Of a stretch of DNA of 64,000 bases, positions 1 through 64,000 are shown piece after piece. The position numbers and the translations under genes were made by a program. The stretch is from assembly GCF_000092205.1 (NCBI RefSeq), contig NC_014216.1, positions 2,113,742 through 2,177,741 of the forward strand. Direction: 5' to 3'. Under the pieces are notes generated by a model that did not search any database, was not told where the DNA came from, and saw only the letters and a list, made by a program, of their open reading frames with translations. Source of the stretch: Desulfurivibrio alkaliphilus AHT 2. Its GTDB lineage: Bacteria; Desulfobacterota; Desulfobulbia; Desulfobulbales; Desulfurivibrionaceae. Position 1 is the stretch's first letter. Every line of letters begins with the position of its first letter.

Positions 1-78
1 GACGAATGGCAACTGAAGGCATGCTTTAAAAATAACATAGTTTTTTGCAAAGTCTATTTTAAAATTACCCCCATCTTG

Positions 79-163
79 TTTCGGCCGCTGCGGTTTTTCT
101 TCCAGCGACAGCACCTTGCCGTCGGCGTCGAATTCGGCCACCCCGTACCGTTGGGGATCGTTA
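79..163 (-). pseudogene. rmlA: rmlA internal fragment (third copy)
   Basis: About 85 bases that match, with few differences, the rmlA stretch at 1601-1680 and 12239-12320. They encode the segment around [16 protein letters not shown] of glucose-1-phosphate thymidylyltransferase. Nothing else of the gene is present; both sides are unrelated AT-richer DNA. It shows that a third rml copy once existed or that a piece was transposed here. The promoter of the neighbouring toxin-antitoxin pair starts 20 bases after it ends, so the TA module looks inserted next to rml debris. Confidence 0.8.
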
Positions 164-182
164 AGGTTTCTCGATTTTGCAA

Positions 183-211
183 TTGACTATTGTCTTACAA
201 GAAAATACAAT
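183..211 (+). promoter_or_regulatory. sigma-70 promoter of the RHH/ParE toxin-antitoxin operon
   Basis: TTGACT at 183-188 and TACAAT at 206-211 with an exact 17-base spacer. The antitoxin start codon lies 28 bases downstream, with a strong GGAGG (229-233) in front. Antitoxins of this fold usually repress their own promoter, so operator half-sites are expected here; none can be assigned by eye. Confidence 0.65.
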
Positions 212-238
212 GTATGCAAATTAGTTACGGAGGTTCAA

Positions 239-487
239 ATGCAGAAAGCCGCCAGCGTGTCAGTTCGTGTCAAGGCAGCAACCAAAACCCGTCTCGAGGC
301 ATTAGCCACCGCTACCAGACGGTCAAAATCCTACGTCATCGAGGAGGCACTTGAACAATACCTCGATGTGAATGAGTGGCAGATAGAGGGTATTCTAAAA
401 GCCATAGCCGAGGCAGATACAGCCGGAGCAGTGTTTATCGACCACGACGAAGTCCTTGCCCGGTGGGAGGCAAAGGTTGCGCGTTAA
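239..487 (+). CDS. Ribbon-helix-helix antitoxin (CopG/ParD-like)
   Basis: A protein of 82 residues. Residues 1-45 have the ribbon-helix-helix pattern: a short beta strand (ASVSVRVKAATKTRLEALA), then two helices including RRSKSYVIEEALEQYL. The C-terminal half is the flexible part that in this family wraps the toxin. The start at 239 is chosen because GGAGG sits 5 bases upstream and a sigma-70 promoter fits just before; a longer frame from 116 would run back through rml debris. The toxin gene starts inside the last codons (TTG at 477), giving a short overlap and translational coupling. The protein would repress the operon and neutralise the ParE-like toxin. The exact subfamily is not certain. 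Confidence 0.85.
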   Translation: MQKAASVSVRVKAATKTRLEALATATRRSKSYVIEEALEQYLDVNEWQIEGILKAIAEADTAGAVFIDHDEVLARWEAKVAR

Positions 488-761
488 ATGGCTCCAACAA
501 GCACTCCTGGATTTAAGGGAAGTTGAGGCCTATATATACCAGGATAACCCCACCGCAGCCGCAGAGGTTGCACTAAAGATCATTGAAGCGGTTTCCCTGC
601 TGAGGGAGCAACAGGGAATCGGCCGTACCGGTCGCGTTCCCGGCACCAGAGAGCTTGTGGTTTCCGGATTGCCATACATTGTCCCATATCGCGTCATCGG
701 CGAAACAGTTCAAATATTACGGGTCTATCACACATCGCGAAAATGGCCGAGTCGCTTATGA
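477..761 (+). CDS. ParE/RelE-fold toxin
   Basis: About 94 residues with the RelE/ParE plan: an N-terminal strand (LRVKWLQQALLDL), two helices (REVEAYIYQDNPTAAAEVALKI) and C-terminal strands ending in ILRVYHTSRKWP. The HTSRKWP tail is typical of ParE toxins, which act on DNA gyrase, while RelE members cut mRNA; the sequence does not settle which applies. The TTG at 477 is preferred over TTG 456 because GGGAGG (465-470) lies 6 bases before it. It overlaps the antitoxin gene by 11 bases in another reading frame, the usual antitoxin-first order. Confidence 0.85.
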   Translation: MRVKWLQQALLDLREVEAYIYQDNPTAAAEVALKIIEAVSLLREQQGIGRTGRVPGTRELVVSGLPYIVPYRVIGETVQILRVYHTSRKWPSRL

Positions 762-822
762 TAGTCGACCACGACAGCACTTACGGGAAAAATTAAGGCA
801 GAAATTATTGATCCGCTCAAGC

Positions 823-835
823 CGTAAGCTTCCCC
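823..835. repeat. Solo IS3-element end (13 bases)
   Basis: CGTAAGCTTCCCC is identical to the terminal repeat of the IS3 element at 18391-18403. Here it has no element attached and abuts the glmS stump at 835. It may be a scar of an IS-mediated deletion, but a chance match cannot be ruled out at this length. Confidence 0.45.
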
Positions 836-872
836 TAATCCACGGTTACGCTTTTGGCCAGGTTGCGGGGCG
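835..872 (-). pseudogene. glmS: glmS 3' stump (last ~11 codons), copy A
   Basis: On the minus strand this reads [11 protein letters not shown] and a stop, the invariant C-terminus of glucosamine-fructose-6-phosphate aminotransferase. It is joined directly to the DNA just downstream of rmlC. The same join recurs at 11473-11510, and a longer stump of the same gene end is at 3493-3652. It is a deletion junction with no function of its own. Confidence 0.8.
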
Positions 873-895
873 TGCCTGCCTTGCTCCCTGCGTTC

Positions 896-1909
896 TCAAA
901 ACACCTGGGCGTTGCGCAACGGTACGCACTCCCGGTCTTTTGCGGAAAGCAGGGGCGCATCTTCATAGCCCCAGTCTATGCCGATATCCGGGTCATTCCA
1001 GGCTATGCAGCGTTCGTGTTCGGGGGCGTAAAAATCGGTGGTTTTGTAGAGGAACTCGGCGGTTGGCGTAAGGGTGAGGACGCCGTGGGCGAAACCTTCG
1101 GGTATCCATAACTGTCGCTTGTTGTCCGCCGAAAGCCGTTGGCCCACCCAGCGGCCGAAGGTGGGGGAGTTGTGGCGGATGTCCACCGCCACATCAAACA
1201 CCTCGCCCTGCACCACCCGCACCAGCTTGCCCTGGGCCTTCGGCGGCAACTGATAGTGAAGGCCGCGCAACACGCCCTTTTGTGATTTCGAGTGGTTATC
1301 CTGCACAAAATTCGGCCGCAGGCCGGTGGCCGCCTGGAAAATCTTTTCGTTCTTCAGCCCCTGCCGCCTTTCAAGGGTGGCAATGTAATGCCCCGCTTCC
1401 AGCAATGATTCATGGGTGCCGGTATCCAGCCAGGCATAACCCCGGCCCATGATCTCCACGGCCAGACTGCCCTGTTCCAGGTAGAGCCGGTTAAGATCGG
1501 TAATCTCCAACTCGCCCCGGGGCGAAGGTTTATTCTGCCTGGCCAACTCCACCACCTGGTGGTCGTAAAAATAGAGCCCGGTCACGGCATACCTGGATTT
1601 CGGCCGCTGCGGCTTCTCTTCCAGCGACAGCACCTTGCCGTCGGCGTCGAACTCGGCCACCCCGTATCGTTGGGGGTCGTTAACGTGGTAGGCAAAAATG
1701 GTGGCCCCGTGCTCCCGCCGCATGGCATTGGCAAGCAGCACGTGCAGATCATGACCATAGAAGATGTTGTCCCCCAGCACCAGGGCCGCAGGCTCACCGG
1801 CAAGAAACTGCTCGCCGATGATAAAAGCCTGGGCCAACCCGTCCGGGCTGGGTTGCACCGCGTATTGTAAATTGACCCCCCAGGCGCTGCCATCGCCGAG
1901 CAGTTTCTG
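896..1909 (-). pseudogene. rmlAC: rmlA'-'rmlC fusion, copy A, 5'-truncated
   Basis: Nearly identical to the copy at 11534-12739, but homology stops at about 1908, so the first ~67 residues of RmlA are lost, including the GGAGTRLHP nucleotide-binding loop. The frame is open upstream to 1960 through unrelated codons. What remains is RmlA from LLGDGSAWG through [11 protein letters not shown], fused in frame to RmlC from [10 protein letters not shown], including the catalytic LRGLHYQ segment. Without the sugar-nucleotide loop the thymidylyltransferase half cannot work. The epimerase half would lack its first ~35 residues even in the other copy. Between it and its former upstream partner rmlB (6945-7455) lie 5 kb of inserted genes. 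Confidence 0.85.
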
Positions 1910-1963
1910 ACCCCATTTCTCCCTGCAGTCACCCATGACCGGCACCGGGTGTCGCGCCAATCC

Positions 1964-3307
1964 TTAAAATATCGTTTGCGGGAGAGTGTCTTTTGTTACT
2001 CGACCACCTCGTTGATCACCAATGGTCGCGGCACAATACAGTGGGAGGAATTGGAGTTTCTGGTCGGATAGTTCGTTGCTCGTTCCGCCATAAAGGACCA
2101 ATCCTTGCGGACAATTATGATATTTTTCAAGCATAAGGTGCATGCTTCGCAGGCTCCCGCCGGCTCCGGATTTAACCTCTACCGGGTAAATATTTCCTTG
2201 CCGCACAACGAGAAAATCCACCTCGGCACTACTGCCACGGGCCTCCCGAGCCCAATAAAACAACTCTGATCCATGCCAGGCCAGCAGTTCCTGGGCAACA
2301 AATTGTTCCGCTAGTTTTCCACGGTACATGGCCAGAAGATTTTCCTGCTGTAATTCCAGTTCAACCGGCACCTGACAGAGTCTCTGCATAAGCCCTATGT
2401 CGAGCATGGATGCCTTGAATTTTTTTGGATTGGCAGTTGCGCCTAATGGCAATCCGCTTGGGTCACAGGCCGGAATTTTATGAATGACCTTCGCCTTGGC
2501 CAGCAGATCAAACGCTTTGTGATTCATCTGGCTTGAATGCCCATCATTGAGACGGGAATATTTTAATTGCTCTCCAATATGCTTTGCCACGCCCAAAAAA
2601 ACCGCATCCAGGCAGCTTGTGTTGATATGGGGGGTGTATTTGGAAAAGTCATCGCGATACGAGTCCAGAATCTCTGATTGAACTTGAAAGGTTTCAACCA
2701 TGGAACCGGTGTCACGATAGGTCTTGACACATTCAGGCATGCCGCCAACAAAGAAATAGCCCCGCAATTCCCCGAGAATGATTTCCTGGATAGACCGTGC
2801 AACATCATCCTGCTGACTCAGGGTGTATTCCGCCATCCGCTCTTTGCCCATTGCCAGCAGATATTCGTAAAATGTCATCGGATGCATGTGCAGATACTGA
2901 ACGCGACCGACCGGCACGGATATCTCGCCAAAGGCAAACTCCAGCAATGAACCGGCAGCAACAACATGGAGATCGGGCATCTCTTCATGAAAATAACGTA
3001 ATGCCATCAGTGCTCGCGGGCAGGCCTGAATCTCATCAAGGAAAACAAGCGTCTGACCGGGAATGATTCGACCGGCGGTCAATTCAAGATGGTTCAGTAA
3101 CGACCGAGGCTCAAGATTTTCAGAGAAATGCGGGTGCAGGTCGCGGCGTTTTTCCAGATCTATTTTGACAAAGCTCTTAAATTGTTTCGCGAGAACATTC
3201 TCGACAAGCCATGTTTTACCAACCTGGCGCGCTCCACGAATTATCAGCGGCTTACGACGCGGCGAATCTTTCCAGCCTGCAATCTGTTTTTCCGCCAATC
3301 GTTTCAT
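1964..3307 (-). CDS. AAA ATPase with C-terminal DUF4143
   Basis: A complete 447-residue protein of the common DUF4143 ATPase family. Walker A is GARQVGKT at about residues 25-32 and Walker B is LVFLDEIQ at about 87-95; a sensor-like AAGSLLEFA follows. The DUF4143 region runs from about residue 200 to the end and contains the nuclease-like VDFLVV..G..YPVEVKSG pattern (residues ~385-405). ATG 3307 is chosen over the in-frame ATG 3370 because an AAAGGAGA ribosome site lies just before it. The cellular role of the family is unknown. It often travels in accessory DNA, as here, where it splits a broken rml operon. Confidence 0.88.
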   Translation of the reverse strand: MKRLAEKQIAGWKDSPRRKPLIIRGARQVGKTWLVENVLAKQFKSFVKIDLEKRRDLHPHFSENLEPRSLLNHLELTAGRIIPGQTLVFLDEIQACPRALMALRYFHEEMPDLHVVAAGSLLEFAFGEISVPVGRVQYLHMHPMTFYEYLLAMGKERMAEYTLSQQDDVARSIQEIILGELRGYFFVGGMPECVKTYRDTGSMVETFQVQSEILDSYRDDFSKYTPHINTSCLDAVFLGVAKHIGEQLKYSRLNDGHSSQMNHKAFDLLAKAKVIHKIPACDPSGLPLGATANPKKFKASMLDIGLMQRLCQVPVELELQQENLLAMYRGKLAEQFVAQELLAWHGSELFYWAREARGSSAEVDFLVVRQGNIYPVEVKSGAGGSLRSMHLMLEKYHNCPQGLVLYGGTSNELSDQKLQFLPLYCAATIGDQRGGRVTKDTLPQTIF

Positions 3308-3492
3308 GCAAGATTCTCCTTTACGCCGGATGGTGTTGTAACAGAGTTTGAGCCAAATCAAACTGCACAATACGCCAGGTAATATAAAAAATCAAGGCTA
3401 TTTGGGCTTTTCCAGCGTTAAAAGTCGGGGTTTTAAACAGTGGGGAACAGTGGGGGGATGGACTGAAAGCGCCGGTCAAAGCCGGTAAAACC

Positions 3493-3652
3493 CTACTCCA
3501 CGGTTACGCTTTTGGCCAGGTTGCGGGGCATGTCCACGTCGTTGCCCAGGCGGGTGGCTACTTCCAGGGCCAGGAGTTGGACCGCCGTCAGCATGGTGAA
3601 GAATTCCAGCATGGGGTGGTCGTGGGCGGGGATGCGGATCAGGTCGAAAGAG
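3493..3652 (-). pseudogene. glmS: glmS 3' remnant (~53 codons)
   Basis: The minus strand encodes [19 protein letters not shown] through the C-terminal [11 protein letters not shown] and a stop, the end of glucosamine-6-phosphate synthase (isomerase domain). Only about 53 of ~610 codons are present. The upstream end abuts an Rpn-nuclease fragment on the opposite strand, so an internal chromosomal piece has been lost. It is the longest of three glmS tails in the window. Confidence 0.85.
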
Positions 3653-4206
3653 CTGTTCAGCTACCCGGAGTTTGTCCGGCAGCTTATCGAAGGCTTTACC
3701 TCGCCGGAGATTGCCCGGATCATGGATTTTTCCACCCTCAAACTGCATAGCGGTCATTACATAACGCCTTTTACCAGCACCTGCTGAAAACCGGGCAGGC
3801 CATCGAGCGGATTGTAGCCATTATCCAGGCGGACCCCAATCGTAAACGCATCGACAAACTGGTCACCCGCTGGCTCAAGCGGCACCTGCACCACTTGGGG
3901 GTGGATATCAACCTGGACAAGGTTAACAGCTTATTGGAGGACAAAGATATGCTGGCAGAAAACCTGGAAAACATGGTTAAAAGGGAACGGTCGAAAGGCC
4001 ACCGGAAAGGTATCAAGGAAGGCATGGCCCAAGGCGTTGCCCAAGGTACCAAGCAGACCCTGCGCAAGCTAATCCAGCTCAAATTCGGCTCCCTGCCTGG
4101 CTGGGCCGAAAAACGGATTGAGAAGGCCGGTGCGCAAAAACTGGAAGCCTGGACCGGAAACATTCTGCAAGCCAACAGCCTGGAAGAACTACTGGGTGAG
4201 CAATAA
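3653..4206 (+). pseudogene. Rpn/YhgA-like PD-(D/E)XK nuclease, broken
   Basis: The first part reads [30 protein letters not shown], the N-terminal motif of Rpn (transposase_31-like) proteins. It breaks near 3775-3790. The C-terminal part then continues in another frame (QAIERIVAIIQADPNRKRID, then the charged EGMAQGVAQGTKQTLRKLI tail and the DUF4351-like end SLEELLGEQ). The central nuclease core is missing, so it is a deletion remnant. It has lost its start to the glmS junction at 3652. Confidence 0.75.
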
Positions 4207-4210
4207 CCGG

Positions 4211-5289
4211 TTAATTCCCCGCTCCAGCAAACTCAGCCCTCGCCGCCAGGCCCGCCAAGCTCCGGCCACCGCTGTTTTCCTGCACCCACTGGGCGATGGG
4301 CTTTACCCGGTTGGGCCAGCTCAGGGTTTGCAGCAGTTCGGGGGTGGGCGGGGCGATGGGGGTGGGGTTTTGCAGCAGGCGGGCAACTTGGTTGGCCAGG
4401 TCGGCTTCGTCGCCTTTGCGGAAGTAGTGGAACTGGGGGCTGATCTCGGCCAGGTCGGCCAATGGGGCTACGTCGGAAAGCAATACTGGTTTGCCGTGGG
4501 CCAGGGCTTCCAGGGGTTTCATGGGGGTCACCAGCTCGCAGACCGCCAGCGGGCGGCGGGGAAGCACCACCAGGTCCAACAGATTGTAACAAGCCGTGGC
4601 GGCTTCCGGGGCCAGCCGGCCGGGCATTTGCAAATGCTCATCGGCCAGGCCATGGGAACGGGCCAACTCCCGGTAGGCGGTTTCAAGGGGCGCCTTGGCA
4701 TCCGGCGCCGATAAACCGGTTTTGTGGGAGGCCCCCACCAGCAACAGGGAAAGATCAACTCCCCGCCGACGCAGCGCCGCCACGGCCCGAATCAGCGCCT
4801 CCAGACCCTCGTATTCGTTGAAGGAGCCGACATAGCCAACCACATAACGACTGGTCAGCCCCAGGTCGGCACGGGTGGGAACACCCACGCGGGGAGCCGG
4901 GCCAACCTCAATGGCAGCGGCGTCGATACCGTTGGGCACCAGGGCTACCCGAGCTTCCTTCACTCCGCGCCGTAACAACTCCTGGCGCATTAAACGATTC
5001 AGGGTGAAAACCCGGTCCGCCCCCCGAGCCACCGCCGTTTCATGGGCCACCACCGCCTCAAACTCCGGCCCCGCACCCCACTCCGGCTCCCGCGAGGCCC
5101 GGCTGATCTCCCAGAAGCCGCGCACCTCATAAGCAAAGGGCAACCCCAACTCACGGGCGGCAATCCCGGCCGGCAAGGCGTTCTGCCAGTTGGATGCGGC
5201 CAGCACCACGGCGGGCTTGAACACCCGCAATACCGTTTTCAAGGCCTCGGCGGCGGCGGCCAGCCGGACCGCCAGGCTGCCGCCGCTTT
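4211..5289 (-). pseudogene. GT4 glycosyltransferase, N-terminally truncated by IS66
   Basis: About 360 residues of a GT-B glycosyltransferase (family 4). The donor-binding C-terminal half is intact: YVVGYVGSFNEYEGLEALI, LLVGAS, MPGRLAPEA, and the acidic pair in VTPMKPLEALAHGKPVL. The remaining N-terminal part has YEVRGFWEISRASREPEW, typical of transferases in exopolysaccharide loci. The reading frame starts at a TTG (5311) that lies inside the IS66 end, so the true N-terminus, perhaps 70-100 residues, is gone. It is not found on the far side of the element, which fits a deletion alongside the IS. Probably inactive. Confidence 0.8.
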
Positions 5290-5311
5290 GTAAGCGCTCA
5301 GCAAACCCCAA

Positions 5312-6451
5312 TCATTTGGCAACTACCAGGCTACGGTCAATATACTGGGGCAGCAGGGCTTTGATTTGCTCCCTGGTGCCGGCCGTCGGCAGCCGTTCAA
5401 ACAAGGTGCGCAGGTACCAATAGGGCTCCAGGCCGTTGGCTTTGGCCGTTTCGATAATACTGTAGATTGCGGCACTGGCCCTGGCGCCTTGGGGCGTGCC
5501 GGAGAAGAGCCAGTTCTTCCGGCCCACGACGAAGGGCCGGATGGCGTTTTCTGCCAAGTTGTTGTCCAGTCGCAGGAGTCCATGTTCAACGTAACGTTGC
5601 AATCTTTTCCATTGGCCCAAGGTATAGGCCATAGCCTTGCCCAGCAGGCTTTTGGGTGGTACTTCCCGCTGCCGGGCCAACAGCCACTGCCGGAAGTCGG
5701 CCAGCAGGGGCACCGCCTGCGCTTGCCGCTGCTGTTGGATTGCCTCTTGATCAAGCCCGGCCTCCCGCATGGCCGCCTCGATTTTGTACAATTTGCCGAT
5801 CCATTCCAGGGCCTCGCCGGCAATGCCGTCCCGCTTGGTTTTGCCGGCGGCCTTGAGGACGTCATTGAACTTGCGCCGGGCATGAGCCCAGCAATCGGCA
5901 TGGATCACCCCCGGCTGATGGTCGAGGAAGTCATAGCCGATGTAGCCGTCGGTCTGGACGCAGCCCCGGTAGCCCCGGAGAAAAACGGCGGCCGGATCGC
6001 CACTCCGGGTGGGCTGATACTGGAACACCAGGACCGGACGTTCGGGTGCACCGCCGCGAAAGACCCACATGTAGGACTTGGCTTTGGCGGCCCGGCCGAT
6101 TTCGGCCAGCACCTGGAGGGTGGTCTCGTCAACATTGACCACCGGTCCGGAACGAATCTCTTCCTGCATCAATTCCAACAGCGGTTCGCGCCGTTCGGCC
6201 ACCTTCATCGCCCAGCCGCACATGACGCCCCGGCCGATCTCCACCCCCAGCCGGGCGAACTGCCCTTCCTGGCGATAGAAAGGCAGGGCATCGGCGAATT
6301 TGGCGGTCAATACGTGGGCCAGCAGGCCGGGACTGGCGATACTTTTAGCAATCATCTGCTCCGGGGCCGGGGCGATGACCACAGTCGGCCCTTCATCTGC
6401 AACCCCTTCGCATTGCCGGCAGGCGTACTTGGGGCGGAGCGGGAGTCGAAG
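5312..6451 (-). pseudogene. tnpC: IS66 transposase TnpC, 5'-deleted
   Basis: About 380 residues. A zinc-finger remnant YACRQCEG near the front is followed by the IS66 transposase core with VNVDETTLQVL, TDGYIGYDFL, CWAHARRKF and LDNNLAENAIRPFVVGRKNW, then the usual C-terminal domain. Full TnpC proteins have ~510-530 residues, so the first ~130 are missing. The frame opens at 6451 right after an in-frame stop, with no good start codon except GTG 6382. The element is unlikely to move by itself. Confidence 0.85.
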
Positions 6452-6509
6452 TCATGCCGACAATGTAACCCATCTCCCTGAAACGTCAAGTAAATACTCT
6501 CCTGAAACG

Positions 6510-6713
6510 CTAAAAAATCCGGCTGTATTCCAGCTTTTTATGCGGCAGCTCAGTCGCCGGCCGATCCCTGAACTTGCGCCGCCACCAACCAAAGGCATGC
6601 CGGCTCAGACCGTACTCCCGGCAATACGCCGTCTGGGTCAGGCCGCTCCGCTCCCAAGCCGCCACATGGGCGGCCCAGAAACGCCGCTTGCTGCCCCTGC
6701 CGTTCTTGTCCAT
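6510..6713 (-). CDS. tnpA: IS66 accessory protein TnpA-like
   Basis: About 67 residues from ATG 6713, with an RFWAAHVAAWERSGLTQTAYCREYGLS helix-turn-helix that matches IS66 TnpA-type proteins. The C-terminus (PATELPHKKLEYSRIF) looks improvised and runs into the deletion that removed tnpB and the start of tnpC. Possibly truncated. Confidence 0.65.
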   Translation of the reverse strand: MDKNGRGSKRRFWAAHVAAWERSGLTQTAYCREYGLSRHAFGWWRRKFRDRPATELPHKKLEYSRIF

Positions 6714-6944
6714 GATCACCTCCTCGGGTAAAGTGCCGCCGAGAATATCCCGGCCGCCAACCAGGGGTGATATTGCCATGGCGGGGGAGGCAAAAAAAGA
6801 AGGGGTTCATTGAGCGCTTACGAAGAAAATAAGGCAGGATGAAGAGAGGTAATTTTTAGATAGGATTAAAGAAGATGGAGGGACGGCAAAATTGCTACAT
6901 TTTCAAACGGCCCATTTTAGTGCTCTTTCAGGTTGCCGCTGACA

Positions 6945-7455
6945 GCGTACCAGATGATCGCTGGCCGCCTTGCTGGCGGCATATGGGCTGTTGGGGGCAT
7001 ACGGGGTGGTTTCAAGTAAAGGGCGGATCGTCCGGGCTCAAGGTGCCATACACCTCGTCGGTGGAGACATGGAGAAAACGGAACTCTTCCCGCTCCACCC
7101 CGGCCAGCGTCTGCCAGTGCGCCCGCGCCGCCTCCAGCAACCGCAGGGTGCCCACCACGTTGGTCTGGACGAAGGCCTCCGGCCCGTGAATGGAACGATC
7201 CACATGGGATTCCGCCGCAAAATGGATCACCGCCCGGGGGCGATGCTCGGCAAAAAGCCGCTGCAACAGGGCCGCGTCGGTGATATCGCCATGGACAAAA
7301 TGGTAGGCGGAGGAGCCGGCCAGGGCTTGCAGGTTTTCCGGGTTACCGGCGTAGGTGAGGGCATCCAGGTTGACCACCGGTTCGCCGCCCTGGCCAAGCC
7401 ATTGCAGAATAAAATTGGCGCCGATGAAACCGGCGCCTCCGGTGATCAACAGCAT
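6945..7455 (-). pseudogene. rmlB: rmlB fragment, copy A
   Basis: The N-terminal ~165 residues of dTDP-glucose 4,6-dehydratase. Present are the NAD-binding GGAGFIGANFI, the HFAAESHVDRSI segment and the catalytic STDEVYG. After PPFT an extra base shifts the frame. The shifted frame continues [23 protein letters not shown] and then stops matching at about 6945, so the C-terminal half is gone. Residue identity to the intact rmlB at 13629-14711 is only moderate (roughly two thirds by eye), unlike the near-identical epimerase and ugd genes beside it. Confidence 0.85.
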
Positions 7456-7473
7456 TTCCCCGCCCCCAATCTG

Positions 7474-8246
7474 TTAAACCCCGTAATATTCCCGGTACCA
7501 GGCGGCAAAACGACCAATGCCCTCTTGCACTGTGGTGCCGGGCTGGTAGCTGAAATCGCGCACCAGGTCGGCGACATCGGCAAAGGTATCCGGCACGTCG
7601 CCGGGTTGCAGGGGCAGCATTTCCTTTTGAGCCGTCTTGCCCAGGGCCTTTTCCAGGGTCTCGACATACTCCATCAGCTCCACCTGCCGGTTGTTGCCGA
7701 TGTTGTACACCCGCCAGGGCGCAGTGCTGCTGCCGGGATCGGGGTTGTCGCCGGACCACTCCGGGTTGGGGGCCGCCGGCTTGTCCAGCACCCGCACCAC
7801 TCCTTCGATGATGTCGTCGATAAAGGTGAAATCTCGCCGGTGCTTGCCGTAGTTGAAGATTTTGATCGATTCGCCGGCCATGATCGCCCGGGTGAATTTG
7901 GCTAAAGCCATGTCCGGACGGTCCCAGGGGCCGTAAACCGTAAAAAAGCGCAGACCTGCGGATTTTCAATGGAATAGCGCACCCCGGCTTGGGCCGCCAG
8001 GTTCACCACCCGCCGGGGCTGGTGCACGGCAAAAACCTCTGCCACCGCCGCCTTATCGGCCAGGTCGACACGGCAATGGGTATAGCCGGGATGATCGGCA
8101 TGGCGTGCCAGCCGAGCCTCCTTGAGCGACGGGTCGTAGTAGTCGTTGTGATTGTCGATTCCCACCACTTGGTCCCCGCGGGCCAGCAACCGCAAAGACA
8201 GGGCGGAACCGATGAAGCCGGCGGCGCCGGTGATCAGCACTTTCAT
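7474..8246 (-). pseudogene. UDP-glucuronate 4-epimerase-like, internal deletion, copy A
   Basis: The N-terminal part (MKVLITGAAGFIGSALSLR through VRYSIENPQ) is the NAD-binding start of an extended SDR epimerase of the CapI/UDP-glucuronate 4-epimerase type. The C-terminal part resumes at [20 protein letters not shown] but in another frame, and runs on through [20 protein letters not shown] to the end. Around 75-80 residues are missing, including the catalytic S/T and YxxxK. The gene cannot give an active enzyme unless there are two interacting fragments, which is unlikely. The copy at 14729-15501 has exactly the same deletion. Its 3' neighbour was rmlB and its 5' neighbour is ugd (4-base overlap). 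Confidence 0.85.
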
Positions 8247-9487
8247 TTTATAGCTCCCTGCAACCGTCCAACCCCAATGTAGGTAAACCCCGCCTCCCGC
8301 ATCATGACCGGCTCGTAAACATTACGCAGGTCGATAAACAGCGGCTGGGCCATCAATGCCCGCAATCGTTGCAGGTCCAAGGCCCGGTACTGGTTCCATT
8401 CGGTCATCAGGATCAGGGCGTCGGCGCCGGTGGCGACGGCATAGGGGTCGTCCAGGTAGCGGCATTCCGGCATTATTTTGGCGGCCTCGCCCATCCCCTG
8501 GGGGTCGTGTACTTGCAGCGCCGCCCCCTTCTCCGACAGGGCGGGCAGAATGGTTAATGCCGGCGCCTCGCGCAGGTCATCGGTTTCCGGCTTGAAGGTC
8601 AGCCCCAGCACGCCGATGGTTTTGCCGGCCTCGCTGCCGCCCAGGGCGTCGCGGATTTTCTTGATCATTCGCCCCTTCTGGGCCGCGTTCACCTCCACCG
8701 CCGCCTCTACCATACGGCTGGTGCTGCCATGTTCCTGGGCAATGCGCAGCAGGGCCAGGGTATCTTTGGGAAAACAGGAGCCGCCGTAGCCGGGGCCGGG
8801 ATGCAGAAACTTGCCGCCGATCCGGCCATCCAGCCCCACCGCCTTGGCCAGGGGCTTAACGTCCGCCCCCACAGCCTCGCAGAGATTGGCCATCTCGTTA
8901 ATGAAACTGATCTTCATGGCTAAAAAGGCGTTGGCGGCATACTTGATCAACTCGGCGGTTTCCAGGGTGGTTTCGACAATGGGAGTGCCGTTAAGATACA
9001 GGGGGTTGTAAATCTCCCGCATCACATCAAATGCCCGCTGACTGCCGCTGCCCACCACCACCCGATCCGGACGCATGAAATCGCTGATTGCCGCCCCTTC
9101 CCGCAGAAACTCCGGGTTGGAAACCATATCGAAAACCGCCCGGGGGTTGGCCTTGGCAATCAACCGCTGCACCTGGCGGGCGGTACCGACCGGCACCGTG
9201 CTTTTGTCGATGACCACCGTATAGTCCTGAACCAGATTGGCGGCAATTTCCTCCGCCGCCTGATAAACATAGCTTAAATCGGCATAACCGTTACCCCGCC
9301 GCACACTGGGGGTACCCACGGCAACAAAGACCGCCCGGGCACCAGCCATGGCTTCGGCCAGGTCGGTGGTGAAGGAAAGCCGACCCTGCTCCACATTCCT
9401 GGCCACCAGATCATCCAGACCCGGCTCGTAAATGGGAATCCCGCCCTGGCGCAAAAAGTCGATCCGCTCCGCCAGCTTGTCCATGCA
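8243..9487 (-). pseudogene. ugd: UDP-glucose 6-dehydrogenase, 5'-truncated, copy A
   Basis: Matches the intact ugd at 15498-16823 at about 98% of residues from VVCMDKLAERIDFLRQG onward. Differences are few (for example GGIPIY/GSIPIY, AMKIS/AVKIS). The first ~28 residues with the GTGYVGLVSG NAD loop are replaced by an out-of-register scrap of manC (frame open to 9607). The catalytic GGSCFPKDT cysteine and the C-terminal domain remain, but loss of the dinucleotide loop makes activity very unlikely. Confidence 0.85.
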
Positions 9488-9493
9488 GACTAC

Positions 9494-9590
9494 AAGGTGA
9501 ATTCGTTTTCGCTTACCAGATAGCTCTCGTCGCCTTTGGTCACCTTGGCCGTTCCGGAAACCACAATCCAGTGTTCGGCCACCATTACCG
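9494..9590 (-). pseudogene. manC: manC fragment joined to ugd
   Basis: About 97 bases related (~88% by eye) to the cupin part of manC at 17035-17122, encoding [26 protein letters not shown]. Just upstream the text switches to GTAATGGTGGCCGA, which in manC lies ~200 bases away. The fragment therefore carries an internal deletion at a shared GGCCGA as well as the deletion that joined it to ugd. It shows that copy A once had the manC-ugd order of copy B. Confidence 0.75.
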
Positions 9591-9603
9591 CCGAAGCGTG
9601 CCT

Positions 9604-11163
9604 TCAAAATTTGAACAGTTCGGTATGTGAATTTATCTTGCTTGGAATCTGCGTGAAACTGGGAGTTTCATTGATCACATCGCCTCCAAGCAGATAGATG
9701 CCGGGGAGCCTGGCAAAGAGAAAGATGTTGAAAAAGTCCGATATCTCTTGCAATTCCGGTTGACGGGTTGCGTCAAGGACGATTTCCCCTAGCTTTCTTT
9801 CATTAGCCGGAAAAAGTTGGGGTGTTGAGATTTCAACAGCCCATACGTACGACGGCATTACTTTCGCCAGGGCCAGGGGCAGTGCCTGGTCCTCCCTCTC
9901 ACCTTCCCAGTCGGTTAACGACTGCAGGTGGTCCGTATACTCGGTCACCGATGCGGCTTGGGCGCGAAAGACAATTTGCTGTTTCATCGCCCATTGGATA
10001 AGGCGATTAATCCATTTGTTCCCTTTGCTCAGGGTCGAGAGTGCCGAATACAGGATATCCAAGGCGATGGCCTCGGCTTTCACTCCGCTATAGCGGATAC
10101 CTGGTCGGAACAGCTCCACGACGTAATCCACCTTGTCGTGCTCGATATAGAGCCGGGGAATGCAGAAGTTGGGACCAAAGTTGTCATCATGACCGATGAA
10201 GCTGCTGGTCCAACTCTCGCTCGGCACATAGCCAGCGGTCTCCCCGATGCGAAAATAGGAAATCTCGGCATCCGGAACCCAGGTGTCCTTGTTGAAGGTA
10301 TGGCCGTAAAAGGGAATAATGTGTTTTGCTTCGTATTGCAACTCCTGGCCAGTCAGGCGAAAACCGACCAGAGCGCCGCACCCTGATTCCAGGCCGGCGT
10401 AAGCATATTTCTGGTATGGTAGCTCACGGCGGCGATCATTTTGGTCCTGGCTATAATCGATATCGCTGTATTCAATGCCCAATCCAGCCAAGATCGCTCT
10501 GATTTGCGGCACACTCAGCCCCTGAGCAGGCTCAAAAGCTGGATTAACTTGTTCGGCCAGTTTATTGATCCGCCGGTAGGAGATGTCTCCTTCAAGCAAA
10601 CATCTGGATATCAGGCTGCGCAGTGCCACCTGGGCGCACGCCTTGTTCAATCCATTTTGTTGGCAGTAAAGGATGCCGGTAATGATCAGTGACGTGGAAC
10701 CAACCACCAGACGGTATTGGCCGGCGCGTGGAACACAGTTGTGCTCATGTGCATATTTGACGAATACAGCCTCGAAGACATGCCACTGGGCGATCGACCG
10801 AGACGGTACAGAGTCGAACTTGAGAATGGCGTAACCGACCAGATTTTCCTGATTGAGATGAGGGTGTGCTTTGGCCGACAATTCGACATTCCAGAACGAA
10901 AGTCGTAGCAGCCCGTCATTGCGATGGTCAGGATACCTGGCCAGAATGTCTTCATTTTCTTCAGTGATGATTCCTGCTACCGGAATAGTTTCAACAATAA
11001 GCGTCTGGCAGGAAAATGAGCGGGCCAAGGAAAAAAGGCGCCGGATGCTGTTGGTTTCGCCAAAACGTTTTTCGACGAAATCGAAGGACGAGAAAGGCGA
11101 CTCCAACTGAAAATATTCCAGGTCGCTACTTGATACGCAGCGGTGGTCATCCAGCAACGTCAT
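9604..11163 (-). CDS. Unknown 519-aa protein, cysteine-peptidase-like core
   Basis: A family I do not recognise by name. Residues ~160-200 read YCQQNGLNKACAQVALRSL. A glutamine several residues before a cysteine on a helix that continues AxxAL is the pattern of papain/C39-like peptidases. A candidate histidine/acid pair follows in EAKHIIPFYGHTFNKDTW (residues ~300-320). The rest has no clear domain; no signal peptide or membrane segment is seen. Its start (ATG 11163) shares one base with the stop of a 59-aa gene, so the two are translationally coupled. Base use is AT-richer than the flanking sugar-nucleotide genes, which suggests transfer. Function unknown; peptidase activity is an inference from motif spacing only. 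Confidence 0.6.
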   Translation of the reverse strand: MTLLDDHRCVSSSDLEYFQLESPFSSFDFVEKRFGETNSIRRLFSLARSFSCQTLIVETIPVAGIITEENEDILARYPDHRNDGLLRLSFWNVELSAKAHPHLNQENLVGYAILKFDSVPSRSIAQWHVFEAVFVKYAHEHNCVPRAGQYRLVVGSTSLIITGILYCQQNGLNKACAQVALRSLISRCLLEGDISYRRINKLAEQVNPAFEPAQGLSVPQIRAILAGLGIEYSDIDYSQDQNDRRRELPYQKYAYAGLESGCGALVGFRLTGQELQYEAKHIIPFYGHTFNKDTWVPDAEISYFRIGETAGYVPSESWTSSFIGHDDNFGPNFCIPRLYIEHDKVDYVVELFRPGIRYSGVKAEAIALDILYSALSTLSKGNKWINRLIQWAMKQQIVFRAQAASVTEYTDHLQSLTDWEGEREDQALPLALAKVMPSYVWAVEISTPQLFPANERKLGEIVLDATRQPELQEISDFFNIFLFARLPGIYLLGGDVINETPSFTQIPSKINSHTELFKF

Positions 11164-11342
11164 CAGCCGAAAGTCAACTCGCTCTCGGCCGCTTTGCGGT
11201 GGGCCTCATCAATCTTGTTGAGAAAATCCCGCACCTCCTTAGTATAACGCATCTTGACCTTCACGGTTTCCTGCGTTGTACCGAATTGAGAGGCGATTTC
11301 TTTTGCAAGATCAGCGTTTCCGAACGTGCCTTGCGTTTTCAT
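11163..11342 (-). CDS. 59-aa protein coupled to the peptidase-like gene
   Basis: ATG 11342 follows a strong AGGAGG and opens a frame of 59 residues: MKTQGTFGNADLAKEIASQF, then TTQETVKVKMRYTKEVRDFL, then a charged helix ending AAESELTFG. The first part looks like a short helix-turn-helix or helical bundle; no cysteines, signal or membrane segment. The stop codon overlaps the start of the 519-aa gene by one base. It could be a substrate, regulator or antitoxin-like partner of that protein; the sequence does not decide. Confidence 0.65.
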   Translation of the reverse strand: MKTQGTFGNADLAKEIASQFGTTQETVKVKMRYTKEVRDFLNKIDEAHRKAAESELTFG

Positions 11343-11472
11343 TACGGGTTCCTCCTGAGTTGTGTAACGCCATCATTCTGTGTCAAAACACTATCCGAAC
11401 CCGGCAACGATTGCAATGACAAAGCGTTGCTGGGCTAGCTTGAAAAACAGGAAAATTGTTCCTCCCGCAACG

Positions 11473-11510
11473 CTACTCCACGGTTACGCTTTTGGCCAGG
11501 TTGCGGGGCG
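11473..11510 (-). pseudogene. glmS: glmS 3' stump, copy B
   Basis: The same last codons of glmS ([11 protein letters not shown], stop) joined to the same position downstream of rmlC as at 835-872. The identical join in both copies shows that the deletion between rmlC and glmS happened before the module was duplicated. Confidence 0.8.
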
Positions 11511-11533
11511 TGCCTGGCCTGCTCCCTGCGTTC

Positions 11534-12739
11534 TCAAAAAACCTCGGCGTTGCAAAGCGGTACGCACTCCCGGTCTTTTGTGGAAAGCAGGGGGGGATCT
11601 TCATAGCCCCAGTCTATGCCTATATCCGGGTCGTTCCAGGCTATGCAGCGTTCGTGTTCGGGGGCGTAAAAGTCGGTGGTTTTGTAGAGGAACTCGGCGG
11701 TTGGCGTAAGGGTGAGGACGCCGTGGGCGAAACCTTCGGGTATCCATAACTGTCGCTTGTTGTCCGCCGAAAGCCGTTGGCCCACCCAGCGGCCGAAGGT
11801 GGGGGAGTTGTGGCGGATGTCCACCGCCACATCGAACACCTCGCCCTGCACCACCCGCACCAGCTTGCCCTGGGCCTTCGGCGGCAACTGATAGTGAAGG
11901 CCGCGCAACACGCCCTTTTGTGATTTCGAGTGGTTATCCTGCACAAAATTCGGCCGCAGGCCGGTGGCCGCCTGGAAAATCTTTTCGTTCTTCAGCCCCT
12001 GCCGCCTTTCAAGGGTGGCAATGTAATGCCCCGCTTCCAGCAATGATTCATGGGTGCCGGTATCCAGCCAGGCATAACCCCGGCCCATGATCTCCACGGC
12101 CAGACTGCCCTGTTCCAGGTAGAGCCGGTTAAGATCGGTAATCTCCAACTCGCCCCGGGGCGAAGGTTTATTCTGCCTGGCCAACTCCACCACCTGGTGG
12201 TCGTAAAAATAGAGCCCGGTCACGGCATACCTGGATTTCGGCCGCTGCGGCTTCTCTTCCAGCGACAGCACCTTGCCGTCGGCGTCGAACTCGGCCACCC
12301 CGTATCGTTGGGGGTCGTTAACGTGGTAGGCAAAAATGGTGGCCCCGTGCTCCCGCCGCATGGCATTGGCAAGCAGCACGTGCAGATCATGACCATAGAA
12401 GATGTTGTCCCCCAGCACCAAAGCCGCAGGCTCACCGGCAAGAAACTGCTCGCCGATAATAAATGCCTGGGCCAACCCCTCCGGGCTGGGTTGCACCGCG
12501 TATTGCAAATTGATCCCCCAGGCGCTGCCATCGCCGAGCAGTTGCTGAAAACGGGGCGTATCCTGGGGGGTGGAGATAATCAGAATATCGCGGATACCGG
12601 CGAACATCAGGGTCGATAGCGGGTAATAGATCATCGGCTTATCGAACACCGGCAGCAATTGTTTGGAAACAGACAGGGTCGCGGGGTGCAGCCGGGTGCC
12701 GGCCCCGCCGGCTAGAACAATACCTTTGCGGGTAATCAT
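11534..12739 (-). CDS. rmlAC: RmlA-RmlC fusion protein (thymidylyltransferase + epimerase, both trimmed)
   Basis: 401 residues. Residues 1-250 are glucose-1-phosphate thymidylyltransferase, with [34 protein letters not shown] and [11 protein letters not shown]. Residues 251-401 are dTDP-4-dehydrorhamnose 3,5-epimerase, with [17 protein letters not shown] and [14 protein letters not shown] normal RmlA has ~290 residues and RmlC ~180, so the join removed ~40 C-terminal residues of RmlA and ~35 N-terminal residues of RmlC while keeping the frame. The start is ATG 12739, which overlaps the rmlD stop (ATGA). Catalytic residues visible in each half are kept, so partial activity is possible; loss of the RmlA C-terminal helices and the RmlC N-terminal strands argues against it. 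Both copies in the window have the same fusion. Confidence 0.8.
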
Positions 12740-13632
12740 GATTCGATCAACTCCTTCAGGGTGCGTTGCACATGAAACTGCCAAGGTGGCATCACCAGGC
12801 CGAAGGCCGCCTCCAAACGGCGGCAATCAAGCCGGGAATTTTTCGGGCGCTTGGCCGGCAACGGATACGCTTCCGTCGGGATCGGCTCGATCTGCTCCGG
12901 CTTGACCAATAAAGGCCGGCCCAGGGCGGCAGCCTCGGCGACAATGAACCGGGCATAACCGTGCCACGAGGTCTCCCCGGCCGCCGTGCAATGGTAAAGA
13001 CCGCCGCCGGCCTTGCCGCCAAGCATCAGCCGCAGGGCATGGGCGGTGATATCCGCCAGCAGCTCCGCCGAGGTTGGCGCCCCAACCTGATCGGCGATTA
13101 CGCGCAACTGATCGCGCTCCCCGGCCAGGCGCAACATGGTTCTGAGAAAATTGCCGCCACGGGCGGCATAAACCCAGGTGGTGCGCAAAATCAGGTGTTC
13201 CACCCCGGATGCGATAATCGCCGCATCCCCCTCCAGCTTACTGCGACCGTAAACGGATTGGGGATCGGGCGCATCGCTTTCCAGGTAAGGCCCGGCTTTG
13301 TCGCCATTGTAAACATAGTCGGTTGAAAAATGGACCAGCGGTACCCCAATCGCCTTGGCCTCCGCCGCCATTGCCGCCGGGACCGCGGCATTAACCGCGT
13401 ATGCCGTTTCGGCCTCGTCTTCGGCCTTATCCACGGCCGTATAGGCCCCGGCATTGACCACGGCAGCAGGTCGCCCGGCGGCGCGGATCGCCGCCCGCAC
13501 CGCCTCCCGGTCGGACAGATCAACCTCCCGCCGGGTCAAGGCCAGCACCGGCCCCAAGACCGCCAAACTGCGTTGCAGCTCCCAGCCGACCTGGCCTTCA
13601 GCACCAAAAAGCAGCAAGGGCCGGTCCATCAT
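12736..13632 (-). CDS. rmlD: dTDP-4-dehydrorhamnose reductase RmlD
   Basis: About 298 residues, full length. It makes the last step to dTDP-L-rhamnose, reducing dTDP-4-keto-rhamnose with NAD(P)H. Seen are the Rossmann start [15 protein letters not shown], the [12 protein letters not shown] segment, the catalytic [10 protein letters not shown] with downstream YGRSKLEGD (YxxxK), and [13 protein letters not shown]. The start is the ATGATG at 13632/13629, overlapping the rmlB stop. It lies between rmlB and the rmlA-rmlC fusion, all overlapping, so one transcript is expected. There is no counterpart in copy A. Confidence 0.93.
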
Positions 13633-14711
13633 GCCCGCTCCTGGTAATTGCGGTCCACCCATTCCCGGTAGGCGCCGCTGGTTACATTATCCACCCAGCC
13701 CTGGTGGTCGAGGTACCACTGCACGGTTTTGCGGATGCCGGTGGCAAAGCTTTCCGCCGGCTTCCAACCCAGCTCCCGCTCGATCTTGCCGGCATCAATG
13801 GCATAGCGCCGGTCGTGGCCGGGCCGATCGGGCACATGGGTCATCTGGGCCGAGTAAGAACGGCCGTCCGCCCGGGGCCGCAACTCGTCGAGCAGGGCGC
13901 AGATGGCTTCAACCACCTGGAGGTTGGTCAATTCATTATGGCCGCCAACGTTATAGACCTCCCCCACCCGGCCGGCCTGCAACACCCGGCGAATGGCCCG
14001 GCAATGATCGCCCACATAAAGCCAGTCTCGAACCTGAAGGCCATCGCCGTAAATGGGCAGGGGCTGGCCGGCCAGGGCATTGTGGATTACCAGGGGGATC
14101 AGCTTTTCCGGGAACTGATAGGGGCCGTAATTGTTGGAGCAATTGGTGGTCAGCACCGGCAGACCGTAGGTGTGGTGCCAGGCCCGAACCAGATGATCAC
14201 TGGCCGCCTTGCTGGCCGAGTAGGGGCTGTTGGGCTGGTAGGGGTGATTTTCGGTGAAGGGCGGCTCGGCCGGAGCCAAGGAACCGTAAACCTCATCGGT
14301 GGAGATATGCAGAAACCGAAACTCCCCTCTCCCCACGGGAGAGGGGCCGGGGGTGAGGGGCAGCCCGCCCCAATAGTCCCGCACCACCTCCAGAAGGCGG
14401 GAGGTACCGGCCACATTGGTTTCAATAAAAGCCGCCGGGCCATGAATGGAACGATCAACATGGGATTCCGCGGCAAAGTTGATCACCGCCCGGGGCCGGT
14501 GCCGGGCCAGCAGCCCGGCAACCAGTTCCGCATCCCCGATATCTCCATGCACAAACCGGTACCGGGGATCATCAGCAACCCCGGCCAGGTTCTCCCGGTT
14601 GCCGGCATAGGTAAGCTTGTCGAGGTTGAGGACTGGTTCGCCCTCTTCCGCCAGCCAGTCCAGAATGAAATTGGCACCGATGAAGCCGGCGCCGCCGGTT
14701 ACCAGTATCAA
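13629..14711 (-). CDS. rmlB: dTDP-glucose 4,6-dehydratase RmlB
   Basis: 360 residues, complete. It converts dTDP-glucose to the 4-keto-6-deoxy sugar. Motifs: VTGGAGFIGANFI (NAD loop), NFAAESHVDRSI, the catalytic STDEVYGS (T, D, E) and [12 protein letters not shown] (YxxxK), NCSNNYGPYQFPEK. Between residues ~120 and 133 an extra LPLTPGPSPVGRGE is encoded by a palindromic repeat (14324-14346) that is absent from the copy A fragment and from ordinary RmlB. The insertion sits in a surface loop before the catalytic strand and keeps the frame, so the enzyme may tolerate it. Confidence 0.93.
   Translation of the reverse strand: MILVTGGAGFIGANFILDWLAEEGEPVLNLDKLTYAGNRENLAGVADDPRYRFVHGDIGDAELVAGLLARHRPRAVINFAAESHVDRSIHGPAAFIETNVAGTSRLLEVVRDYWGGLPLTPGPSPVGRGEFRFLHISTDEVYGSLAPAEPPFTENHPYQPNSPYSASKAASDHLVRAWHHTYGLPVLTTNCSNNYGPYQFPEKLIPLVIHNALAGQPLPIYGDGLQVRDWLYVGDHCRAIRRVLQAGRVGEVYNVGGHNELTNLQVVEAICALLDELRPRADGRSYSAQMTHVPDRPGHDRRYAIDAGKIERELGWKPAESFATGIRKTVQWYLDHQGWVDNVTSGAYREWVDRNYQERA
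14324..14346. repeat. Palindromic REP-like insert inside rmlB
   Basis: CCCCTCTCCC, loop CAC, GGGAGAGGGG: a perfect 10-base stem within a ~40-base stretch that also has GGGGTGAGGGG. It is translated as part of TPGPSPVGRGE. Peptides of this kind are known products of repetitive palindromes inserted into coding sequence in many proteobacteria. Confidence 0.7.
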
Positions 14712-14728
14712 AATCCTGCCCCCCCTGA

Positions 14729-15501
14729 TTAACCCCCGTAATATTCCCGGTACCAGGCGGTAAAACGACCAATGCCCTCCTGCACCGTGGTGCCGGGCTG
14801 GTAGTTGAAATCGCGCACCAAGTCGGTTACATCGGCAAAGGTGTCCGGCACGTCGCCGGGTTGTAGGGGGAGAAACTCTTTTTGGGCCGTCTTACCCAGG
14901 GCCTTTTCCAGGGTCTCGACGTACTCCATCAGCTCCACCTGCCGGTTGTTGCCGATGTTGTACACCCGCCAGGGCGCAGTGCTGCTGCCGGGATCGGGGT
15001 TGTCGCCGGACCACTCCGGGTTGGGAGCCGCCGGCCGGTCCAGCACCCGCACCACTCCTTCGATGATGTCGTCGATAAAGGTAAAATCCCGCCGGTGCTT
15101 GCCGTAGTTGAAGATTTTGATCGGCTCACCGGCCATGATCGCCCGGGTGAACTTGGCCAAAGCCATGTCCGGCCGGTCCCAGGGGCCGTAAACCGTAAAA
15201 AAGCGCAGACCTGCGGATTTTCAATGGAATAGCGCACCCCGGCTTGGGCCGCCAGGTTCACCACCCGCCGGGGCTGGTGCACGGCAAAAACCTCTGCCAC
15301 CGCCGCCTTATCGGCCAGGTCGATGCGGCAATGGGTGTAGCCGGGATGATCGGCATGGCGGGCCAGCCGAGCCTCCTTGAGCGACGGGTCGTAGTAGTCG
15401 TTGTGATTGTCGATTCCCACCACTTGGTCCCCGCGGGCCAGCAACCGCAAAGACAGGGCGGAACCGATGAAGCCGGCGGCGCCGGTGATCAGCACTTTCA
15501 T
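14729..15501 (-). pseudogene. UDP-glucuronate 4-epimerase-like, same internal deletion, copy B
   Basis: Same length (773 bases) and same break as 7474-8246: the front half through VRYSIENPQ, then a frame change to [11 protein letters not shown] and the C-terminal half. Nucleotide differences from copy A are scattered and few. The missing ~75-80 residues include the Tyr-Lys catalytic pair. If repaired, the enzyme would turn UDP-glucuronate from ugd into UDP-galacturonate. It overlaps ugd by 4 bases (ATGA) and is followed 17 bases later by rmlB. Confidence 0.85.
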
Positions 15502-16823
15502 TTTATAGCTCCCTGCAACCGTCCAACCCCAATGTAGGTAAACCCCGCCTCCCGCATCATGACCGGCTCGTAAACATTACGCAGGTCGATAAACAGCGGC
15601 TGGGCCATCAACTCCCGCAATCGTTGCAGGTCCAAGGCCCGGTACTGGTTCCATTCGGTCATCAGGATCAGGGCGTCGGCGCCGGTGGCGACGGCATAGG
15701 GGTCGTCCAGGTAGCGGCATTCCGGCATTATTTTGGCGGCCTCGCGCATCCCCTGGGGGTCGTGTACTTGCAGCGCCGCCCCCTTCTCCGACAGGGCGGG
15801 CAGAATGGTTAATGCCGGCGCCTCGCGCAGGTCATCGGTTTCCGGCTTGAAGGTCAGCCCCAGCACGCCGATGGTTTTGCCGGCCTCGCTGCCGCCCAGG
15901 GCGTCGCGGATTTTCTTGATCATTCGCCCCTTCTGGGCCGCGTTCACCTCCACCGCCGCCTCAACCAGGCGGCTGGTGCTGCCGTGTTCCTGGGCGATAC
16001 GCAATAACGCCAAGGTATCCTTGGGAAAACAGGAGCCGCCGTAGCCGGGGCCGGGATGAAGAAACTTGCCGCCGATCCGGCCATCCAGCCCCACCGCCTT
16101 GGCCAGGGGCTTGACGTCGGCCCCCACCGCCTCGCAGAGATTGGCCATTTCATTGATAAAGCTGATCTTCACAGCCAAAAAGGCGTTGGCGGCATACTTG
16201 ATCAACTCGGCGGTTTCCAGGGTGGTTTCGACAATGGGAGTGCCGTTAAGATACAGGGGGTTGTAAATCTCCCGCATCACATCAAATGCCCGCTGACTGC
16301 CGCTGCCCACCACCACCCGATCCGGACGCATGAAATCGCTGATTGCCGCCCCTTCCCGCAGAAACTCCGGGTTGGAAACCATATCGAAAACCGCCCGGGG
16401 GTTGGCCTTGGCAATCAACCGCTGCACCTGGCGGGCGGTACCGACCGGCACCGTGCTTTTGTCGATGACCACCGTATAGTCCTGAACCAGATTGGCGGCA
16501 ATTTCCTCCGCCGCCTGGTAAACATAGCTTAAATCGGCATAACCGTTGCCCCGCCGCACACTGGGGGTGCCCACGGCAACAAAAATCGCCCGGGCATCGG
16601 CCATGGCTTCGGCCAGGTCGGTGGTGAAGGAAAGCCGACCCTGCTCCACATTCCTGGCCACCAGATCATCCAGGCCCGGCTCGTAAATGGGAATACTACC
16701 CTGGCGCAAAAAGTCGATCCGCTCCGCCAGCTTGTCCATGCAAACCACCCGGTGGCCGAATTCCGCCAGACAAGCACCGCTGACCAGGCCGACGTAGCCG
16801 GTACCTACTACTGCTATTTTCAT
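15498..16823 (-). CDS. ugd: UDP-glucose 6-dehydrogenase
   Basis: 441 residues, complete. It oxidises UDP-glucose to UDP-glucuronate with two NAD+. Seen are MKIAVVGTGYVGLVSGACLA (NAD loop), KSTVPVGTA, NPEFLREGAAI, the central-domain ETAELIKYAANAFLA, the catalytic GYGGSCFPKDT and the C-terminal GLTFKPETDDLREAPAL. It is the intact version of the truncated gene at 8243-9487. Downstream, the epimerase that would use its product is broken; upstream (75 bases) is manC. Confidence 0.95.
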   Translation of the reverse strand: MKIAVVGTGYVGLVSGACLAEFGHRVVCMDKLAERIDFLRQGSIPIYEPGLDDLVARNVEQGRLSFTTDLAEAMADARAIFVAVGTPSVRRGNGYADLSYVYQAAEEIAANLVQDYTVVIDKSTVPVGTARQVQRLIAKANPRAVFDMVSNPEFLREGAAISDFMRPDRVVVGSGSQRAFDVMREIYNPLYLNGTPIVETTLETAELIKYAANAFLAVKISFINEMANLCEAVGADVKPLAKAVGLDGRIGGKFLHPGPGYGGSCFPKDTLALLRIAQEHGSTSRLVEAAVEVNAAQKGRMIKKIRDALGGSEAGKTIGVLGLTFKPETDDLREAPALTILPALSEKGAALQVHDPQGMREAAKIMPECRYLDDPYAVATGADALILMTEWNQYRALDLQRLRELMAQPLFIDLRNVYEPVMMREAGFTYIGVGRLQGAIK

Positions 16824-16897
16824 ATCTACCCCTGATAGTTACCTGTTTTCAGTTTACCTTTAAATCAACAAGTTAGTGCCTCAAGCAAACGGCTGCT

Positions 16898-18304
16898 TCA
16901 GGCCCGCCCGTACCGGTCTTCAATGCGGACAATATCATCTTCGCCCAGGTAGGAGCCGGATTGCACCTCGATCAGCTCCAGGGGGATGGCGCCGGGGTTT
17001 TCCAGGCTGTGGACCTGGCCCAGGGGGATGAAGGTGGATTCGTTCTCGCTGACCAGATAGCTCTCGTCACCTTTGGTCACCTTGGCCGTACCTGAAACTA
17101 CGATCCAGTGTTCGGCCCGGTGGTGGTGCATTTGCAGCGACAGCCGGGCACCGGGTTTCACTTTAATCCTTTTCACCTGGTAACGGCCGCCGATATCGAT
17201 GCTGTCGTACGAACCCCAGGGGCGGAACACCTCGCGGTGGGTGATGTGCTCGCCACGCTCGGCGGTGGCCAGGGCCTCCACCAGAGCCTTCACCTCCTGA
17301 GCCCGCCGGCGGTCGGCCACCATTACCGCGTCCTTGGTTTCCACCACCACCAGATCACGCACCCCGAAGGTGGCCAGCAGGCGGCTTTGGGCCATCAGCA
17401 GGCAATCGCGGGTGTCGCGGGCAAGCACATCGCCGTCGCAGACATTGCCCTGCCCGTCGCGGGGCGCCGTCTCCCACAGAGCGGACCAGGAACCAAGATC
17501 GCACCAGCCCGCGTCCAACGGCACCAGGGCCGCCTCCTCGGTCTTTTCCATCACCGCGTAATCGATGGAATCGGCGGGGCAAGCCAAAAAATCCTCCCTG
17601 CTTACCCGGATGAAATGCAGATCGTGCATTTTGCCGGCCAGTGCCGCCCGGCAGGCCGCCACCATTGCCGGCTGAAACAGTTCCAACTCGGCCAGGTAAC
17701 GACCGGCCCGGAACATGAACATGCCGCTGTTCCAGTAATAATCGCCGGCAGCCAGGTAATCCTCGGCGGTGGCGGCATCGGGTTTTTCCACGAAACGGCG
17801 CACGGCAAAACCGGCGCCGGTCAACTCCTCACCCCGCTGAATATAACCGTAACCGGTTTCCGGCGACTGGGGCACAATGCCGAAGGTAACCAGCTTGCCC
17901 GCCTCGGCCAAGGCCAGCCCCTGTCGCACCCCGGCCTGAAAGGCGGCCACATCGCCGATCCGGTGATCAGCCGCCAGCACCAGCAACACCGGGTCGTCGC
18001 CCTCTTCCAGCAAATGCAGGGCCGCCAGGGCAATGGCCGGGGCGGTATTGCGCCCCTCCGGCTCCAGCAGAATGGGCACCTCCTCCAACCCCAGTTGGCG
18101 CAACTGTTCGGCAGCCAAAAAGCGGTGCTCCTCGTTGCACAGCAACAAGGGCTTGTCCACCGGCAGCCCTGCCAGTCGCCGAACCGTGGCCTGCAACATG
18201 GTCAGTTCATCACCGAAGTTGTGAAACTGTTTGGGATAAAGCTTGCGCGAAAGCGGCCATAAACGGGTACCGGAGCCTCCGGCCATAATCACGGGAATCA
18301 GCAT
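16898..18304 (-). CDS. manC: Mannose-1-phosphate guanylyltransferase / mannose-6-phosphate isomerase
   Basis: 468 residues, the usual length of the two-domain enzyme. The N-terminal pyrophosphorylase has [40 protein letters not shown] and FVEKPD..TAEDYL. The C-terminal cupin (residues ~350-465) has [29 protein letters not shown] and the metal-site ending [21 protein letters not shown] of type II isomerases. It supplies GDP-mannose for the glycan and is probably the first gene of the copy B operon. A scrap of a second manC is at 9494-9590. Confidence 0.95.
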
Positions 18305-18404
18305 TATTACACCTCACGATTGTCAACGCTAACCCGGACCACGGTAAACCTACGTTTTATCGGTAAGCAGCTGTATCACTTTTCCGCACACGTAAGCTTC
18401 CCCG

Positions 18405-19214
18405 TCAAGTAGACAGTTGAAAAATAGAGTTCCCAGCGTTCTTTGACAAATACTCCGCTGGCGTCAAATCAGCCAGGGAATCATGTGGCCGTTGTTCGTT
18501 GTACTCGATCATCCACCAGTAGGTGGCCTCCCTGACCTCGCCGAGGTTACGGAACAGATAAAGATCTAGCAGTTCATTCCGGAAGGTCCGGTTAAAGCGT
18601 TCAATATAGGCGTTCTGGTTGGGTTCTCCGGGTTGAATATACTGAATTATCATCCCGGTAGCTTCTGCCCAGGCGACGAATTCGCCGCTTAAAAACTCTG
18701 GACCGTTATCGACCCGCAAAATATCCGGCAAGCCCCGTTCCAGGCGAAGGCGTTCAAAAACCCTGATCAAACGCTTGCCGGTAATTGAAGTGTCAATTTC
18801 GATATGGACTGCCTCACGGTTGAAATCGTCAATCACGTTAAAGGTGCGAAACCGTTTGCCGGCGTGAAGCATATCGCTCATAAAGTCAGCCGACCAAACC
18901 TGGTCGGGGCGCGGCGGCACCAGCAGAGGCCGTTTGATTCTTTGTGGCAGCCGCTTCTTGGCCCGGCGCTGCTGGTTCAGTTTAAGCTCGCAGTAAACGC
19001 GGTAAACCCGTTTGTGATTCCAGCCATGACCATTGCGCCGCAGGGCCTTGTAGGTTTTCCAAAATCCCCAGCGTGGATGGCGGTCGATCATTGTATTAAT
19101 GGCGTCAATAACCTTGGCATCTCGGTCCCGGCCTTGCGAGGCTCGGTAATAGGCCGCCCGGGATAAACCGATACAGCGGCAACTTTGTTGCACGGAAAGC
19201 CGGTGCTCGGCCAC
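18405..19214 (-). CDS. IS3 transposase OrfB (DDE integrase core)
   Basis: 269 residues from ATG 19214. The integrase core has WSADFMSD (first D), LRVDNGPEFLS (second D) and PNQNAYIERFNRTFRNELLD (E), the full DDE set, preceded by an HTH_21-like segment RWGFWKTYKALRRNG. The native product is likely an OrfAB fusion made by -1 frameshifting at A7 (19257-19263), since the OrfB frame is open upstream into orfA. Intact. Confidence 0.92.
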   Translation of the reverse strand: MAEHRLSVQQSCRCIGLSRAAYYRASQGRDRDAKVIDAINTMIDRHPRWGFWKTYKALRRNGHGWNHKRVYRVYCELKLNQQRRAKKRLPQRIKRPLLVPPRPDQVWSADFMSDMLHAGKRFRTFNVIDDFNREAVHIEIDTSITGKRLIRVFERLRLERGLPDILRVDNGPEFLSGEFVAWAEATGMIIQYIQPGEPNQNAYIERFNRTFRNELLDLYLFRNLGEVREATYWWMIEYNEQRPHDSLADLTPAEYLSKNAGNSIFQLST

Positions 19215-19249
19215 CAGATAGGTTACTGCTTCGCGTTTCTCTGGCGGCC

Positions 19250-19516
19250 CTAAAGCTTTTTTTCAATCAGATCACGCAGGGCCTGGTTTTCCAAGGCCAT
19301 ATCGGCATACATGCGCTTGAGCTGCGAGAGCTCTCGCTCCGTTTCTTTCAAGCGCTTCAAGTCGGAGGCATTCATACCGCCGTACTTGGATTTCCAGTTG
19401 TAGTAGGTGGCGTCGGAGATGCCGTGCTTGCGGCAAATCTCTTTAACCGGGATGCCGGCATCGGCCTCCTTGAGAATCCCGATGATTTGGGTTTCGCTGA
19501 AACGTGATTTTTTCAT
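19250..19516 (-). CDS. IS3 transposase OrfA
   Basis: 88 residues. Helix-turn-helix KRSRFSETQII-type start, EICRKHGISDATYYNWKSKY, and a C-terminal leucine zipper (LKETERELSQLKRMYADMAL). The frame ends IEKKL at the slippery A-run used to make the OrfAB fusion. Confidence 0.9.
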   Translation of the reverse strand: MKKSRFSETQIIGILKEADAGIPVKEICRKHGISDATYYNWKSKYGGMNASDLKRLKETERELSQLKRMYADMALENQALRDLIEKKL

Positions 19517-19946
19517 AAGAGCCTCCTGACAGTATTTTGCCAGAAAACTCTATTTTTGGCATGTCTACATTTTGGGGAAGCTTACGCACAGGTCTCGATA
19601 GTCTCCTGGTCCGTCCGTAAAAGCAGGTCCGGGTTTTGCGGCACCTCACCGGCGTCGAGAAACAGGCGTACCATCTCGGAAATGCGCCTAAGGTTCTCCG
19701 CCCGACCCTCGGGGGAAACGCTCAGATCGCGACAAAGCCCCTGGCGCACGTTGTCGCCATCAAAAACATAGGTAAGCCTGCCGCTTTCATGCAGCTTCTC
19801 TTCCACCAAGTGGGCAATGGTGGATTTGCCGGAACAGGAAAGCCCGGTAAACCACAACACAACACTTTTCTGCCCCAGCAAAAGTTCCCTTTTGGCGCGA
19901 TTAACCGCCCCGCGAAAGGCAATGGTGTTGGTATTATCCATTATCA

Positions 19947-20291
19947 CTAAGACTTCTTACCATGGATAAGCGGAACGACGGTGCCGCCGGTTGACCACGG
20001 CCACTTTTGCGCCCATGCCCAGGCATGCTCCACGATGGTTTCCAGTTCGGCGTAACAAGGTTGCCAGCCTAGCACTTGCAGATCAGTGACCGATTCGTCC
20101 ACCTGGATAAACGAGGCGAAATGCAGCACAGCATCGAAACGGTGTCTAGAAAACAGGGCCGACAAAACATTTGCATCGGCCACATCCAGTTCGGCAACCG
20201 CAAGAGAACCAGACACCACCGAATCACGAAAGCCGGTGGAAAAATTAGAAACTTTAAAAATAAAGGGCTTCCCAAAGGGACACGGCCGCAC
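19947..20291 (-). pseudogene. galE: galE remnant with large internal deletion
   Basis: Matches UDP-glucose 4-epimerase at NFSTGFRDSVVSG..ELDVAD and AVLHFASFIQVDESV, then jumps in frame to VLGWQPCYAELETIVEHAWAW, the C-terminus of GalE. About 200 central residues with the catalytic Ser/Tyr/Lys are gone, and the first ~35 with GGAGYIGSH are replaced by unrelated codons. Another gene with its ends kept and middle lost. Confidence 0.8.
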
Positions 20292-20326
20292 TATTCGCCT
20301 GTCCCTCCGCTAGGTTATCAGTGTTA

Positions 20327-21076
20327 CTAAATGGGCCTGAAATGCCTTTGGGCAAGCGCCTGAATCGGCCAGCCGCAGAATTGCGTGATTCTGCCTTCAT
20401 CTAGTCCGAAATTCTGAATGTTTTTGCGAATTTCCTCGAAATAGATTTTCTGGTAACTCACCGTAGTGATAAATAGCTTGTTGTAGCCAACAGCAAACGG
20501 GGCAACTCTGGCACTCTGGCGATGGAAATACAGGGTGATACCCTCAAGGACTCCCAGCCATGAGTTATTAGGGAAATCGTCCAGGATAATGATGCCACCC
20601 GGCTGCAGACGTTCTGCAGCAAATTCCATATCGAACATCACATGCTGAACGGTATGACCGCCATCCACAGAAATAAGCGAGTAGTTGCGGTCATTGAGAT
20701 GCGTCATTCGCATGTTGAAGGAGTCTTCCTTCTCTACGACCACTCTGCCCGGCAGGCGGCAGTATTTAGAAATGTTGGCCATGAAGCGCTGCAGGTTCCC
20801 AAGGCCCGACTTGTCGATATTGAACATTTGTATATCGAACACATCTATTGCTACGGCTTCCTTGTCATCGGGTGTTACTCTTTCAATGGGGATGAAGAAT
20901 TTGCCTTCATGCACACCGATTTCCAGAGAATGCTCCCACTTGTGATCATGCTGTTTCATGATAGTGACGCAACAGTCCAACGCTTTCGGGATGTTGGCAC
21001 CAAGCCAGCCGTTCACCTCCTTGTAACCGTTTTCCAGATAAATTCTTGCTTCTTTGGATTCTGCAGTTTGATCCAT
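20327..21076 (-). CDS. Class I SAM-dependent methyltransferase (Methyltransf_24-like)
   Basis: About 249 residues. SAM motif I is HSLEIGVHEGKFFIPIE (residues ~50-65). The later acidic motif is SLISVDGGHTVQHVMFDM, and IIILDDFPNN follows, all typical of Methyltransf_24 proteins found in glycan clusters. ATG 21076 is preferred to TTG 21082 because AGGGAG lies 6 bases before it. It starts 2 bases after the heparinase stop, so the two were co-transcribed. The likely substrate is a sugar of the surface polysaccharide; this is inferred from context. Confidence 0.8.
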   Translation of the reverse strand: MDQTAESKEARIYLENGYKEVNGWLGANIPKALDCCVTIMKQHDHKWEHSLEIGVHEGKFFIPIERVTPDDKEAVAIDVFDIQMFNIDKSGLGNLQRFMANISKYCRLPGRVVVEKEDSFNMRMTHLNDRNYSLISVDGGHTVQHVMFDMEFAAERLQPGGIIILDDFPNNSWLGVLEGITLYFHRQSARVAPFAVGYNKLFITTVSYQKIYFEEIRKNIQNFGLDEGRITQFCGWPIQALAQRHFRPI

Positions 21077-21639
21077 AATCAACTCCCTGAAGTACTTTCA
21101 AATTCTACATTACAGCCAGGCACATGACGGTCATGACTCCAGTTTATGGAAAACTGCCCTCCTGGAAAGCTGCGTCCACACACTGGTGCCTCGATAGTGA
21201 TGCTACCAACCCCAATATCGACCGCCACATCTGCGGAATCTCCGAACCTAGCCACCATGACTTGCGGACAGTTTATAACAAGGTTTCTGCACAACATATT
21301 GCTTTCTTCACACTTGCCGTCCAGACTGGTTACCAGCGCCCTACTTTGATCCTCTAGGGCAAATTTTACCGGATCAAATGGTGGGCTCGCAGTTTGCCGT
21401 TCCTGCTCTGCTGATCCATGGAAAGTCATGGTCATGGACTTCCCTGCATTCCTGACAATCAGCCTGTCAGGCGATAATGACACAAGAGCAGCTTCCGGCG
21501 GCAAATGGTACCTGCTCTGTATCGGTACAGCTGCCTCGTTGCCCAATGGTATATCTGCGCAGAATACTATGGCTGAACCTAATTGGCCGAACACCCGCAG
21601 CCACCAGCATTGCGCTTCCATGAAAGCTATACTTACTAC

Positions 21640-23173
21640 CTGAACTTTCGGACTTGACCTAACTGGCCGTTAAAATGTTTTTATTTCTGCCATTTCCCGC
21701 TGGGGATAACAACATATGACAAGCTGTATCCATCAATACATTGATGATTCTTCGCACGGCATCTTCGGTGAGCTCACCGAGTTGCCGTATTTTGTCCAGG
21801 GCCAGGGTCATGATGCGCTGGAGCGCTTCGAGCAGGGTGATGTCCTGCATCTCCTCGGCACAGGCGTAGAAGAGGGAGCCCAAAGCCCGCTCATCGTTGT
21901 CCATCCGCTGCTGGAAGGAGAGGAAGCAGTAACGGATCATGACTATGGTGGCATGGGCGATCAGTCCGTCGAAATTCCGCATCTGCACCTCCTTTTCCAG
22001 GTTGAGGTAGTGCTTGACCACTTTGAACATCACCTCGATATCCCACCGTTTACCGTAGGTCTGAACGATCTCCTCCTCGCCGAGTTCCAGATCGGTGGAC
22101 AACAGGGCCAGCCAGTTTTTGGTGCTGCGATGCCGGACGAAGACAATTTTGGCCGGCAAGCCACATGTCAGCTCCACCGTGGTGCTGGCCAGGATTTTGG
22201 CCCGCCCCGGTCGTTTGTGCAGGTTCCGGTAGATTTCCCCCACTCGCCGGGAAACACCCTGATGCCGGAAACGGATATTGGGCATGTCCTTCAGCATGCA
22301 GATCACTGGCCTATGCCGGTGCAGTTTCCTGATGATCGAGGGAAAGGCGAACCAACTGTCCATCAGGATGTAACCGAAGTCGATGCCGCTTGCCATGATC
22401 CGCTTGATCATACCATCCAGCAGATCGGTGGACTTGGTCACCGCCTCTTGCCGGCGCCGGGCAGCGCAACAACGCCGGTCAAGTCGTCTTTTCTCACCCC
22501 ACAAACGTTTCTCCGGTTCACGCGAAGAAAGCAAGGCAAAGTCCACCGGCAAGGTGTTGTAACCATCCGACCAGGCCATGGTCAGCAGCTTGAAGCCCCT
22601 GGTAAACCGTTTACGGCAGTTGTCACGCACCCTGGCCAGCAACTCCACCTTGCGGGCATGGGGCCGTTCGTAGGTGCTGTCGTCGATGATCAGCACCTTC
22701 CGTTTTGGCTCCTCGGTCAGCAGGGAGAAAACGGTGGCGATTTTGGCCGCCAGTTGCAGCAGCAGCCGGCGCCAGTTGTAGTTGGCCCCCTGCAGGAGGT
22801 CATAGGCGGCGTCCTTGCCAAAGCCCTGCTCCCGTTCCACGATTCCGCGAAAGAAGTTCTCCTGGTTGAAGGCCAGCATGAAGATGGACTTCAGCAGCCG
22901 AACCGGCGAAGCGCCCCGCAGCTTACGGATACCCGCCCGGTTGAGCAGGGTGCCGAGGGAGAAGTTGTCAAAGAACTGATCGACTTTGCTGTTCAGTTGC
23001 CTTACTGCTTGCTGTTCTTGGCTGCCCGTGATATTTTGCATTCACGCCTCTTCTTTTTGATTTTATTGAGTTTTTGGCAATTCCCAATATATCAAAAAGC
23101 AAGGGGCGTTTCACGTTTTATTTAGTTAAATCAGGGCTTTGAGTTTATTTTTTTCTCAAGTCCGAAAGTTCAG
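21640..23173 (-). mobile_element. IS4-family element
   Basis: 1534 bases, with perfect 18-base terminal inverted repeats CTGAACTTTCGGACTTGA. It is flanked on both sides by TTACTAC (21633-21639 and 23174-23180), a 7-base target duplication. One transposase gene fills it. The clean duplication and intact transposase point to a recent insertion into the heparinase-like gene. Confidence 0.93.
21659..23041 (-). CDS. IS4-family transposase
   Basis: 460 residues. DDE motifs: IIDDSTYERP (first D), YILMDSWFAFP (second D) and the YREK signature YGKRWDIEVMFKVVKHYL, with Y, R, E and K in the expected spacing. The whole length is open and the frame shows no damage, so the element may be active. Confidence 0.93.
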   Translation of the reverse strand: MQNITGSQEQQAVRQLNSKVDQFFDNFSLGTLLNRAGIRKLRGASPVRLLKSIFMLAFNQENFFRGIVEREQGFGKDAAYDLLQGANYNWRRLLLQLAAKIATVFSLLTEEPKRKVLIIDDSTYERPHARKVELLARVRDNCRKRFTRGFKLLTMAWSDGYNTLPVDFALLSSREPEKRLWGEKRRLDRRCCAARRRQEAVTKSTDLLDGMIKRIMASGIDFGYILMDSWFAFPSIIRKLHRHRPVICMLKDMPNIRFRHQGVSRRVGEIYRNLHKRPGRAKILASTTVELTCGLPAKIVFVRHRSTKNWLALLSTDLELGEEEIVQTYGKRWDIEVMFKVVKHYLNLEKEVQMRNFDGLIAHATIVMIRYCFLSFQQRMDNDERALGSLFYACAEEMQDITLLEALQRIMTLALDKIRQLGELTEDAVRRIINVLMDTACHMLLSPAGNGRNKNILTAS

Positions 23174-24469
23174 TTACTACAATACCGAACCCAGGGCCCT
23201 GAAGTATTTGACCCACCGTATTCTGGTATTTACACGGATGCGAAAAGATCAGAGTATTGTGGGCCAACTGGGTCTGGAAGTAATGATACCTGAGAGGATT
23301 GCGGTATTTGAACGGGCCACCGCTGTCGGTAAAAAAGGGAGTGCCGCCCAGAAAGGTCACGAATGACCCGCCATCAATATGACCATGTGGCCCAACCTTG
23401 TCTTTGGCTAGGAATATGGAAAGCAACCCAGTGTCGTTCTCATCTAGGTCCCGGAATACAAAGTAGCCATCCCTCCTGAAGTCAGTAAGGTACTGCAGAT
23501 TTCCCCTTTCCTGGCTCTGTCCGATCAGGAATGCGGTTTCATCATCCAGATAAGGATCCTCCATGAAGGCACGGTAATATTTTTCATTGACAAACATGTT
23601 GTATTTCGTGTCGCCAATCGGAGGCACGAGCCCCTTTCGGGGCATGACCAGCCAAAGAAAACGATTCATCTTCTTCAGCAGGCCCACCATGTCCATATCG
23701 ATCTCTATACCGTTGGCATTGAGAAAGTCGTAATGGTTTCTCACACGTTCCATCCAGAATACATGGTAAAAGCAAGCGTGTTCCTTGCTGGTGCCATCCT
23801 TAAGCGTAACAGATGCATCAACGTGCTCCAGAAAAGTCCGGCGGGCCTTGTTGATGTAACTTTCCCCTATTAGAGTTTCCCTGAAAAAATTAAGCGCAAT
23901 ATCAAGCAAACCCTCAATCTGGAAGATGGTATGATTGCTGAGCAACCATTTACCTGAATCCATAAAGGCAATAATTTTTTCTGCGTGCATCTGCATCACG
24001 CGCAAGTAACGGTCACGCTCTACAGCGTCCAGCAAAGGTTCCAGAAAACTTGCATATACAAGGCTGAGATAGGACGAACGGTAGGACGCAGCATGGTCAT
24101 CCCAGACATCGGGTGAATCGGCGGTTTGTGGCTGTTCCAGAAAATCGAAATAACTGAGTACCATTTCCCTGAGCCTATCCACCTGAGCCTGGAAAAACTC
24201 AGGTGCATGATCCTCGGTCGTCAGGCCATGATAGACAGTACCCAGAAAATACAAACTGTGGAAATACAGCTTCCAGGTAGGATCACTGGCGGGATCCATA
24301 TCCCATTGAAAAGGCACCTGTAGAAGAGTCAAGGGAAAGTTGCCACGCACGAAGACCTTACTGTGGACACGGTATTCCTGCCAAAGGGCAGGCTTTGCCA
24401 CAACTTCCAGTTCAGGGGCCCGCAGGTAGACATTGGCATTACTGGCACTCTGGACAAAAAAAGGAGTAT

Positions 24470-26866
24470 TCACAGTGGCAATCCTGCAACCACGTTGTAC
24501 CACGAAAACCTATCCTTGTAGGGGCCATACACTTCCTTAGATGAACCAGGGTAAAGAAAAGCAGTCATTGACTCCACCATCTTGCTCATGCACTCCCCCA
24601 TGTGCCCATAATCATCGAACAACATCCCAACATCATCGCCAATAATCTCGGGTAGTATCCCATCTTTGGGTGCAATAACTGGGCATGAGAACGTGATGCT
24701 AAGCATTGCCGCTCCTGACGTTACAATCCGTCTATATGGTAAGACGCAGACGTCAGCAGCATTGAAATAGTACTGAACGTCATCTTCTTCAATAAAGCCT
24801 GGCTTAAAAATTATATTGGCAGATTGCGCCTCCCTTTCGAGAGCGTCGGCAGCGTTTGAGTCCATAACTCGGCCCGCGATAAGTAAAGTCGTGTTTAGGT
24901 GGCCCTTCGCAACCTTTTTGTATTCCTTAAGCAGAGGCTCCACGCCTTTATAACCTCTGATGTTTCCAAAAAACAAAAAGACAAATGAATCGGAATTTAT
25001 TCCCAGCGCCTCCCGGGCATCTGCCCTACTTACTGTATTGGCATAATAGCCTTCATAGGTCCCATGTGGCACTATCACGATCATTTGGGGCGGAATTCCT
25101 AGCTCAGTTATAAGCTTTTCCTTCGCCATTACCCCGTGCGCAAGTGCGATATCAACGTGCTCCATGATCTTTTTGCGAAGCATGAGCTCGGTTTTGTAGA
25201 ACTTAGTGTCGTGCGAAATGATGTTGTGGGCGGTATAGATAATACCATATCCGAGTGATTTCGCGTATGATAGGTGCTCAAGGAGCTGATCAGCACCATC
25301 CGCTCGCTCGGCATCAATGAACGCATGCAGCCAATGCAGATGAATATATTCGAATTTTTCTCGCTCTCTTTCAAGTAGTTCTTTGCACAACGCCTCTCTC
25401 GCGAACCCGGCCACGCGCACGCCAAACCTCTCTGCGACCGCTCCATAAAACAGTTTTTGGTATGGATTATTCGAAATCCATGCCGGAAAGAACATTATCC
25501 CGTTTTTTTTACCTGGTATATAAAATTTACGCTCTAACCGTCTGTCCAGTTGCTTTTTTCTCTCTAAGTCTTTTTTGGCTTCAAAAAATCGAAGAACCTC
25601 CTCTTCTTCCTTGGATCTGACCTCTAGAAACTCTTTGTAAAGCCACCATTTATTTTGGCGAACACAGAATTCTTTTACAAGTTCTTCGTCAACCAACCTC
25701 AGTTGTTCTTTGACGCGGGCAAATAACCCAGAGAAATGCTCTTTTGAAATTATTTTCAGTGTATATAAGAAAGAACTAACCATCTTGATATCCACCAGCC
25801 TTTTATAGCTTGTGGGAACAGCGTTTTCCAGAATCCATTCTTGAACGGCAGCGTAGGCGCTAAACTCAAAATCACAGTTTGAGTTTTTGCGATGCAAGTT
25901 GGTTACGGATGACTCGCTCTCTCTTCTGTAATGGTATGCGATGAGATCATTGTCAAAATCGATTCTTTGCGCATAATAGTAAGCCTTGAATATAAAAGGT
26001 ACATCAACAGCCGCTTTTGTTTCCCCTAGCTGAATCAAAGCAGCTTTCAAAAGCTTACTGCTATAAACCTTGTCCCAAATCATGAAGCTATCATGATACT
26101 TGTACCTTTCCGATTTCGGGTCATTAAAGCCGTTATTGGTATACTTGCGTTCTTCAACGATCCCAGTTGGCAAATGATTTTTGAAGCCTCCTGAGAAGAC
26201 TATGTCTGAGTAGTTGCTTAGTGCTTTTTTCATCAAAGCTCCGAAGAAGCCGGAATCAACCCAGTCATCACTGTCAACGAAGCCTATATATGCTCCTTTT
26301 GCCTCTTCAATTGCCTGATTCCTCGGTGTACCAGGATTGCCGCTTGGCTTATGGTTGACAATAACTTTTATGCGGGGATCCTGCTCATAAAGACATTGGA
26401 TGATTGCGCCAGAGTTGTCGGTTGAGCCATCGTTAACAACGATCAATTCGAAATCACCAAAGGTTTGATTAAGTATGCTTGATAAGCACTGCTCAAGGTA
26501 TTGTCCTGAGTTGTAGACGGGAACGATGATACTCAACTTGGGACCAACCCAATTTTCAATGTGATTCTTATTATAATACAACAAAAGGCTGTTTAGAATT
26601 TTGCTCTCTGGTCTATGAGAAAGCGCTTTGTATAGCTCCCGATGCGCCTCGCTATGGTTGCCAGCTTTGTTAAGCGCAAGTACCAGATTTTGCCAGTACA
26701 GATCAGAGGCCCCTCCTTCTTGGACCGCCTTTCTATACATGTTGATCGCTTTCCAATATTCCTTGTTCGAAAAATGACTATTTGCCAAGGAGAAACAGGT
26801 TCTTGGTTTCCTAACCACAGGGAAGTCTGTGGCTTTAAAAAAGTTATTCCCCTCTTTCAGACTCAT
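24470..26866 (-). CDS. Two-domain glycosyltransferase (TPR-GT2-GT4)
   Basis: About 798 residues. Residues ~20-105 are TPR-like helices. Residues ~110-230 are a GT2 domain: KLSIIVPVYNSGQYLEQCL, VVNDGSTDNSG, and the metal motif in GFVDSDDWV. A coiled linker (~430-450) follows, then a GT4 GT-B domain with LHWLHAF, VPHGTYEGYY, FLFFGNIRGYKG, LLIAGRV and ADVCVLPYRRIVTSGA. It could add two sugars in sequence. ATG 26866 is favoured because GAGG precedes it; ATG 26881 is also possible. Base composition is clearly AT-richer than the rml/ugd genes, suggesting separate acquisition. The stop overlaps the next gene's GTG start. Confidence 0.88.
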   Translation of the reverse strand: MSLKEGNNFFKATDFPVVRKPRTCFSLANSHFSNKEYWKAINMYRKAVQEGGASDLYWQNLVLALNKAGNHSEAHRELYKALSHRPESKILNSLLLYYNKNHIENWVGPKLSIIVPVYNSGQYLEQCLSSILNQTFGDFELIVVNDGSTDNSGAIIQCLYEQDPRIKVIVNHKPSGNPGTPRNQAIEEAKGAYIGFVDSDDWVDSGFFGALMKKALSNYSDIVFSGGFKNHLPTGIVEERKYTNNGFNDPKSERYKYHDSFMIWDKVYSSKLLKAALIQLGETKAAVDVPFIFKAYYYAQRIDFDNDLIAYHYRRESESSVTNLHRKNSNCDFEFSAYAAVQEWILENAVPTSYKRLVDIKMVSSFLYTLKIISKEHFSGLFARVKEQLRLVDEELVKEFCVRQNKWWLYKEFLEVRSKEEEEVLRFFEAKKDLERKKQLDRRLERKFYIPGKKNGIMFFPAWISNNPYQKLFYGAVAERFGVRVAGFAREALCKELLEREREKFEYIHLHWLHAFIDAERADGADQLLEHLSYAKSLGYGIIYTAHNIISHDTKFYKTELMLRKKIMEHVDIALAHGVMAKEKLITELGIPPQMIVIVPHGTYEGYYANTVSRADAREALGINSDSFVFLFFGNIRGYKGVEPLLKEYKKVAKGHLNTTLLIAGRVMDSNAADALEREAQSANIIFKPGFIEEDDVQYYFNAADVCVLPYRRIVTSGAAMLSITFSCPVIAPKDGILPEIIGDDVGMLFDDYGHMGECMSKMVESMTAFLYPGSSKEVYGPYKDRFSWYNVVAGLPL

Positions 26867-26937
26867 ACCAACCTCGATCATATCAATAATGCCAAGACGT
26901 CAGGCCATTGATAGCCAGACTACAATTTTTTGTTTAT

Positions 26938-27648
26938 TCAGATAACTACAGCTGCGCCACAAATACCGTGTTCACCACACACCGAATAAAAACACCACCA
27001 CTCCCCATATTTTTTCGCCATCACAAACGGATCGCGCAATTGATGCACTCCTACAGCCGCCCCATGCTCCGAAGGTGCAACCGGATAAGCGATTCCCTCA
27101 TAGCCCTCACTTGGCCTGATCACCTCCACCGGCTCTGTCGGTCGCCAATGCAGCCAATCCTCGCGCATATCGACACTGGCCATCAGAATGCGCTCTGGCG
27201 CATCGCCCACCCTCGAATAAAAGATCCGCAGCCAATGGCCCTCCACCAACACGGCGGCATGCCGCATATTTTTCAGGAAGTTACCTCGCAGCTCAAAGGG
27301 TCCATCGGGGTGCGGCCCCCGGTACAGCTCGCCCCAGCCTTCGTTGTTGTTCTTGGCTAATGCGTACCAATGGTCTTGCCACTGCCAGACACGGAAGTAG
27401 AACTTGCCGAGCAGGTCAGGCATGGCTCTGAAATGAATACCGTCTTCCGAATAGGCAAACCCAGTCCGTTGGCCCGACCTGGCTTTTGCCGGGCCGTAAA
27501 AATACACAACATCTTCAAACAAGTTCAGTAATTGGGCACTGAAACGCAGGTTGCAAAAAAAGTAGCTACGCCATACTTTGTCATCTGGCATACTTTTGCG
27601 AAATTTGGTCCTGAACCACGATAATCGCAACTGCCACCGGTTGATCAC
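26938..27648 (-). CDS. Beta-propeller (GH43-like fold) protein, possibly truncated
   Basis: About 236 residues built of repeated short strands. It has GFAYSEDGIHF, WYALAKNNNEGWGELYRG, RHAAVLVEGHWLRIFYSRVGDAPE and the closing blade LRDPFVMAKKYGEWWCFYSVCGEHG, typical of five-bladed glycosidase-like propellers. GTG 27648 overlaps the stop of the upstream FkbM gene (GTGA), so the two are coupled. The length is short for the family and no catalytic acids can be assigned, so it may be a fragment or non-catalytic. A glycan-related role is inferred from its place. Confidence 0.6.
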   Translation of the reverse strand: MINRWQLRLSWFRTKFRKSMPDDKVWRSYFFCNLRFSAQLLNLFEDVVYFYGPAKARSGQRTGFAYSEDGIHFRAMPDLLGKFYFRVWQWQDHWYALAKNNNEGWGELYRGPHPDGPFELRGNFLKNMRHAAVLVEGHWLRIFYSRVGDAPERILMASVDMREDWLHWRPTEPVEVIRPSEGYEGIAYPVAPSEHGAAVGVHQLRDPFVMAKKYGEWWCFYSVCGEHGICGAAVVI

Positions 27649-29213
27649 TGCTCCCAATTCTTCAGCTTAATCCTCATTCTGTAATTCTCAAGCGTCAGCT
27701 TATAAGGGTTGGCTGCCGCAAATTTGCTGCTCATATAGGCAGCATTAAACCGACGTAACAGCGGGGAATCTTCAATCCACTCGTTTTTCTGCTCATAAAT
27801 TTTGAAGATTCTATACCCTCGTTCTTGCAAAAATGCATCTATGTCGCCAAAATAGGTTTGTTGCTTGCCATCTTTATTCAAACCAATTTCAACATAAATG
27901 ACATCAACTAGCTGTTTAGCTAGCAGCGAATCTGCGCTACTGAGTACATCCAATTCTTCACCTTCCACATCAAGCTTCATGAGGTTAACCCGGCCATCGG
28001 TGAATACGCTGGAAAGGTCATCCAATCGCTTGCATTCTGCCTCAAAAATGCCGCTACCCTCCTTAGCCTCAAGATCAACACCCAACCTTTTCGTCATGGA
28101 CTTTGCTGCCAAAAATCTTGCCGTACTCAGAACATTGCTAATGCCCACCTGGTATGTATGGCAAGATGAAACCCCTGATTTTTTCGCTACTTCTACCAAC
28201 TGTTTATAACTCTCAGGGTTAGGTTCTATAAGATGAGCCTCGCGTATACGCACTTTTTTTGTAGATAGAATTTTTCGAAAGACCTCTCCGATATATGCCC
28301 CGATATCCAAATAGGTGATATGCCTGTCGTAGAAAAACGGCGTGATGTCTTCAATAAAATCATCGATGTTCGCGTCACTACTGAATTTATGCCCACCATT
28401 CGTAGATTTTTCTTTATCAGGTGTGGTTATAGCCGGTTGCGGGCGGGCGGAGCAGGCAACAGCATTTTCGGCCTTGTGGTCTTTTGTTTTGCTTGGCTCA
28501 CCGGTGGTGGGGTTGATAGCCGATTGCCCAGCTTGGCCCTGGCCGACGGGGGTGGTTGTGGTGGAATGCGGTTGGTCGGTGCGGGTGCTGACGGAATGGC
28601 GGCCGGTGGCGTTTTTCGGCAGCAGCGGGTGGTGGAAGACCAGTTCCGGCAGTTGCAGTTGTTCCACCTGCTGCATGATCCGCGCCTGGGTCAGCAACCG
28701 GGCTTCGGCGCCGGGGGTGCCGGTGGTGAGTGATTGTTCGAAATGGCGCAGGGACTGGTCGCGGCGGCCGGCCACGGCGGCGGCCCGGCCCAGGCTGTTG
28801 TGGACCCCGGCGATCAGGATGCGGCTGATCAGTTCCTTGCCGCAGCCCCAGTCCCGGGCCAGGCGGACGAAACGGTGGGCTTCGGCGGTGGTGCCGCATT
28901 GCAGGTGGCCGGCGGCGGCCAGCAGGGCCAGCTTGGCCCGGTCGGGATGGTGTTGCAGGCGGTCGCGGTTGATTTGGGCCAGGCTTTGCCAGTCGCCGAA
29001 CTGCCACTGGGTGCGGGAGCGTTCCAGCAGGGTTTCGTCGTAGGGCACCATTTCGGCGGGGGAGTGGTGGGTGGTGGAAACAACGGCGGATTGTCCGGCC
29101 GGCCTGGCTTGCATACCGGCCTTGGCGGCTTTGGCGGTCTTCTTGCCCGGGTCCTTCTTCCGGCCCCGCTTCTTGCCGGGTTTATCCTTCCTTTTCCTGC
29201 TCGCCTTGGCCAA
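27645..29213 (-). CDS. FkbM-type methyltransferase with lysine-rich, TPR-like N-terminus
   Basis: 522 residues from TTG 29213. Residues 1-30 are a Lys/Arg-rich tail (KRKDKPGKKRGRKKD). Residues ~55-190 are TPR-like helices beginning MVPYDETLLERSRTQWQFGD. Residues ~195-275 are a low-complexity linker. The FkbM domain (~285-510) has TYLDIGAYIGEVFRKIL, AHLIEPNPESYKQL and NLMKLDVEGEELDVL. It probably O-methylates a glycan sugar. GC changes sharply between the GC-rich head and the AT-richer FkbM part, so the gene looks like a fusion. Pieces of the head and its 5' flank are repeated at 29493-29705, 30262-30470, 30921-31085 and 32281-32375. Confidence 0.8.
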   Translation of the reverse strand: MAKASRKRKDKPGKKRGRKKDPGKKTAKAAKAGMQARPAGQSAVVSTTHHSPAEMVPYDETLLERSRTQWQFGDWQSLAQINRDRLQHHPDRAKLALLAAAGHLQCGTTAEAHRFVRLARDWGCGKELISRILIAGVHNSLGRAAAVAGRRDQSLRHFEQSLTTGTPGAEARLLTQARIMQQVEQLQLPELVFHHPLLPKNATGRHSVSTRTDQPHSTTTTPVGQGQAGQSAINPTTGEPSKTKDHKAENAVACSARPQPAITTPDKEKSTNGGHKFSSDANIDDFIEDITPFFYDRHITYLDIGAYIGEVFRKILSTKKVRIREAHLIEPNPESYKQLVEVAKKSGVSSCHTYQVGISNVLSTARFLAAKSMTKRLGVDLEAKEGSGIFEAECKRLDDLSSVFTDGRVNLMKLDVEGEELDVLSSADSLLAKQLVDVIYVEIGLNKDGKQQTYFGDIDAFLQERGYRIFKIYEQKNEWIEDSPLLRRFNAAYMSSKFAAANPYKLTLENYRMRIKLKNWEQ

Positions 29214-29345
29214 GTTTCTGAAGCTCTCGCTATAGGGTGTAAAAGAGGGTAATTATCGGCGCATACTCAACAGCAAAAGCGCACTCTAGCAAAAACGGCG
29301 GCATTTGCAACCACGAAATTCAGCCACCGGCCTGGCGCGGCTGCC
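29211..29345. repeat. 5' flank of the FkbM gene, repeated at 30941-31085
   Basis: About 135 bases ahead of the FkbM gene recur at 30941-31085 with scattered differences. Shared stretches include GGGTAATTATCGGC, ATACTCAACAGCAA and AAACGGCGGCATTTGCAACC. No gene is evident in it. It marks the outer border of a duplicated unit made of this flank plus the FkbM head. Confidence 0.75.
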
Positions 29346-29384
29346 GGGGGTGTCTTGATGTTGCGAGAAAGCTCGCGAATTTTC

Positions 29385-29492
29385 GAGGAGGATGGTGGCC
29401 AGCATGTAAAGGCCTTTTTCGGTGAAGGCTTTGGGCAACACCCTGGTTTTGACTAATTTTGCGGTGGAAAATTTCCACCGCAAAATTTCCAG
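29385..29492 (-). pseudogene. ORF6N-domain protein fragment
   Basis: On the minus strand this reads LVKTRVLPKAFTEKGLYMLATIL, the conserved core of ORF6N DNA-binding proteins of phage and TA-like loci, preceded by EILRWKFSTAK. Only ~35 codons are recognisable; both ends run into copies of the FkbM-gene repeat. A 16-base perfect palindrome (29455-29487) lies within it. Confidence 0.6.
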
Positions 29493-29705
29493 CTCTTGCG
29501 GCTGATCAGTTCCTCGCCGCAGCCCCAGTCCCGGGCCAGGCGGACGAAACGGTGGGCTTCGGCGGTGGTGCCGTATTGCAGGTGGCCGGCGGCGGCCGGC
29601 AGGGCCGGCTTGGCGCGGTCGGGATGGTGTTGCAGGTGGTCGCGATTGATTTGGGCCAGGCTTTGCCGGGCGCCGAACTGCCACTGGAACTGCCACTGGG
29701 TGCGG
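29493..29705 (-). repeat. FkbM-gene head fragment, copy 2
   Basis: Encodes QFGARQSLAQINRDHLQHH through HRFVRLARDWGCGEELISR, matching the TPR-like head of the gene at 27645-29213 (nucleotides 28830-29015). It has no start of its own and is joined to the ORF6N remnant on one side and to the brnA gene end on the other. A small duplication (CTGCCACTGGAACTGCCACTGG) is present near 29685. Confidence 0.75.
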
Positions 29706-29711
29706 GTGGGA

Positions 29712-29963
29712 TCACTGTTTTTCCTGTTGCACTCTCTCATATAACCAAACTTTGATCAGCGCTCCACGATCCACTCCCATCTCTTCCCGTATGACATCTA
29801 TGTCGTTTACCAGGGACTCGGCCACATCCAGCGTGATACGCACTTTTTTCCCGTGACGGATGATCTTGGCGCGAGGCATGTCGATGAGTTCATGGATATC
29901 CTCACCCTCATCGAAACGCCGATCCAATTCCTCGCTGCTTTGGACAATTTTCTTAGCCTTCAT
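29712..29963 (-). CDS. brnA: BrnA antitoxin
   Basis: 83 residues. The BrnA pattern is KKIVQSSEELDRRFDEGEDI, then a C-terminal ribbon-helix-helix KKVRITLDVAESLVNDIDVIR..GVDRGALIKVWLYE. It binds BrnT and represses the operon in known pairs. It overlaps brnT by 11 bases, in the usual toxin-first order of brnTA. Intact; the module is cleanly bracketed by fragments of the FkbM-gene head. Confidence 0.88.
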   Translation of the reverse strand: MKAKKIVQSSEELDRRFDEGEDIHELIDMPRAKIIRHGKKVRITLDVAESLVNDIDVIREEMGVDRGALIKVWLYERVQQEKQ

Positions 29964-30213
29964 ACAACTCGACCTCTCTCTTTCTCGCTCGGCGAACGGA
30001 AATAATCCGCACCGAATCGCCGCGCATGGTATAAACCATTGCCCAGATCTTTCCGTGAAGCCGCCCGAGCAATATCCACCGATCTTCCACTGGGTACGGT
30101 GCCTGTATCTCTATACGAGACTCATCCCGCCATAGCCTTTGGGCTGTCTCAAAATCGATCCCATGCTTCTCTTGGTTCGACACGCTCTTGCCAGCATCCC
30201 ACTCAAATTTCAT
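29953..30213 (-). CDS. brnT: BrnT ribonuclease toxin
   Basis: 86 residues, with FEWDAGKSVSNQEKHGIDFETAQRLW at the front and DRWILLGRLHGKIWAMVYTMRGDSVRIISVRRARKREVELY at the end. These are the hallmarks of BrnT, a RelE-fold RNase, including the conserved H, R and the final RRA.K.E box. Upstream DNA (30214-30260) is AT-rich (ATATATACACTATAG) and probably holds the autoregulated promoter. Confidence 0.9.
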   Translation of the reverse strand: MKFEWDAGKSVSNQEKHGIDFETAQRLWRDESRIEIQAPYPVEDRWILLGRLHGKIWAMVYTMRGDSVRIISVRRARKREVELYEG

Positions 30214-30261
30214 AACTATAGTGTATATATTTTGACCAGATTTTCAAACAGGAATTCGCAG

Positions 30262-30470
30262 GGGCGCGGTGAGCTTCGGCGGTGGTGCCGCATTGCAGGT
30301 GGCCGGGGGCGGCCGGCAGGGCCGGCTTGGCGCGGTCGGGATGGTGTTGCAGGCGGTCGCGGTTGATTTGGGCCAGGCTTTGCCAGTCGCCGAACTGCCA
30401 CTGGGTGCGGGAGCGTTCCAGCAGGGTTTCGTCGTAGGGCACCATTTTTTTCCTGCTCGCCTTGGCCAAA
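30262..30470 (-). repeat. FkbM-gene head fragment, copy 3 (own TTG start)
   Basis: Reads MAKASRKK joined straight to MVPYDETLLERSRTQWQFGD, then the TPR-like head as far as GTTAEAHR, where it breaks. Relative to the gene at 29213 the lysine-rich stretch is deleted. The breakpoints differ from copy 2, so the fragments arose separately. An 88-residue peptide could be made; no function is proposed. Confidence 0.7.
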
Positions 30471-30478
30471 TTAAGAAC

Positions 30479-30829
30479 CTATGCAGCAAGAATGCGAAAC
30501 TCTGTCGCCCTGGCAATCGGACGCACACGCCGCTTTTCTCGCCGCATTTCAACAAGGCCATAGCGGGACATGGTTTTGAGAGTGCGAGACAGGTTGCCGG
30601 TCTTGCGGCCGGTCGCGGCCGCCAGCGCGGAAATGGAGTCCGGGTGCAGCTCGGAAATCACTTTCAGCAGTGCTCGATTGTCATCGCTCAAGACTTCCGC
30701 CAGCGACTTCATCGAAGTAAACCATACCTTGGGCTCGCCGAGTCCCGGCTTATATTCGCCGCGGGCGATGGCCAGCATCCTGGCGCGAATCTTCTCCTGA
30801 GGCATTATGCCAATCACCAGCCTTTTCAT
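30479..30829 (-). CDS. TumA-like winged-helix antitoxin (HVO_A0114 type)
   Basis: 116 residues. The N-terminal arm (MPQEKIRARMLAIARGEYKP) leads to KVWFTSMKSLAEVLSDDNRALL, and the winged helix is DSISALAAATGRKTGNLSRTLKTMSRYGLV. This is the pattern of HVO_A0114-type regulators paired with TumE (DUF6516) toxins. The start overlaps the stop of a truncated upstream partner (ATGA). With the toxin broken, it may now act as an orphan antitoxin or regulator. Confidence 0.75.
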   Translation of the reverse strand: MKRLVIGIMPQEKIRARMLAIARGEYKPGLGEPKVWFTSMKSLAEVLSDDNRALLKVISELHPDSISALAAATGRKTGNLSRTLKTMSRYGLVEMRREKRRVRPIARATEFRILAA

Positions 30830-30920
30830 CGCTTCAACTCCTCTGCCAACACTCGATCCACATCAGCAAAAAAATCCGACAACAACTGATAGGGATCTTC
30901 AAATTCATACGGTACGCCTA
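30826..30920 (-). pseudogene. tumE-like toxin stump (last ~30 codons)
   Basis: The frame ending in the TGA at 30826 reads RVPYEFEDPYQLLSDFFADV then DRVLAEELKR. It has no start and is cut at 30920 by the FkbM-gene repeat. Position and coupling to the TumA-like gene suggest the tail of a DUF6516 toxin; the short length limits certainty. Confidence 0.5.
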
Positions 30921-31126
30921 TTTTCCTGCTCGCCTTGGCCAAGTTTTCCGCTCTCGCAATAGGGTAACATAAGGGTAATTATCGGCACATACTCAACAGC
31001 AACGGGCAGTCTAGCAAAAACGGCGGCATTTGCAACCACGGAATTCAGCCTGCGGCTTGGCGCGGCGGCCGGGGCTGCCGGGGCGCCTCTTATTGTTACC
31101 CTTATTTTTACCCTTACTGGTGATAA

Positions 31127-32227
31127 TTAATTACCCTTATTGGCTGCTTCCGGTTTCATCCAAACAGCTCCCGGCCCGCGTCCTTTACATGCAATCTTCC
31201 CTTTCTCCTGCTGTTCGCGCAGAACATGGCGGATCATATCGCGGCTTACTCCCGGGCAAGCCCGCTCCAGTTCGCTGATGGCAAATGATCCTGGGGGTCC
31301 GGCCGTCAATTGCTCGATACCGCTTATTACCAGGGAACGCTTTTCCCCGCGTGGCGCCCTGATCTCCCCTACCCTATCCACCAGATCCTGGTAGGCGGCT
31401 TTCATAACCGAAAGCACAAAGTTGATGTATGACCAGGGGTCATGCTCGCCCTGGTGCCAACCCTGCGAACTTTGTTCCAGCGTTTCGTAGTAGCGGTCTT
31501 TGCGCTGCTCCACCAGGCGCTCCAGGCTGATATACCGCCCCACCTCATAACCCAAATGGTAACTCTGAAGCGCCCACAGCAGGCGGGAAACCCGGCCGTT
31601 GCCGTCACGGAAGGGGTGAATACAAAGAAAGTCCAGGTTGAATGCCGCCAGGGCAATAACCGGGGGCACCCATCGCTCCTCCAGGCATCGTTCCCAGTCT
31701 GCAACCAAAGCGGCCATCGCGCCGGCGGTTTGAGCGGCGGTCACAGTGCGAAACCGTACGCGTTCCCGGCCGTCCGGATAGCGTTCGATTATATCACTGT
31801 CTTTGTTCTTGTATTGACCTGCATCCCAGATCCGGCCACGAATCGATGCATGGAAGCGCCGAATGGTTTCTTCCGATATCGGCAACGCTGCGGCCTGGCG
31901 GTGAATCAGTTTCAAGGCGTCACGATATCCCCGAACCTCTTCCTCATCCCGGTCGCGGAACAAAGGGCGTGGCGAAGCCAGAACGGCCCTGACCCGAGCC
32001 GGATCAATACTGACCCCCTCGATCCGGCTGGACGACACGGCACTTTCGATGATCGCGTGTTCACGCAAAGCCTTCAGGCGTTGAGGAGATTGCCTGGTGT
32101 AAAGCTCCTGCTTCCCCCGAAACTCGCCGAGATCGCCCAGGTACCAGGCAGTACCGGCCTCAATGGCGAAACGGCCGGTGGCAAACAAACGGAGCGTGGA
32201 AGTTGTGGAAGTTATTGAATCGGACAC
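31127..32227 (-). CDS. Fic-family adenylyltransferase
   Basis: 366 residues, complete. The Fic core has HPFRDGNGRVSRLL (residues ~205-218), with the catalytic H and the phosphate-binding loop. The N-terminal SSSRIEGVSI fits the inhibitory helix (S/T)xxxE(G/N), placing it in class II, where the helix is part of the same protein. A Fic/DOC N-terminal domain precedes and a winged helix (FAISELERACPGVSRDMIRHVL) ends the protein. Such proteins AMPylate targets and are self-inhibited. It stands alone between FkbM-gene fragments. Confidence 0.9.
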   Translation of the reverse strand: MSDSITSTTSTLRLFATGRFAIEAGTAWYLGDLGEFRGKQELYTRQSPQRLKALREHAIIESAVSSSRIEGVSIDPARVRAVLASPRPLFRDRDEEEVRGYRDALKLIHRQAAALPISEETIRRFHASIRGRIWDAGQYKNKDSDIIERYPDGRERVRFRTVTAAQTAGAMAALVADWERCLEERWVPPVIALAAFNLDFLCIHPFRDGNGRVSRLLWALQSYHLGYEVGRYISLERLVEQRKDRYYETLEQSSQGWHQGEHDPWSYINFVLSVMKAAYQDLVDRVGEIRAPRGEKRSLVISGIEQLTAGPPGSFAISELERACPGVSRDMIRHVLREQQEKGKIACKGRGPGAVWMKPEAANKGN

Positions 32228-32280
32228 CGATGATACCCTGCGTAAGAAGGTTTAGGTAGAAGTCGAAAATTTCGACTTCA

Positions 32281-32375
32281 AAGCGGACGAAACGGTGGGC
32301 TTCGGCGGTGGTGCCGCATTGCAGGTAGCCGGCGGCGGCCGGCAGGGCCGGCTTGGCGCGGCTGCCGGGGGTGCC
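32281..32375 (-). repeat. FkbM-gene head fragment, copy 4
   Basis: GCGGACGAAACGGTGGGCTT and the following ~70 bases match the head of the FkbM gene (28860-28935). A shorter echo of the same 25 bases is at 42580-42604. It is preceded by a 10-base palindrome with the centre GAAAATTTC (32259-32279). It separates the Fic gene from the RelE pair; 32228-32280 and 32376-32420 show nothing else. Confidence 0.7.
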
Positions 32376-32420
32376 TCTGTCGCCAAGGGTATGAGATAGC
32401 CACAGGCTTACCGGAAGAAC

Positions 32421-32684
32421 CTATTTTTTGTAAACGTCGCCCCGGAAACCGACCACCTCGATGTAAACAACCTTGATGGTGTCGTCGACGGAATAGATGA
32501 TCCGGATGCCGCCGATCCGCAGCCGGTAGCTGCCTTGCAGTTCGCCGCTGAGCGGCTTGATATTATAGTGGTGAAAGGGGTCTGCCGCCAGTTGGTCAAA
32601 GGCGATGTTGAGGCGGCGGGCTGTTGTGGTGTCTGTTTTCTGATAGAACTTGGTCGCCTTCCTTGAAAGCTCTATCTCATACAT
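32421..32684 (-). CDS. RelE-family toxin
   Basis: 87 residues. The RelE fold is MYEIELSRKATKFYQKTD, RRLNIAFDQLAADPF, IKPLSGELQGSYRLRIGGIRIIYSV and a C-terminal VVYIEVVGFRGDVYKK. The R.GG.RIIY segment is the usual RNA-binding core. It starts inside the end of the antitoxin gene (8-base overlap). Confidence 0.88.
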   Translation of the reverse strand: MYEIELSRKATKFYQKTDTTTARRLNIAFDQLAADPFHHYNIKPLSGELQGSYRLRIGGIRIIYSVDDTIKVVYIEVVGFRGDVYKK

Positions 32685-32904
32685 CGCGGCGGATCGCCTT
32701 GAGCTTGGCGGTCTTGCCGGTGCGGATGTCCTCCTTGGCTTTTTTGTAGTCTTTCATAAAACCAGGGTCGCTCATCAGCATGGCGGTCTCGTCCTCGCTA
32801 CTCCACTCCAGATCTTCGAGAAAAGAAAGGACGGCGGAAAGTTTTTCCGGTGGCATCCCGTTGATGGCATTGTGAATTTTATTCCTTGTTTCCACGGTTC
32901 CCAT
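32677..32904 (-). CDS. Antitoxin of the RelE pair
   Basis: About 75 residues from ATG 32904, chosen because GGGGG lies 6 bases upstream; longer starts at 32916 and 32985 exist. It is acidic, with a helix (MPPEKLSAVLSFLEDLEWSS) and a charged tail (KDYKKAKEDIRTGKTAKLK), as in small antitoxins whose N-terminal DNA-binding part is minimal. Called by its overlap with relE, since no named family is obvious. Confidence 0.7.
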   Translation of the reverse strand: MGTVETRNKIHNAINGMPPEKLSAVLSFLEDLEWSSEDETAMLMSDPGFMKDYKKAKEDIRTGKTAKLKAIRRDV

Positions 32905-33014
32905 AATGGCCCCCATTGCATTATTTTCATTCTTTTCCAAGCATACGCAAGTCGACGCACACCATTTTGCTGACATCACAAACATTATGCGAGGTGTTTG
33001 TTTCTGTCAAGATA

Positions 33015-33080
33015 GTCAAGTCTTGACATGCCAATTACGGACAATTACGGGACAATTAGAATTACGGGGACAGTTTACTT
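33015..33080. repeat. Half MITE plus short ATTACGGGACA repeats
   Basis: GTCAAGTCTTGACATG at 33015-33030 is half of the palindromic MITE described at 41874. It is followed by three imperfect ATTACGG(G)GACA units (33033-33075). Otherwise 32986-33101 has no gene. Confidence 0.6.
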
Positions 33081-33101
33081 GATTCTCCGGAGCCGCCTCT
33101 C

Positions 33102-35093
33102 TTACAAGCCGGGTTCGCGCAGCAGAATATCCTTGATCAGATCGATCTGGCCTTCGGCGCGGGTCATCTCCTCGACCAGCAGGGCCTGGCGTTCTTCCAG
33201 TTCCGCCAGGCTGGCCAGCCTGGCCTCCAGTTCCTTGATCTGTTTCTGGCGGGACTCCGCCAGTTTGGCCTGTTCGTCCCTGGCTTTGGTCAGCTCGTCG
33301 CGTTTTTTCGCCAGATCATCCCGCGCCTTGGTCAGTTCTTCAATCCGGGCCTGGCGCTCGCCGGCCAGTTTGGCCTGATCGTCGCGGGCCTTGGTCAGCT
33401 CGTCACGGCTTTTCGCCAGTCCATCCCGCGCCTTGGTCAGTTCCTCGATTCGGGCCTGGCGCTCGCCGGCCAGTTTGGCCTGATCGTCGCGGGCCTTGGT
33501 CAGCTCGTCGCGGGCTTTAGTCAGCTCGTCACGGCTTTTCGCCAGTCCGTCCCGTTCCTTGGTCAGTTCCTCGATCCGGGCCTGGCGCTCGCCGGCCAGC
33601 TTGGTCTGTTCGTCGCGGGCCTTGGTCAGCGACTCCGCCAGCTTGGCCTGATCGTCCCGGGCTTTGGTCAACTCGTCGCGGTTTTTCGCCAGATCATCCC
33701 GTGCCTTGGTCAGTTCCTCGATCCGGGTCTGGCGCTCGCTGGCCAGTTTGGCCTGTTCGTCGCGGGCTTTGGTCAGCTCGTCGCGTTTTTTCGCCAGATC
33801 ATCCCGCGCCTTGGTCAGTTCTTCAATCCGGGCCTGGCGCTCGCCGGCCAGTTTGGCCTGATCGTCGCGGGCCTTGGTCAGCTCGTCACGGCTTTTCGCC
33901 AGTCCATCCCGCGCCTTGGTCAGTTCCTCGATTCGGGCCTGGCGCTCGCCGGCCAGTTTGGCCTGATCGTCGCGGGCCTTGGTCAGCTCGTCGCGGGCTT
34001 TAGTCAGCTCGTCACGGCTTTTCGCCAGTCCGTCCCGTTCCTTGGTCAGTTCCTCGATCCGGGCCTGGCGCTCGCCGGCCAGCTTGGTCTGTTCGTCGCG
34101 GGCCTTGGTCAGCGACTCCGCCAGCTTGGCCTGATCGTCCCGGGCTTTGGTCAACTCGTCGCGGTTTTTCGCCAGATCATCCCGTGCCTTGGTCAGTTCC
34201 TCGATCCGGGTCTGGCGCTCGCTGGCCAGTTTGGCCTGTTCGTCGCGGGCTTTGGTCAGCTCGTCGCGTTTTTTCGCCAGATCATCCCGCGCCTTGGTCA
34301 GTTCTTCAATCCGGGCCTGGCGCTCGCTGGCCAGCTTGGCCTGTTCGTCGCGGGCTTTAGTCAGCTCGTCGCATTTTTTCGCCAGATCATCGTATTTTTT
34401 CTTCAGGGCCACCAACTCCGCCTGCCGGGCGGCCAGCCGCTGGCGCAATTCCCGATTCTCCAACTTTACCGGATCGCGGCGCAACGTCCAGCGCGGCAGG
34501 TCGGGGTCGCTTTCTTCGTCGCAGGCCACCACTTCGTAGCCCTCTTCCCGCAACAGTTGCAGCAGCTCATCGGCCGGCACGCCGCCGCCATACAGCGCCT
34601 CCTGGCCGCAAACCAGATCGATCCGCTCGAAACTGGCCAGATCGCCGGAATCGCGCATCGCCTCGATAATGGCGGCCTCCTGGCCGGGCGTATCCACGAT
34701 CAGCCAGTTGCCGCCATCGGTAGCCAGGTTCAGGCCGGCCAGCAGTTCGGACGGGGCCAGCGCCTCGACCTCCTCTTCCCGCTTAAGGCGCAAGCCGGGA
34801 AAGAGGGTGCGCAAACCGGTGGGTTCCCGCAGACTATTGAAGGCCGGCAGGTTGAATCGCTTCAAAGACACCTTTCCAGATACCGCCGCCACCGCCCCGG
34901 CTACCACCTTCACCTCCGGCATTCCGGCCGTGCGCGCCGCCAGCCGCGCCGCCGCCACCGGCTCGGCCTCTACCAGCAGGATTTTTGCGGGGTTTGCCGC
35001 CAGGTATTGATCCAGATCATCCCCCCGGCCGGCGCCAAAATGGACAATGGCCGCGGGACTGTTTTCGTTGGCTGCCCGTTTTATCCCCTTCAT
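33102..35093 (-). CDS. Methyltransferase-like head with very long repetitive coiled coil
   Basis: 663 residues. Residues 1-205 resemble an FkbM-type SAM methyltransferase in outline (IVHFGAGRGDDLDQYLA, ILLVEAEPVAAARL, WLIVDTPGQEAAIIEAM), but key residues are not certain. From ~215 to ~640 there is an almost unbroken coiled coil made of 35-residue (five-heptad) units of the type ELTKARDDLAKKRDELTKAR. A block of 161 residues (483 bases) is repeated twice in tandem without visible difference (33301-33783, 33784-34266), plus a partial third. The end is EARLASLAELEERQALLVEE. It overlaps the upstream gene by 4 bases. Probably a cytoplasmic scaffold or chain-length ruler in glycan synthesis, by inference. 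Confidence 0.7.
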   Translation of the reverse strand: MKGIKRAANENSPAAIVHFGAGRGDDLDQYLAANPAKILLVEAEPVAAARLAARTAGMPEVKVVAGAVAAVSGKVSLKRFNLPAFNSLREPTGLRTLFPGLRLKREEEVEALAPSELLAGLNLATDGGNWLIVDTPGQEAAIIEAMRDSGDLASFERIDLVCGQEALYGGGVPADELLQLLREEGYEVVACDEESDPDLPRWTLRRDPVKLENRELRQRLAARQAELVALKKKYDDLAKKCDELTKARDEQAKLASERQARIEELTKARDDLAKKRDELTKARDEQAKLASERQTRIEELTKARDDLAKNRDELTKARDDQAKLAESLTKARDEQTKLAGERQARIEELTKERDGLAKSRDELTKARDELTKARDDQAKLAGERQARIEELTKARDGLAKSRDELTKARDDQAKLAGERQARIEELTKARDDLAKKRDELTKARDEQAKLASERQTRIEELTKARDDLAKNRDELTKARDDQAKLAESLTKARDEQTKLAGERQARIEELTKERDGLAKSRDELTKARDELTKARDDQAKLAGERQARIEELTKARDGLAKSRDELTKARDDQAKLAGERQARIEELTKARDDLAKKRDELTKARDEQAKLAESRQKQIKELEARLASLAELEERQALLVEEMTRAEGQIDLIKDILLREPGL
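33301..34266. repeat. Two tandem 483-base repeats in the coiled-coil gene
   Basis: Bases 33301-33783 and 33784-34266 appear identical over their whole length. Each contains several 105-base (35-codon) sub-repeats. A further partial copy follows to about 34380. Perfect identity over 483 bases points to recent unequal crossing-over or slippage. Confidence 0.88.
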
Positions 35094-36043
35094 GATGTTG
35101 CTTTCCTAGCCGGCTTTACAAGCTTAACCAGGCCACGCATGGGGGCTGTGATTTTCCAGGAGGTGGATTTTTGCAACCTGTCTATGCGGCCGTTTAGTTG
35201 GTTAACCTTTGCCTTGTGGCGCTTCTGCTCTTTTTTCAGCTCGGCAAGTTCGCTTTTAGCCTGCCGGTGTTTTTCCTGCTCAGACTGCAATTGCAGGTAG
35301 TAACTTTCCAGCTCTTCCTGGACCTGGTGCAACTGCAGCAAAAGAAGCTCGTTTTCCTCTTTAACCTCTTTCAACTCGTTGGCCTGCCGGGTTACGGCTT
35401 GATAGTCCTGATGGATTTGTTGGCAGTTTATGTTGGGCTCTGGTTGCTCGGCCAGGGGCAGCGAGCCGGCCTCTAACTCGGCAATCAACTCGCTTGTTGG
35501 CGCAGATTGGGCCACCATTTGGGCCGCAAGCAACAGGTGCATATCGGAAGATTCGGTGTTTTTGCTGCCGGCTTCATTGCTGTGCGGAGGTTTTGCCTTT
35601 TTCAAGCCGAAACGCTTGTGGCAGGCCTTCATAAAAAGCGCGGGAGCAGCCAGGGCACAGTCGATGTTCACCAAGGAAGCTCGTTGGCGGTTGTGCCGGT
35701 AAACCTGCAGCAACTGTTGTGCTGCTTGTTGCCATTTTTCCAGGGTTTGGTCCGGGTTACCCTGTTCGGCCATTGCTTGCGCCAAGGCGGTTTCCGGCCG
35801 GGAATGGAAAAGCAGCAGGTGGGCCTGGGCAAAGTCATTTGCAGCAAAGTCAAGCTGTTTGGAGGCGGTGTCGTTATTTGTTGCCAGCACGGCCGGAGAG
35901 GCTGCGGCCGTGCCCAGCAGATCGGCACAGGCTTGCTCCAAAGAGGGGCCGATGGCAGCCGGAACAACACAGCCGGCCTCGGTCAGCAGCGGCAATACTC
36001 GTTCCCAGTTGCCGGCCGGGGTTGAACCTATAATCAAATACAT
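35090..36043 (-). CDS. Glycan-locus protein with C-terminal coiled coil
   Basis: 317 residues; no named family recognised. The N-terminal ~150 residues are alpha/beta (MYLIIGSTPAGNWERVLPLL, HLLLFHSRPETALAQAM). From ~205 a coiled coil begins with EENELLLLQLHQVQEELE, a motif often seen next to transferase domains in polysaccharide loci, and the protein ends STSWKITAPMRGLVKLVK, typical of glycosyltransferase tails. The N-terminal part may be a sulfotransferase- or transferase-like domain, but no P-loop is visible. It overlaps the coiled-coil methyltransferase-like gene (ATGA). Confidence 0.6.
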   Translation of the reverse strand: MYLIIGSTPAGNWERVLPLLTEAGCVVPAAIGPSLEQACADLLGTAAASPAVLATNNDTASKQLDFAANDFAQAHLLLFHSRPETALAQAMAEQGNPDQTLEKWQQAAQQLLQVYRHNRQRASLVNIDCALAAPALFMKACHKRFGLKKAKPPHSNEAGSKNTESSDMHLLLAAQMVAQSAPTSELIAELEAGSLPLAEQPEPNINCQQIHQDYQAVTRQANELKEVKEENELLLLQLHQVQEELESYYLQLQSEQEKHRQAKSELAELKKEQKRHKAKVNQLNGRIDRLQKSTSWKITAPMRGLVKLVKPARKATS

Positions 36044-36090
36044 TTATTACTCTCCTCCGTGACTGAACACTACACGTAATGCTTAAAATA

Positions 36091-37533
36091 CTAAACCATC
36101 TGACCGGCCAACTGGTTCAACAATGTTCGCTCATCGTTATTCAGCATGGCTTCAATCGGCGAGTTTTGAATTTGGCGGGCTATCAGTTCCCAGCCAACCT
36201 GGTATTTTTCCCTCAATTCGTTAACCACTGTTTCCAGGTCTTCACCATGTTGCACGGCTTGCTCAACTACCTGGCGCGGCAACAGCAGTTCGGCGGCAAA
36301 GGCCCTGGCCCGTTTTTCCGGATATTCGGGGGTCATGCCGCCAAGCACCTCGGCGGCGGGTAATGCGCCTTGTCGATCAAGTAACAAATGGCAAATCTCA
36401 TGCGCCAAAGTGGAGCGACGCCTGAAAGGGTGCGCCGCCATACTGCCTTCGGCATTATTTACCAATATCGCCGGGCCATGGCGAGGACCCCAAGCTGCCA
36501 CGGCATCCAGGCCAAATTCCGGCAACGCCACACCGACAACCATAACCCCCCAATCTTTGAGACACTCTTCCGGGTTCATTAAAGCTTCGGGGGGCATTGC
36601 CATCGCCCGGCGCAACCAGCGGGCCGCTTGATAACCCTGCTCATAAGCCTTTCCCTCTTCTTTCAATTCGGATTCGGCCCGTACGGACAGTGCATCAAGC
36701 TCGGGGGTGGGCTGTTTGGGAATTTCACGCAGGCGCGACAACAATTCTTTCTGACCTGTGGTGGTCAGCACACCACGGCTCATGCGGGCAGCGGCAAACA
36801 GTTCCGTATCCTGCAACGGATCGGCTAAATCAAATTCAAAAAACTCCTCGCCCGGGGCATCACCCAACAAAGCGGCCAATGTCTCGGGCTCCATTCCGCT
36901 TCGCAGGACGATAGCCGTTTCACGCACCCTCTGCTCACGATTCTGCCAAAGTTCCAAAGCTTCCTTGGCCATTGGAGTGGCGGCTTCAGGCAGGAGGCCG
37001 GCCAGGCAATTGCCGATGGCCTCTAGGGTATGCATAGTTTCAGTTAGTGGGCGAACCAAGTTCTGATCGGTGGCCGGGCACGAAATTAGACACCTTGTTC
37101 CTTGGCGCAACAAAAACAAGGACGGCACATAAACACCAGCCATAGCTGTGGCAAGGTCATGCCGGCGCAAGAAGCGGTAAACCTCCTCTTCTTTGCTTTC
37201 TATTTCCGATTCCGGCATGTCTTCCCACCAGCGTTCGGCTTCACGCGGCAGGTAAGACGGAAAAAGCGGATTTACCGGCACGGGGTAGCTTTCTTCCTGC
37301 AACAGCCAAGGCCAGCTACGACCGAGAAAGGCTAACATTTCCACCCAGGTCCACTGCATGGGCATCTCTTCGCCACGGCCATCATCTACTCCCCAAATGA
37401 CCTGCCCCTGCAACGATAACCTTCCCTCTCCCCAAATAAGGCTCGGATCATACTCTTCATGACGGGGATGGGCAGGGATAAATTCAAACTCCAGCCCTTC
37501 GCTTACCCCAAACCGCCATATTTTTTCATCCAT
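36091..37533 (-). CDS. ImmA/IrrE-type metallopeptidase with long N-terminal extension
   Basis: 480 residues. The C-terminal ~180 residues form an ImmA/IrrE (DUF955) domain: RRSTLAHEICHLLLDR supplies the HExxH zinc site, and YPEKRARAFAAELLLP the downstream glutamate. The N-terminal 300 residues are unassigned, acidic and tryptophan-rich. Members of this family cut repressors or act beside toxins. The gene overlaps a 132-residue gene upstream by 31 bases, so the two form a small operon. No helix-turn-helix partner, usual for the family, is seen. Confidence 0.78.
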   Translation of the reverse strand: MDEKIWRFGVSEGLEFEFIPAHPRHEEYDPSLIWGEGRLSLQGQVIWGVDDGRGEEMPMQWTWVEMLAFLGRSWPWLLQEESYPVPVNPLFPSYLPREAERWWEDMPESEIESKEEEVYRFLRRHDLATAMAGVYVPSLFLLRQGTRCLISCPATDQNLVRPLTETMHTLEAIGNCLAGLLPEAATPMAKEALELWQNREQRVRETAIVLRSGMEPETLAALLGDAPGEEFFEFDLADPLQDTELFAAARMSRGVLTTTGQKELLSRLREIPKQPTPELDALSVRAESELKEEGKAYEQGYQAARWLRRAMAMPPEALMNPEECLKDWGVMVVGVALPEFGLDAVAAWGPRHGPAILVNNAEGSMAAHPFRRRSTLAHEICHLLLDRQGALPAAEVLGGMTPEYPEKRARAFAAELLLPRQVVEQAVQHGEDLETVVNELREKYQVGWELIARQIQNSPIEAMLNNDERTLLNQLAGQMV

Positions 37534-37901
37534 TTTCGGTACTCCCTGAGTTGTCCGGCCTTTTGGGCCACAGCCTCAAGCTGACGAAAAATCCGGCGAG
37601 GAGGGCGGAGACGGCCGGGCAAATCGCCCCGCCACGGGTACCCATGATATGACGAGCCAGGATTGGTCGGCACTGCCTCGTAAATCACTCCGTCGTAAAA
37701 AGCATAAATTACTGCCGGAAATGGGCTTTCTTCGGTATCGTAAAAGGGAACGCCTTGGTTGAGAATTTGCCTGGCAAGTTTGTCATCAATATGACACGGA
37801 CATTTTCCTACCGCACCCTTCCGACCCGGTTCAAACCCTGCACAATCTTTGCTCCACCGATGCTTGTACCGGTGCCCCCCTCTTTCGTACTCCCACGCCA
37901 A
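37503..37901 (-). CDS. Unknown 132-aa protein paired with the ImmA/IrrE gene
   Basis: Basic, aromatic-rich protein with four cysteine/histidine-containing positions in WSKDCAGFEP and GKCPCHIDDKLARQIL, which may bind zinc. The centre (PAVIYAFYDGVIYEAVPTN) is strand-rich, and the C-terminus is a basic helix. No family recognised. The 31-base overlap with the peptidase gene implies joint expression. A toxin/protease pair is one possibility. Confidence 0.6.
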   Translation of the reverse strand: MAWEYERGGHRYKHRWSKDCAGFEPGRKGAVGKCPCHIDDKLARQILNQGVPFYDTEESPFPAVIYAFYDGVIYEAVPTNPGSSYHGYPWRGDLPGRLRPPRRIFRQLEAVAQKAGQLREYRKWMKKYGGLG

Positions 37902-37995
37902 TATTTGCCTCCCCCACTATGTTTCTACAGAATTACAGTTAGACAACGCTATTTGGTAACAGATATACCCAGGCAAGTAAAGACGGAAAGTATTT

Positions 37996-39171
37996 TCACC
38001 CCCACGACTCGGTCAGAATGCGCTGCAGGGTGGTTGGCTCAAGAGGGGCTAAAATGTTGCCGGCGCGGTCCGGGGTGATCATTTCCTTTTGCAGGGCCAG
38101 CAGGGCTTGGCGGTTCGGTATTTTGGCCTTAACTTTTTCGCCCACCTGCAGTTGACGGTGCAGAGCGGCAAGTAGTTGTTCCAGGTCCGCCGGTTTGGCT
38201 GCGGGGCCGAGCAGGGCTTTGGCGGCTTCGCTGAAGCGGCCGTCGTCGGCCTGCAGGCTGAAACGGAGCACCGCCGGCATGGTGAAAGCGCAGGCCAGGC
38301 CGTGGGGTACGCCGAAATGGGCGGTAAGCGGGTAAGAGATGGAATGGCACAGGGCGGTACGGGTGTGGCTTATGGCCAGGCCTGCCAACAGGCTGCATTC
38401 CGCCAGTTGGTCACGATGGGTTGCCTCGCCCTTGCCTGCGGCCAAGGGGGGCAGGGCCGGCAGGCCCAGCTGCAACGCCCGAATGGCATACCCCAGGCTT
38501 ACCGGGTTGGCGTTCCGGTTCCAAATGGACTCGGCGGCCTGGTTAATGGCATCCAGACCGGTGGACAGGGTGATGCCGGCGGGCAGGGAGTCGGTAAGGG
38601 CCGGGTCGACAAAAGCCGCGTGGGGGAAAATCGCCGGGCCGGCCAGGGAATGTTTTTGTTTGGCGGCATGATCCCAGATGGTGGCATAAGGGGTTACCTC
38701 GCTGCCGGTGCCGGCGGTGGTGGGGATGGCGTACAGGGGTTTGGGGCGCACCTGGCGATACAGTTCCTGGTTGGCCAGCAGATCTCGCAGCAGGTATTTT
38801 GAACCTTGCTCGGCCAGGGCCAGAGCTAATGCCTTGGCGCCATCCAGGGAGCTGCCGCCGCCAAAGGCCAGCACCGCCTCGAAGCTTTGCCCCGCCAGGC
38901 GGTCGATTTCACCTTGCAGGTACAGCAGGTCCGGGTTTTCGCTAATGCCGTCCACCCAGAGGTGGTTTGGGTTGGCGGCCAGCGGCCTCAGCCAGGGATC
39001 GTCGCTTAGCTGGCGGCGGCCCCGTTGGCTGGTCACGATCAGGCAGCGGGCGGCAGCCAATTCGGCAACCGCCTGCCGGCGGCAGTCCCGGCCGAAGTGT
39101 ACCTGCACCGGGTTGTGGAAGCGCCAAGGAGTCGCCAAGGTATAAGGCTGATTAACGGCCGACAAATTCAT
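37996..39171 (-). CDS. Iron-type alcohol dehydrogenase, likely phosphonoacetaldehyde reductase
   Basis: 391 residues of the Fe-ADH family. It has the NAD site FGGGSSLDGAKALALA, TTAGTGSEVTPYAT, the metal segment STGLDAINQAAES, and CHSISYPLTAHFGVPHG. At the second metal position the common His (DALxHA) is Gln (DAINQA); whether this is normal for the subfamily I cannot tell. Placed directly after PEP mutase and phosphonopyruvate decarboxylase (4-base overlaps), it most likely reduces phosphonoacetaldehyde to 2-hydroxyethylphosphonate. No aminotransferase for the alternative product (2-aminoethylphosphonate) is adjacent. Confidence 0.8.
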   Translation of the reverse strand: MNLSAVNQPYTLATPWRFHNPVQVHFGRDCRRQAVAELAAARCLIVTSQRGRRQLSDDPWLRPLAANPNHLWVDGISENPDLLYLQGEIDRLAGQSFEAVLAFGGGSSLDGAKALALALAEQGSKYLLRDLLANQELYRQVRPKPLYAIPTTAGTGSEVTPYATIWDHAAKQKHSLAGPAIFPHAAFVDPALTDSLPAGITLSTGLDAINQAAESIWNRNANPVSLGYAIRALQLGLPALPPLAAGKGEATHRDQLAECSLLAGLAISHTRTALCHSISYPLTAHFGVPHGLACAFTMPAVLRFSLQADDGRFSEAAKALLGPAAKPADLEQLLAALHRQLQVGEKVKAKIPNRQALLALQKEMITPDRAGNILAPLEPTTLQRILTESWG

Positions 39172-40337
39172 GATTGGCGCAGGCGTTGAATGAAGATTTG
39201 CTTGTTTTCCGCCGGTGTTTCCCTGGGCCGGCCCAGGTCCGCCCGGGGGGCGGAACGGACCCGAATTTCCAGGAAACGGGGGCCGGGCTGAGCCAGCAGG
39301 TCGGCCACCGCCCGGCGAATTTCAGCTTCACCACTTAGCGGGCCATGTACAGCGCGGTAGCCGCAGCCCCGGGCAATATCGGTAAGGCTTATTTCCATGG
39401 CCACCGTCGGCTGGCCGCCCACCGAACCGTGTTCACCGTTGTTCAATACCACATGCAGGTAGTTCAGAGGCCGGCCGTGCTCGGGGGAATTTGCCTTGCC
39501 GGTGGCGCCAATGGTGGCCAGGCCGCCCAGGTGCATTAAGGCGGCGCCGTCGCCATCCAGGCAGACCACCGGGTTGCGACCATCGGCCAGGGCCAGGCCC
39601 AAGGCGATCTGGGAAGAGTGGCCCATTGAGCCCACGGTAAGAAAATCGCCGGCCCGATCCTGGTTGGCGCGCAGGCGTTGTTCGTACAGTTCCCTTGAAA
39701 TGTGGCCGGTGGTGGCCACCACGGTGGCGGCGGCCGGCAGCGCTGCGGTTACGGCTTCCACCGCCTCTTCCCGGCGGAGCAGGTCGGCGTTGGGGGAAGT
39801 GGCCGGACGCTTGGCTTCCGACTTGGCAAAGGTCTTTTTGCGCACCAATATGGCCACCGGCCCGCTTCTGTCCTTGGCCTGGGCCACCAGGTCGCTTACC
39901 AGGTCGGCTGCGGAGGCGGCATCTTCCGGGCCAAGAACCCGGTAAGGAATCTCCATGGCTTCCAGCATGGCCGGCGAGACCCGGCCCTGTTTTACGTGCT
40001 GGGGTTCATCCTTAAGCCCCGGCTCTCCCCGCCAGCCGACCAGCAGCAGCAGGGGCATACCGTACACTTCCGGGTCCGCCAGGGAAAGCAGCGGGTTAAC
40101 GGCGTTGCCCAGGCCGGAGTTTTGCATATAGATCAGCGGCACCTCGCCGGTGGCCAGGTGTACCCCGGCGGCAATGCCGATGGCAGTGCCTTCGTTGGCC
40201 GCCGGCAGGTGTTGTGCCGGGGGCAAAGCGGCGTCGATGTAGGCGCAGAACTCTTTAAGCAGAGAATCCGGCACACCGGTGAAAAAGTTGACCCCGGTGG
40301 CGGCCAGGGCCTGGTGGAATGCCCGGGGCGAGATCAT
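39168..40337 (-). CDS. aepY: Phosphonopyruvate decarboxylase
   Basis: 389 residues, a thiamine-diphosphate enzyme. The Pyr domain has [13 protein letters not shown] and [14 protein letters not shown] (catalytic Glu). The PP domain has [35 protein letters not shown], the GDG..NN motif that binds Mg-ThDP. It drives the unfavourable PEP mutase reaction by removing CO2 from phosphonopyruvate. It overlaps both neighbours by 4 bases in a three-gene operon. Confidence 0.92.
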
Positions 40338-41653
40338 AACCAGTCGCCCTCCGGAATGAGAGTAAGGATATCTTTGATGGACAACAGGCTGTCGTCGGCC
40401 TCTTTGGAGCGGCCGTTTAAAAGGATGCTGCGGGCGGTGTCCAGCATGGCCGGGTAGGCGCTGCGCAGCAGATGGTTGGCGTAGATTACCACATCCACCC
40501 CCATTTCCTGCAACTCGTGGTCGTAAACACTGTTGTAGCTCGATGGTACGGCCACCAGGGGGACCCGTTTTTTAAATTTCCGGTACTCGGCGCAGAAGGC
40601 GGCGATTTCGTCTACGGTTTTCTGCCGGCTGTGGATCATGATGCCGTCGGCGCCGGCGTCGATATAAGCATGGGCCCGGCGCAGGGCGTCTTCCTGGCCC
40701 TGTTCCAGGATCAGGCTTTCGATGCGGGCGATGATCATGAAAGTAGAGGTAATCTTGGCCCGGTTGCCGACCTGGATCTTGTCTGCCATCTCTTCCAGCG
40801 AGGCCTGCACCTGCCCTACCCCGGCCCCGAACAGCGAGTTGCGCTTGGCGCCGATCTTGTCTTCGATAACGGCGCCGGAAACCCCGAAGCGCTCCAGGGT
40901 ACGGACTGTAAAGGCGAATTGCTCGGGCCGGCCGCCGGTGTCGGCATCGTACAGGATGGGCTTGGTGGTGACCTCCACGATGTCGCTTAAGGTGCGCATT
41001 CTAGAGGTAACGTCCACCGCTTCGATATCCGGCTTGCCTTTGGCGGTGGAGTCGGTCAGGCTGGAAAGCCACATGCCGTCGAACTCCAGGCGGCGGCCTT
41101 CCTGCTGCTCAAACAGGTTTTCCACGATCAGGCCGGTGAGGCCGTTGTGGGCTTCCATGAGGCGGACCATGGGCTTGGCGTCGATCAGGCGGCGCAGGCT
41201 TCCCAGCCGCTGGCCGGGGGTAATGCCGAAGCATTTGACGCTTTTGTTCAGCTGGGTCGAGGAAATGTCTGGGGTATAAGGAACTTCCACCAGCTCGCCG
41301 CCCCATTCGGCCAGGGCCTCGATGACCCGCTGGCGGGTCTGCTTCTGCACCCCCTGCCGCCAGTCGTCACCATGCACCACGTAGTCGGGGCGGATCAACC
41401 GCAGGTTGGGGACATAATCCAGGGTTTCCTGGCCCACCACTTCGTCGACGCCTTTAAGGTTTTCTACCACCTCCTTGCGTTGCTCGAAGGTCATGTGCGG
41501 CAGCCGCTTGTAACTGGCAATGGCCTGGTCGGTAAGCAACCCCACCACCACCCGGCCCAGCTTGCGGGCCTCACGCAGAATATTCAAATGCCCGGGATGC
41601 ACCAGATCGGCGCTCATCCCGACATACACCAGGGGTTTACTTTTATCGCTCAC
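40334..41653 (-). CDS. aepX: Cytidylyltransferase-PEP mutase fusion
   Basis: 439 residues. Residues 1-140 are a nucleotidyltransferase of the cytidylyltransferase type: [17 protein letters not shown] (HxGH) and DISSTQLN. Residues ~150-430 are phosphoenolpyruvate mutase with [29 protein letters not shown] and [13 protein letters not shown] (the EDK.....NS motif of true mutases). It forms the C-P bond; the fused head can activate the phosphonate as a CMP derivative for transfer to a glycan. First gene of the operon; CTAGGAGAG precedes the ATG, and a TATAAT (41683-41688) lies ~30 bases upstream with a poor -35. Confidence 0.93.
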
Positions 41654-41987
41654 TCAAGCTCTCCTAGAATACCGCCAGATCAATTATAAACTTAAAAAAA
41701 AGGAAGTTGCCGCCACGCGGGCAAACGTTTTGCCTACCGACCACCCACAGGAAACTATCCTTATTAATGGAAAATCAACGAAAGATCAAGCCCGACCCCT
41801 CCTAATTGCAAGGATCAAAGCTTAAAACTTCGCATCATGGCTTAGGGGTCTGGCTTAGGGGTCAGCTTGCTTAGGGGTCAAGTCTTGACATGACAGTTTT
41901 TGCTGTAGAGTGCTGTCATGTCAAGACTTGACCCCCTTTTCTTTTTCGTTTGACACCCGTTTATTTTAAAGATAGCATTTAAATATT
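41654..41987. other. Intergenic region with MITE and CTTAGGGGTC repeats
   Basis: No gene is seen. It holds the upstream region of the phosphonate operon, three short repeats of CTTAGGGGTC (41841-41878), and the complete palindromic MITE listed separately. Confidence 0.6.
41874..41935. repeat. Palindromic MITE, copy 1
   Basis: Perfect 23-base arms beginning GGGGTCAAGTCTTGACATGA at 41874-41896, with the complementary arm at 41913-41935 around a 16-base loop. Same family as 43481, 44985 and 46880; half copies at 42120 and 33015. Confidence 0.9.
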
Positions 41988-42561
41988 ATGGTAAAAAACC
42001 GGGCTGTGAGTGAAAAAATCGACCGGCTGCTGGCCATGTTTCCGGTTGTTGCCGTTATCGGCCCCCGTCAGTGCGGGAAGTCCACGTTGGTGCAAAGTAT
42101 TCGTCCGGACTGAAGCTTAGGGGTCAAGTCTTGACATGACAGCTTGCTGTTGCCCACAGCAGCGTCTCTGGGTGTTGTATTCGCCCCCTGCTTGATTGCT
42201 TTGCAACTTGAAATTATCATGATAAACCCATACACTGGTTAAGCTTGTTTGAGCCATCAACGGAATTCGAGGATGTTTTCACGGGGGCGGGAGTAAATTA
42301 TGCTTGAGCGACTACCTCAAGGAAGAAATCGCCGCCGAAGGGCTGGTCCGTAATCTGCCGGGTTTTTCCGGCTTTCTGAACCTGGCGGCCCTTTCCGACA
42401 CCGAACTGGTCAACTACTCGACCATTGCCCTTGACTGCGGCGTATCCAGCCAGACCATCAAGGAGTATTTCACCATTCTCACCGACACCTTGCTGGGTAA
42501 GTGGTTGCCGGCCTATCGGAGACGCCCCAAGCGGCGGGTGATCTCCTCGCCGAACCGATGA
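41988..42561 (+). pseudogene. DUF4143 ATPase remnants
   Basis: Two separated pieces. 41988-42113 encodes MVKNRAVSEKIDRLLAMFPV and the P-loop GPRQCGKST, then a stop. 42298-42561 encodes SDYLKEEIAAEGLVRNLPGF and VSSQTIKEYFTILTDTLLG, the DUF4143 middle region, without a start and with a truncated end. Between them lie a half MITE (42120-42142) and ~150 bases with no recognisable gene. The ancestral gene was ~390 codons. Confidence 0.75.
42120..42142. repeat. Half MITE
   Basis: One 23-base arm of the palindromic MITE (GGGGTCAAGTCTTGACATGA...), without the second arm, inside the broken ATPase. Confidence 0.8.
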
Positions 42562-42610
42562 TGGAATTGAGATCATGCCGGCGGACGAAACGGTGGGCTT
42601 CGGCTTTAGT

Positions 42611-43102
42611 CTATTGGTTTTCGTAAAGAAATTGCTTAACGTCATTGCCGAGCCAGATGCCATGATTGTGCAAGCGTAACAAAACTTGCTCTATATCAAG
42701 CGTATAACCAGCTTGCTTGGCCTTGGCGAGGATGCCGATTGATCCGGTGAGGTTCAGCCCATTTAAACGGGCAATCCGACGACCTACTTTTTCGTCGATA
42801 CAGACACGGGCTATACCTTGAGCCAGTGCTGCCTGGATAACAGAGGCTTCACCACGATCAAGCGTGTTCTGTAGATAGACGGGAATCGTTTGTGGCTCTG
42901 TAACGCGTTCCAGCCATTCGCTGGTCAAAAAAGCAGCGACACCCGGGGCATAACGACCCCCGGCAAGGATTTCTTGCTGGACTTCATAGGTCACAACGAC
43001 GCGACTGTAGAGCACACGTAGAACATCAAGACCGCCCGTGGCCACGCCTAAAGCAATAAGCGGGGTGGTGTTGATCACCACGGCTCGGCTCGGGTCAGGC
43101 AT
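42611..43102 (-). CDS. PIN-domain toxin (DUF3368)
   Basis: About 163 residues. It starts VVINTTPLIALGVATG, the first acidic/polar strand of DUF3368 PIN nucleases (N in place of the usual D). It has EVQQEILAG, LDRGEASVIQAAL (E) and VCIDEKVGRRIARLNGLNLTGSIGIL (D..GR...), so most metal-site residues are present. ATG 43102 is preferred because it sits in the overlap with the antitoxin gene. The target is presumably RNA. Confidence 0.85.
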   Translation of the reverse strand: MPDPSRAVVINTTPLIALGVATGGLDVLRVLYSRVVVTYEVQQEILAGGRYAPGVAAFLTSEWLERVTEPQTIPVYLQNTLDRGEASVIQAALAQGIARVCIDEKVGRRIARLNGLNLTGSIGILAKAKQAGYTLDIEQVLLRLHNHGIWLGNDVKQFLYENQ

Positions 43103-43343
43103 TTTCAAGATCGACATGCAGTTCTTCTTTATCCAGATCAATCATGGCTACGCCGTACTGGCCAAGCTGAAGCAGAAATTCAACACGTTCCAGGCCAACC
43201 ATTTGCGCGGCCATGCCGGAGGAAACTTTGCCCATTTCATAAAGCTTCGCTACCATGGCCATTTTGGCTTGTTTTTCAAAGTCGCCCGGAGAGCAGTGCA
43301 TAATGTCGGGCAGTTGTCGGGGGATTTCTATGGTGATTTGCAT
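43095..43343 (-). CDS. UPF0175-family antitoxin
   Basis: About 82 residues: MQITIEIPRQLPDIM, then KAMAV-type helices (KMAMVAKLYEMGKVSSGMAAQMVGLERVEFLL), the UPF0175 helix-turn-helix, and an acidic tail that binds the toxin. It overlaps the PIN gene by 8 bases, antitoxin first. An in-frame ATG at 43355 is an alternative start. Confidence 0.85.
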   Translation of the reverse strand: MQITIEIPRQLPDIMHCSPGDFEKQAKMAMVAKLYEMGKVSSGMAAQMVGLERVEFLLQLGQYGVAMIDLDKEELHVDLENA

Positions 43344-43480
43344 GGCATTGTCCATAGAGGGATAGGTGAAATTATGACCATTATCTTGTTATAGGTTACC
43401 CCAAACTGAAATAGTCAGCCACAACAAAAAGCCAAGTGCTCCCGCCTTGATATTTCTAGGGATTTCTAGGGGTCTTTCTA

Positions 43481-43542
43481 GGGGTCAAGTCTTGACATGA
43501 CAGTTGTTGCTGCAGAGCACTGTCATGTCAAGACTTGACCCC
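43481..43542. repeat. Palindromic MITE, copy 2
   Basis: Arms 43481-43503 and 43520-43542, identical to copy 1, with a 16-base loop of related sequence. Preceded by two TTTCTAGGG(G) units. Confidence 0.9.
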
Positions 43543-43590
43543 TTTGCGGAGACCCCTTTGCGATGACCCCTTTGCGATGACCCCTTTGCG
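43537..43590 (+). repeat. 14-base tandem repeat
   Basis: GACCCCTTTGCGAT-type units begin at 43537, 43551, 43565 and 43579; decayed units continue to ~43621. The first unit uses the last bases of the MITE arm, so the array seems to have grown from the MITE edge. Confidence 0.85.
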
Positions 43591-43630
43591 ACCCATTTGC
43601 CTTTGGCGTGACCCTTTGGCGTTTTAGTTC

Positions 43631-43659
43631 TTGCATCGCTCTGCACTTTTTTCTATATA
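43631..43659 (+). promoter_or_regulatory. Predicted promoter of the DUF4143 ATPase gene
   Basis: TTGCAT (43631-43636), 17 bases, TATATA (43654-43659), in an AT-rich stretch directly before the ATPase gene. Confidence 0.45.
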
Positions 43660-43740
43660 TTTATTGTATAGCAATACAGAAAAGCTTTGGTGTTTGTGGC
43701 CTTGTCAATCTCTACAGTTATTGAAACGATGGTTTTTAAT

Positions 43741-44943
43741 ATGGATATCGACCACTTGATAACATTGTCCCGCACCACCCTGGAACGTCGGCAGGAAAAA
43801 TACCGGCGTTTTCTCCATGCCAGACTGAATCAGCAAGGCAGACTGATCGGCATTAAGGGACCCAGGGGGGCGGGCAAGACCACTCTGGTTATGCAACTGC
43901 TGCAAGATTCCGGGTTGGCCACGGCGGAGGCGCTTGAGGCGCTCTATGTTACCGCCGATCACCCCCGGGTAAACGCCATGCGACTCTACGATATCGCCGA
44001 AGCGTTCGCCAAAATCGGCGGAAAATTACTGGTGGTCGATGAAATCCACAAACAGAGCGGGTTTGCGGCCGACCTCAAGGCCATTTACGATACGCTGCCC
44101 CTACGGGCGATCTTTACCGGTTCTTCGGCCCTGCATCTGGACCAGGCCAAAGTTGATCTCTCCCGCCGGGCAGTTATCCACACCCTGCCCTGTCTCTCCT
44201 TACGCGAATACGTGGAATTGGAAACCGGCCTTGAATTCGCCGCCGTTGACCTTGCCACCCTGGTTCAAGACCATGCCGCGATTTCCGGCGAGATCGTGAA
44301 ACGTTTGGCAGATCGGAGAATTCTCCGGTTGTATCGCGACTACCTGGCCGGCGGCGCCTATCCTTTCTATCGGGAAGGAGTGGCGGATTACCCGGTGAAA
44401 TTGATCGAGGTGGTGCGGCAAACCATCGATTCCGACCTGGCGGTGATTTACAAGATCGACAAAGATCATCTCCACAAACTCAACCGGATTCTGGAGTTGA
44501 TCTGCCGTTCACCGCCTTTGGAGTTGAAGGTGACCAAACTGGCCGGCGCGGCCGGGATCAATGTTCGCACCTTATACGCCTATCTGGACTATCTGGCAAA
44601 AGGCAGCCTGGTCCGGCCGGTGCCGTCCCATAAGTCACAGGCTAAACCCGACAAACTATACTTCGACAACCCTAACCTGTTCGGCATCCTCTGCGATTAC
44701 CCCCAGGAGGGCACGATTCGGGAAACCTTTGCCGCCGCCATGCTGGCTAATGCCGGCCATCGCCTGCACTATCCGGCCCGCGGCGACTTTCTGGTTGACC
44801 AGCGGTATCTGTTTGAGGTGGGCGGCAAAGGAAAGGATTTCGGCCAGATCTCCGGTGTTGCCGACAGCTTTGTCCTGCGGGACCATGAAGAGTACGGGGT
44901 CGGGAGCAAAATTCCCTTGTGGCTGCTCGGCTTTTTGTACTAA
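43741..44943 (+). CDS. AAA ATPase with DUF4143
   Basis: About 400 residues from ATG 43741 (ATG 43729 also possible). Walker A is GPRGAGKTTLV (residues ~40-50) and Walker B is LLVVDEIHK. The sensor is RAIFTGSSALHLDQ. A winged-helix-like middle (LAGAAGINVRTLYAYLDYLAKGSLV) leads to a C-terminal part with the degenerate nuclease ARGDFLVDQRYLFEVGGKGK. It is a different subfamily from the one at 1964. Role unknown. MITEs flank it on both sides (43481 and 44985). Confidence 0.88.
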   Translation: MDIDHLITLSRTTLERRQEKYRRFLHARLNQQGRLIGIKGPRGAGKTTLVMQLLQDSGLATAEALEALYVTADHPRVNAMRLYDIAEAFAKIGGKLLVVDEIHKQSGFAADLKAIYDTLPLRAIFTGSSALHLDQAKVDLSRRAVIHTLPCLSLREYVELETGLEFAAVDLATLVQDHAAISGEIVKRLADRRILRLYRDYLAGGAYPFYREGVADYPVKLIEVVRQTIDSDLAVIYKIDKDHLHKLNRILELICRSPPLELKVTKLAGAAGINVRTLYAYLDYLAKGSLVRPVPSHKSQAKPDKLYFDNPNLFGILCDYPQEGTIRETFAAAMLANAGHRLHYPARGDFLVDQRYLFEVGGKGKDFGQISGVADSFVLRDHEEYGVGSKIPLWLLGFLY

Positions 44944-44984
44944 ACCCCATTAGGGGTCCATTACACTTAGGGGTCATTCACTTA

Positions 44985-45036
44985 GGGGTCAAGTCTTGAC
45001 ATGACAGCCAATACTGTTATGTCAAGACTTGACCCC
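44985..45036. repeat. Palindromic MITE, copy 3
   Basis: Arms 44985-45007 and 45014-45036 with one mismatch (TTATG for TCATG) and a short 6-base loop. It lies between convergent genes, where it may also act as a bidirectional terminator. CTTAGGGGTC repeats precede it. Confidence 0.88.
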
Positions 45037-45061
45037 TAGTTCCTAGTTTTGACCCCTAGTA

Positions 45062-47293
45062 TTATTTGGTGGTGCAGTTGAAGGTTTGGTCCCAGGTTGG
45101 GGGTGGGGGGTGTTTTTGGCATTGGTGGCTGCGGTCCAGGTAGAGGCGGTAGAGTTGGCGGGTGGGGTTGGTTTGGTGGAGTTCGGCGAAGAGCTGGGCG
45201 GCTTCGGCGAACCGGCAACTGCGGTAGAGGTTTAAGGCCTGGTGGTAGCGGTTTAGCTCGTTGGTGGTTGCCTGGTCCAGGTTGGCGGCCGGGCCCAGGG
45301 GTTCGAAGATTGCCACCGGCCGGGCCTTGCCGCTTACCCGTACCAGGTCCAGCTCGCGGCAGGCGTAATCGGGCACCAGGTCGCGGGTGGCGCGGCTGAT
45401 GATAATCTCCGCCCCGTAAAGCTTGGTCAGCCCCTCCAGGCGGGCGCCCAGGTTTACCGCATCGCCCATTACCGTATAGGCCATACGAAATTCCGAGCCC
45501 ATGTTGCCCACGTTCATGGGGCCGCTGTTAAGCCCCACCCCAATGTAAATGGCCGGCCAGCCCCGGGCCTTGAATTTTTCCCTTATGCCCGGCATGGCCG
45601 CCGCCATGGCCAGGGCGGCCTGCAGGCCGTGGCGGGCGTGGTCTTCGTCGGGCAGCGGCGCCCCCCAGAAGGCCATGATGGCATCGCCCATGTACTTGTC
45701 GATGGTGCCCCGGTGCTGGTGGATTACCTGGGTTAAGGGGGTGAGCATTTCGTTCATCAACTGCGACAGTTCGGCGGCTTCCAGGTTTTCAGAAATGGCG
45801 GTAAAGCCCCGCACATCGGAAAAGAGTACCGTCATCTCGCGGCTTTCCCCGCCCAGCGCCAGGTCATGGGGCCGGGCGGCCACTTCTTTCACCAGTTCCG
45901 GGGGCACATACTGGCTGAAAGCCTTGCTTAGGTAACGTTTCTGGCGGCCTTCAAAGAAGTAGTTGCTCAGGGTGACCACCATGAAGAGCAGCACCAGGGT
46001 GCTCAGCGGGTAGACCAGCCCCACCACCTGGTTTTGCAGGAAAAAGTAAAAATAATTGCCCATTACCGCCGCGATGATCAGCCCCAGGGCAGCCAGGCCG
46101 CCGGCCAGCGGGCCGCTGTAGACCAGCAGGAAGGTGAGCAGCAGGCCGCCGCCGATGACGGTGGCGTGGGTAAGGCCGATTTCGGTGTAGATGTCGTGCA
46201 CCAGGGGGTCGCCGGCCAGGATGTTGTCCACCACCGTGGCGTGTACTTCGGCACCGGGAAAGACCTCGGAAAAGGGGGTGGCGCGCAGGTCAGAAAGGCC
46301 GGCGGCGGAGGTGCCGATGATGACGATCTTGTCCTGGAAAATCTCCAGGTCCTGGCCCCGCAGGGCATCCACCGCCGACACGTAGGTAAAGGTAAAGGGC
46401 GGGCCCCGGAAGTTGGCGGTAAGCTGGCCCTGTTCATCGGTGGGGATGTAGCGTGGCCCCACCGACACTCCCAGCAGGGCGTGGCGCCGCTCGCCGTAGA
46501 CGAGTTCTTCGGCGTGGATGGTCAGGGTTTCCTCACCCAGGCCGAGGCGGGCCAGTTCCAGGGCCAGGGATGGGTATGGGATACCGTCCATGATCATCAG
46601 CAGCGGCACCCGGCGGACGGTGCCGTCGATATCGGGGAAGACGTTGAAAAAGCCTTCGCTCAGGGCCAGAGAAACCTCGGGCACATTGAGGATGGGGCGG
46701 TAGGCGCCGATCAGTTGCAGGTCGGCAAAGCTCAACTCCGGGGGCACCAGTTGGATCCGGGCGGCGGGAAAGGGGGTTTGGAAGGGGTCTTTCAGGCCGT
46801 CGTCCCGGCGCTCGAAAACGTAGCCCAGCACCGACGGCAGTTCCGCCAGGGTTTCGCCCAGAACCTGGTCATGGTCGATGGGGTCAAGTCTTGACATGAC
46901 AGTCTCGAGGCAGACTGTCATGTCAAGACTTGACCCCAACAGCATGGTGGCGGGCGAGGTGCGGTCCGGCTCGGCAAAGACCATATCCAGCCCGATGGCC
47001 GCCGCGCCGCCGGCCCCGATGTTGGCCAGCATTTGCGCCACCAGGTGGCGGGGCCAGGGCCACTGCCCTACTTGGTGCAGGCTGTGCTCGTCGAGATCGA
47101 CGATGACCACCCGCTCGCCGGCGGGTATGGCCCCCCGCCAGTGGAACATGGTGTCCACCACCCGCTGGTCCAGGGCCTCCAGCAGCCGGGGTTTTTGGAT
47201 GCCGAAGGAATAGAAAAAAGCGACGGCTGCCAGGATTACCAGGCAGCCGATTTTAAAAGGGCTGGGCGACAGCAGGGAGCGAAGCCGGGCCAT
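45062..47293 (-). CDS. CHASE2-domain adenylate cyclase
   Basis: 743 residues. A membrane anchor (residues ~14-32) leads to a periplasmic CHASE2 sensor (~40-340, with VVIVDLDEHSLHQVGQWPWPR and KIVIIGTSAAGLSDLRATPF). Two or three transmembrane segments follow (~365-440), then a class III cyclase domain: VLFSDVRGFTAISE (metal D), DKYMGDAIMAFWG (K and second D), VMGDAVNLGARLEG. The end has a TPR-like ALNLYRSCRFAEAAQLFAEL. At residues ~119-138 the MITE at 46880-46937 is read as SSLDMTVCLETVMSRLDP, an in-frame insert. It is first in line before the FecR and beta-barrel genes upstream on the same strand, a common trio. Confidence 0.92.
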   Translation of the reverse strand: MARLRSLLSPSPFKIGCLVILAAVAFFYSFGIQKPRLLEALDQRVVDTMFHWRGAIPAGERVVIVDLDEHSLHQVGQWPWPRHLVAQMLANIGAGGAAAIGLDMVFAEPDRTSPATMLLGSSLDMTVCLETVMSRLDPIDHDQVLGETLAELPSVLGYVFERRDDGLKDPFQTPFPAARIQLVPPELSFADLQLIGAYRPILNVPEVSLALSEGFFNVFPDIDGTVRRVPLLMIMDGIPYPSLALELARLGLGEETLTIHAEELVYGERRHALLGVSVGPRYIPTDEQGQLTANFRGPPFTFTYVSAVDALRGQDLEIFQDKIVIIGTSAAGLSDLRATPFSEVFPGAEVHATVVDNILAGDPLVHDIYTEIGLTHATVIGGGLLLTFLLVYSGPLAGGLAALGLIIAAVMGNYFYFFLQNQVVGLVYPLSTLVLLFMVVTLSNYFFEGRQKRYLSKAFSQYVPPELVKEVAARPHDLALGGESREMTVLFSDVRGFTAISENLEAAELSQLMNEMLTPLTQVIHQHRGTIDKYMGDAIMAFWGAPLPDEDHARHGLQAALAMAAAMPGIREKFKARGWPAIYIGVGLNSGPMNVGNMGSEFRMAYTVMGDAVNLGARLEGLTKLYGAEIIISRATRDLVPDYACRELDLVRVSGKARPVAIFEPLGPAANLDQATTNELNRYHQALNLYRSCRFAEAAQLFAELHQTNPTRQLYRLYLDRSHQCQKHPPPPTWDQTFNCTTK
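46880..46937. repeat. Palindromic MITE, copy 4, inside the cyclase gene
   Basis: Arms 46880-46902 and 46915-46937, with the stem extended by CAGTCT/AGACTG and the tip CGAGGC. Apparently 57 or so bases were added, keeping the CHASE2 frame open. Confidence 0.9.
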
Positions 47294-47342
47294 TAGCCGC
47301 CCGCCGTGTCCAGGGTCGGACCTTGATGAGTTTGCCGGCTAA

Positions 47343-49937
47343 TCAACGGTCGCCTCCAAAGATGCCCAGAAACTGGGCCCCGCCGCCTTCGGCGTGGAAG
47401 TTGCCGCCAACGGATTCGGCGTTGGGGCCGAAGAAAGCGCCGCTGATGCCGCCGGACGCGAGAGTTGGTTCACCACCAAAAAACTCTACCGAAGTGACAT
47501 CGGCGGCAAAGCCATCGGGGCCAAGCGAGGAGCTTCCATCTATGGTCAGTTCGGCAATCTCCGAGAAGGTGATGCTGCCGTTGATGTTAGCGTCGCCGAA
47601 ATTGATGTTCAGGGTGGTTTGCCCATTGTAGAGGTCAGCCATGGTGCCTTCGAAGATCAGTATTCCCTCAGCCCCTCCCTCATAGGTGCCGGTTACTTCG
47701 GCATCGATCATTCCCAGCACCGTATCTGCCGGGGTAAGCTCACCGGCCACCCAGAAAGAGCCGGCGGGGCTGATCAGGTACGGCATCTCGTCCTGGCCGG
47801 TAAAGGCCGCTCCCCAGTAGCCCCAGGAGACGTGCTCGGCCAGCTCGCCGATCTGGAAATAGTCCGCTTCATCTTCAAAATCGTAGAAATAGTATTCGCC
47901 GCTGCCGCCCAGCGCCCCCTGCAGGTCGCTATCGCTGGCGCTGCTAAGCTCGCCGGCCAGGAAGTTGTCGCTCACGTAAAAGCCGGCCACTTCCAAGCCG
48001 CCGATGCTTAGGCCTGTGGTGGTGGCCGACTCGGCCTCAATGATCTGGCCACTGAACATCCCGGCCTGGCGATCGATCTGCAATTCAAAATATTCGGCGC
48101 TGGTACTGCGGAACAGTTCCGGCGGCGTGCCCGGTTCCTCCACCAGGTTGATTTCCATGGCGGTGACAAACCCCCGCCAGGTGGAGGAAGCAGCCTGTTC
48201 CGGCAAGGTAAAGACGGGGTCGCGGAAACCACCGCCCACCACCGACCAGTCTTCCTGTGCATCGTCGTAATACAGCGAACCGGACTGCCCTTCGGCGACA
48301 AGCCCCAGCCCCTGGTAATACGTGCCGTAGAACTGGGCGAAGGTACCGCTGCCGGTGGTTATCCAGGCGTCGTAAAGTGCGCCATCACCGTAGTCATCGT
48401 AGTCCAGGCCAAAAATGGAAACCGAACTCAACGAGGAACCGTCCACTTCTCCCGTCAGGTAAACGGGGATCGGCCGGCCGTAGTGTTCGTCATCTATGAA
48501 ATAGCCCACCACCTTGCCGGTTTCCCAGTTCACCGCCAGCGAGAAATCACCGAAAAACTCCTCCCAGCCGTAATCCACATCGTCGCTGGCACCGGTAAAG
48601 AAACCGTGATAAATCGCGCCACCGCTGGTGGGCATCAGGTCGACCGGGGTTTCCGAGCCGTAGAAAAACATTTTCTCGCTGTAAGTCCAGCTCTCGTCGG
48701 TTTCGGTGTCGGACCATTGTTCATAAAGCCAGAACTCGCCACGGTCATCGACCATTACAAAGGTGAACTGGAAGTCGAAATCGTCCCCTTCTTCCCATTC
48801 CTCAACTTGCGTTGCATCGGTGTAAGACCATACCGCACTGTACTCGCCGTCGCTAAAGTCGCTCTGTTCGTTATACTCCAACAGGCCGGCCTCGATTTCC
48901 GTCAATTCGGAGGGTTTGTCGGTCAGCACCAGATGTTCAACCGCAACCTCTTCTTGCATGCTGCTGTATATGATTTCAATACCCCGGCCGGAATAAACGG
49001 CCTCCGACGGGTCGGTGGGTTCCGGGTCAATTGGTTCCGGGTCGGTGGGATCCGGATCGGTTGGTTCGGGGTCAGCCTCCACCACCGTTTGCTCCCATTC
49101 ATCCTGGGCGGCGTCGGTGGTGGTTTCGGTAGCCTGGTCCACGGCGGTGTCGGTGATGGGAGCCGGGGCGGCGGCCACCGGGGCGGCGGCCTCTTCGGGC
49201 TCATCCAGGGCGGCATCTTCCCACTCCTCCTCGGCCGGTTCTTCGGCGGGGGTCTCATCCTCCACCGTCTCCTCTTCGGCGGCCTCTTCATCCACCTCTT
49301 CGTCTTCCAGGGCCCCCAGGTCTTCCTGGGTGAAGACGGTGGGCGGGGTCGGGGCGGCGGTGCGGGAGGCTACCCGGGTACCCATGCCGGGGGTGGTAAT
49401 CTCCACCGTGCCCGCCGGGTTGCTGACGATAATCCCGGTGCCGCCCTGGAAGACCACCGCCAGGGCGCCGTCGCTTACCCGGCCGGCGTACATGGAGCCA
49501 CGGATACCGATGGTGGCAGCGGGGGTGTCGGTGGTGAATTTTTCCGGCGAGGTGCGGGCCACAGAGCCGCCCATTACCCGAAAGGCCCCCTGGTTGACCC
49601 GGGTGTTCAGCTCCCCTTCCTGCTGGTCCCACTGATATTCGGCAATCTCCAGCTCGGCGTTAACCCCCAGGCTGATGATGGTGTTGTCGGTGAACATCAG
49701 CTGCAGCCGCCCCCGGGGCCCGGTGCGGATGGTATCTTGCCGGTGGATGGGCGCCTTGATGGCCAGGGCACGCTCGGCGCCGGCGGCATCCACCGCCACC
49801 GCCGTACCGCGCAGGGCCACCACCGTGGCCACTTCTTCGGCAGCGGTCGCCGGCGGCGCCGACCAGAAGGTAACGGCCAGCAGGCAAACCAGGGCGGCAA
49901 GAAAAACCACGGGCTGCAATAGAGGGCGCTGAGACAT
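47343..49937 (-). CDS. FecR-domain surface/periplasmic protein
   Basis: 864 residues from ATG 49937; an AAAGGAG ribosome site precedes it, and the in-frame ATG 49961 lies upstream of that site. A signal peptide (VVFLAALVCLLAVTF..ATAAEE) is followed by the FecR domain (~35-190), with DTIRTGPRGRLQLMFTDNTI, NQGAFRVMGGSVA and TPAATIGIRGSMYAG. An Ala/Glu/Pro-rich and DPEPTDP-repeat linker (~200-320) leads to a large beta-rich C-terminal half with many Asp/Glu/Tyr and WGYWG-type strands. Probably exported and acid-rich. It lies between the cyclase and the beta-barrel gene. Confidence 0.82.
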   Translation of the reverse strand: MSQRPLLQPVVFLAALVCLLAVTFWSAPPATAAEEVATVVALRGTAVAVDAAGAERALAIKAPIHRQDTIRTGPRGRLQLMFTDNTIISLGVNAELEIAEYQWDQQEGELNTRVNQGAFRVMGGSVARTSPEKFTTDTPAATIGIRGSMYAGRVSDGALAVVFQGGTGIIVSNPAGTVEITTPGMGTRVASRTAAPTPPTVFTQEDLGALEDEEVDEEAAEEETVEDETPAEEPAEEEWEDAALDEPEEAAAPVAAAPAPITDTAVDQATETTTDAAQDEWEQTVVEADPEPTDPDPTDPEPIDPEPTDPSEAVYSGRGIEIIYSSMQEEVAVEHLVLTDKPSELTEIEAGLLEYNEQSDFSDGEYSAVWSYTDATQVEEWEEGDDFDFQFTFVMVDDRGEFWLYEQWSDTETDESWTYSEKMFFYGSETPVDLMPTSGGAIYHGFFTGASDDVDYGWEEFFGDFSLAVNWETGKVVGYFIDDEHYGRPIPVYLTGEVDGSSLSSVSIFGLDYDDYGDGALYDAWITTGSGTFAQFYGTYYQGLGLVAEGQSGSLYYDDAQEDWSVVGGGFRDPVFTLPEQAASSTWRGFVTAMEINLVEEPGTPPELFRSTSAEYFELQIDRQAGMFSGQIIEAESATTTGLSIGGLEVAGFYVSDNFLAGELSSASDSDLQGALGGSGEYYFYDFEDEADYFQIGELAEHVSWGYWGAAFTGQDEMPYLISPAGSFWVAGELTPADTVLGMIDAEVTGTYEGGAEGILIFEGTMADLYNGQTTLNINFGDANINGSITFSEIAELTIDGSSSLGPDGFAADVTSVEFFGGEPTLASGGISGAFFGPNAESVGGNFHAEGGGAQFLGIFGGDR

Positions 49938-50042
49938 GGGTTTACTCCTTTGCAACTTCATTAAAACCGGACGCCGTAGAAGCCGTTACCGGCCTGGAAA
50001 AATGCAGTTTGACGATCAGCCGGGGCCAGGCTCCCGGTGTTG

Positions 50043-51368
50043 CTAAAAGGTATAGGTCAGGGCCAAATTGGCCACGCTTTTGGTGTATTCGTACAACTCG
50101 ATATTGGAGTCGGCGTCGGTATAGCTGTAGCTGATCTGGCCGGTGAGGCTGCGCCGGCTGTCTGCCGCCCGCCAGAACACTCTGGAGAGCCCGAGTTGAT
50201 AAAAGATCGTTTCATCTTCGCGGGCCTTATTGAACAACGGCTCGTCGTCATCGTAGTCGGTTTCCTGGTAGCGCACCGCGGCAAAGGCGGCAAAATCGTT
50301 GGGCAACTGGCGATCGTAACGCAGGCCCAGCCGCCAGCGGTCGTAGGAATAATGGTCGGTGTCGGCGTCGTTGGTTTCATAGCCCAAGGTCAGGCCGACC
50401 CGGTTGTCGCCGTGGCTGAATACCGGCCCCAGGGTAACCAGCAGGTTGGTGGAGTCCCGGTCGTCGTTTTTATGAAAGTCCCGGTCCCGCCACTCCAGGC
50501 CACCGTTGAGCGCCCAGTTGGGCGAGAGCAGCCAGGTGCCGCCGGCAGATAAGCCGAGCATGCCCAGGTAGCGATCAAAACCCAGGTCGACATGGGTGTA
50601 ACCCACCGCCGCCTGCAGCAGCAAACGGTCGCGGCGCCAGGTGGGGCCGGTGCTCAAGGCAAAGAGGTTGAGGTCCATGTCGTTGACGCTTTCGTGGAAG
50701 GCGTTGTAGTTGGTGAAGGTGGTTTTCCAGTTCCAGGGGCTGTTATAGCGGGCGCGGTAGATATGGTTGAGGACCAGGTTGGTGTTGAGCAGCCAGTTGC
50801 TCTTTTCCTCCCCTTTCAAGTCCACCTGCCAACCGTTGAAGCGCACCGTATCGTTGGCCGGGAAGGTGTTGACGTTGTCGTCATACCCCACCCCCAGGGT
50901 GACCAGGCCGTTGATGAAATGCTTTTTTTCCGCCGCATCCATGGCCGCCAGAAAACGCTGGATGTTTTGCCAGACCGGCTCCGGCGGGTTGGTGGCCAGC
51001 ACCTCGTGAAAATACTGGCGGGCCAGCTCCCGGGAGCCCAGGCGCAGGTAGGAGCGGGCCAACTCCAGCTTGGCCCGGTTGGCCTCCGGATTATGCAGCA
51101 GCACCCGTTCGTAGGCCATCACCGCCTCTTCGGTGCGGCCCGACTCAAAGGCGGCGCGGCCCAAAAGAAAATTGATTTCGGGATGGCCGGGGTCGGCCCG
51201 GAAGGCCGTCAGCAGTAACTCGTAGGCCTCGTCATAGCGCTGCTCGGCCAGCATCTGGCGCCCGGAGAGCACCGGGTCTGCCGCCGCCGGCAAAGAACCG
51301 AAGAAGAGCACCAGGGCCAGCAAAATCGCGGCTGCCGAACAGGGACCAACTTGTTGCCTTTTCATCAT
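50043..51368 (-). CDS. TPR plus outer-membrane beta-barrel protein
   Basis: About 441 residues from ATG 51368 (an adjacent ATG at 51365 is also possible); the frame is open to 51425. A signal peptide (AAAILLALVLFFGSLPAAA) precedes two or three TPR motifs (ADPVLSGRQMLAEQRYDEAY to YLRLGSRELARQYFHEVL). A beta-barrel of surface-lipoprotein-assembly-modifier type runs from ~165 to the terminal phenylalanine (ALTYTF), with alternating aromatic strands such as NWALNGGLEWRDRDFH. It may export or display the FecR protein. Confidence 0.8.
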   Translation of the reverse strand: MMKRQQVGPCSAAAILLALVLFFGSLPAAADPVLSGRQMLAEQRYDEAYELLLTAFRADPGHPEINFLLGRAAFESGRTEEAVMAYERVLLHNPEANRAKLELARSYLRLGSRELARQYFHEVLATNPPEPVWQNIQRFLAAMDAAEKKHFINGLVTLGVGYDDNVNTFPANDTVRFNGWQVDLKGEEKSNWLLNTNLVLNHIYRARYNSPWNWKTTFTNYNAFHESVNDMDLNLFALSTGPTWRRDRLLLQAAVGYTHVDLGFDRYLGMLGLSAGGTWLLSPNWALNGGLEWRDRDFHKNDDRDSTNLLVTLGPVFSHGDNRVGLTLGYETNDADTDHYSYDRWRLGLRYDRQLPNDFAAFAAVRYQETDYDDDEPLFNKAREDETIFYQLGLSRVFWRAADSRRSLTGQISYSYTDADSNIELYEYTKSVANLALTYTF

Positions 51369-51680
51369 AAAACCGCCCACCTGAGCTTGCCTTTGGGTCT
51401 TGCGCCTGGGGAATCGTCTAAACATTATCAGCGCTCACACATTTGTTCCATATAGTTAACCGGAAAGCCGCTTGTCAAGCCTCAATTTCGCCGGCCAAAC
51501 CCCGGCCAAGGCCAAAAAACGACGAGTTATCGCACTAACAGAGATGGAATCCCAGGGTGGACCCAGGATGGCTAAGCCCCGATGATAAAAAAATGGCAAG
51601 CAAAACTGATAAAGGCTATATATACTATAAAGGTTATTTTTTGCCTAACGCAAACTCATCTTGGCCGTTGTGGTTATTTC

Positions 51681-52742
51681 ATGCCTATTACACCTCTTAA
51701 TTTTTTTTCCGGCTGTCGGCTGATCACGGCCAGCGCGGCCGGGCTGCTGCTGTTTTTCGGGTTGGCCTGGCTGGCTGGCTATGGCCCCTCTACGTCGCCC
51801 TTTGCCGTTGCCGCCCAGGCCGACTCCGGGCCGGTGGGGGATGTTGCCGAAAGCCAACTGATCACCCGCGAGCCTATCCAGCCCATACCCCGGCAGATCG
51901 CTTACGACCGGGAAAAGGCCGAACTGGGTCGGCGGCTGTTCAACGAGACCATGCTGTCGCTGGACCACTCGATTTCCTGCGCCTCCTGCCACGATCTCAA
52001 CGGCGGCGGCCACGACCCCCGGCCGGCGTCCATCGGCATTCACAGCCGGCAAGGCACCATGGCCTCTCCCACCGTCTTTAACGCGGTGTTCAATTTTCGC
52101 CAGTTCTGGAACGGCCGGGCCGCCGACCTGCGGGAACAGGCGGCCGGGCCGCTAACGGACCCGCTGGAAATGGGGATGAGCGAGCAGGAGGTGGAACGGC
52201 GGCTCAATGAAGACCCCGGCTACCGTGAGGCCTTCAGCAAAATATACGGCGGCCGGCAGGTGCGTTTCGAGCAAGTGCTGGATGCCCTGGCCGAGTTCCA
52301 GCGGGCCCTGATCACCCCGGACAGCCTTTTCGATCTGTACCTGCGCGGCGAGGCGGTGCTTATGCCCCAACAGCAGCAGGGGTACCTGGAATTCAAGGAG
52401 CTGGGTTGTGTTACCTGCCACAACGGGGTCAATGTCGGCGGCAATTCATTTCAGAAGATGGGGGTGATCTTTCCCCGTGAAACCGATGATGAACGCAAGA
52501 TCATGGATCTTAACCAGGTCTCCGGCCGGGAAGAGGACCGCCAGGTCTTCAAGGTGCCCACCCTGCGCAATATCACCCTTACCGCCCCCTACTTCCACGA
52601 CGGCTCCGCCGCCGATCTGCCGGAGGCCCTGCAGAACATGGCTCACCACAACCTGGGGGTGGAGCTTAGCAGCCGACAGATCTACCTTCTGGTGGCTTTT
52701 CTGGAAACCCTGACCGGCCAAAGGCCGACCATTCTTAAGTGA
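51681..52742 (+). CDS. Di-haem cytochrome c peroxidase (MauG/CcpA family)
   Basis: About 353 residues from ATG 51681; the frame opens at 51582 but the hydrophobic signal/anchor (ITASAAGLLLFFGLAWLAG) fits this start better. Two haem c sites: CASCH with HDLNGGGHDPR, and CVTCH with HNGVNVGG. FKVPTLRNITLTAPYFHDGS supplies the distal Met-less region typical of the family. It reduces peroxide in the periplasm. The stop overlaps the next gene's GTG (GTGA). Confidence 0.9.
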   Translation: MPITPLNFFSGCRLITASAAGLLLFFGLAWLAGYGPSTSPFAVAAQADSGPVGDVAESQLITREPIQPIPRQIAYDREKAELGRRLFNETMLSLDHSISCASCHDLNGGGHDPRPASIGIHSRQGTMASPTVFNAVFNFRQFWNGRAADLREQAAGPLTDPLEMGMSEQEVERRLNEDPGYREAFSKIYGGRQVRFEQVLDALAEFQRALITPDSLFDLYLRGEAVLMPQQQQGYLEFKELGCVTCHNGVNVGGNSFQKMGVIFPRETDDERKIMDLNQVSGREEDRQVFKVPTLRNITLTAPYFHDGSAADLPEALQNMAHHNLGVELSSRQIYLLVAFLETLTGQRPTILK

Positions 52743-54883
52743 ACGCAATGCACCTTGATCGGGAACATACGACGGCCCCGGCCGACGCCGGCCCGGGGCT
52801 GAGGGCCAAGATTTACTTGACCATTGCCTTCGCCCTGCTGGTGGGGGTGCTCTTTGCCTATTACAGCCAGCAGGCCAAGGAACAGACCACCACCAGACTG
52901 ACCCTGATGAGCCAGCTCAACGAACTGGACCGCCGGCAGCAGGAGCTGGACGGGGAGATTCTGCACAGCGGCTTTTTTCTCTTCCACAACTACGATAACA
53001 TTCACGCCATGCTGGGCGGCATCGGCAATACCCTGCAGCATATTGAAGCGCTGTACGCCCGGGTAAGCACCGGCGGCGCCTCTGCGGTGCCAAAATTGCT
53101 GGCTGAGTACCACCGTAGCCTGGCCGCCAAAGAGGAGCTGGTTTACCGCTTTCTGACCACCAACTCCATGCTGAAAAACTCGGCCATGTATGTTCCGGGA
53201 CTGAGCCGGCGGATCATGCTGGAGCATCCCGAGATCAGCCATCACCACCACCGCCTGCTCACCGATCTGACCTCGGCGCTGTACCTGGCCCATAACACCA
53301 TGGACCCGGATCTGCTGGCCGCCATGCAAACCCCGCTGGGCAAGCTGGCCGCCATGACCGTGCCGCCGGAAAACCAACCCCTGGTGCAGCTGCACCAGGC
53401 CATGCTGGCCCACGGCCAGGTGTTTCAAGACACCCTGCCGACCTATAATTACCTGCTTAACCGCACCATGGACTCCTCCGGCGCCGCCATTCTGGACCAA
53501 CTGCTAAAGGCCCTGCAGGCGGAAAACCAGCGCTGGCTGAACCGCCTGAATTTGCTTTCCTACATCTTCTTTGCCGCCTTTCTGGCCTCGGTGGGTCTGA
53601 TTATTCTGCTGCTGGTCAAGACCGAGCGGGAAAACCAGGCCTTAAACCGGATGAGCCAGGCCCTGCACCGGGCCGCCACTCGGGACCAGTTGACCGGCCT
53701 GGCCAACCGCTTCGCCTTCGACAGCGACCAGGGCCGTTGCCGCCACCCCTTGCTACTGCTGATCAATATCGACGATTTCAAGCACGTCAACGACCTTTAC
53801 GGGGTTCGGGCCGGGGATTATGTGCTTACCGAGTTGGCCGCCATTCTCCGCCGACAACTTCCGGCCCAACCCTGGGGCCGCTGCTACCGCTTGGGCGGCG
53901 ATGATTTCGGGCTGCTGCTCGATGAGGCCGACACGACCGTGCAGCCCCAAAGCCTGGCCCAGCAGGTGCTGGCGGCGGTGGATCAATCCGAGTTCAATTA
54001 CCGCGACCAGCCCATCCGGATTAATGTCTCCATCGGTATCTCGCGGCTGCGGCCCCTGCTGGAAACCGCCGACCTGGCCTTAAACGAGGTTAAAAAGCTG
54101 CGCCGGGGCAGTTTTTTGATTTACCAGGAAGAGCTTAACCTGCAAGAGCGGATTGCCGACAACCTGCAGGTACTGGAAAACGCCCGCCGGGCCCTGAGCA
54201 ACGACGATGTGCTGGTCTATTACCAGCCCATTGTCGATAACCGCACCGGCAAGATCGTTAAGTTTGAATCGCTGGTACGGCTACGCAACCCCGACGGCCA
54301 GGTGCTCTCGCCGGTGATGTTCTTGGATGTGGTGAAGGAATCGTCGCTGTACCCGGAGTTTACCAGGCGGATGGTGGATAAGACTTTCGCCGATTTGGCC
54401 GACTGCCGTTACGGCTTTTCCCTGAACCTTTCCATCGCCGACATCGTTGAGCAGGAGGTGCAGGATTTCATCATGGCCAAGATTAAAGCCCACCCGGAGA
54501 TTGCCCGGCGGCTGACCTTTGAAATTCTGGAAAGCGAGGGGGTGGAAAACATCGCTTTGGTGCAAAGCTTTATCGAGCGGGTAAAGGCGGCGGGCTGTCA
54601 GATTGCCATCGACGACTTCGGCTCGGGCTATTCCAACTTCGCCCACATTTTGCAGTTCAAGGTGGACAGCATCAAGATCGACGCCACCCTGATCCGCAAT
54701 ATTCACCAGGACCAGCAGGCCCAGGTGCTGGTGCGCACCATTGTCGACTTCTGTCGCCAGCTGGGAATCAATACCGTGGCCGAGTTCGTGCACTCCGAGG
54801 AGGTGCTGCAGGTGGTCAAGGAACTGGGCATTGACTATTCCCAGGGATACTTCCTGGGCAAACCCGCCCCACACTGCTCGTAA
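52739..54883 (+). CDS. DAHL-sensor GGDEF/EAL protein
   Basis: 714 residues from GTG 52739. Transmembrane segments at ~24-42 and ~275-297 enclose a helical periplasmic domain with TLPTYNYLLNRTMDSSGAAI, as in DAHL sensors. The GGDEF domain has the signature RLGGDDFGLLL, with D for the usual catalytic E, so cyclase activity is doubtful. The EAL domain has FESLVRL (S for A), NLSIADI, EILESEG, IAIDDFGSGYSNF, SIKIDATLI and TVAEFVHSEE, so the metal and catalytic residues are kept. It likely acts as a c-di-GMP phosphodiesterase controlled by the sensor. It overlaps the peroxidase gene by 4 bases. Confidence 0.9.
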   Translation: MNAMHLDREHTTAPADAGPGLRAKIYLTIAFALLVGVLFAYYSQQAKEQTTTRLTLMSQLNELDRRQQELDGEILHSGFFLFHNYDNIHAMLGGIGNTLQHIEALYARVSTGGASAVPKLLAEYHRSLAAKEELVYRFLTTNSMLKNSAMYVPGLSRRIMLEHPEISHHHHRLLTDLTSALYLAHNTMDPDLLAAMQTPLGKLAAMTVPPENQPLVQLHQAMLAHGQVFQDTLPTYNYLLNRTMDSSGAAILDQLLKALQAENQRWLNRLNLLSYIFFAAFLASVGLIILLLVKTERENQALNRMSQALHRAATRDQLTGLANRFAFDSDQGRCRHPLLLLINIDDFKHVNDLYGVRAGDYVLTELAAILRRQLPAQPWGRCYRLGGDDFGLLLDEADTTVQPQSLAQQVLAAVDQSEFNYRDQPIRINVSIGISRLRPLLETADLALNEVKKLRRGSFLIYQEELNLQERIADNLQVLENARRALSNDDVLVYYQPIVDNRTGKIVKFESLVRLRNPDGQVLSPVMFLDVVKESSLYPEFTRRMVDKTFADLADCRYGFSLNLSIADIVEQEVQDFIMAKIKAHPEIARRLTFEILESEGVENIALVQSFIERVKAAGCQIAIDDFGSGYSNFAHILQFKVDSIKIDATLIRNIHQDQQAQVLVRTIVDFCRQLGINTVAEFVHSEEVLQVVKELGIDYSQGYFLGKPAPHCS

Positions 54884-54987
54884 ACAAGCAGCCGCACCGC
54901 ATCTTCGGGCGATCAGCCAGGCTTGCGTACTGGAGTACGCGGCGCCTGACTGCTTGCCCGAACCTGCGGCACGGCTGCTCGTTTACG
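54879..54987. repeat. Long structured hairpin repeat, copy 1
   Basis: A ~109-base inverted repeat. Outer stem CGTAAACAAGCAGCCG / CGGCTGCTCGTTTACG (one mismatch), then CCGCA/TGCGG, TCGGGC/GCCCGA, CAGCCAGGC/GCCTGACTG and a tip GCGTACTGGAGTACGC. It starts at the stop codon of the GGDEF/EAL gene and ends before the convergent DUF4168 gene. The core is shared with 58658 and 63063 while the outer stem is private. Possible bidirectional terminator or RNA element. Confidence 0.85.
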
Positions 54988-55010
54988 ACTGGGAATTATA
55001 CGGCTGGAAA

Positions 55011-55436
55011 TTAGCGGTTTTGCTCTGCTTCGATCTTGGCCATGATCCGGGCGTGCAGTTCCGGTGAGGTGTTCATGGCGTTGGCGATGGCATTGTAGGT
55101 CTGCACATCCAGCCCTTCCTCTTCAACGGTGGCCACCATTTTTTCGTTGGCCTGCTGCTGCAGTTCAATGGCCTTATCCTGGTCCTGTACCCCTTCCAGC
55201 CGGCCGGCATACTCCTGTTGAATCTCCTGGAGCTGCACCGAGGCTACGGCAAAGCTCTGCAGGGTGGCCTGATCAAAATCCTGGGGAGCGGCCTCCGCCC
55301 CCATGCCCGGCTGGCCGCCGCCACCGGGATAGGCCATTACCAGGCCGGGAAGAGCCAACAGCAAAAGGGCAAGGGCACCGGCCAGCAGACCTTTTTTGAT
55401 CCCTTGGTTCGCAGTGGTGGTAACTTGTTCACTCAT
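55011..55436 (-). CDS. DUF4168 protein
   Basis: 141 residues with an N-terminal hydrophobic segment (GLLAGALALLLLALPGLVMA) that looks like a signal peptide. A mature part follows: DFDQATLQSFAVASVQLQEI, DKAIELQQQANEKMVATVEE and LDVQTYNAIANAMNTSPELH, the DUF4168 pattern. Secreted or periplasmic, function unknown. A ribosome site AGGAGG precedes the ATG. Confidence 0.85.
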   Translation of the reverse strand: MSEQVTTTANQGIKKGLLAGALALLLLALPGLVMAYPGGGGQPGMGAEAAPQDFDQATLQSFAVASVQLQEIQQEYAGRLEGVQDQDKAIELQQQANEKMVATVEEEGLDVQTYNAIANAMNTSPELHARIMAKIEAEQNR

Positions 55437-55738
55437 CTAAAAAACCTCCTTGGTTCATTTTCGGCCTTTAATGGCCATTTGCTAAGATTAGCGCTTAACC
55501 GCCCACCCCTCACGATTCCGGGCTCCGGCAAATAGAAACGGGGAACCGGTTGGGGCGGCGCGTTGCTTGCAAAGACTAAGCTGCAAGCACAATGCCAAGA
55601 TCAGCAAATTTTCCCTGCTTTTGCTCTTCGTGCCGATTTCACGCTTTTCTGACCATGCACAAAGTTGTTCGCCGGGTCGATTTGCCCCGGCGGCGGCAAT
55701 GTGTCATAATGGCGCATGGTTCATTATGGAGGTAAACA
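55437..55738. other. Divergent intergenic region
   Basis: About 300 bases between the DUF4168 gene and the sensor-kinase operon. It holds the predicted kinase promoter near its right end and presumably the DUF4168 promoter; no gene or repeat is seen otherwise. Confidence 0.6.
55682..55710 (+). promoter_or_regulatory. Predicted promoter of the sensor-kinase operon
   Basis: TTGCCC (55682-55687), 17 bases, CATAAT (55705-55710), with the kinase start 28 bases on and GGAGG before it. Confidence 0.45.
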
Positions 55739-57208
55739 ATGACACAATCATGGTTGCGGCAAGGTTTCAGTCTGCGGCTTACCCTGGTGCTTTTTTTGGT
55801 CTTTCCTTTGCTGGCCCTGCTGGGCCTGGCTTCTTTCTCCGGCCTGCGGGGGCTGGAGAACCGGGTGGAGTTGCAGATGCAGAAAGATATCGAGCTGATC
55901 GCCCGGGCCATCCGGGGGCCGCTGGAACACGCCCTGGAGTTTGACCGCCAGCGCAGCCTGGACCGGACCCTCTCTTCGGCCTTTCGCTTCAGCGAAGTTT
56001 ACGGGGTTTACGTGTACGATCGGGAAGGTCGCCAGGTGGCGGCCAGCGGGCCGGCGGAGCCCGAAGTGCAGCGTCGGGAACTGGTGCAACTGGCCGCCGA
56101 TGGCGACCGCCTTGGCGCCTACGACGAGGCCGACGGCGAGGAGGTCTATTCCTATTTCGTCCCCCTGAGCGATTCGGTGGGCCGCAACTTGGGGCTATTG
56201 CAACTCACCCGTGACGGCAGCCAGTTCAAGGCCTACATCACCCAGGCCCGCCACCAGGCCATGCTGCTGCTTAGCCTGCTCAGCCTGAGCCTGCTGGCCC
56301 TGGTGATCTTTGCCCACCACCGGATCATCGGCACCCCTCTGACCGGCCTGGTGGAAAGCATGGCCCGGATTGCCGCCGGCGAGCGCCGGCACCGGGCCGT
56401 GCCCCGCGGCCCCACCGAAATCCGCCAGCTGGCGGTGGGCATGAACCGGATGCTGGACAGCCTGGCGGAAAACGAGGCCCAACTGGCCCGCCAGCAAAGC
56501 GAACAACGGCAACTGGAAGAGCGCTTGCGGCAATCGGAAAAGATGGCGGCCATCGGCGGCTTGGCCGCCGGGGTGGCCCACGAGCTCGGCACCCCGCTCA
56601 GCCTGGTGGCCGGCAAGGCCCAGCGGATGCTGCGCCGCCAGCAGAGCCCGGAGAACGCCGCCGCCTTTCAGGAAATTCGCCAGGCAGTGGAGCGGATGAG
56701 CCATATCGTGCGCCAGTTGCTGGACTTTGGCCGCAACAACCAGCCCCGCCGCAAACTGGTGGACCCCGAGATAATTGCCGGCAACGCCGCCGCCCAGGTG
56801 CGGGATGAGGCCGAGGCGGCAGGGGTGAAAATTAAACTGGAAGACAGCCAGCCGCCGCCGCGCCTGCGACTGGACCCCATCCGCCTGGAACAGGCTCTGG
56901 TCAACCTGCTGCGCAATGCCATCCAGGCCTGCCAGGCCGGCGGCGCCGCCTCTCCTTTGGTTCGATTGCGCTGGTTCACCGACGACCAGCAGGCCGGTTT
57001 TCAGGTCGAAGATAACGGGCCAGGAATTGCCAAGGAGCTTTACTCCCGCCTCTTTGAACCCTTCTTCACCACCAAGGAGGTCGGCCGGGGCACCGGCCTG
57101 GGCCTGGCGGTGGTGCACAGCGCCGTCCAGGACCACGGCGGCAGCATTACCGTCGACCGCAGCGACAGCGGCGGTGCCTGCTTCACGATCTATTTGGCAA
57201 AAGAGTAA
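55739..57208 (+). CDS. Sensor histidine kinase (NtrB-like)
   Basis: 489 residues. Transmembrane segments at ~10-30 and ~173-193 flank a periplasmic PAS-like sensor ([17 protein letters not shown]). A HAMP-like linker precedes the DHp helix with [20 protein letters not shown] (phospho-acceptor His ~281). The ATPase domain has [12 protein letters not shown] (N box), [24 protein letters not shown] (G1/F box) and [13 protein letters not shown] (G2). The gene for its sigma-54 regulator starts 5 bases after the stop, so they form a two-component pair. The signal is unknown. Confidence 0.93.
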
Positions 57209-57213
57209 CTGCT

Positions 57214-58659
57214 TTGACGGAAAAAATATTAATTATTGAAGATGACCGGGGGTTGCGCACCCTGCTGGGGGAAGAGTTGACCGACGCCGGTTTCCGGGTG
57301 CGGGAGGCGGGGGCGGTGCCCGAGGGCTGGAAATTGGTCCAGCAGTGGCAGCCGGACCTGATCCTCAGCGACCTGCGCCTGCCCGGCCCCGACGGCCTGA
57401 CCCTGCTGGAGCGGCTGGCGGCTCTGCCCCCTCCCCGGCCGGCGCTGATCATCATCACCGCCTTCGGCACCGTGCCCCAGGCCGTGGAGGCGCTAAAAAA
57501 AGGGGCCGATGATTTTCTCACCAAGCCCCTGGATCTGGACCATCTCCTGCTGTGCCTTACAAAGACCCTGGAAACCCGGCGGCTGCGCCTGGAGGTGGAA
57601 CGCTTCCGCAAGCTGCTGGAACGCGACCAGGATGACTTTCACGGCATTATCGGCCGCAGTGGGGCCATGCGTCGGCTCTTTGCCGCCATCGGGCAGGTGG
57701 CGGCCGCCGACGGCCCGGTGCTGATCACCGGTGAAAGCGGGGTGGGCAAGGAGTTGGTGGCCCGGGCGGTGCACGCCGAAAGCCCCCGGGCCGAAGAGAA
57801 ACTGATCGCCGTCAACTGTGCCGGTATTCCCGCCGAATTGGCGGAGAGCGAGTTTTTCGGTCATGCCGCCGGGGCCTTCAGCGGCGCCCGGCATGCTCGC
57901 CAGGGGTTGTTCATGGAGGCCCGGGGCGGCACCCTGCTGCTGGATGAGATCGGCGAGCTGCCCCTTAACCTGCAGGCCAAGCTGCTGCGCATCCTCCAGG
58001 ACGGCATGCTGCGGCCGGTGGGGTCCGACCGGGAACAGCAGGTGGAGGTGCGGATCATTGCCGCCAGCAACCGGGACCTGGAAAAAGAAGTACGGGAGGG
58101 CCGCTTCCGGGAGGATCTTTATTACCGCCTGGAAACCTTCCGCCTGCCGGTGCCGCCGCTAAGGCAGCGGGAAGATGACCTGGACCTGCTCTGCGCCCGT
58201 TTTATCGAGCTCTTTGCCACCAAAATGGAGCGCCCGGCGCGCAGCATTTCCCCCGACGCCCTGGCCCGCCTGCGCCGCTACCCCTTCCCGGGCAACGTGC
58301 GGGAGTTGAAAAACACCCTGGAGCGGGCGGTGGCCTTCTGCCCCGGGCGGGAAATCGGCCTGGCCCACCTGCCGGAACGAATCCGCCGGGGCGCCGCCAA
58401 CGGCCGGCGCCCCGACAATGGCGACGAGGGCGACGGGGCCGGGGCAGCAGGTCATGACCACGGCACCGCTTCCGGCCTGCCCAGGCAGCTGTTGCCTGAG
58501 CAGGCCGACGACCCGGGCGAGCTGCCCTCGCTGGAGGAAATAAGCAACCGCTACGTCCAACTGGTCATGCAGCAGGTCAACGGCAACAAGCGCCGCGCCG
58601 CCCAGATCCTGGGGATAGGGCGGCGCACCCTCTACCGCCGCTTAGATACACAACCCTGA
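57214..58659 (+). CDS. Sigma-54-dependent response regulator (NtrC family)
   Basis: 481 residues from TTG 57214. The receiver has [18 protein letters not shown] (phospho-Asp ~53) and FLTKPLD (Lys ~103). The AAA+ domain has [15 protein letters not shown] (Walker A) and [12 protein letters not shown] (Walker B), and in place of GAFTGA it reads GAFSGA. That loop contacts sigma-54; Thr to Ser is conservative. R-finger region [14 protein letters not shown]. The C-terminal Fis-type helix-turn-helix is [20 protein letters not shown]. The stop lies at the edge of the second hairpin repeat. Confidence 0.94.
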
Positions 58660-58766
58660 TAAAAACCCGTCAGCACCGCATCTTGCGGCGATCGGCCCGG
58701 CTTGCGTACTGGAGTACGCGGCACCGGGCCGCTTGCCGCAACCTGCGGCACTGACGGGTTTTTATC
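58658..58766. repeat. Long structured hairpin repeat, copy 2
   Basis: Outer stem GATAAAAACCCGTCAG / CTGACGGGTTTTTATC, 16 perfect pairs. Inner stems CCGCA/TGCGG, TTGCGGC/GCCGCAA and CGGCCCGG/CCGGGCCG differ from copy 1 on both sides together; tip GCGTACTGGAGTACGC is the same. It lies between convergent genes, immediately after the response-regulator stop. Confidence 0.88.
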
Positions 58767-58776
58767 CCCTTTGGGT

Positions 58777-59565
58777 TTATTTGGCGTTGGGGGTTAACTG
58801 GCAGATGTTGCTGCCTTTTTGCTGGCAGGCGATGGTCAGTTGGGGCGGCGGCTGGGCGGTGGCGGTTATGGCGGCCTGGACGGCTTGGGCGGCCAGTTCC
58901 GGGGTGTTGTTGGTTTCGCTGAGGTGACTCAAGACCACCTGGCTTAAACCCGGGTGCAGCAGTTCAGCCAGCAGCTCGGCGGCTTCGTGGTTGGCCAGGT
59001 GGCCGTGGCGGGAGCGTACCCTTTGCTTCAGGGCCGGGGTGTAAGGGCCGGTGGCCAGCATCTCCGGGTCGTGGTTGCACTCCAGCACCAGGGCATGGCA
59101 GCCGGTTAGCCGGTGGCGGGCCAGGCGGGAGACCATGCCCAGGTCGGTGCAGTGACCCAGCCGCAGCCCGCCGGCCTGAAGCAGGAAACCCACCGGTTCG
59201 GCGGCATCGTGGGAGACGGCAAAGGGATGCACCTTGATGGCGCCGCAGGTAAAGGTGGCGCCGGTGGTGAACTCGTGCACGGCGGCGGGAGAGCCCAGGT
59301 TCCGGGCCGCCGCCTGCAAAGTGGGGCGGTTGGCATAGAGGGGCAGATGATAACGGCGGGAGAGCACCCCCGCCCCCCGGATGTGGTCGCCATGTTCATG
59401 GCTGAGCAGAACCGCGCTGAGCCCGGCCGGGTCGATGCCGAGGGCATCCAACCGGGTTTCAAGCTCCCGGCCGGAGAAACCGGCATCGATGAGCAGCCTG
59501 GTCTCCCCGGCTTCCACATAGGTGGCATTGCCCTTGCTCCCCCCGCCTAAAACACAGAAGCGCAT
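58777..59565 (-). CDS. MBL-fold metallohydrolase (YycJ/WalJ-like)
   Basis: About 262 residues from ATG 59565. The metallo-beta-lactamase pattern is MRFCVLGGGSKGNATYVEAG, LLIDAGFSG, VLLSHEHGDHIRG (HxHxDH), HDAAEPVGF, LGHCTDLGMVS and LVLECNHDPEML. This subgroup is often a 5'-to-3' exonuclease or an unassigned hydrolase. It begins 5 bases after the M16 peptidase stop, in a run with pnp. Confidence 0.88.
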   Translation of the reverse strand: MRFCVLGGGSKGNATYVEAGETRLLIDAGFSGRELETRLDALGIDPAGLSAVLLSHEHGDHIRGAGVLSRRYHLPLYANRPTLQAAARNLGSPAAVHEFTTGATFTCGAIKVHPFAVSHDAAEPVGFLLQAGGLRLGHCTDLGMVSRLARHRLTGCHALVLECNHDPEMLATGPYTPALKQRVRSRHGHLANHEAAELLAELLHPGLSQVVLSHLSETNNTPELAAQAVQAAITATAQPPPQLTIACQQKGSNICQLTPNAK

Positions 59566-59570
59566 CTTTT

Positions 59571-60827
59571 TTATCCATCCAGGGCGCGCCAATCCAGCGC
59601 GGTGTCATCATCTTCGGCCAAAGGCCCCAGGGCCGTGGCGCTTAGGGGGGCGGTGAAGAGCGTGGCCGCCAGTTGCCGGATATCTTCGGCGGTGACCTGC
59701 GCCAGGGAGGTGAGGATCTCTTCCAGGGGCAAGGGGCGGCCGTGGGTGATCAGGTTGCGGGCCAAGCGATGCATTCGGCTTTCCATGTTTTCTTCGGCCA
59801 GCAGAATCACCGCTCGGGCGTAATCGCGGGCCTCGGCCAGTTCCTCGTCGCTCAGCGGCTGCCGCCCCAGGCGGCGCACCTCCTGGCCCACCACCGCCAG
59901 GGCCTCGTTGGCCGCCCGGGGATCGATCCCCAGGTAGACGGCCAGGGTGCCGCAGTCGCTGTGGGCATTGACGTAGGAAAAAACGGCATAGGCCAACCCC
60001 CGCTTTTCCCGGATCTCCTGAAACAGCCGCGAGCTCATGTTGCCACCCAGCACCGTGTTGAGCAAGTGCAGGGCGTAGCGTTCCGGCGCGTTTTCCGCCG
60101 GGGCCCGCACACCCAGCACCAGGTGGGTCTGCTCCAGGTCCCGGGGAATGATTTGGCGGCTGAATTTGGACGACTCCGGCGGCCGGCGGGAAAAATCAGA
60201 GGAGGCCTGGAGATGGCCGGACTTACCCACCGCAGGGCCCTGCTCCCAGCCTTGGCGGCAGAGATCACAGAATTGCCGGTGCTCCACCTGGCCGGCGGCG
60301 GCGATGATGATGCGGGCAGGCTGGTAGTGGCGGCGATGAAAGTCGCGGACATGGCCGGGGAGTAAAGCGCCGATCACCCGGGGCGGGCCCAGCACCGGGT
60401 TGCCCATGGGGTGGCGGCCCCAGAACTGGCGGTTGAAGAGATCGTGTACCAGGTCGTCGGGGGTGTCCTCCACCATGGCGATTTCCTGCAGGATCACCTC
60501 CCGTTCATGCTCCACCTCTTCCGGCACGAAAGCGGAGTTGAGGACCATATCGCTCAGCAGGTCCACCAGTTGCGGCAGCCTTTCGGCCAGCACGGTGGCG
60601 TGATAACAGGTGGCTTCGGCGGCGGTGAAGGCGTTGGCGGTGCCGCCCATGACGTCGAACTCGCGGGCGATCTGCTGGGCGGAGCGCCGCCGGGTGCCCT
60701 TGAAGAGCATGTGCTCGACAAAATGGGAGCAGCCGTTGGTCAGGTCATGCTCATCCCGCGCCCCCACCTGCACCCAGATCCCCACCGAGACCACCCGGGA
60801 AGGGGTGGACTCGGTGACGATCCGCAC
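59571..60827 (-). CDS. M16-family zinc peptidase (processing-peptidase-like)
   Basis: About 418 residues as counted from GTG 60827. The HFVEHMLFKGT motif (inverted HxxEH zinc site) lies early, with EVILQEIAMVEDTPDDL (third ligand E), NTVLGGNMSSRLFQEIREKRGLAYAV in the second half, and a C-terminal half that ends ALDWRALDG. Family members normally begin ~10 residues earlier (an IRQTALANG-like strand is encoded just upstream), but only a CTG is available before an in-frame stop. The true start is thus uncertain. It lies directly downstream of pnp, as in many bacteria. Confidence 0.9.
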   Translation of the reverse strand: MRIVTESTPSRVVSVGIWVQVGARDEHDLTNGCSHFVEHMLFKGTRRRSAQQIAREFDVMGGTANAFTAAEATCYHATVLAERLPQLVDLLSDMVLNSAFVPEEVEHEREVILQEIAMVEDTPDDLVHDLFNRQFWGRHPMGNPVLGPPRVIGALLPGHVRDFHRRHYQPARIIIAAAGQVEHRQFCDLCRQGWEQGPAVGKSGHLQASSDFSRRPPESSKFSRQIIPRDLEQTHLVLGVRAPAENAPERYALHLLNTVLGGNMSSRLFQEIREKRGLAYAVFSYVNAHSDCGTLAVYLGIDPRAANEALAVVGQEVRRLGRQPLSDEELAEARDYARAVILLAEENMESRMHRLARNLITHGRPLPLEEILTSLAQVTAEDIRQLAATLFTAPLSATALGPLAEDDDTALDWRALDG

Positions 60828-60853
60828 TCCGTTGGCCAGTGCAGTTTGCCGGA

Positions 60854-62968
60854 TCAGGACTTATCCTCGTTCAGCAAGGCCTTGCGGCTCAGCCGAATCT
60901 TGCCGCGGGGGTCGATCTCCAGCACCTTGACCATTACCTCGTCGCCCTCGTTGAGCACGTCGGTGACCTTGTTGACCCGGTGGTGCTCCAGCTCGGAGAT
61001 ATGCACCAGGCCGTCGGTGCCCGGCAAAATCTGGACAAAGGCGCCGAAGTCCATAACCTTCTGGACCACCCCTTTGTAGACCTTGCCCACCTCGGCTTCG
61101 GCGGTGATGCTCAGCACCTCTTCCTTGACCTTCTCGGCGATTTCACCGGTAGGGGCGAAGATCTTGACCTTGCCGTCGTCGGAGACATCCATCTTGATGC
61201 CGTACTCGGTGGTGATGGCCTTGATCACCTTGCCGCCGGGGCCGATGAGGTCGCGGATCTTGTCCGGGTTGATGGTAATGCTGAACATCTTGGGGGCATG
61301 GGCCGGCACATCGCTGCGCGGGGCGGCGATGGCTTCCTTCATTTTGCCCAAAATATGCAACCGCCCTTCCCGGGCCTGGTTGAGGGCGGCACTCATGATC
61401 TCCCGGGAGACCCCTTCCAGCTTGATGTCCATCTGCAGGGCGGTGATGCCGTCTTCGGTGCCGGCCACCTTGAAGTCCATGTCGCCCAGGTGATCTTCAT
61501 CACCCAGGATGTCGGAGAGGATGGCGATATCGTCGCCTTCCTTGATCAGGCCCATGGCAATGCCGCTCACCGGCTTTTTCATCGGCACCCCGGCGTCCAT
61601 CAGCGACAGGGAAGCGCCGCAAACGGTGGCCATGGAGGAAGAACCGTTGGATTCCAGCACCTCGGAAACCACCCGGATGGTGTAGGGGAAGCTCTCGGCA
61701 TCGGGCAGCACCGCCTGCACCGCCCGTTCGGCCAGGGCGCCGTGGCCGATATCCCGCCGGCTGGGGCCGCGCAGGAAGCGTACCTCGCCGACACAGTAGG
61801 GCGGGAAGTTGTAATGCAGCATGAAAGGCTTGAACGACATGCCGCTGAGCGATTCAATGCGCTGCTCGTCTTCGCCGCTGCCCAGGGTGGCACTCACCAG
61901 TACCTGGGTCTCGCCGCGGGTGAACAGGGACGAACCGTGGACTCGGGGCAGTACTCCCACCTCGTTGGTGATGTTGCGCACCTCATCCAGGCGCCGGTTG
62001 TCGATGCGGATCCGCTCCTTGGTGATCCGCTCGCGGATCATCTTTTTCTTCAGTTCCTTGAGCAGTCCCTTGGCCTCCTGCAGCTTGACCGGCAACTGCT
62101 CGCCGGCGGCCTCGGCCAGCTCGCCTTCAAGGGCTGCCAGCACCTTCTCTTCCAGCATAGCCGAAGCCTCGCCCCGCTGCTGCTTGTCCACGGTGGTGAT
62201 TACCTGGGCCATCTCGGTGGCGGCCAGCTCCTGCACCCGCTGGCGCAGGGCCTCATCCACCTGGCGCGGTTTGACCTCCAGCTTGGGCTTGCCCGCCGCC
62301 GCCTGCAGCTCTTTCTGCATGGCCAGCAGCGGCTGGAGGGATTCGTGGGCAAAGAAGATGCCGTTTTTGACCTCTTCTTCCGACAGGCTGTCGGCCCCGC
62401 CTTCCACCATTACCACCGCCTTTTCACTGCCGGCGACGATCAGGTCCAGGCGGGAGTTTTTGCGCTGCTCCTGGCTGGGGTTGAGCACATACTGGCCGTC
62501 GATCATCCCCACCCGCACCCCGGCGATGGGGCCCAAAAACGGCACCTGGGAAACGCTCAGGGCGGCGGAGGCCCCCAGCATGGCCATCAGGTCGGGATCG
62601 TTCTCCTGGTCGGCGGACAAAACGGTGGCGATGATCTGGGTTTCATGCTGGTAGCCCTGGGCAAAGAGCGGCCGCAGGGGCCGGTCGATGATCCGGCAGG
62701 CCAACGTCTCGTTTTCGGTGGGGCGCCCGATCTCGCGCCGGAAGAAGCTGCCGGGAATCCGGCCCACGGCATAAAAACGCTCCTGATATTCGATGGTCAA
62801 CGGCAAAAAGTCGATGTTTTCCTTGGGCTCGCGGGCGGCGGTGGCGGTTACCAGCACCACGCTCTGACCGTAGGTTACCAGCACCGAGCCGCCGGCCTGC
62901 TTGGCCAGACGTCCGGTTTCGATGGTGAGTTTTCTGCCGGCCAATTCAATACTTACTTTCTTTTCCAT
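60854..62968 (-). CDS. pnp: Polynucleotide phosphorylase
   Basis: 704 residues, complete. Two RNase PH domains (about 8-140 and 320-460; the catalytic part includes RDIGHGALAERAV and GSSSMATVCGASLSLMDAG), a helical linker, a KH domain (ITINPDKIRDLIGPGGKVIK, ~555-615) and an S1 domain (KGVVQKVMDFGAFVQILPGT, ~622-692). It degrades RNA 3' to 5' with phosphate. It is preceded by AAGGAAAA and lies downstream of rpsO, the classical order. A structured repeat (63063-63169) stands in the leader region. Confidence 0.97.
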   Translation of the reverse strand: MEKKVSIELAGRKLTIETGRLAKQAGGSVLVTYGQSVVLVTATAAREPKENIDFLPLTIEYQERFYAVGRIPGSFFRREIGRPTENETLACRIIDRPLRPLFAQGYQHETQIIATVLSADQENDPDLMAMLGASAALSVSQVPFLGPIAGVRVGMIDGQYVLNPSQEQRKNSRLDLIVAGSEKAVVMVEGGADSLSEEEVKNGIFFAHESLQPLLAMQKELQAAAGKPKLEVKPRQVDEALRQRVQELAATEMAQVITTVDKQQRGEASAMLEEKVLAALEGELAEAAGEQLPVKLQEAKGLLKELKKKMIRERITKERIRIDNRRLDEVRNITNEVGVLPRVHGSSLFTRGETQVLVSATLGSGEDEQRIESLSGMSFKPFMLHYNFPPYCVGEVRFLRGPSRRDIGHGALAERAVQAVLPDAESFPYTIRVVSEVLESNGSSSMATVCGASLSLMDAGVPMKKPVSGIAMGLIKEGDDIAILSDILGDEDHLGDMDFKVAGTEDGITALQMDIKLEGVSREIMSAALNQAREGRLHILGKMKEAIAAPRSDVPAHAPKMFSITINPDKIRDLIGPGGKVIKAITTEYGIKMDVSDDGKVKIFAPTGEIAEKVKEEVLSITAEAEVGKVYKGVVQKVMDFGAFVQILPGTDGLVHISELEHHRVNKVTDVLNEGDEVMVKVLEIDPRGKIRLSRKALLNEDKS

Positions 62969-63062
62969 GATTTTCCTTATCCTTCCTTTTCCTTAACTGC
63001 TGATTACTCCTTGCATCCATCTACAGGCAACAATCCCTTGACCGCCGCCCAGCACAAAAACA

Positions 63063-63169
63063 GTAATCGTTCAGCCGCACCGCACCTTCGGGCGATCAGC
63101 CAGGCTTGAGTACCGATGTACGCTACGCCTGGCTGCTTACCCGAATCTGCGGCACTGCTGAACGATTAC
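63063..63169. repeat. Long structured hairpin repeat, copy 3
   Basis: Outer stem GTAATCGTTCAGC / GCTGAACGATTAC, 13 perfect pairs, private to this copy. The core CCGCA/TGCGG, TTCGGG/CCCGAA, CAGCCAGGC/GCCTGGCTG is related to copies 1 and 2. It lies between rpsO and pnp, on the transcript if the two are co-transcribed. Confidence 0.87.
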
Positions 63170-63221
63170 GGCCCGTTACACCGGGAAGTTAGTACCCCTG
63201 GTGAACGGTTACCAAAAACAT

Positions 63222-63254
63222 GGGGGGCCAGATCCTTTACAGACCTGACCCCCC
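63222..63254 (-). terminator. Hairpin after rpsO, possible terminator
   Basis: On the minus strand GGGGGGTCAG .. CTGGCCCCCC forms a strong stem shortly after the rpsO stop and is followed by ATGTTTTTGG. The T run is short, so termination may be partial, leaving readthrough to pnp. The GGGGTCAG text also resembles the MITE arms. Confidence 0.5.
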
Positions 63255-63275
63255 GTTTGCGGCACCCGGCAGCAG

Positions 63276-63545
63276 TTACTTGCGGATGCCCAGACGTTGA
63301 ATCAAGTTGCGGTATCGTTCAACGTCCTTGCTTTTCACATAATCCAGCAACCGCCGGCGCTGGCCGACCAGCTTCAGCAGCCCCCGGCGAGAGTGGTGGT
63401 CTTTCTTGTTAATCTTGAAATGCTCGGTCAAGTAGCTGATCCGGGCGCTCAACAGAGCCACCTGCACCTCGGGGGAACCGGTGTCGTTGTCGTGGGTGCC
63501 GTAGTCGGCGATGATGGCCTGCTTGTCTTCCGTTTTCAGAGTCAC
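63276..63545 (-). CDS. rpsO: 30S ribosomal protein S15
   Basis: 89 residues from GTG 63545, chosen because AAGGAGC lies 6 bases upstream and the S15 family begins here. It contains [40 protein letters not shown] and [12 protein letters not shown], full length. It sits between truB and pnp as in many bacteria. Confidence 0.97.
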
Positions 63546-63626
63546 GATGAAGCTCCTTAAATATAATTGAAACATTCAGGAAGCGGCCAGCCGCGCCAGC
63601 CACCCCTACTAAATCTTCAGCCGCAG

Positions 63627-63655
63627 TAAATACTCAAATCGGGCCAGACCGTCAA
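63627..63655 (-). promoter_or_regulatory. Predicted rpsO promoter
   Basis: On the minus strand TTGACG (63655-63650), 17 bases, TATTTA (63632-63627). It overlaps the truB stop codon and lies ~80 bases before the rpsO start, leaving a leader that could carry S15 autoregulation. Confidence 0.55.
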
Positions 63656-64000
63656 GGTTTTAGTAACCGGCCCTCGACTTCCGGCACCGGCAGGGCGCCG
63701 GCCGCCACGGCGGCGGCGGCCTGGGGTTCCAGCAGGCGTTCGCCGGCCAGGGCCTGCTCCACCCGGAAGTCGCCGCTGGCCAGGCGGCGCAGGGCCGCCA
63801 GATGGGCACCGCAGCCCAAGGCTTGCCCCAAATCGTGGGCCAGGCTGCGAATATAGGTGCCCTTGCTGCAGCAGACCCGCAGCACCACCCGGTGTTGCCG
63901 GTGGTCCCGGCTTACCACTTCCAGCCGGTGGATCAGCACCCGGCGGGGCGGCTTGCTGATCATCTCGCCCCGGCGCGCGTAGCTGTACAGCGGTTTACCC
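63652..64000 (-). CDS. truB: tRNA pseudouridine-55 synthase TruB, C-terminal part
   Basis: About 115 residues in the window; the gene continues beyond 64000. The visible part starts GKPLYSYARRGEMISKPPRR and contains LRVCCSKGTYIRSLAHDLGQALGCGAHLAALRRL, the conserved TruB core after the catalytic domain, and a PUA-less C-terminal tail (ERLLEPQ). It modifies U55 of tRNAs. Confidence 0.92.
   Translation of the reverse strand, partial: GKPLYSYARRGEMISKPPRRVLIHRLEVVSRDHRQHRVVLRVCCSKGTYIRSLAHDLGQALGCGAHLAALRRLASGDFRVEQALAGERLLEPQAAAAVAAGALPVPEVEGRLLKP

Follow-up and report, generated by a model that had tools for sequence, protein, structure and literature searches.

A predicted papain-like peptidase and its obligatory small partner form a scattered gene pair that tends to lie in defence islands

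A compact operon in the genome of Desulfurivibrio alkaliphilus AHT 2, flanked on either side by a copy of a sugar-nucleotide segment, consists of the gene of a 59-aa protein followed by that of a 519-aa protein. What kind of module do these two proteins form? The operon was analysed within a stretch of 64,000 nucleotides (NC_014216.1, positions 2,113,742 to 2,177,741), here called the window. A sequence-only reading had placed two open reading frames here, of 59 aa and 519 aa, and both exist, at 11163-11342 and 9604-11163 on the minus strand. The features of the locus are the following:

9604..11163, minus strand: gene of the predicted 519-aa papain/C39-like cysteine peptidase (ORF call, alignments, model and fold comparison), with an N-terminal domain (residues ~1-137), a peptidase core (~138-354) and a C-terminal alpha/beta domain (~355-519)
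11163..11342, minus strand: gene of the obligatory small partner, 59 aa (ORF call, conservation, profile scan)
11349..11356, minus strand: Shine-Dalgarno region (AGGAGG) ahead of the small gene (sequence)
11161..11165, minus strand: TGATG stop/start overlap coupling the small and the large gene (sequence)
~9581..11470, no strand assigned: unique segment in which the pair lies, an insertion between two sugar-nucleotide segment copies (self-comparison)
11469..11509, minus strand: glmS 3'-end repeat bordering the pair on its upstream side, with further copies near 833-871 and 3489-3529

The start region of the small gene, read on the minus strand, is CTCAGGAGGAACCCGTAATG, with a perfect AGGAGG spaced 8 nt from the ATG. 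The junction of the two genes on the same strand is GGCTGATGACG, where the stop and start codons overlap by one base, the shared A of TGATG. The strong ribosome site and the coupling of the genes that had been claimed for the pair are therefore both present. The GC percentage of the pair is 51%, as opposed to ~62% on both flanks, which makes it compositionally foreign, again as had been suggested. Its position between two sugar-nucleotide copies was also borne out by self-comparison: 835-1910 matches 11473-12548 (97.9%), 6946-9487 matches 14185-16742 (91%) and 9494-9580 matches 17031-17117 (91%), and between them remains a unique stretch, ~9581-11470, which the pair occupies. Some 20 bases after the stop codon of the peptidase gene the downstream segment copy begins, inside a truncated fragment of a mannose-1-phosphate guanylyltransferase gene (named by eye). 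Given its low GC percentage and its place in a unique stretch between the segment copies, the pair seems to have been acquired and to lie where recombination joined the DNA.

No credible match to the 519-aa protein itself was found among the Pfam, NCBIfam, PADLOC and PHROG models, and a sequence search of the PDB with the window proteins returned nothing credible either. Among its divergent relatives, two exceed the cut-off of 24 for Pfam Peptidase_C39_2 (L025, 26.5; L077, 24.7) and one falls below it (L027, 22.1). The AlphaFold model of the protein is good overall (pLDDT 81.6, pTM 0.85); its confidence is low at residues 287-337, that is, in the active-site loops, and this was counted against the explanation preferred below. 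When the model was compared with known structures using VIA-align, nearly all leading matches, over residues ~138-354, were papain-like. They include staphopain C (Z 9.6; solved staphopain structures 9.0-9.6, with prostaphopain also leading), the phytochelatin synthase Alr0975 (8.7), PeiR (8.0), the C39 domains of ComA and PCAT1 (~7.4-8.0), papain-like CDI toxins (7.1) and UfSP/ZUFSP deconjugases (UfSP ~7). Foldseek alone gave weak matches in the PDB (E 0.02 at best) and in the viral library.

These Z values are moderate, and conservation is the stronger argument for a papain-type peptidase. In an alignment of 28 members, which reaches down to ~20% identity, only R87, F90, G110, Q169, C176, H281, G287, D326 and D327 are invariant. 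Among these, Q169, C176, H281 and D326/D327 make up the predicted papain-type catalytic set of oxyanion Gln, nucleophile Cys, base His and Asp, so that both the Gln-Cys-His-Asp/Asn order and the papain fold by which papain-like (clan CA) peptidases are recognised were found. The sequence-only reading had proposed a papain/C39-type Cys-His site, and the peptidase type stands, on the grounds of these residues, the fold and the Peptidase_C39_2 matches of relatives. Its choice of the His in HTFNKDTW has to be given up, since members of the plasmid clade have another residue at this position (H288); H281, seven residues earlier in HIIPFYG, is the His that never varies. Outside the core, conservation is seen in the invariant R87/F90/G110 of the N-terminal domain and in a W441/E444 motif of the C-terminal one. 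The idea that these two domains are duplicates of each other received no support from profile comparison. The sequence contains no hydrophobic stretch of transmembrane strength, which was counted in favour of an intracellular module. It is very probable that the large protein is a papain-like peptidase paired with an obligatory small partner.

Evidence for the small partner comes from the relatives of the pair. Retention of the 59-aa frame beside homologues had been set as a test by the sequence-only reading, and all 18 testable clade-a loci, i.e., those with enough upstream sequence, have a homologue of the small ORF ahead of the large gene (locus L006 lies at the very end of its contig). A search with a profile built from the small protein detected it in the genomes of 18 of 20 relatives, with E ~1e-18 or better and always at the pair; the same search revealed no second strong copy elsewhere in these 20 genomes. 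In close relatives pS of the small gene is 0.52-0.89 and pN 0.09-0.22, values that point to a real gene under strong purifying selection. Conservation of the 59-aa frame upstream in 18 of 18 testable clade-a relatives, with pN well below pS, is more than chance would give. The identities of the small and large proteins are correlated (Mantel r 0.83, p 0.0001), which argues for their co-evolution.

The 59-aa protein has two predicted helices (residues 10-19 and 34-53) followed by a C-terminal SxLxF tail, and it is not hydrophobic. Modelled alone it is weak (pTM 0.37), which likewise was counted against the preferred explanation. Across the clades the small proteins share little sequence, and those that can be aligned have a helix and then SxLxF, or something like it, at the C-terminus; in loci L007 and L013 the partner carries six extra residues beyond this tail. 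No double-glycine leader was seen in the partner. Matches of the small protein to sigma-70 region 4 and near_KaiC (E 0.004-0.1) were below the cut-off and taken as chance.

When genome contigs were scanned, the large protein proved to have 20 relatives, most of them 42-70% identical to it (L022, 25%), in bins assigned to deltaproteobacterial groups, Desulforudis, Verrucomicrobia, Lentisphaerae, Fibrobacteres, Phycisphaerae and Dehalococcoidia. The pair has relatives in bins from at least six phyla. It is rare and patchy, being present in 5 of the 395 genomes of its own phylum and in none of 26 family relatives. The genome of the window has a second, distant copy of 490 aa (L002/L055) shortly after an HsdR gene, and a YgjP-like ORF, read by eye, lies between the two. 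With this paralogue as the query, tblastn retrieved four plasmid members (22-26% identity) from Mesorhizobium, Hymenobacter, Shewanella and Pseudomonas, each with an annotated CDS of 52-60 aa directly upstream. The distant clades are partly carried on conjugative plasmids; the plasmid search found no relatives of the window protein itself. Further members from the Verrucomicrobia group have either an upstream ORF of 58-74 aa or the arrangement of clade b (L055, L083-L085), where an ORF of 56-60 aa follows 4-20 bases downstream of the peptidase gene. Several copies are frameshifted or truncated (L016, L022/L026, L056). No relatives were found in viral contigs or phage records, so in these collections this is not a phage-borne gene; the absence of matches there and in PADLOC also weighed against the explanation preferred below.

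The neighbours of the pair were compared with the PADLOC models, and at least 8 of the 19 clade-a loci (L003-L021) adjoin a recognisable known defence system. These and other loci of the family have the following neighbours:

L003: DrmMI/type IIG methyltransferase (DISARM/IIG-like) beside the pair
L005: REase_I (type I RM)
L007: AbiEi/AbiEii
L009: pair between HmaB and HmaC
L012: AbiLi/AbiLii beside the pair
L018: ZacA beside the pair
L019: BrxL and PglZ (BREX) beside the pair
L020: IetS (IetAS) beside the pair
L055 (clade b), 4669-10276: after HsdR of a type I restriction system, with a 57-60-aa partner downstream
L085 (clade b), 6656-9444: between HsdS and HsdR, with a 57-60-aa partner downstream
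L056: truncated pair after HmaB-Fic-HmaC
L074, 7560-9732, and L077, 2683-5031: multiubiquitin protein, ThiF E1 and DUF6527/E2-E-like gene directly beside the pair
L075: beside a caspase-family gene
L076: beside a TrlF ATPase matching Ppl
L082: AbiE nearby

Type I MTase, SoFic, WYL and ZacB also appear in the pooled tally of clade-a neighbours. At 1e-10, the pooled neighbours matched 248 PADLOC families, as opposed to 50 for an equally large control set of proteins taken from arbitrary parts of these genomes; most matches in the control were generic ATPases. Taking one or two control loci as positive, Fisher's p for defence adjacency is 0.008-0.026, which is an estimate because the control was tallied pooled and its positives per locus were assumed. 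The pair tends to sit in defence islands. Approximately half of the loci have housekeeping neighbours, including the window with its flanking sugar-nucleotide genes, and this too was counted against the preferred explanation. The earlier suggestion of a "peptide-processing, defence or toxin module" can be retained, with the neighbourhood evidence favouring defence or toxin-antitoxin. Near the Zac genes upstream of the pair in L018, a 695-aa protein (2461-4545) with an N-terminal asparaginase-like domain (Pfam PF00710) is unusual company in a defence cluster. The plasmids of L074 and L077 are unrelated and differ in the relative orientation of the genes, and a ubiquitin-like link of that clade is possible. 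An obligatory link to multiubiquitin systems was rejected: Multi_ubiq lies beside only these two plasmid members, and neither the window genome nor most of the others contain it.

We tentatively propose, with a probability of about 0.4, that the pair is a mobile peptidase-effector module restrained by its 55-60-aa partner in the style of toxin-antitoxin or abortive-infection systems. The layout of type II toxin-antitoxin systems is found in the two-gene operon, the small partner coming first, the translational coupling and the obligatory co-occurrence; clade b, with the small gene second, departs from this order. An intracellular papain-fold (C39-like) peptidase and its dedicated partner would then move horizontally as a two-gene module. 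The partner, whose gene has the strong ribosome site and is translated first, in coupling with that of the peptidase, might fold onto the enzyme through its C-terminal helix and an SxLxF strand and so block its activity. The complex would break when a phage infects the cell or the element is lost, and the freed peptidase would cut an essential host or phage protein and so stop the infection.

Like Peptidase_C39_2 (PF13529) and the C39 domains of ComA and PCAT1, the window protein has the papain fold and the Gln-Cys-His-Asp set, but it has no Pfam match of its own and no ABC transporter, and it possesses two extra conserved regions flanking the core as well as the obligatory 59-aa partner. The best match among solved structures, staphopain with staphostatin (PDB 1pxv, 1y4h), likewise joins a papain-like peptidase to a dedicated small protein inhibitor, the role that the partner here may have. 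Staphopains, however, are secreted and only 7-11% identical to the window protein. Staphostatins are beta-barrels of ~105 aa, whereas the partner here has 59 aa and is predicted to be helical. In papain-like CDI toxin/immunity pairs (PDB 9l5u, 8ssm) and Tox-PL polymorphic toxins (PMC3482391) the papain-like core acts as a toxin with a neutralising partner; there it is a domain of secreted proteins, whereas no delivery domain was found here, and the partner gene of our pair comes first and is far smaller. AbiE, IetAS and similar two-gene modules share with it the compact operon, the patchiness and the defence islands, and even adjoin it, but the PADLOC models include no papain-like effector that has a 55-60-aa partner (PADLOC-DB 2.0.0: neither protein matches any family at E up to 1, and the divergent relatives match none).

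C39 domains in general mature short peptides, and the 59-aa protein might accordingly be a substrate, trimmed or cut by the peptidase (e.g., near SxLxF) to release an active peptide serving as a signal, toxin or tag. The fold matches, including ComA and PCAT1 bound to leader peptides, the conserved SxLxF tail and the six residues beyond it in L007 and L013 agree with this, but the partner has no double-glycine leader and is not hydrophobic, no ABC transporter or export gene is consistently adjacent, and inhibitors too look like such dedicated pairs; we consider a substrate role rather unlikely. Double-glycine bacteriocin processing in particular was rejected, as no transporter is fused or consistently adjacent and the partner has no GG leader. 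That the partner is itself a peptide modifier, whose SxLxF tail the papain-like enzyme recognises in order to mature, attach or remove it on targets during phage infection, in a ubiquitin/Pup-like manner, seems very improbable.

Placement of the pair between HmaB and HmaC, or, for clade b, behind HsdR or with HsdS and HsdR on its two sides, suits an accessory regulator, with the peptidase cleaving a restriction, BREX or Hma subunit or a ubiquitin-like conjugate as an on/off switch and the small protein acting as its adaptor. The two plasmid members beside multiubiquitin, ThiF E1 and DUF6527 genes and the UfSP/ZUFSP deconjugases among the fold matches point the same way. Against this, the window genome has no Multi_ubiq gene, and the neighbouring systems all differ and are missing from about half of the loci, so there is no single dedicated client, and such a role is also somewhat improbable. 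The ordinary neighbours at many loci, and the recombination junction with glmS-end repeats at which the window copy lies, would fit a housekeeping or metabolic peptidase pair without any conflict role, linked to defence through shared variable, horizontally acquired regions. The patchy spread over many phyla in ~1% of genomes, the broken copies (L016, L022/L026, L056), a turnover typical of conflict genes, and the repeated placement inside defence operons speak against it and make it doubtful.

No described papain-like or C39 defence pair was found in literature searches that covered an open-access library. An effector with a small antidote in a defence island is a known kind of system; this effector family and its partner are not in the models tested. 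With the pair, a peptidase family that has no name so far comes into view, widely scattered, located in defence islands and always accompanied by a micro-partner. Should our preferred reading of a restrained peptidase effector be true, a papain-type protease effector would operate in bacterial immunity under the control of a 55-60-aa protein, and its tiny companion would represent a natural inhibitor or substrate of a papain fold.

In the DNA around the pair, the sugar-nucleotide operon (rmlA/C, rmlB, galE-like, UDP-glucose dehydrogenase) forms a large tandem segmental duplication (835-1910, 6946-9487, 11473-12548, 14185-17117), of which the copy at ~835-9600 is partly truncated. One UDP-glucose dehydrogenase copy lacks its N-terminus and abuts a mannose-1-phosphate guanylyltransferase fragment. 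Three extra glmS 3' ends (833-871, 3489-3529, 11469-11509), one of them part of a longer glmS remnant, edge duplicated and inserted segments, and the real glmS is located elsewhere in the genome (G000:C1 ~2761150). The glmS 3' end is the attTn7-type site, and the extra ends are possibly attachment-site scars of glmS-targeting elements. Finally, at 11534-12826 and 896-1960, apparently in both duplicates, RmlA and a truncated C-terminal part resembling RmlC form an in-frame fusion.
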